Under the pieces are notes generated by a model. The model was not told the origin of the DNA and made no database searches. It saw nothing but the letters and a program-made list of their open reading frames with translations. The position numbers and the translations under genes are program-made. Source: a virus. Taken from it: a stretch of 20,359 nucleotides of DNA. This document shows positions 1 to 20,359 of this stretch, one piece after another; within the stretch, counting starts at the first letter, position 1, and each line of letters begins with the position of its first letter. Location: IMG/VR virus record IMGVR_UViG_3300018420_000158, positions 1-20,359 of that record; one strand, written 5' to 3'.

Positions 1-407
1 CGCTTGAGTTCTCCAAAGTTATTCTCCTTGCCTAGGAATATGTTGACAGATAGTTCTGAAATGACCTTAGCCCTGTGTCGCATCCAGAGGTCACGTATGA
101 CTCTTTCCTGCAAATCGGTGTTTGTGCCAATGTCGTCATGCAATGTTTCAAAATGCTCCCAGTACCGTAGGCGAGTGCTGTCTGGTAGGGCGGGATTCTT
201 TGAATCAAAATAAGCTTGTAGCTCGGCTCCTGTAAAGTCTGAGGCATACTCAGAATGGGCATCGACAAGTGCTGTCCAAATTGGTGCCCATTCTCCCTCA
301 AACATGTCACGATGTAGTATGTTTTTGACTCTATCATAGCACTCTGTACGTAAGCAGAATGAAATGATCTTACTCTCAATTGATTGCTGTTCTGACGGTT
401 CGTTCAC
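1..407 (-). CDS. Replicative DNA helicase, DnaB-like, N-terminal part (partial)
   Basis: The gene is truncated by the left window edge; about 135 codons are visible. It starts at GTG 407-405 with a GAGGAAG ribosome site just upstream and overlaps the end of the primase gene by 32 nt. The frame reads MNEPSEQQSIESKIISFCLR, then a helical stretch with ILHRDMFEGEWAPIWTALVD, and stays open to the edge. The pattern (two short helices, then a search for hits every few residues of hydrophobics, ending VIRDLWMRHRAKVISELSVN) fits the N-terminal domain of phage DnaB-type replicative helicases, which unwind DNA at the fork and contact primase. The ATPase domain would lie outside the window, so no Walker motif can be checked. 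A 115-codon ORF in another frame covers the same bases but reads less like a protein. Gene order directly after a primase supports the call. The frame is well supported; the family assignment is moderately sure. Confidence 0.7.
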   Translation of the reverse strand, partial: MNEPSEQQSIESKIISFCLRTECYDRVKNILHRDMFEGEWAPIWTALVDAHSEYASDFTGAELQAYFDSKNPALPDSTRLRYWEHFETLHDDIGTNTDLQERVIRDLWMRHRAKVISELSVNIFLGKENNFGELK

Positions 408-1131
408 GCTCTTCCTCTTTCATGGACTTCAAGTCTTTATCTAACATGGCAATGCCAGTGGGTACGAGAGTATTCAAGGCTCTCATGTATGTCAAGGCTT
501 TGTCAGTCGCGTCTTTATCTAAGGCAACATATACCTTATCAAACTTCACTAGCTCTTGTATGTGTTCGTCGCGCAAGGATGTACCGAGTAGAGCGTAGCC
601 TGTTACCCAGTCACTAATGCTAATAGCTGACGGTATGTCTTCTACTACAAATGCAGTACGTGAAGTACCTATGCGGAACCCTCCTCGATAGTTACCATAC
701 CGATACCACTTAGGTCTTGCGCCCGTGAGAGTACGTCCCGCCCCGTCAACGAGCTTGCCATCAGCATCATGTATTGGATAGACCAAACGGTCTTTTATGA
801 CATCGTGATACAGATCCTCAAAGCGTCCGGACGTGTGGGCGAGATCAGCAAAGCCCCTCGCACGTTGTGGTATGACGCGAGACCATGACTTTGGTTTTAC
901 GAACTCGACAGCCTGTCGTCGGGGCGCACTGAGTATGTCTGCGGCGTTGTTAAGTGTGAGAGAAAACTTACCACCACTTGTATCGCAGTCTGCATGAAAG
1001 CAATTCCATAGCAACGTGCCGTTGACGTTAGATACGGAAAAGGTATTCTTGTGCCCACACTCTGGGCAGTCCATCCGGTGTACTTCTCCGGACTGTAAGC
1101 CGAGCGACTCGGCGGTGTGTTGTGCATTCAT
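376..1131 (-). CDS. DNA primase with zinc ribbon and TOPRIM domain
   Basis: The 251-residue protein makes RNA primers for lagging-strand synthesis and would work with the helicase encoded next to it. A zinc ribbon is seen at C22/C25 (CPECGHKN) and C44/C49 (WNCFHADCD). The segment RLVYPIHDADGKLVDGAGRT (about 115-134) is the typical lead-in of phage primases. TOPRIM metal residues are E164-D165 (FVVEDIPSA) and D205/D207 (VALDKDA). The helicase domain of a T7 gp4-type fusion is absent because it is a separate gene. I chose ATG 1131 over the longer ATG at 1179: a GAGGAGG ribosome site lies 8 nt upstream of 1131, and the 1179 codon lies between the -35 and -10 boxes of the gene's own promoter. Length is short but normal for a stand-alone phage primase. 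Confidence 0.87.
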   Translation of the reverse strand: MNAQHTAESLGLQSGEVHRMDCPECGHKNTFSVSNVNGTLLWNCFHADCDTSGGKFSLTLNNAADILSAPRRQAVEFVKPKSWSRVIPQRARGFADLAHTSGRFEDLYHDVIKDRLVYPIHDADGKLVDGAGRTLTGARPKWYRYGNYRGGFRIGTSRTAFVVEDIPSAISISDWVTGYALLGTSLRDEHIQELVKFDKVYVALDKDATDKALTYMRALNTLVPTGIAMLDKDLKSMKEEERERTVRTAIN

Positions 1132-1139
1132 AGGCAAAG

Positions 1140-1146
1140 CCTCCTC
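1140..1146 (-). promoter_or_regulatory. Strong ribosome binding site of the primase gene
   Basis: GAGGAGG on the minus strand, 8 nt before ATG 1131. It decides the primase start and excludes the 16-codon longer reading frame. Confidence 0.75.
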
Positions 1147-1160
1147 ATATAGCGGGGTCG

Positions 1161-1190
1161 AGTGTAAAGACATATCCAAAAAGTTGTCAA
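1161..1190 (-). promoter_or_regulatory. Sigma70-like promoter for the primase-helicase operon
   Basis: A perfect TTGACA (1190-1185 on the minus strand) is followed after 18 nt by TACACT (1166-1161). Transcription would start near 1154, giving a leader of roughly 23 nt before the primase ATG. Both boxes are read directly; activity is inferred. Confidence 0.65.
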
Positions 1191-1262
1191 CACCTTTTAA
1201 AAATTTTGACTTCTTTTCGCATTTACTTTACGATCCGAACACCCCTGCCGGGGGTACACCCA

Positions 1263-1313
1263 CCTAAACGTACTTAGTACGCAGACAAACCCCTAAACGT
1301 TATTAGTACGCAG
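1263..1313 (+). repeat. Two 22-nt direct repeats in the divergent control region
   Basis: Copies at 1263-1284 and 1292-1313 differ at two positions and are spaced 29 nt start to start. Both begin CCTAAACGT and end TTAGTACGCAG. The first contains the perfect inverted repeat CGTAC-TTA-GTACG (1269-1281); the second has a weakened version. Their place between the leftward primase promoter and the rightward -10 box at 1361 suggests operators, or less likely replication iterons. They are too few and too closely spaced for CRISPR. Confidence 0.6.
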
Positions 1314-1360
1314 TCACCCCCCCTATTATTAGGTAACGTTTTTTTCCTGTACGACCAAAG

Positions 1361-1366
1361 TATAAT
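1361..1366 (+). promoter_or_regulatory. Consensus -10 box of the rightward early promoter
   Basis: TATAAT is read at 1361-1366, about 60 nt before the first rightward gene (GTG 1428). The -35 position holds only a T-rich run (around 1338-1345), so the promoter may need an activator. The direct repeats just upstream would be suitably placed for that. No other good promoter is seen for the operon. Confidence 0.5.
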
Positions 1367-1427
1367 ACCCCACACAATAGAGGTGCGGTACTGTCTTGGT
1401 TCATTCATAAGACGGGAGTAAAGTTAC

Positions 1428-1685
1428 GTGATTAAACGTATACATATTAACCAACATAATATCAGGCACAATGCAAAAAACCCCGACGACCTGAAGCCGG
1501 TAGTTACCGTAAAAACAAGCCGGAACAATACGAAAGGTTTTGGCGTAACAATAAACGGACCGAGTAAGCTTGTATATTCACCCGATAAGCCGTTAGCTTG
1601 CGGTGCAAAAGTGTGGATCGAAACACGGGAACAAGTTATTGTAGACGATCTTAATTGGGATTCTCAAAGTGAGGTCATGGAATGA
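1428..1685 (+). CDS. Small hypothetical phage protein, first gene of the rightward operon
   Basis: This 85-residue protein is of a family I do not recognise. It starts at GTG with GGGAG 9 nt upstream and ends in an ATGA overlap with the next gene. The sequence is mostly polar with beta-like segments (LKPVVTVKTS, KGFGVTINGPSKLVYSP, GAKVWIETREQVIVDDL), which suggests a small beta fold. There is no signal peptide, membrane segment or cysteine pair. As first gene behind the early-type promoter it could act on the host, but that is inference from position only. The coding frame contains the palindrome GGTAGTTACC (1499-1508), also present in the control region at 5990 and 6045. Confidence 0.6.
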   Translation: MIKRIHINQHNIRHNAKNPDDLKPVVTVKTSRNNTKGFGVTINGPSKLVYSPDKPLACGAKVWIETREQVIVDDLNWDSQSEVME

Positions 1686-2215
1686 TTGCAGAACAATATC
1701 GAAACATACGACCACACTTTGTTCATGCGGATCATATGCCGATGGTACGCCGGTGGTCTTGCATCCTGTTGGATCAAGATACAGAGAATCCGCCGTTTGA
1801 ACCGGCGCGATACTTTGTCGTCAATGTTTTTGCTGAAACAAAGGAACAGGTACTGGATTGTTTAGGTGACGAGTATCCGTGGTGCGATATTATGTACATT
1901 GATAAAGCACTAGGCGGACACACTGACGACGATTTTCTCGAAGCATGGCTACATTACTTTGATGCAAAGGAAGCAATACCAGTACGGGAGGCACCACACG
2001 GGAAGCACCACACGGGAAGCAATATGAAAAATCCTAAGCAAATTTCAGATACAACACTGCTCAACTTTATGTTGAATGATCGCGTCGGGTGTCGCTATGT
2101 TCTTAGCAACGAAAAACCGATTTTTGTAGCGGAAAAAGGATTAGACTTTGCTTACGGAAACACTCCACGCGAAGCACTGCGGGGACTTTACATACTATTG
2201 AAGGAGAAAAGATGA
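1682..2215 (+). CDS. Hypothetical protein, probable fusion of two small genes by a 14-bp duplication
   Basis: The ORF encodes 177 residues and overlaps its neighbours by ATGA at both ends. The N-terminal part (1-104) has RRWSCILLDQD, ARYFVVNVFAETKEQVLDCL and a pattern of alternating strands and helices; no family recognised. At residues 104-113 the DNA holds two exact copies of a 14-nt unit. Without one copy the first frame would end shortly after in HGKQYEKS and a stop, overlapping ATG 2024. That ATG begins a 63-residue protein (MKNPKQISDTTLLNFMLNDR to LYILLKEKR) with its own GGGAAG ribosome site. The second half resembles small phage proteins of the form 'FVAEKGLDFAYGNTPREALRGLY'. The two parts may still be made separately through the internal start. 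The reading frame is clear; function is unknown. Confidence 0.6.
   Translation: MIAEQYRNIRPHFVHADHMPMVRRWSCILLDQDTENPPFEPARYFVVNVFAETKEQVLDCLGDEYPWCDIMYIDKALGGHTDDDFLEAWLHYFDAKEAIPVREAPHGKHHTGSNMKNPKQISDTTLLNFMLNDRVGCRYVLSNEKPIFVAEKGLDFAYGNTPREALRGLYILLKEKR
1991..2018 (+). repeat. Exact 14-bp tandem duplication inside a coding region
   Basis: The unit GCACCACACGGGAA occurs at 1991-2004 and again at 2005-2018. Fourteen is not a multiple of three, so the extra copy changes the reading frame and joins two otherwise overlapping ORFs. Confidence 0.9.
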
Positions 2216-2415
2216 TAACGGTAAGCAACGAAAATAAAACGCGGGTAGATTATCTTGTCTACAAACAAGTAAAGGAATGTAATGAGCTACTAAAAAAGGC
2301 GAGTGTTATTCTACACGATACTGGTGACACTGATTCGACCACGTTGGATAATGCTATGTCACATTTAACGTGCGCGGTTGATATGACGACCCGCTATATG
2401 GAGGAGAACGCATGA
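2212..2415 (+). CDS. Small hypothetical helical protein
   Basis: This 67-residue protein has a good ribosome site (GAAGGAG) before an ATG that overlaps the previous stop as ATGA. It is predicted mostly helical (RVDYLVYKQVKECNELLKKA, then TTLDNAMSHLTCAVDMTTRY) and is mildly acidic. There is no membrane segment or recognised motif. It is translationally coupled to both neighbours, so it is likely a real member of the early operon. Function is unknown. Confidence 0.6.
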   Translation: MITVSNENKTRVDYLVYKQVKECNELLKKASVILHDTGDTDSTTLDNAMSHLTCAVDMTTRYMEENA

Positions 2416-2576
2416 AAACTTTTACAGTGTGGGAACAATGTACCGCAACTAATATTTACACGGTACAGGCCGAGAGTGAACAGGAAGCGCGGGAGCTAGT
2501 CGCTGACGCTCAAATTGAACCGCGAGAAACTGATTACAGTGATTACGAGATAACTGAGGTACTAGAGGAAAAATGA
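2412..2576 (+). CDS. Mini-protein resembling the DpnD/PcfM type
   Basis: A 54-residue ORF with ATGA overlaps at both ends. It reads MKTFTVWEQCTATNIYTVQA, then ESEQEARELVADAQIEPRE and ends YEITEVLEEK. The order beta strand, 'YTVQAESEQEARELV' helix, then acidic strand 'YEITEV' resembles small phage and plasmid proteins of the DpnD/PcfM kind; this is a resemblance seen by eye only. The role is unknown. GAGGAG lies 7 nt before the start. Its place in an unbroken chain of coupled genes is the best support that it is real. Confidence 0.6.
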   Translation: MKTFTVWEQCTATNIYTVQAESEQEARELVADAQIEPRETDYSDYEITEVLEEK

Positions 2577-2818
2577 AACCTAACACAATTTGTCACCCCG
2601 AGGCTCTCGACGACTGGAGAGCAAACGACGAAGACGCCCACAGTTATTTAGCTACGGTACAAGAACGAATCAATATTGGGAGAACTCAGGATGAACTTGA
2701 CAACAACAAGGTACAAAAAAAGCATCGTACGGAACTTGAAGGAATACTCGCACTCCGTCTTAAAGAAGCCATCGAGCGCGAAAATAGGAAGCGCGGGACG
2801 GTACGTAAAAAAAGGTAA
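2573..2818 (+). CDS. Small hypothetical protein overlapping the next gene out of frame
   Basis: An 81-residue ORF whose ATG overlaps the previous stop (ATGA). It has a polar N-terminus (HPEALDDWRANDEDAHSYLA) and a strongly charged helical C-terminus (LRLKEAIERENRKRG, ending VRKKR). Its last 128 nt overlap, in another frame, the start of the Cys-rich gene at 2691. Both frames look protein-like in the overlap. It ends right at a run of seven A (around 2807-2813), where a +1 slip would join it to the downstream frame. It may therefore be an independent gene or the 5' part of a longer one. No family recognised. Confidence 0.5.
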   Translation: MKPNTICHPEALDDWRANDEDAHSYLATVQERINIGRTQDELDNNKVQKKHRTELEGILALRLKEAIERENRKRGTVRKKR

Positions 2819-3353
2819 GCTGAAAGATGCCGAGGTTTATACCTTAACGTTAATCGAGCGCGAAACCTGCCCGACCTCATGCGGACACTGGGACGATTGC
2901 TACGGAAATAATATGCCGTTTGCCCACCGGCTACAGCATGGCGAGGAACTAGAGCGCCGGTTGATTGTCGAGCTTGGCCAGAAGTGTAGCGCGGCCAGAA
3001 ACAAAGGACGCAAAGTATTGGTGCGCTTGCATGTCTTGGGGGACTTTTATAGTGCGGAGTATGTGCAACTATGGCGCAAGCTTTTAGTGCTACACAAAAA
3101 CTTGTATGTGTGGGGTTATACCCATGTTAAAGAGGGGCCTATCCATAAAATGCTTGAAGCTACACGTATTGGTTTTCCCGAGCGTTGGCACATACGTTGG
3201 AGCGATACTTGCGGAACGTTTAGCGCGAACAGTGAGGAACTAACCGACGATGGTATTGTGTGTCCAGAACAAGAGGGAAAAACGCAAGCCTGTACCACGT
3301 GCGCTTTGTGTTGGGATGCACCCGACAAAAACATTATTTTTAGGACCCACTAA
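2691..3353 (+). CDS. Cys-rich phage protein, Gp88-like
   Basis: The 220-residue protein has an N-terminal Cys cluster in ERETCPTSCGHWDDCYGNNM, then PFAHRLQHGEELERRL and the core LVRLHVLGDFYSAEYVQLW with YVWGYTH. A second Cys cluster near the end reads CPEQEGKTQACTTCALCW. 'HxLGDFYSxEY' followed by 'YxYT' recalls Gp88-type phage proteins of unknown function; the clusters could bind zinc or an iron-sulphur centre. I chose ATG 2691 with GGAG 8 nt upstream rather than TTG 2676. The first 128 nt overlap the previous ORF in another frame; if a +1 slip occurs at the A7 run, the true N-terminus would instead come from that ORF. The coding call is strong and the family link moderate. Confidence 0.7.
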   Translation: MNLTTTRYKKSIVRNLKEYSHSVLKKPSSAKIGSAGRYVKKGKLKDAEVYTLTLIERETCPTSCGHWDDCYGNNMPFAHRLQHGEELERRLIVELGQKCSAARNKGRKVLVRLHVLGDFYSAEYVQLWRKLLVLHKNLYVWGYTHVKEGPIHKMLEATRIGFPERWHIRWSDTCGTFSANSEELTDDGIVCPEQEGKTQACTTCALCWDAPDKNIIFRTH

Positions 3354-3362
3354 GGATGGAAA

Positions 3363-3605
3363 ATGTACCGCAAAAAATCATCAACGCCACCCCGAAACAT
3401 AGCCGACCTATATGCGGAAAGTCGTTTCAAAAAGTCGTCAACTGCCCCGTTTTTGAACGTGACCAGTGGCGCGAGTGTTACCGACAAGGAACTGCCGGTG
3501 CGCGACCGGTTCGCCGCCGCCGCGCAAGCGATAAAAACGCACATTTATTTGCATGAAATTTTTATCGTCGGTCTGTTGTTATACGTTTTCTTTTCCGGTA
3601 TATAA
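3363..3605 (+). CDS. Small C-terminally membrane-anchored protein
   Basis: This 80-residue protein starts at ATG 3363 with AGGA 6 nt upstream, inside the stop region of the previous gene. It has a basic, polar N-terminal part, an alanine-rich helix (RFAAAAQAIKTH) and a C-terminal hydrophobic segment IFIVGLLLYVFFSGI that ends the protein. It would sit as a tail-anchored inner-membrane protein facing the cytoplasm. It could modify the host membrane or act in lysis timing, but it lies far from the endolysin gene. A competing 66-codon ORF starting at 3356 in another frame reads less like a protein and is rejected. Confidence 0.55.
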   Translation: MYRKKSSTPPRNIADLYAESRFKKSSTAPFLNVTSGASVTDKELPVRDRFAAAAQAIKTHIYLHEIFIVGLLLYVFFSGI

Positions 3606-3606
3606 T
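3576..3606 (+). promoter_or_regulatory. Possible internal promoter before the DUF932-like gene
   Basis: TTGTTA (3576-3581) and TATAAT (3601-3606) are separated by 19 nt. Two ACCGGAT heptamers (3612-3618 and 3631-3637) follow in the leader and may be an operator. The spacing is one or two bases long for sigma70. Confidence 0.4.
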
Positions 3607-3640
3607 GGGCTCACCGGATCGGATTGGCCGACCGGATTAC

Positions 3641-3647
3641 AAGGAGG
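3641..3647 (+). promoter_or_regulatory. Ribosome binding site deciding the DUF932-like start
   Basis: AAGGAGG lies 9 nt before ATG 3657. It favours this start over an upstream in-frame TTG at 3624, which has no such site. Confidence 0.7.
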
Positions 3648-3656
3648 CTTTCAGCC

Positions 3657-4664
3657 ATGAATATCGCAACTCACGACCTAGGGCGCACCGCTCGACGCAT
3701 CCAAGACGGCTTGGAATTTGTGCACGACAACCCGCTCGACGTCGATTTTTTCCGCGAACTGGGCTCCGTCCAAAAGGAAGCAATGTACGACCGCGAGGGT
3801 AGACTTGTGGAAGGATACTATGCATTAAAGAACAGCAACACGCAGGAGCTTTTACAGTCTCCGCCAGTTGCTAAAACCTACAAGCTTGTGGACCACTCGA
3901 TGGCGTTTCGTGAACAGGCCGAGTCGATCTTGGCTAATGAATCGTTACCACATCAAAACCTAACGGTAGTTGATCGAATCTTCGACGAGGGACGCCGAGC
4001 AACTCGGGCGGTCTACTTCAACGATCTCACGTTTGATATCGATGGGAAGGGACAAGGAATCACGGCTCGGGCCGATATCATCAATTCGGTTGATATGTCT
4101 TGGGCCTTTCAGGTTTTCTCAGGTGCATACCGTGACTACTGCCGAAATACTTGCGTATTCGGGGGCCAGAAAGCCTACCACCAGAAACGCAAGCACACGC
4201 AAAACTTGAGCGTTAAAGCGATGATCGCGAAGTCCACTCTCGGGCTCGGGATGTTCAACTCGCACCGTGACCAGATGGACAAGTGGCGCACGATTGAACT
4301 CAGCCCGAATGATTGGGTTGAGGTCCTAGAAAATACCGTTTGCAAGAAAGGCGGCGAGGCTGTCGCGCTGTCGGTTGATAAAACCGCACGTGTTAACGGT
4401 AAGCTTCTGGACTATCTCAACCACCGGTTCCAAGAGGAACAGCGCGAACTTGGGCCGACTCTGTGGGCCGGATACAATGCGCTCACGCACTGGGCCACCC
4501 ACGTCGACGAGACATGGGAGCGGGAAAATCCAGACGGCACCATCACCGAACTGTCGACGTCACGAGGTAACAGCAACCCGCATCGCGTCCAGTTACAGCG
4601 CGAAGCCAAGGTTCGCTCGGTGCTCGACTCTCCGCAGTGGTTGCACTTGGAACAGGCCGCCTAG
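3657..4664 (+). CDS. DUF932-like phage/plasmid protein
   Basis: The 335-residue protein is soluble, with no membrane segment. A central part (about residues 105-175) reads RAVYFNDLTFDIDGKGQGI, NSVDMSWAFQVFSGAYRDYC and RNTCVFGGQKAYHQKRKH. The pattern 'NS.D.S.AF.V..G..R..C.N' followed by 'GG' matches what I know of DUF932 proteins of phages and plasmids (role unknown, often next to replication and anti-defence genes). The C-terminal half is helical (WVEVLENTVCKKGGEA, LLDYLNHRFQEEQREL) and ends HLEQAA. It has its own possible promoter and the strongest ribosome site of the operon, which suggests high expression. The start is well decided; the family assignment is moderate. Confidence 0.65.
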   Translation: MNIATHDLGRTARRIQDGLEFVHDNPLDVDFFRELGSVQKEAMYDREGRLVEGYYALKNSNTQELLQSPPVAKTYKLVDHSMAFREQAESILANESLPHQNLTVVDRIFDEGRRATRAVYFNDLTFDIDGKGQGITARADIINSVDMSWAFQVFSGAYRDYCRNTCVFGGQKAYHQKRKHTQNLSVKAMIAKSTLGLGMFNSHRDQMDKWRTIELSPNDWVEVLENTVCKKGGEAVALSVDKTARVNGKLLDYLNHRFQEEQRELGPTLWAGYNALTHWATHVDETWERENPDGTITELSTSRGNSNPHRVQLQREAKVRSVLDSPQWLHLEQAA

Positions 4665-4665
4665 G

Positions 4666-4746
4666 ATGCTCGATTTCATAACAGCCTTATACAAATTTGC
4701 CGTCGTTATATTGGCGGTAATCATATTATCCATGCTTTTTTCATAA
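4666..4746 (+). CDS. 26-residue single-pass membrane mini-protein
   Basis: The ORF begins at ATG 4666, one base after the previous stop, whose region supplies the AGG of a ribosome site. It reads MLDFITALYKF, then an unbroken hydrophobic segment AVVILAVIILSMLFS to the stop. The A of its TAA also begins the AAGGA ribosome site of the next gene, so it fits the operon exactly with no unused sequence. Tiny one-helix membrane proteins are common in phage early regions. Function is unknown; the fit and hydrophobicity are the only evidence. Confidence 0.5.
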   Translation: MLDFITALYKFAVVILAVIILSMLFS

Positions 4747-4757
4747 GGAACCAAACC

Positions 4758-5198
4758 ATGAAAACCACACAAGACTTACGCGACGATATCGCAACACTAC
4801 GTACTGACCTAAACACAATCACTATGAAGATTGAGAAGGCGCAGAACCAGTTGAGCGATGCACTCGAAAACCTCGACGGTGTGTACGATGGAAACGTGTC
4901 CGCGAAGGATGACGCAAACCAGTTGATACTCGATCTCGACCGTGGGATTGATACCGGTAGCAAGTCGAACCGGAAGGTACAATCGACACACTACCGCATG
5001 CTTGCAATACTGGATCATTATGGTCCGATGCCTAGGGCGCATATCGCCGGTATGCTCGGTATCAAGGAAGCGACCGTGGCGCAGTACTGCCACGTAATTC
5101 ACTACAATAATCTAGGGCGCTTGCAATCTCGAAAAGGTGTTGTTAGTCTTTTGGACGTGGGATGGCATACACGCCTCCACGACAACTTCAAACTTTAA
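4758..5198 (+). CDS. Coiled-coil protein with winged-helix DNA-binding domain
   Basis: The 146-residue protein has an N-terminal coiled coil (about 3-40, heptad-like LRDDIATLRTDLNTITMKIE) that should make it a dimer. An acidic linker follows, then a winged helix-turn-helix (about 78-134): YRMLAILDHYGPMPRAHIAG, the recognition region MLGIKEATVAQYCHVI, then GRLQSRKGVVSLL as the wing. The 'L.ILDHYGPM...IA..LGI...TV' pattern is typical of small transcription regulators that test the next promoter. It could bind the palindromes at 5990 and 6045 or the repeats at 1263, but nothing in the sequence proves this. AAGGA lies 8 nt upstream of ATG. Confidence 0.65.
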   Translation: MKTTQDLRDDIATLRTDLNTITMKIEKAQNQLSDALENLDGVYDGNVSAKDDANQLILDLDRGIDTGSKSNRKVQSTHYRMLAILDHYGPMPRAHIAGMLGIKEATVAQYCHVIHYNNLGRLQSRKGVVSLLDVGWHTRLHDNFKL

Positions 5199-5211
5199 AA
5201 GGGGAATACAA

Positions 5212-5427
5212 ATGAGCATGCAAGTTAAGAAAAGCGTTCACTTCACCGCCGAGCAAATCAAGGCGCTCCGTGATCTCGCAAACGGTGTCCGCTGGGCATC
5301 TGAGACCGACGGTAAGAAAAGCTTCTACGTGTCGAAGCCGGAGCAAAAACTGGCGGAGGATCTGTCTAACCTACTGCAAGGGTGCGACAGCTTGTACGTG
5401 AGCTTACGCGCTACCGAATCCGAGTAA
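5212..5427 (+). CDS. Small hypothetical protein, last gene of the early operon
   Basis: This 71-residue protein starts at ATG 5212, with AGGGGA between it and the previous stop. An in-frame longer version to 5137 would overlap the previous gene deeply and is rejected. The sequence reads VKKSVHFTAEQIKALRDLAN, then WASETDGKKSFYVSKPEQKL and LYVSLRATESE. It is an alpha/beta mixture without membrane segment or cysteine cluster. The family is not recognised. The tandem terminators at 5438-5490 follow directly, so it closes the transcription unit. Confidence 0.6.
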   Translation: MSMQVKKSVHFTAEQIKALRDLANGVRWASETDGKKSFYVSKPEQKLAEDLSNLLQGCDSLYVSLRATESE

Positions 5428-5437
5428 GGATTCCCTC

Positions 5438-5465
5438 GGGCGGTGTTCAACAGGCCGCCCCTTTT
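5438..5465 (+). terminator. First of two tandem intrinsic terminators
   Basis: GGGCGG (5438-5443) pairs with CCGCCC (5455-5460), loop of 11 nt, followed by CTTTT. On its own it is weak because the T run is short. Confidence 0.55.
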
Positions 5466-5490
5466 GGCCCCATCACGGGGCCTTTTTTTT
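5466..5490 (+). terminator. Strong intrinsic terminator of the early operon
   Basis: GGCCCC (5466-5471), loop ATCAC, GGGGCC (5477-5482), then eight T. It stops rightward early transcription before the control region. Confidence 0.85.
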
Positions 5491-5876
5491 GCCCGCCAGA
5501 AAAATACCTAAGTCCTTGTCTGGTCTGTCTTTCGGTATTTATTGAGGGGCCACTAGGGGCTATATAACCCAACCCCGACAGAGTCCGAAAAGAAATTACA
5601 ACCAGTTGTCGACAAGATAAAAATCGCGGGTGACGTGGTGCAACGCGAAGGAATTACTGGCGGGTGCGCTGTCGGTGTGCAGAGAAGGTAAGACCTTTGG
5701 TGTCATCACTGAGGTTGTTACGTAGAAAAATCCAGTAAACACGGGTGCGCGAGGGCCACGGGGGGTGCCCGTACTAGTACTAGCAAACTGTCGATAATTT
5801 TTATATTTTTGGGTAGTTGTTTCACGCCAATGTTTCACGCGACGGCTTACCATTGGTAGGGCCGGTGTACAGCCAT
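5491..5876. other. Intergenic stretch with no convincing gene
   Basis: I see no gene here that combines a good start, ribosome site and protein-like sequence. What it holds: an inverted repeat AAATACC/GGTATTT (5502-5508, 5534-5540); the palindrome TTGTCGACAA (5606-5615); a palindromic GTACTAGTAC (5771-5780); a direct repeat TGTTTCACGC (5818-5827 and 5831-5840); and CCAATG/CATTGG (5827-5832, 5850-5855). On the plus strand, a 31-codon reading frame from GTG 5630 to TAG 5725 (NAKELLAGALSVCREGKTF in its middle) and a neighbouring frame without start (QPVVDKIKIAGDVVQREGI) look protein-like. They may be remnants of a lost gene. Confidence 0.5.
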
Positions 5877-5912
5877 AAAAAAACCCCGATGGCAAGGGGA
5901 TACCAACGGGGT
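5877..5912 (-). terminator. Leftward intrinsic terminator of the small RNA
   Basis: On the minus strand ACCCCG (5912-5907) pairs with CGGGGT (5888-5883), with inner TGG/CCA, and is followed by T7 (5883-5877). Confidence 0.75.
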
Positions 5913-5971
5913 CTTACGCGGAGGGAGGTAAGCTCGGGGGTTTATATGTGTATATACCCCGGCGGGCTTAC
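5877..5971 (-). ncRNA. Predicted leftward structured small RNA, about 95 nt
   Basis: The RNA would start near 5971, behind the leftward promoter, and end in U7 at 5877. A 5' hairpin has an outer stem GUAAGC/GCUUAC (5971-5966 with 5933-5928). Its inner stem is GGGGUAUAUA with UAUAAACCCC (60-51 with 46-37 of the 5900s), one mismatch, loop CACA. Between this and the terminator hairpin lies an unpaired pyrimidine-rich segment with CCUCCCUCC (around 5928-5920), which is complementary to Shine-Dalgarno GGAGG. Hairpin, C-rich loop and intrinsic terminator is the classic layout of a trans-acting bacterial sRNA. No ORF with a start and ribosome site fits inside it. Existence and function are inferred from sequence only. 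Confidence 0.55.
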
Positions 5972-5977
5972 AGTCCC

Positions 5978-6006
5978 ATTGTACTGTCAGGTAGCTACCT
6001 TGTCAA
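5978..6006 (-). promoter_or_regulatory. Near-consensus leftward promoter with palindromic spacer
   Basis: On the minus strand TTGACA (6006-6001), an optimal 17-nt spacer and TACAAT (5983-5978). The spacer holds the 12-bp perfect palindrome AGGTAGCTACCT (5989-6000). It is the best sigma70 match in the window. Confidence 0.7.
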
Positions 6007-6054
6007 TAGCTCCGTATAATTTATTTTTCTTGACAAAACAACTCGGTAGTTACC
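5989..6054. promoter_or_regulatory. Paired palindromic operators of the two divergent promoters
   Basis: GGTAGCTACC (5990-5999) and GGTAGTTACC (6045-6054) are 55 bp apart. The first fills the spacer of the leftward promoter; the second runs into the -10 box of the rightward promoter. One dimeric regulator binding both would control both directions. The protein that binds is unknown; the winged-helix protein at 4758 is a candidate by position only. Confidence 0.5.
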
Positions 6055-6059
6055 ATAAT
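6030..6059 (+). promoter_or_regulatory. Rightward promoter for packaging and structural genes
   Basis: TTGACA (6030-6035), 18-nt spacer and CATAAT (6054-6059). The start would be near 6066, giving a leader of about 110 nt before terS. The spacer end overlaps the palindrome at 6045-6054. Confidence 0.6.
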
Positions 6060-6113
6060 AAGATTGTATTGAAGGGCGAGATGGCAGGGGAAGACAAATT
6101 CTATCGGCCATGT

Positions 6114-6140
6114 GACCAAGAGTTCCGAGACCACGAGTCC
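6114..6140 (+). repeat. Two short direct repeats in the terS leader
   Basis: GACCAAGAGTTCC (6114-6126) and GACCACGAGTCC (6129-6140), 15 nt apart. They sit just upstream of terS and of a T-rich tract (6141-6166). A TerS recognition site is possible but unproven. Confidence 0.45.
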
Positions 6141-6177
6141 TTTTTTACATTTTTTTTATATTTTTTGGTGTATAACC

Positions 6178-6585
6178 ATGAATTTACTACCCCAACAGCG
6201 GAAAAAACGTGAGTTATCCGACAAACAGCAATCATTCCTCACTGCTCTCTTTGAAAACGGGGGAAATTTCTCCCGAGCCTGCGAAGTTGCAGGTTACTCG
6301 CAGGGTTCCATCGGCCATCTCAAGGAGTCATTGGCGGATGAAATCATTGACGGAGCACGGAATATACTTGCAGGTGGTGCTGTTAAGGCCGCAAATAAGA
6401 TTGTGGCAACAATTGACTCCCCAGAAATTGAGAGGGGAGATAATATCCGTCTCCAAGCCGCCGAAAGTCTCCTCAATCGTGTCGGCTTGGGGAAACAAGA
6501 GACTCACAACGTCAATGTCCAAGCTGTACATGGGGTGGTTTTACTGCCCCCGAAGAAAGAGATGGTTGTAGATCACGTTGAGTGA
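6178..6585 (+). CDS. terS: Terminase small subunit
   Basis: The 135-residue protein would recognise the phage DNA for packaging and load the large subunit. After a basic start (MNLLPQQRKKRELSDKQQSF) comes a helix-turn-helix region (LTALFENGGNFSRACEVAGY, then SQGSIGHLK). A helical oligomerisation part follows (INSERTED as ILAGGAVKAANKIVATIDSP), and the end is a beta-like tail (VNVQAVHGVVLLPPKK). This order fits phage TerS. I chose ATG 6178; longer in-frame starts (TTG 6112) would run through the T-rich leader and give an odd Phe-rich N-terminus. The ribosome site is weak (GGTG). It overlaps terL by 8 nt, which strongly supports the pair. Confidence 0.8.
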   Translation: MNLLPQQRKKRELSDKQQSFLTALFENGGNFSRACEVAGYSQGSIGHLKESLADEIIDGARNILAGGAVKAANKIVATIDSPEIERGDNIRLQAAESLLNRVGLGKQETHNVNVQAVHGVVLLPPKKEMVVDHVE

Positions 6586-8278
6586 AGAAGTTGAAGCCCC
6601 TGTACGCAAGCGGGGAAGGCCCAAAAAGGACCCAAATGCGCCCAAAGCCCGCTACAACCTCTCTACTGCGGAAAAAGCGCGTCGAGCGACGCAAGCAAGC
6701 ATAAATCGGTCTAAAAAAGAGGCGGCAAAGAAAAAAGCCGCCGCAAAAAAGCAAAATCAGCGGGCGAACCAGCGTATTCGTGCCGCACAGAAAGTTGAAA
6801 CAGCCTTAAAAGGCGAAAAGTCCCGTCTTGTAGACATGGGAGATGTTGACCAATTACCTTCACACGTAAAGGAGCTAATTGGTGAATCTGATGTTGTATT
6901 TCAACCTAATGCGGGGCCTCAAGAGGAGTTCTTGTCCGCCCCAGAACAAGATGTATTGTACGGTGGAGCGGCTGGAGGCGGAAAAAGTTTCGCTCTGCTT
7001 GCTGATCCTCTCCGCTATTGTCACAACCCTAACCATCGGGGGCTTCTTCTACGCCGCACTCTCGATGAGTTGACTGAACTCATATCAAAGTCGAAACAAC
7101 TGTATCCCAAAGCGTTTCCCGGCGCCACATTCCGTGAAAGTAAGTCGACGTGGGTCTTTCCATCCGGAGCTACTATATGGTTCTCATACCTCGACAAGGA
7201 CAAAGACGTCACTCGATATCAAGGGCAGGCATTCAACTGGATAGCTATCGATGAAATCACCCAGTATCCCACACCCTATGTATGGGAATACCTCCGGTCA
7301 CGTCTACGGACTACAGACCCAGAACTCTCGGCAAACTTATCCATGCGTTGCACAGCAAACCCCGGTGGTGTCGGCGGATGGTGGGTCAAAAAAATGTACA
7401 TCGACCAAGGGGAGCCCGGTGAGCGTTACGTTCCATCCGACATGGAATCGGGAAAGCCATACGTATACCCGGATGGACATGCAAAGGCAGGTCAACCGCT
7501 CTACTGGCGAAAGTTCGTCCCCGCAAGACTCACAGACAACCCGTACCTCATGCGGGACGGACAATACGAGGCAATGCTCCTCTCACTACCAGAGGTTGAA
7601 AGAAAACGCCTGCTCGATGGTGACTGGGATGTCGCAGAAGGCTGTGCATTCCCAGAGTTTAACAAACTCAAACACTGCGTCGACCCAATTGAATTACCGA
7701 CAAATTGGCCGCGAATCAGAGCCTGTGACTACGGCTACGCAAGCCCGTCGTGCGTACTATGGGGCGCAATCGACTGGGACAACAACATATGGGTATATAG
7801 AGAATTATACGTAAAACACTTTACAGCAGAACAACTTGCCGCTAAAATATTAGAAATGGAGGAGTGGGACCCACAACCTCACTACACTGTACTCGATAAA
7901 TCGTGCTGGAATAGAACTGGATACGGCCCGTCTATTGCTGAAACCATGATGCGGATGGGCTGTCGTTGGGCACCCTCAGATAGCAACCGTATTGCCGGAA
8001 AGATGGAAGTACATCGCCGTTTAGGTGATAATGAGTTCACACAAGAACCTACGGTTAAATTTTTCAACACATGCACCAATATAATAAAGCAGTTAGCGGG
8101 AATTCCTCTTTCAAAAACAAATTCTGAAGATGTTGATACAAAAGCAGAGGACCATGCGTATGATGCGCTACGTTACATGCTAATGACTCGAACATCAGGG
8201 TATGTCTCCATACATAAGTCTTTGAACGATATTAAGAATAGCACGTTTCAACCACAAGACGCAACCTTCGGATACTAA
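6578..8278 (+). CDS. terL: Terminase large subunit (ATPase-nuclease) with basic AT-hook N-terminus
   Basis: The 566-residue packaging motor cuts concatemeric DNA and pumps it through the portal. The ATPase shows Walker A GGAAGGGKS (129-137), Walker B IAIDE (222-226) and the coupling motif CTANPGG (258-264). The RNase H-like nuclease shows acidic residues D384 (ACDYG), D440 (TVLDKS) and D525 (EDHAYDALRYML). The first 75 or so residues form an unusual extension: KRGRPKK is an AT-hook-like motif, followed by a Lys/Ala/Arg-rich stretch. The start is TTG 6578, inside the end of terS. The next in-frame ATG (residue 87) would remove the extension but leave all motifs, so the basic tail's existence depends on this weak start. 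The enzyme call itself is very sure. Confidence 0.93.
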   Translation: MSEEVEAPVRKRGRPKKDPNAPKARYNLSTAEKARRATQASINRSKKEAAKKKAAAKKQNQRANQRIRAAQKVETALKGEKSRLVDMGDVDQLPSHVKELIGESDVVFQPNAGPQEEFLSAPEQDVLYGGAAGGGKSFALLADPLRYCHNPNHRGLLLRRTLDELTELISKSKQLYPKAFPGATFRESKSTWVFPSGATIWFSYLDKDKDVTRYQGQAFNWIAIDEITQYPTPYVWEYLRSRLRTTDPELSANLSMRCTANPGGVGGWWVKKMYIDQGEPGERYVPSDMESGKPYVYPDGHAKAGQPLYWRKFVPARLTDNPYLMRDGQYEAMLLSLPEVERKRLLDGDWDVAEGCAFPEFNKLKHCVDPIELPTNWPRIRACDYGYASPSCVLWGAIDWDNNIWVYRELYVKHFTAEQLAAKILEMEEWDPQPHYTVLDKSCWNRTGYGPSIAETMMRMGCRWAPSDSNRIAGKMEVHRRLGDNEFTQEPTVKFFNTCTNIIKQLAGIPLSKTNSEDVDTKAEDHAYDALRYMLMTRTSGYVSIHKSLNDIKNSTFQPQDATFGY

Positions 8279-10255
8279 ATGGCTCAACAACGCTTTACCC
8301 CTAAAGAACTACAGCAACTTACTCTCGGGCAATCTCTTGCGCTTAAAGCACAGCGTGAGAAAAATTTGGCAACAGAAATTGCATCTGTAACGGGGAAGCT
8401 CGCTGGTTTTGAGTATGATGGGCAAGAGATTCTCGATACCAAACTAATCGAACTTGCTGACGGAAAGGCTATTGCGGAGTGGAACGTATCGAGCCCGTAC
8501 TCTGTTGGGCAAGTTGAACGTGAGAAGAAAGAAGGTCGTGTGTCTGTACAAGGCGGCGTTCTTGAAGTAAATAACCGATTGAACAACATTTTTACTGAGG
8601 CGGGCCTAAACGAAAAGAAAGGACCGCAGTCTAGTATCAATAACAGACTTAAACAGCTTCTAAGTACAGAAGAGTGGACAGTATACACGGGCTATAAGTA
8701 CTTTCGAGGACGAGCTAAAAAGAAATATAACGAAAATGTACACGAGGGAACAAAAGCCGTACTCGCTCGTTTAAATGCCGAAGGAAAAACGGCTGAACGA
8801 GATTTCCTAGGTTTTAAGTACTTCAGCGGTATTCGTATGGCGGATATGGGAGATTTTGAAGTCTCCGGCTACGATCCGGTCATGGGCACCCTGACTTTCA
8901 TTGAAGGAAAAGCTAAAGGAAAACCAACTGAAGAAAAGACTGTTCTTTTGCGCCCCGCTTCAAGACCGTTTCTAGAGTCAGCAATTGCAGGGCGAGAAAG
9001 TGGAACAATCTTTGCAAATTACAAAGCGTTAACTACACGTGTAAATACTGAACTTAAAGAAACAATGCCGACTGTCTCCGGAAAAGATAGTGCCGGTAAT
9101 CCGCAAGAAAGAAACTTTACTATGCGTGATTATCGAGATCTCGAGGAAGGAATCCTTCTAGAAGCAGGTCTCGAAAAAGATGAACGTCTATTTGCGGGAG
9201 GCCGTACTGGTACAGACGAAGCGTCTAAGTACATTGACGATGAAACGTACTACGAAGTTATCTCGCCCAAACTATTAAAAGCTGACGCAAAACTCGTTGC
9301 GTATTCTAAGACTAGAAACGCTGTTCAATACTTTAAAGAAATTGGGTTTGACGCGGCCCAGCTTCCCGATGATTTAACGTCAGTAATTATTGCAAAAGAT
9401 TTAGTGACTAGCCCTCGCTATAAGAAGATGCTCGGTAAAGAGTTTTTGGACGGTTTGCCAACACAAGGTGGCGGTCTTAAAGCTACCAACGAAGATGGGA
9501 CAACATTTGTATTTAAATCAGACCCTGTGCTTGAGGCGGGGTATCTCGAATTTGCTGTCGGTGACTACGCGAAAAAAACCATAGAAAATAAGGAAGCAGA
9601 AGCACTTGGTACGATTCGACTAGCTAAAATAGTAGAAAGTGATGAGTATGCAGAAGCTACAAAAGTACTAGAGTCTAAAAAAACAACCACAACAAAAACA
9701 GAAAAGAAAGAACCGATTCCTCTCGAACTTGCTGACGATGATCTTGATGACGATATTGTGGAAGCTTTAAAGGAACTCGGAGATCGTTTTAAAAAAGTTC
9801 GACAAGCAACCCCCTCTCTGCCTCAAGGACTAGAAGCACTGGATATAGCTGTTGACGCGGCGTCCACAAAAACAACTCCCGGTTCTGAAGAGACACAGAT
9901 GGATAAACTCTTTAAATACGGGAGGCAGGGATATAAAGTTGGACGCGGCTTATATGGGCTATACCAACTTCGTAAAGGAATTCAGGAACAGCTTGCCCCG
10001 TCAGAAGAGGGCCAGCCGAAGACACTATATGACTTCGGGAACACTCTTTACGATCAAGTTCAAGATGCTTTTTCGAGTCCAAAAAAGGACGAACCACAGC
10101 CTACGGTCCAAGGACCTTCTATGAGTCCAGTATACGACAAAACTTCTGAAGTTTCTGTTGATACTAGACCACTTAATGAAAGACTAACTGAGTACCAACA
10201 ATTTATGCGAGGTCTTCGAGAGAAGTCTCAAGATAAAGGAAATGAAATGCCATGA
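8279..10255 (+). CDS. Large protein with tyrosine-recombinase-like region, between terL and portal
   Basis: The 658-residue protein starts directly after the terL stop. Residues about 120-325 resemble the catalytic domain of tyrosine recombinases. FKYFSGIRMADMGDF holds a box-A-like Arg (R186). A beta-hairpin segment TFIEGKAKGKPTEEKTVLL offers Lys 211/213. TMRDYRDLEEGILLEAGL looks like the HxxR box with Arg in place of His (R283, R286). AGGRTG stands where 'GH' is usual, and Tyr 318 (ASKYIDD) or nearby Tyr could be the nucleophile. Both usual histidines are replaced, so it may be a divergent or inactive enzyme. The C-terminal half has an acidic part (LADDDLDDDIVEAL) and the basic FKYGRQGYKVGRGLYGLYQL. 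Position and length suggest a virion or packaging role. The recombinase link is from reading by eye. Confidence 0.6.
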   Translation: MAQQRFTPKELQQLTLGQSLALKAQREKNLATEIASVTGKLAGFEYDGQEILDTKLIELADGKAIAEWNVSSPYSVGQVEREKKEGRVSVQGGVLEVNNRLNNIFTEAGLNEKKGPQSSINNRLKQLLSTEEWTVYTGYKYFRGRAKKKYNENVHEGTKAVLARLNAEGKTAERDFLGFKYFSGIRMADMGDFEVSGYDPVMGTLTFIEGKAKGKPTEEKTVLLRPASRPFLESAIAGRESGTIFANYKALTTRVNTELKETMPTVSGKDSAGNPQERNFTMRDYRDLEEGILLEAGLEKDERLFAGGRTGTDEASKYIDDETYYEVISPKLLKADAKLVAYSKTRNAVQYFKEIGFDAAQLPDDLTSVIIAKDLVTSPRYKKMLGKEFLDGLPTQGGGLKATNEDGTTFVFKSDPVLEAGYLEFAVGDYAKKTIENKEAEALGTIRLAKIVESDEYAEATKVLESKKTTTTKTEKKEPIPLELADDDLDDDIVEALKELGDRFKKVRQATPSLPQGLEALDIAVDAASTKTTPGSEETQMDKLFKYGRQGYKVGRGLYGLYQLRKGIQEQLAPSEEGQPKTLYDFGNTLYDQVQDAFSSPKKDEPQPTVQGPSMSPVYDKTSEVSVDTRPLNERLTEYQQFMRGLREKSQDKGNEMP

Positions 10256-10443
10256 AAAATATTATGGAAGCTGATACATACGGTATCGATTACAACTGCG
10301 GAGAAAACAACCTAGTTCGTGAATCTGCTGACTTTACAACAGAAGCAAACACAGAAGAGTTAATTGTTGACGCAGGTAGCGTTAATAAAGGACAGCTTGA
10401 CGCTTCAATCTTAAATGCTGACAAAGAAAATCCTCTTTCTTAA
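10252..10443 (+). CDS. Small acidic hypothetical protein
   Basis: This 63-residue protein is joined to the previous gene by an ATGA overlap. It is acidic and polar (TEANTEELIVDAGSVNKG, ending NADKENPLS) with no membrane segment or motif. It sits between the recombinase-like gene and the portal gene. A minor head or assembly role is possible from position only. Family not recognised. Confidence 0.6.
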   Translation: MKNIMEADTYGIDYNCGENNLVRESADFTTEANTEELIVDAGSVNKGQLDASILNADKENPLS

Positions 10444-10459
10444 TAAAAGGTAACTTAGG

Positions 10460-12556
10460 ATGGCTGATGAGGGCTTCTTGCAAGCCCCGGATGACTCTCA
10501 GGTCGAATTTGTAGACGCTGAAGATAAAATGCCGGGTCTGGCCGGACACATTAGAGCTAAATTTGACGACTCTGAAAATGGTCGTAGAACGTTTGAACAA
10601 CGTTGGTTACAGGCGTACAAAAACTATCGTGGAATTTACGATAGTACGACGCAGTACCGCGATTCAGAGCGCTCTAAAGTATTTATCAAAATAACAAAGA
10701 CAAAAGTCTTAGCGGCTTACGGTCAGATTATTGATATTCTTTTTGCGAACAAGAAGTTTCCAATAATTGTTGAGCCTAGTCCTGTTCCAGAAGGTATAGT
10801 TGAGTTTGCTCACGTAAAAGGACCCGGAGATGAAGTTCAAAGTCCATTTGGATTTCCCGGAGATGGCATGGATCTTGCTCCCGGAGAAACACAACTAAAC
10901 TTCGGTAAGTACCAAGAGATGGCCGATCAACTAGCAGGAGGCCCATCTAAGCTCGGAGAACCCCAGCTTGAACCAGCACGAGAAGCGGCAAATGCCCTTG
11001 AAAAGGTTATTCACGATCAGCTTTTAGATACTGATGCCGTAAACGTAATGCGGTACGCAGTCTTTGAGGCATCTCTTCTTGGCACTGGTATTGTAAAAGG
11101 TCCTTTTAATTTTTACGATAAAGTTCATCGATGGGCTCGTGGCGAAAACGGAGAAAGAGAATACACCCCCGAAGAAAAGATTGTACCTCGCTTAGAGCAC
11201 GTATCTTTATGGGACTTTCATCCTGATCCCTCGGCAACAAGTATTGACGACTGTGAATATGTTATTCAACGTCACCGCATGAATCGTCAACAGTTGCGCT
11301 CCTTAATGAACCGCCCGTATTTTAACGCTGAAGCTATTGAAACAGCTATTATAAAGGGACCAAACTACGAAGACAAGTATTACGAAGATACAATTCGTGA
11401 AGATGATACTGAACCATACTATCAAGAAAACCGCTTTGAAGTCCTTGAGTATTGGGGCGTTTTAGATTCTAAGTTTGCTAATGAAGTAGGGCTCGATATT
11501 CCCGATGATTTGTCGCCCCTCGATCAGGTACAAGTAAATGTGTGGGTGTGCGGTTCAAACGTATTACGTTGTGTTCTAAACCCATTTACACCCGCACGTC
11601 TTCCGTACTACGCTTTTCCATTTGAAATTAACCCTTACCAGATTTGGGGTGTTGGTGTAGCCGAAAACATGGAAGACGCACAGATGCTTATGAACGGTCA
11701 CGTTCGTATGGCGATTGATAACCTAGCACTCGCAGGTAATCTCGTATTCGATGTAGACGAGGCATCACTTGTTCCCGGCCAGAACTTTGACATTTTTCCC
11801 GGAAAAGTGTTCAGACGTCAGTCGGGAGTTACCGGCACTGCAATTAACGGTCTGAAGTTTCCGAATACTGCGCCTGAAAATATACAGATGTATCAGATCT
11901 CACGTCAACTTGCAGACGAAGAGACAGGTATTCCATCAGTTATGCACGGGCAAACAGGCGTTACAGGGACTGGACGTACGTCGTCCGGCCTTTCAATGCT
12001 TCTATCACAAGGTAGCATGTCAATAAAGACGGTTGTTAAAAACATTGACGACTTTTTACTGAGGCCTCTTGGACTTGCGTATTTTCAGTGGAATATGCAA
12101 TACAATGACAGTAGCCCTGACATTATCGGTGACCTTAGTATTAAGCCACGTGGTACCGCCGCTGTCATGCAAAAAGAAGTACGCTCACAGAGGCTTACGA
12201 CACTTCTTCAGACAGTTTCTAACCCGATGCTTGCCCCGTTTATTAAACTACCAAACTTGATGAAGGAGCTAGCTATTTCACAAGATATTGACCCAGAAGA
12301 ACTGGTTAATGATCTTGATGAAGCACAACTCTACGCAAAGGTACTACAAGGACTCGCAAATGCTCAACAAGGAACAGGCCCAGAAGGTGGGCCCGCTGGT
12401 CAACCACCCGCAGGCATGGGAGGCCCTGACCAATTATCTGGCGGACCTTCACCAGTTGACGCTTCGGGGACTGGTGACGGCACAATCGGAACGGGAAATG
12501 TTCCAGTTGCAGGGGAAGATGGTTTTACTGGAAACGCTCCTGAACCTCAAATCTAA
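10460..12556 (+). CDS. Portal protein
   Basis: The 698-residue protein would form the dodecameric ring at one capsid vertex through which DNA passes. N-terminal FEQRWLQAYKNYRGIYD and RSKVFIKITKTKVLAAYGQI are typical of the wing and early helices of podophage-type portals. LWDFHPDPSATSIDDCEYVI and PYYAFPFEINPYQIWGVGVA are also characteristic ('...F.P.P.A....C.Y.I', 'P....P....P....G.G.'). The late helix GRTSSGLSMLLSQGSMSIKT fits the crown and stem region. The last 65 or so residues are Gly/Pro-rich (AGQPPAGMGGPDQLSGG) and probably disordered. AAGG lies about 10 nt before ATG. Position after terL and before scaffold and capsid supports it. Confidence 0.85.
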   Translation: MADEGFLQAPDDSQVEFVDAEDKMPGLAGHIRAKFDDSENGRRTFEQRWLQAYKNYRGIYDSTTQYRDSERSKVFIKITKTKVLAAYGQIIDILFANKKFPIIVEPSPVPEGIVEFAHVKGPGDEVQSPFGFPGDGMDLAPGETQLNFGKYQEMADQLAGGPSKLGEPQLEPAREAANALEKVIHDQLLDTDAVNVMRYAVFEASLLGTGIVKGPFNFYDKVHRWARGENGEREYTPEEKIVPRLEHVSLWDFHPDPSATSIDDCEYVIQRHRMNRQQLRSLMNRPYFNAEAIETAIIKGPNYEDKYYEDTIREDDTEPYYQENRFEVLEYWGVLDSKFANEVGLDIPDDLSPLDQVQVNVWVCGSNVLRCVLNPFTPARLPYYAFPFEINPYQIWGVGVAENMEDAQMLMNGHVRMAIDNLALAGNLVFDVDEASLVPGQNFDIFPGKVFRRQSGVTGTAINGLKFPNTAPENIQMYQISRQLADEETGIPSVMHGQTGVTGTGRTSSGLSMLLSQGSMSIKTVVKNIDDFLLRPLGLAYFQWNMQYNDSSPDIIGDLSIKPRGTAAVMQKEVRSQRLTTLLQTVSNPMLAPFIKLPNLMKELAISQDIDPEELVNDLDEAQLYAKVLQGLANAQQGTGPEGGPAGQPPAGMGGPDQLSGGPSPVDASGTGDGTIGTGNVPVAGEDGFTGNAPEPQI

Positions 12557-12592
12557 TCATCAAAACGTGGTTGACACGGAGAAACAATAAAA

Positions 12593-14923
12593 ATGGCAAA
12601 CTTTAACACCGGGGGAGGTTCCGCAGGAGACTTTGATGATTCTTTCAACGAAGCAATGGGATATTCCGGTGGAAGTAACGACCAAAATGATGGCGGTGGA
12701 GGCGGTGGTCGTGGGGGTTCTGGTGCTGAAGTTGATGTTAATATGGGGATTGCTGGCAGAGGTGCCGATAGACAAGACTCCTTAATGAACCAGTTGAACG
12801 AGGTCAGTAATGTCTTCGACCAAATGGACAATATTCTAAATACAGGAACTAATTTTAACCGTCCGGTTACAGTGTTAAACGCTCAAAATGAAATGAGGGG
12901 GTTTGATCCTAGAGGCGGTCGGTATGGGGCAGATGATACGGCGTTTTTTGCAGGAGCCATAGGGCGACCTGACCTTGCTTTTCAAATCACACCACCGGAT
13001 CAGGATAACTCGGTTTTTAGAAGCATTGAACGCGGAGTTACTAAGGCGCTTAACGCAGTCCACGAACGTTTTGGCACGTCTATTAACAGAGAATACGCAA
13101 TTCTTCCGTCCGAAAAATACATCGGAAAAATCACAGAAGACTACGGGTTTACTGATTTTATCGGAAATGTCCTCGGCACTATAACTCCGGGCGGAGCAAG
13201 AGTAGATCGATACCGGTCGGAAGAGCTAACTAAAACCGGGCGTGGCACTAGGCAGTTTGGAGAGGCAAAAGCTTTTTACGGTTCAATTGATACGCGATAC
13301 GCGGTTACGCCTGAAAAAGAACAAGAGATGTTAGCCGAACAACGTCGAGCGCAAGAAGAAAGAAGAAAATACGGAGATGATCAACCCCCACAACCCATCT
13401 CCACAGTAGCTGGTGTAACTGGCACTGTAGCCCGACCGCGTTCTGCAATTTTAGGCTCTTTAATGGGTGATTTGACAAGCCCCATGTATAACATAGCCGC
13501 ACCATATGTCGGTGATGCCCTAGACGCTGTTAATCCGTTTAGTTACTTTGGTGGCGGCAGTGCTACAAACGCATTTAATTTTGTAAAGGGGGGACCTGTA
13601 CAAAAAGCTCAGATGGGTGGGGTTCAAGAAAATATTGAAGGTCCTGTTGGATTTGTTGGCGGTCCCCCTGAACAAATGACAGAGGCGGAAACTGTTGCCG
13701 ATGATGTCCCAGTTGAAGTCGCAGAAGGTAGTTATGTACTAAACGCGGCGGCTGTTGAATACATGGGAAGTGCTGACGTTAAAAAAATGATTCTTAGTGC
13801 TTTACAAGAGTTAAAAACACAAGGTGTTGATAAGGCGCAAAACATCGATACAGTAGAACTAGATACGCAAGTTTCTTTGTTGGTATCAAAGGGTGAGGTT
13901 TTAATTCCACCAGCCGTTGCACAAGTTATCGGGTATGATCGTTTAGAAAAAATAAACAAACGCGGCTTGAAAGAGACAGAGAAACGAGTTCAAGAAAATG
14001 GTCAGAGTCCAGAGGCTGAAGCACTAGACCAACAACCCGCTAATCCTTCTGAAGGTATGACGATGTTTGATGGCGGGGTAGCGCACAGACTTCAAAATGA
14101 TTTGGCCTATTTGTATGGTTCAGGTAGTGATCGAGTAAATGAGGCGATTCTAAAAGCACGAGAAAAAAATCCAGAAGGTTTTGCTCAAGTACAAGAAAAA
14201 AATACTGATAGAAAAATAGAAGCTCTTAACAGAATTCAATTTGAAACTGACGAGATTATTAACAAGAGCCCAGAACCGCTACGTAAATTTGATTCGTATT
14301 TAATAGAGCAGGCCCCGTACTTTTTACAAATAGCATACGGGACTGAAGATAGAGATCAAGTTCCTCTAGCAAAAGCGGGGGATTTTTATAGTGTTCCTGA
14401 AGATGTTATGGGACTCGCAAGTCACGACAGAACTAGGGCCTACTATCCGGGCAAGCCAGAGGAGTTTCGAGACACTACGTATTTACATGAAACAGGTCAT
14501 GCCTTGTACCCCTACGATCTTAGTAGGGTTGGAAGATCCCTCGCTAGTGTTGCAAAAACCTTTGGATTACCTTACGTGCCCGCTGATGAACCGGATGATG
14601 AAAACGCCGTCACAACCTTAGATCTTTATCGGAGTCTAGTAAACGGTAATGAAGCAGAAATTAAACAAGCTGTTGGTTATTTAATGTACCAACATCGAGA
14701 AATTCCCGGAACGCCTTTATTAACAGAAGAAGGTTCTATTGATTCTTTAAAAGAGTCAACAGTACGGTATGTATCTGACATCATGGATAAGTCAGAAAAA
14801 AATAAAATGTCAGACAAAGAACGTAAATCTCTTGCAGACGATATGGAACGAGTGTTCGACGAACAACGCGATAAAATTCAAAAGTATGCTAGAGAGTACG
14901 AAATAAGTAGAGCGGGCCGTTGA
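12593..14923 (+). CDS. Large virion-type protein with duplicated motif and HETGH metalloprotease-like site
   Basis: The 776-residue protein has a Gly-rich N-terminus (about 34-42) and a Glu/Arg-rich segment (QEMLAEQRRAQEERRKYGDD). Two related motifs follow: VPVEVAEGSYVLNAAAVEYM at 372-391 and VSLLVSKGEVLIPPAVAQVI at 427-446. These are versions of the 'VPAMLTEGEFVIPAEVV' motif that I know from phage tail and internal virion proteins. Near the C-terminus, YLHETGHALY places HETGH at 632-636, the HExxH zinc site of metallopeptidases. The third ligand is not certain (acidic residues in PADEPDDENA or H in YQHREIP). A GGAG ribosome site precedes ATG. Between portal and scaffold it could be a maturation protease or an ejected internal protein. 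Confidence 0.65.
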   Translation: MANFNTGGGSAGDFDDSFNEAMGYSGGSNDQNDGGGGGGRGGSGAEVDVNMGIAGRGADRQDSLMNQLNEVSNVFDQMDNILNTGTNFNRPVTVLNAQNEMRGFDPRGGRYGADDTAFFAGAIGRPDLAFQITPPDQDNSVFRSIERGVTKALNAVHERFGTSINREYAILPSEKYIGKITEDYGFTDFIGNVLGTITPGGARVDRYRSEELTKTGRGTRQFGEAKAFYGSIDTRYAVTPEKEQEMLAEQRRAQEERRKYGDDQPPQPISTVAGVTGTVARPRSAILGSLMGDLTSPMYNIAAPYVGDALDAVNPFSYFGGGSATNAFNFVKGGPVQKAQMGGVQENIEGPVGFVGGPPEQMTEAETVADDVPVEVAEGSYVLNAAAVEYMGSADVKKMILSALQELKTQGVDKAQNIDTVELDTQVSLLVSKGEVLIPPAVAQVIGYDRLEKINKRGLKETEKRVQENGQSPEAEALDQQPANPSEGMTMFDGGVAHRLQNDLAYLYGSGSDRVNEAILKAREKNPEGFAQVQEKNTDRKIEALNRIQFETDEIINKSPEPLRKFDSYLIEQAPYFLQIAYGTEDRDQVPLAKAGDFYSVPEDVMGLASHDRTRAYYPGKPEEFRDTTYLHETGHALYPYDLSRVGRSLASVAKTFGLPYVPADEPDDENAVTTLDLYRSLVNGNEAEIKQAVGYLMYQHREIPGTPLLTEEGSIDSLKESTVRYVSDIMDKSEKNKMSDKERKSLADDMERVFDEQRDKIQKYAREYEISRAGR

Positions 14924-14948
14924 TCTCCGCGCCCCACTAATTTTTAAA

Positions 14949-15011
14949 ACGGCTACCCTGCAATCCCGCAGGCCCCGAAACCTACGGCTACCCTCATGCC
15001 ATGAGGCCCCG
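14949..15011 (+). ncRNA. Paired shape-conserved RNA hairpins upstream of the scaffold gene
   Basis: Two copies (14949-14977 and 14984-15011) share the flanks ACGGCTACC on the left and GGCCCCG on the right. The stems between are different but both pair: CCTGC/GCAGG with loop AATCCC in the first, CCTCAT/ATGAGG with loop GCC in the second. Changed sequence with kept pairing argues for a functional RNA rather than plain repeats. It lies in the 106-nt gap before the scaffold ribosome site, so it could be an mRNA processing, stability or translation element. Confidence 0.65.
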
Positions 15012-15029
15012 TGAGATAGGAGACTAAAA

Positions 15030-15923
15030 ATGGCAAAACCAAAAGGGCATCGCGCCAATAAAGCAAACGATTCTTTCGGAACGATCAATAACGATCAAAT
15101 CTATAAAGGAAAATACCGGGAGGACGTTTACAAAGATGACGACGACGAAGTAGTAGAAGCGACGGACCCCTCACAAGAAGAAGAGGCTACTCCCGAAACA
15201 AATGAATCTACTTCATTTGCAGAACCTGCAAAGGGATCAGATACCGACTATAAAAAACGGTATGATGATCTTAAACGACACTATGACTCCAAACTCGAAG
15301 AATGGAAACAAGAGAAAGAACAGATTACTAATGCACAACAGATAGGAGCTAAAGAAGGCGTTCCAATGGGTGACCTTCCAAAGACTCCCGAAGAACTCTC
15401 TGAGTTTAAAGAAAAATATCCGGATGTGTATCATGTTGTTGAGACAATCTCGACCATTCAAGCAGAGAACCGGCTAAAGGAACTGAAATCAGAGGTAGAA
15501 AGTTTAAAAAACCGCGAGCAAAAAGCTCAATCACAAGCGGCATATCAAGAACTTTTAAATTTACATCCTGATTTTCCAGAGCTTAAAGGTAGCACAGAAT
15601 TTATATCATGGTTGGATGAACAGCCTGATAGTATAGCCGACGGCATATACAAAAATAATTCTGATGTTAGATGGGCAAGTAGAGTCCTCGACTTATACAA
15701 AGCCGATACAGGTATTGTAAAAAAACGTCAAAAGAAGAGCGATGCTGATGCGGCCCTAGCCGTAAGCAAGGCCACAGCAAAAGACGTGGTTAAAGAAGCT
15801 TCTCCTGACAAAAAAATCTGGAAAGCATCTGAAATCGGTAAAATGAAGCCGTGGCAATTCGAGAAGCTTGAAGCTGAACTCGATGCCGCACGTGCTGAAG
15901 GCCGAATAGACTATACAACTTAA
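15030..15923 (+). CDS. Capsid assembly scaffold protein
   Basis: The 297-residue protein is highly charged and contains no cysteine or membrane segment. An acidic N-terminal region (YKDDDDEVVEATDPSQEEEA) is followed by coiled-coil stretches (KRYDDLKRHYDSKLEEWKQE and NRLKELKSEVESLKNREQKA) and a basic-to-mixed C-terminal helix (WKASEIGKMKPWQFEKLEAE) that would contact the coat protein. Charge pattern, length and position immediately before the major capsid gene are those of phage scaffolding proteins, which shape the prohead and leave before or during packaging. AGGAG lies 7 nt before ATG. The paired hairpins sit just upstream and may adjust its dosage. Confidence 0.8.
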   Translation: MAKPKGHRANKANDSFGTINNDQIYKGKYREDVYKDDDDEVVEATDPSQEEEATPETNESTSFAEPAKGSDTDYKKRYDDLKRHYDSKLEEWKQEKEQITNAQQIGAKEGVPMGDLPKTPEELSEFKEKYPDVYHVVETISTIQAENRLKELKSEVESLKNREQKAQSQAAYQELLNLHPDFPELKGSTEFISWLDEQPDSIADGIYKNNSDVRWASRVLDLYKADTGIVKKRQKKSDADAALAVSKATAKDVVKEASPDKKIWKASEIGKMKPWQFEKLEAELDAARAEGRIDYTT

Positions 15924-15956
15924 TAACCTAACTATCTCATAAGGAAGGGTAATAAC

Positions 15957-16901
15957 ATGGCTTTTAATAGCGCATCAGGTCATAACAACCTGCCTTCAGG
16001 GAACTTTACTCCTGAGATTTTTTCTCAGAAAGTCCTGAAGTTTTTCCGTCGTGCGTCGGTAGCCGAAGATATCACCAACACCGACTACGCTGGTGAAATC
16101 GAAAACTACGGCGACACAGTTCGTATCATCAAAGAACCTACAATCACTGTATCTTCTTACTCACGCGGTGCTGTGGTCAACCCACAAGACCTCGCTGACG
16201 ATCAGATCACAATGGTTGTTGACCAAGCGAATGCTTTCGCGTTCAAGATTGACGACATCGAAGAGCGTCAGTCACACGTCAATTTTGAGGCGTTGGCTAC
16301 ATCTTCTGGTGCGTTCTCTTTGAAGCGTAAGTATGATGCTAGCGTTCTTCAAGCAATGGCCGATGGTGCTGGTAATACTAGCACATCATACGGTACAGCG
16401 GCATCCCCAATTAACATTTATACTGCGGCTACTAAAGGTGACAGTGCTGTTAATGCGATGCTTGCTATGGCACGTGATCTGGATGATCAATCTATTCCAG
16501 AAGAGAACCGCTGGTTCGTTGCACCTCCTGCTTTCTACGAAGCATTGTTTGGTGCCGGTGCTAAGTTTGCAGAAGTACAGGTAACTGGCGACGCAACTTC
16601 ACCACTACGTAACGGTCTTGTTATGCAAGGTAACATTGCTGGCTTTAACTGCTACAAGTCAACCGCGCTTAACAACTCTGGTACAGATGTTGTAACTGTA
16701 ACCTCACAGGATACTACGAATGATTTCGTAATTCTTGCTGGTCACATGTCTTCTACAGCGACTGCATCGCACATCGCTAAGACAGAGGTTGTCCGTTCAA
16801 CTGAAACATTCAGCGACATCGTTCGTGGCTTGCACGTATTTGGCCGTAAGGTCCTACGTCCAGAAGCTCTCGTACAGGGTGTTGTTGCAACTGCCGCATA
16901 A
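15957..16901 (+). CDS. Major capsid protein
   Basis: The 314-residue protein would build the icosahedral head. Features fitting HK97-fold coat proteins of podophage type are: N-terminal LPSGNFTPEIFSQKVLKFFR, the middle YAGEIENYGDTVRIIKEPTI ('G....GDTV.I'), then QANAFAFKIDDIEERQSH. After this come ENRWFVAPPAFYEALFGAGA and the C-terminal FSDIVRGLHVFGRKVLRPEA, the usual end with a domain that returns to the strand 'G...FG.KV..P..'. It is rich in GCT/GCA Ala and the codons appear more uniform than in its neighbours, in line with high expression. AAGGAAGGG precedes the start. Placement after scaffold makes the call very sure; the exact subfamily is open. Confidence 0.9.
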   Translation: MAFNSASGHNNLPSGNFTPEIFSQKVLKFFRRASVAEDITNTDYAGEIENYGDTVRIIKEPTITVSSYSRGAVVNPQDLADDQITMVVDQANAFAFKIDDIEERQSHVNFEALATSSGAFSLKRKYDASVLQAMADGAGNTSTSYGTAASPINIYTAATKGDSAVNAMLAMARDLDDQSIPEENRWFVAPPAFYEALFGAGAKFAEVQVTGDATSPLRNGLVMQGNIAGFNCYKSTALNNSGTDVVTVTSQDTTNDFVILAGHMSSTATASHIAKTEVVRSTETFSDIVRGLHVFGRKVLRPEALVQGVVATAA

Positions 16902-16913
16902 GGAGACTAAACA

Positions 16914-17336
16914 ATGGCTACATATACTGTTACTGGTGCCGTTGCGGGCGTCCCCCTCGGCATTAAACCTCAAATCGTCGAAGTCGTTTTAGACTTCTCT
17001 TCAACCAACTTAACTACTGCCGACTCAGTCGAAGTAATTGAGATGAAAGCTAACACACTCGTATTAGCGGCAGGCGTTGAAGTTATCACAGCGGCATCAA
17101 CTGGTTCACCAGTTCTTGATCTCGGTGATGATGATGACGATGATCTGTACGTCGCGGCTCTCTCAGGTTCAGCTACTGGACATGAGATCAACGTTGCGGC
17201 AGGCACAATGAAGCTGTACACAGCGGCTGACACCATCGATTTGATTGCTAACACAGCAACTTTCGACGGTAAAGTCCGTGTGTTCGCTGTTATCGCGGAA
17301 CTCGGCACTGCTGAGACTGCGGCAACATTTGCCTAA
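16914..17336 (+). CDS. Probable head decoration or minor head protein
   Basis: The 140-residue protein follows the capsid gene after 12 nt with a strong AAGGAGA ribosome site. It is beta-rich, small-residue rich and acidic, with an Asp run (VLDLGDDDDDDLYVAAL) that may bind cations. It has no cysteine. Decoration proteins that sit on the capsid surface are often encoded here and look like this, but I do not recognise a specific family. A terminator follows at once, so it ends the most strongly expressed unit. Alternative: a head completion protein. Confidence 0.55.
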   Translation: MATYTVTGAVAGVPLGIKPQIVEVVLDFSSTNLTTADSVEVIEMKANTLVLAAGVEVITAASTGSPVLDLGDDDDDDLYVAALSGSATGHEINVAAGTMKLYTAADTIDLIANTATFDGKVRVFAVIAELGTAETAATFA

Positions 17337-17340
17337 ATAT

Positions 17341-17376
17341 GTCAGGGGCCTTCGGGCCCCTTGACTCTTTTTATTT
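17341..17376 (+). terminator. Intrinsic terminator with UUCG tetraloop after the capsid genes
   Basis: GTCAGGGGCC, loop TTCG, GGCCCCTTGAC (one bulged T), followed by a T-rich tail CTTTTTATTTT. The stable UUCG loop makes it a strong stop. Confidence 0.85.
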
Positions 17377-17389
17377 TATCCTTTAAACT
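17361..17389 (+). promoter_or_regulatory. Promoter-like sequence overlapping the terminator
   Basis: TTGACT (17361-17366), 17-nt spacer and TAAACT (17384-17389), just before the small basic genes. The -35 box is the right arm and tail of the terminator. It would restart transcription for the lysis and fibre genes. Confidence 0.4.
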
Positions 17390-17418
17390 CAAGACAGGCC
17401 CTCCGGGGGTATACCTAC

Positions 17419-17634
17419 ATGAAACCAATGGGATACACAGAAAGGTTTGCAACAGCCCGTGCTAACATGGCAAAGGGCGGCAAAGCTAAAAAGAAAGGTA
17501 ACAAGATATGTCCGGCGGGTATTGCATGGGCAAAACGTACCTTTGATAAATACCCGAGTGCGTATGCTAATCTTGCCGCATCAAAATACTGTAAAGATCC
17601 CAACTATGCAAAGAAGTCTAAAGGCAAGAAGTAA
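17419..17634 (+). CDS. Small basic two-cysteine protein (CPxG...WAKRTFDKYPSAYAN type)
   Basis: This 71-residue, Lys-rich protein begins MKPMGYTERFATARANMAKG and carries the motif ICPAGIAWAKRTFDKYPSAY (30-49), then ASKYCKDPNYAKK. Only two cysteines are present (C31, C58). I know this motif from many phages of aquatic bacteria as small proteins of unknown function. The charge suggests DNA binding or packaging into the head. It shares YTER[FW]xxAR at its start with the protein at 17872. A plain strong ribosome site is not visible. Confidence 0.75.
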   Translation: MKPMGYTERFATARANMAKGGKAKKKGNKICPAGIAWAKRTFDKYPSAYANLAASKYCKDPNYAKKSKGKK

Positions 17635-17888
17635 TGGGTGAACTTAAAAAGTGGGTCAAACAAGATTGGGTACGTATCGGCACCGATGGAAAAATTAAAG
17701 GTAAGTGTGGTACATCCAAAAACAAAAAGAACCCTGACCGCTGTTTACCACGAAGTAAGGCTCAAAGTTTAAGTCAAAAAGACCGCGCCGCAACTGCACG
17801 TAAAAAGAAAGCAGGCGGAGCAAAAGGTAAGCAATTTGTTGCAAACACCAAAAAAGCAAGGGTAAGATCAAGTGGACGAAAAAAATAA
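17634..17888 (+). CDS. Small basic two-cysteine protein (NPDRCLPRxKAQSLS type)
   Basis: The 84-residue protein starts in a TAATG overlap with the previous gene. It reads ELKKWVKQDWVRIGTDGKIK, then GKCGTSKNKKNPDRCLPRSK and AQSLSQKDRAATARKKKAGG, ending VANTKKARV. Cysteines are C25 and C37 only. It matches, as I recall, phage and bacterial proteins grouped as DUF5872, whose role is unknown. It is strongly basic (Lys/Arg), so nucleic acid binding is likely. No membrane segment is present. Confidence 0.75.
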   Translation: MGELKKWVKQDWVRIGTDGKIKGKCGTSKNKKNPDRCLPRSKAQSLSQKDRAATARKKKAGGAKGKQFVANTKKARVRSSGRKK

Positions 17889-18171
17889 GTACACTGAACG
17901 TTGGGAAATGGCTCGTGGTGGTCGCACAAAAAAGAATGTAAATTTATCTGTGGGACGAGGTGAAAAACGCTCCGTAAAAGAAGGCGGAGGTTTGACAGCT
18001 AAAGGTCGCGCAAAGTATAATAGAGCTACGGGATCAAATCTTAAAGCTCCTGTAACTGGTAAAGTAAAGCCCGGAAGTAAAGCGGCAAAGAGACGCAAGA
18101 GTTTTTGCGCTAGATCGAAGGGATGGACAGGCGAACGCGGTAAGGCCGCTCGTCGTAGGTGGAAGTGCTAG
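17872..18171 (+). CDS. Small basic two-cysteine protein (KRRKSFCAR type)
   Basis: The 99-residue protein starts at GTG 17872, overlapping the previous gene by 17 nt, with AAGGG upstream. It begins YTERWEMARGGRTKK, continues EGGGLTAKGRAKYNRATGSN and KPGSKAAKRRKSFCARSKGW, and ends ARRRWKC. Cysteines are C79 and the last residue C99. The 'GGLTxKGRxxYNRxTGxNLKxPVT' to 'KSFCAR' pattern matches, as I recall, the DUF6321 kind of phage proteins, of unknown role. It is extremely basic. Together with the two preceding genes it makes a trio that could condense DNA or act on host nucleic acids. Confidence 0.75.
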   Translation: MDEKNKYTERWEMARGGRTKKNVNLSVGRGEKRSVKEGGGLTAKGRAKYNRATGSNLKAPVTGKVKPGSKAAKRRKSFCARSKGWTGERGKAARRRWKC

Positions 18172-18172
18172 T

Positions 18173-18601
18173 ATGATGAAGTACGACGTTACTGCTCTTG
18201 AAGATCAACTGATTGATCACGAGGGTTTAGAGCTAAAGCCATACCACTGTACAGCAGATAAGCTGACTATTGGCGTGGGCCGTAACATTCAAGACCGGGG
18301 CATCACAGAAGATGAAGCCCGGTACTTGCTCAAGAACGACATAAAAATTGTAGAAGATGAACTTCTTACGAGACAACCCGTGGTTGCTGGACTTGATTCT
18401 GTTCGTCAGCGTGTGCTTGTTGACATGGGCTTCAATCTAGGACTTCCAATTCTTATGAAGTTTCAAAACATGTGGTCTGCGATTGAAGATGGGGACTACC
18501 ATGAAGCCGCACGGCAGATGATGGACTCCCGGTGGGCATCTCAGGTAGGACAACGCGCCGAGCGTTTGGCTCAAGCAATGTCATCAGGTGAGTGGATTTG
18601 A
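18173..18601 (+). CDS. Endolysin, GH24 phage lysozyme (muramidase)
   Basis: The 142-residue enzyme would cut the MurNAc-GlcNAc bond of peptidoglycan at lysis. The catalytic region is HEGLELKPYHCTADKLTIGV (16-35): E17 is the general acid and T32 the third conserved position. The usual Asp of T4 lysozyme (D20) is replaced by Cys 26, as in other phage lysozymes with 'YxCTAGKLTIGVGRN'. MGFNLGLPILMKFQNMW and the DGDYHEAARQMMDSRW segment are the typical second lobe. No signal peptide or SAR helix is seen, so it needs a holin, and none is evident nearby. Start codons ATG 18173 and 18176 are equivalent; GGAAG is upstream. Confidence 0.9.
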   Translation: MMKYDVTALEDQLIDHEGLELKPYHCTADKLTIGVGRNIQDRGITEDEARYLLKNDIKIVEDELLTRQPVVAGLDSVRQRVLVDMGFNLGLPILMKFQNMWSAIEDGDYHEAARQMMDSRWASQVGQRAERLAQAMSSGEWI

Positions 18602-18969
18602 GCACACTAAAATACGTTACGCAAGGTCTTGAAGTTGCAGACGAAAATTTAACGGATGCGAAATCAAGCAATACGGGACTACTGTATCAGTGCCCTACTA
18701 ATTTTACTGCTAGAGTAGTGTTTTTGCACATCTCTAGCGGATCAGCAAATAATAAAAAGATAAGCATAAACTTTAACGATTCATCTGCAAGTTCGGATCA
18801 TCTTTTACTAGATGAACACTCCGTAACTGCAAATCGGGAGCATGACGTTTTGTCCGGGGGGTCGGCTCTTTATCTTGATCCCGGAGATGCTCTGCATTGT
18901 TTTAAGGAAACAGGTGGAGATTTTCACGTAACAATCTCAGTTGAAGAGATATATACCCCCGGAATATAA
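18598..18969 (+). CDS. Small beta-rich structural-type protein
   Basis: The protein is about 123 residues long and begins LSTLKYVTQGLEVADENLTD (TTG start, overlapping the lysozyme stop, AGGTGAG 5 nt upstream). GTG 18592 is a possible alternative start two codons earlier but sits on the ribosome site. It is beta-rich and neutral: TGLLYQCPTNFTARVVFLHI, ISINFNDSS, YLDPGDALHCF, VTISVEEIYTPGI. It looks like a small jelly-roll-like accessory protein of phage tails or heads ('...LY..P...TA.V..LHI.N'). Function is unknown. Position before tail fibre-type genes supports a virion role. Confidence 0.6.
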   Translation: MSTLKYVTQGLEVADENLTDAKSSNTGLLYQCPTNFTARVVFLHISSGSANNKKISINFNDSSASSDHLLLDEHSVTANREHDVLSGGSALYLDPGDALHCFKETGGDFHVTISVEEIYTPGI

Positions 18970-18981
18970 CAGGAGAATTAC

Positions 18982-19377
18982 ATGTCAAAGTCCAATTACC
19001 TAGAGAATAAAATTCTCGACCACGCACTGGGCACGACCGCTTTTACACAGCCAACTAATCAGTACTTAGCGTTACACACTGCTGATCCCACAGATGCGGG
19101 TAGTGGTGCAGAATTAAGTACATCTGGTACAGGCTATGCCAGAATCGCTGTTGATTTTAACGCCGCCTCTAGTGGGACTGCAACAGGACCTACTTCGGCA
19201 AAAGAATTCACAAACTCTAGCGGAAGTTCTTGGACACAAGTCACGCACTTCGGTATTTGGGATGCATCAACCTCTGGTAATTTACTATACCACGGCGCGT
19301 TGACTACTGCTAAAACAATTGCCGCTGGTGATACGCTACGTTTTACTGCTGACTCTATTTCTATATCTGAGGCTTAA
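18982..19377 (+). CDS. Tail fibre-associated or minor tail protein
   Basis: The 131-residue protein begins MSKSNYLENKILDHALGTTA, then FTQPTNQYLALHTADPTDAG and TGYARIAVDFNAASSG. It ends THFGIWDASTSGNLLYHGAL and KTIAAGDTLRFTADSISISE. This order ('YLENKLLDH...YLALHTADPT', 'GYAR..V.F', 'THFGIWDA..GNLL.HG.L') is a family I recognise from many phages, usually annotated as a tail fibre or structural protein. GGAG precedes ATG. It lies just before the collagen-like fibre gene and may form part of the same adhesion device. Confidence 0.75.
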   Translation: MSKSNYLENKILDHALGTTAFTQPTNQYLALHTADPTDAGSGAELSTSGTGYARIAVDFNAASSGTATGPTSAKEFTNSSGSSWTQVTHFGIWDASTSGNLLYHGALTTAKTIAAGDTLRFTADSISISEA

Positions 19378-19380
19378 TGA

Positions 19381-20359
19381 ATGGCTCTTGTAGTTGCTGA
19401 TCGTGTAAAAGAATCCACGACAACAACAGGGACCGGCACAGTTAATCTTGCAGGTGCAGAAACTGGGTTCCAGACGTTTGTTGCGGGTATAGGAAATTCA
19501 AATACTACTTACTACGCAATCGTGGACGGGAATACCGGCGACTTTGAAGTTGGCATCGGTACAGTTAATGATGCGTCCCCCGATACTCTTGCTCGTGATA
19601 CAGTCCTAGAGTCCTCCAACAGTGGCAATAAGGTTAACTTCGGCTCCGGCACTAAGAGTGTGTTTTGTACAATGCCGTCCTCCAAGGGCATCTTCACTCA
19701 CACGTTCACTGATGCAACAGAGCTTACCTCTGGTCAGGTAGCAAGCTCAGACACTGTGCTAGTGCTAGATGGTACTGACAGCACTGTTAAGAAAGCTACG
19801 ATTAGTAATGCCGCTTTAGTTGGGCCAACGGGTCCCGCAGGACCAACGGGTGATGCCGGGGCTACAGGGCCAACCGGACCAGCGGGCCCTACAGGACCTA
19901 GCGGCGCTGACGGCTCAGATGGAGCAACAGGTCCGACAGGCCCTACAGGACCAGCGGGCCCTACAGGACCAGCGGGCTCTACAGGACCGGCAGGACCGAC
20001 TGGACCAACTGGTGATGGATTTACAGGCGGAAGCTACGGCAATAATACTGGCGTTGTTACATTCACTTCTAATGACGGGTTAGGGTTTTCGACGGGAGAT
20101 TTAAGGGGTGCAACAGGCCCTACGGGTCCTACTGGCTCCACAGGCCCTACTGGACCGGCAGGCCCTACTGGCCCTCCGGGCGCAGACGGTTCAGATGGAG
20201 CAACAGGTCCTACGGGACCCACAGGACCGACAGGTTCGACAGGTCCGACAGGTCCGACAGGCTCAGCAGGTCCGACAGGTCCAACGGGTCCGGATGGAAA
20301 CTTTGGCGGGGCTACCTTTGATTACACATTTAGCACAACAACAACCAACAGTGACCCCG
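19381..20359 (+). CDS. Collagen-like tail fibre or virion protein (partial)
   Basis: The gene runs off the right edge; 326 codons are visible. An N-terminal adaptor-like domain (1-110) reads [40 protein letters not shown] and [18 protein letters not shown], and ends [11 protein letters not shown]. It is of a kind often seen at the base of phage tail proteins. After a linker come two Gly-X-Y collagen-like blocks with 21 and 22 triplets, mostly GPT, GPA and GST. They are separated by [20 protein letters not shown] and a further short part. Such blocks form trimeric triple helices in phage fibres and may project adhesins. ATG 19381 has GAGG 8 nt upstream and follows the previous stop by 3 nt. 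Confidence 0.85.
19822..20304 (+). repeat. Two collagen Gly-X-Y repeat blocks
   Basis: Block 1 at 19822-20010 (21 triplets) and block 2 at 20107-20304 (22 triplets). Both contain the identical stretch [17 protein letters not shown], so one block probably arose from the other by duplication. Confidence 0.85.

Follow-up and report, generated by a model that had tools for sequence, protein, structure and literature searches.

The locus studied here raises the question of what a small RNA, apparently encoded leftward beside the terminase genes, could do for the phage that carries it. The window, that is, the whole stretch of DNA that was analysed, is a linear viral contig of 20,359 bases carrying genes for primase, DUF932, terminase, portal/head-tail, major head protein and endolysin. 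Its TerL has best identities of 49-57% to phages HTVC103P, CRP-603, CRP-13 and HMO-2011, and because these closest phages infect SAR11, Roseobacter and SAR116 bacteria, the sequence makes an alphaproteobacterial host likely. The bacterium is probably marine. The lineage consists of podovirus-like phages distantly related to the HMO-2011-type phages, whose known hosts are Alphaproteobacteria. A first-pass annotation had proposed a phage-encoded sRNA with an anti-Shine-Dalgarno loop at this place, between gene 5212-5427 and the terminase operon and back to back with the terminase-operon promoter (Table 1).

The near-consensus minus-strand promoter of that proposal is present and kept in relatives, and its score of 11/12 is reached or exceeded at only three sites in 20 kb, this one included. 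With the start placed 7 nt past the -10, the RNA is 95 nt long and folds at -39.6 kcal/mol, compared with -22.1 +/- 3.3 for shuffled sequences (z = -5.35; 0/200 as good), which bears out the predicted two-level hairpin unit of about 95 nt as two stable hairpins. Seven Ts stand directly 3' of the terminator hairpin, in agreement with the intrinsic terminator with U7 described earlier. The unit had also been said to hold no ORF; we found no conserved one, and the sole frame of the ORF list that enters the sRNA begins with TTG inside the terminator. The C-rich segment CCUCCCUCC (5928-5920), which had been taken as single-stranded, sits at the end of the first helix and continues into the unpaired linker between the two hairpins. 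It is thus mostly unpaired, as was claimed, but it is a linker and not a loop, and a second C-run, UCCCCU, forms the loop of the terminator. Unpaired bases average 18.8 C against 2.2 G, which is partly a consequence of the C excess.

Table 1. Coordinates in the window of the sRNA gene, the shared box, the predicted targets and the adjacent terminase-operon elements (the three box copies belong to the profile seed and score high by construction).
Feature	Position	Strand	Basis or score
Leftward sigma-70-type promoter, TTGACA-17-TACAAT	5978..6006	-	score 11/12; kept in relatives
sRNA, about 95 nt	5877..5971	-	start inferred from promoter; model R1 98.6 bits (window in R1 seed)
5' hairpin, GUAAGC (5971-5966) with GCUUAC (5933-5928), inner helix GGGGU/ACCCC	5928..5971	-	fold and covarying outer helix
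5' box AAGCCCGCCGGGGUA, S copy, common to two other phage promoters	5950..5971	-	39.9 bits
C-rich segment CCUCCCUCC, mostly unpaired linker	5920..5928	-	fold; CCUCC in 12/24 sequences
Intrinsic terminator hairpin, covarying stem	5880..5915	-	fold and covariation
Terminator loop UCCCCU	5895..5900	-	C-run in 24/24 sequences
Promoter and box, early rightward operon, E copy	1206..1268	+	42.0 bits, E 4.9e-11
Promoter and box, late cassette, L copy	17361..17427	+	43.5 bits, E 1.7e-11; GGGGGUA just upstream of ATG 17419
Predicted target, gene 5212-5427: ribosome-binding site AAGGGGA and ATG	5199..5214	+	loop pairing, G4 site
Predicted target, gene 17419-17634: GGGGGUAUACC before ATG 17419	17404..17421	+	loop pairing, GGGG site
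Divergent promoter of terminase operon, TTGACA-18-CATAAT	6030..6059	+	promoter scan; conserved in relatives
Structured 5' leader of terminase operon	6060..6145	+	long imperfect hairpin in relatives

Were transcription to start right after the -10, a 5' GGGA would pair with UCCC of the linker, which is unlikely because the usual start distance puts the start of the RNA further 3'. A GGG...CCC 5' hairpin right after the -10 covaries, yet it was not counted as an RNA helix, since with the usual start those Gs precede the RNA. We also observed an inverted repeat across the leftward start site (5977-5964, minus strand; GGGATTGTAAGCCC, GGAATTGTAGGTTCC, GGGTCTAAGACCC and GGCAGTACACCTGCC in relatives), the pairing of which is kept among relatives though half of it should precede the transcript start. 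A repressor, to which the palindromes GGTAGCTACC and GGTAGTTACC in the window's two promoters pointed, was rejected, most relatives being without them.

Relatives were gathered by TerL and by 5'-end pattern, which gave 24 distinct sRNA sequences, the window included; the matches to the 5'-end pattern share the 5' end by construction and the TerL matches do not. Thus at least 23 further distinct sequences keep the whole unit at the same place, back to back with the terminase-operon promoter. The 24 sRNAs are 83-110 nt long counted from the -10, each beside a divergent promoter. In their alignment 94% of cells are paired and 9 of 19 pairs have changed on both sides, with 41 such cells against 10.9 in shuffles; part of this count comes from a GGG/CCC pair possibly outside the RNA, and the terminator alone holds seven pairs with two-sided changes. 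The outer 5' helix covaries as well (GUAAGC/GCUUAC, GUAGGU/ACCUAC). The terminator loop contains CCC in every sequence and CCCC in 21 of the 24, with C-runs from C3 to C7. As a control, CCC occurred in the loops of nine of 34 terminator-like hairpins in nine genomes, and eight of these nine were sRNA terminators. The covariance model R1 gave clear matches; in more distant relatives its matches were weak, again at this site and on this strand. Whole contigs held one strong copy each. Weak R1 matches were also seen on the plus strand about 500 bp upstream of the sRNA in G011, G015 and G009.

Conserved promoter, covarying stems, terminator and C-rich loop in the relatives strongly support the proposed phage-encoded sRNA. 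Lack of conservation of stems, C-rich region and terminator in related phages had been named as evidence that would speak against it, and the relatives keep all three. It is very probable, from these sequence comparisons, that the locus belongs to a real and undescribed family of phage sRNAs. Our search of the literature on pelagiphage small RNAs and marine-phage structured RNAs returned nothing relevant, and the exact 5' pattern had no match in bacterial or archaeal genomes. R1 gave no confident match when run on the complete records of eight phages that are cultured or named (CRP-3 13.1 bits, E 0.58). Phages still further removed (L034, L036, L053, L068, L077 and the SAR11 phage HTVC115P, locus L116) retain both divergent promoters and the leftward RNA start, which reads GCCGGG... 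after a short inverted repeat (CTGGG in L034), and the C-rich terminator loop is mostly absent from them. R1 itself gave HTVC115P no score, its match being one of promoter position and 5' motif.

For the function of the RNA, the reading we prefer, at a probability of about 0.5, is that the single-copy gene of about 95 nt encodes a trans-acting sRNA whose C-run represses G-rich phage mRNAs in the manner of sX13. Host RNA polymerase would transcribe the sRNA, and the transcript would end at its own terminator. The C-rich loop (UAYCCCC), together with the C-rich linker where present, would pair with G-rich phage ribosome-binding sites, and at gene 5212-5427 (AAGGGGA) and gene 17419-17634 (GGGGGUA) this pairing would repress translation; G-rich sites in host mRNAs could possibly be hit too. 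Dedicated promoter, two hairpins, terminator, conservation and covariation support the sRNA gene at the level of sequence.

The choice of targets rests on a test in which the terminator loop of each of 17 genomes or contigs was paired with the start regions of its own genes, 37 ortholog groups in all. Two groups passed the permutation threshold (5% = 0.19), gene 17419 with a mean rank of 0.07 (5 genomes) and gene 5212 with 0.15 (14 genomes). Groups 17419 and 5212 are also the only two of the 37 with a GGGG ribosome-binding site in most members (100% and 86%; next 29%), gene starts having been chosen by a script that uses Shine-Dalgarno strength. The G4 site of gene 5212 recurs at 21 of the 24 loci listed, with one or two loci appearing again in another register, and gene 17419-17634 is the first gene of the late cassette that includes the endolysin. 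In energies that ignore loop geometry, the real loop reached -14.0 at gene 17419, against -8.5 +/- 1.05 for shuffled and -9.8 for reversed loops. At gene 5212 the reversed loop (-11.3) paired as well as the real one (-11.4), and therefore only the C-run matters there. The loop-shuffle test was significant for both genes, whereas the reversed-loop control separates only 17419.

These results alter the anti-Shine-Dalgarno part of the first-pass annotation. A canonical CCUCC does occur in the linker, in only half of the sequences (12/24), but the invariant C-run is that of the terminator loop, and judged from the aligned sequences 'anti-GGGG' would be the better label for the invariant UAYCCCC. 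The messages suggested as targets, with AAGGAGG at 3641 and GAGGAGG at 1140, did not stand out: linker pairing of their start regions ranks at 4-6% of window sites, and neither ortholog group is a leading one in the cross-genome loop-pairing test.

The part of the sRNA that is most conserved is the 5' box. With a profile of the promoter and first 40 bases, the same arrangement (17-nt spacer, 12-13 nt, then ACCCC(U)GCCGGGGGUAWACCC) was found at three places in the window, at the early operon, the sRNA (6006-5939) and the late cassette. The full-length or long relatives G001, G002, G009 and G011 likewise have three promoter-plus-box copies. Several other copies are, like those of the window, in the profile seed and score high by construction; copies outside the seed are among others G001 14851, G002 23333, G009 27286 and G010 15831. 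In some relatives the early copy has an extended -10 upstream instead of a good -35. As the box stands at early, sRNA and late starts, what is most conserved in the sRNA is a start element that it shares, and not an sRNA-specific feature. After the early box, positions 1262-1352 (plus strand) hold near-identical repeats CTAAACGTACTTAGTACGCAG and CTAAACGTTATTAGTACGCAG, a C7 run and a T7 run, which may mark a further short RNA with a terminator, and these features are not conserved in the relatives examined. A perfect TTGACA-18-TATAAT promoter was observed at 17992-18021 (plus strand), inside ORF 17872-18171 and directly before the endolysin gene.

Several known systems resemble the locus. In sX13, C-rich loops repress mRNAs with GGGG motifs and Hfq is not needed (PMC3771888). 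Like sX13 of Xanthomonas (RF02232), our sRNA is about 100 nt long and has stable stems and C4-C5 loop runs (PMC3771888), the runs being in the terminator loop only. The partners of sX13 have GGGG near the start codon (PMC3771888), and for our sRNA two such partners, genes 5212 and 17419, are predicted. Unlike sX13, it is a phage gene with two hairpins instead of three and without sequence kinship; the RF02232 covariance model gave 19.4 bits against a gathering score of 50. The ar14/cuckoo sRNAs of Alphaproteobacteria (e.g. NfeR1) are similar in keeping C-rich unpaired motifs while stems change and in their terminator hairpin (PMC10746234), but they have three hairpins, and their CCUCCUCCC motif is absent here. 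The motif, hairpin and score tests thus place the sRNA outside both families, and a search of the window against Rfam 15 gave no match at gathering, the sub-threshold suhB and sX13 matches being taken as chance. It shares with the class of C-rich trans-acting sRNAs a promoter of its own and an intrinsic terminator, by sequence evidence, and if the pairing model holds it would regulate mRNAs by pairing, as C-rich riboregulators do. Among phages, OOP, sar and c4 RNAs (lambda, P22, P1/P7) are likewise short, and they regulate phage genes, sar and c4 being described as antisense RNAs on ant mRNA (PMC12197685). Ours differs from this cis-antisense type in overlapping no conserved gene, and the swap test with the terminase leader was negative. 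In the put/nut leader signals of HK022 and lambda, one element opens several phage transcripts. The shared element at the start of several transcripts is common to those signals and our box, and the box differs in sequence and shape.

The box also supplies the main rival to target pairing, in which the RNA is a by-product, a terminated leader, and the box is the control signal, either a phage-regulator site or a put-like RNA signal as in HK022. We regard this as possible but doubtful. The promoter with its 17-nt spacer and box recurs at early, leftward and late starts in the window and in full-length relatives, and the 5' box is the most conserved part even where the 3' half differs or the terminator is missing; a covarying terminator stem and an invariant C-loop would, however, be needless in a by-product, and no leftward gene follows until the primase at 1131, the intervening genes being oppositely oriented. 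It speaks against the loop-pairing model that a 5' hairpin can take up the G-run in both the late and the early leaders. Loop target recognition cannot be the function common to all phages of the family, because distant phages have the promoter pair and 5' box without the C-rich loop, and target pairing leaves the box unexplained. A more novel but doubtful reading would be a phage-wide RNA circuit in which early, sRNA and late units share the box and the sRNA's terminator loop UAYCCCC complements GGGGGUA of the box, so that the sRNA would recognise messages bearing the box and coordinate early and late expression while its own box is hidden in a helix. Quite unlikely is that the sRNA acts as a decoy, its box titrating a phage or host RNA-binding protein that otherwise acts on early and late leaders: all three RNAs carry the same box, and its early and late copies each form a small 5' hairpin, but in the window's sRNA a longer helix takes up the box, and no such box-binding protein is known.

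Host messages could instead be the main targets, the sRNA being a phage counterpart of alphaproteobacterial anti-Shine-Dalgarno sRNAs that lowers host translation. The unpaired segments are C-rich, half of the linkers contain CCUCC, the terminase relatives infect Alphaproteobacteria, and the ar14 family of these bacteria uses CCUCCUCCC motifs (PMC10746234); CCUCC is not conserved, however, and the two phage targets (5212 and 17419) fit better, which makes this reading rather unlikely. Control of the divergent terminase leader by base pairing deserves hardly any weight. In the window the terminator CCCCUUGCCAUC can pair well with GAUGGCAGGGG of the leader, but among 15 relatives own pairs were no better than swapped ones (permutation p 0.48 for the loop, 0.63 for the whole RNA), and the pairing was rejected on this comparison. 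The leader itself is a candidate second RNA element besides the sRNA: the closing stem of its hairpin varies with pairing kept (GUAC../GUAC, GCUGGG/CCCAGC, GUGGGC/GCCCAC), and a U-run follows in many relatives.

It is also very improbable that the stretch matters mainly as DNA, as a packaging start site, with an RNA that is incidental or active in packaging like phi29 pRNA. Near 5760 (minus strand) a very conserved block of CCCCCCGTGGCCCTTGCC type separates the sRNA from the upstream genes, a place at which one may expect a cos or pac site, but compensatory stem changes and near-consensus promoters favour a transcribed RNA, and phages with a large terminase are not known to need a packaging RNA. 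The block (TTGCTAGTACTAGTAC..ACCCCCCGTGGCCC, about 5740-5800, minus strand) recurs in many relatives, distant ones included, and lying upstream of the terminase genes it could be a cos or pac site. The interval from the block to the sRNA terminator contains, at 5817-5845, two direct repeats TGTTTCACG (CGTGAAACA on the minus strand), to which the small terminase subunit may bind. The upstream operon ends at 5425-5497 (plus strand) in GC-rich hairpins and T8, where the sub-threshold suhB match falls.

Understood phage regulatory RNAs are relatively few, and we found none described for this lineage. An sRNA family conserved beside the terminase genes of many environmental phages, for which two definite target messages are predicted and a promoter-leader box is shared, would open RNA-based timing in aquatic phages to testing.
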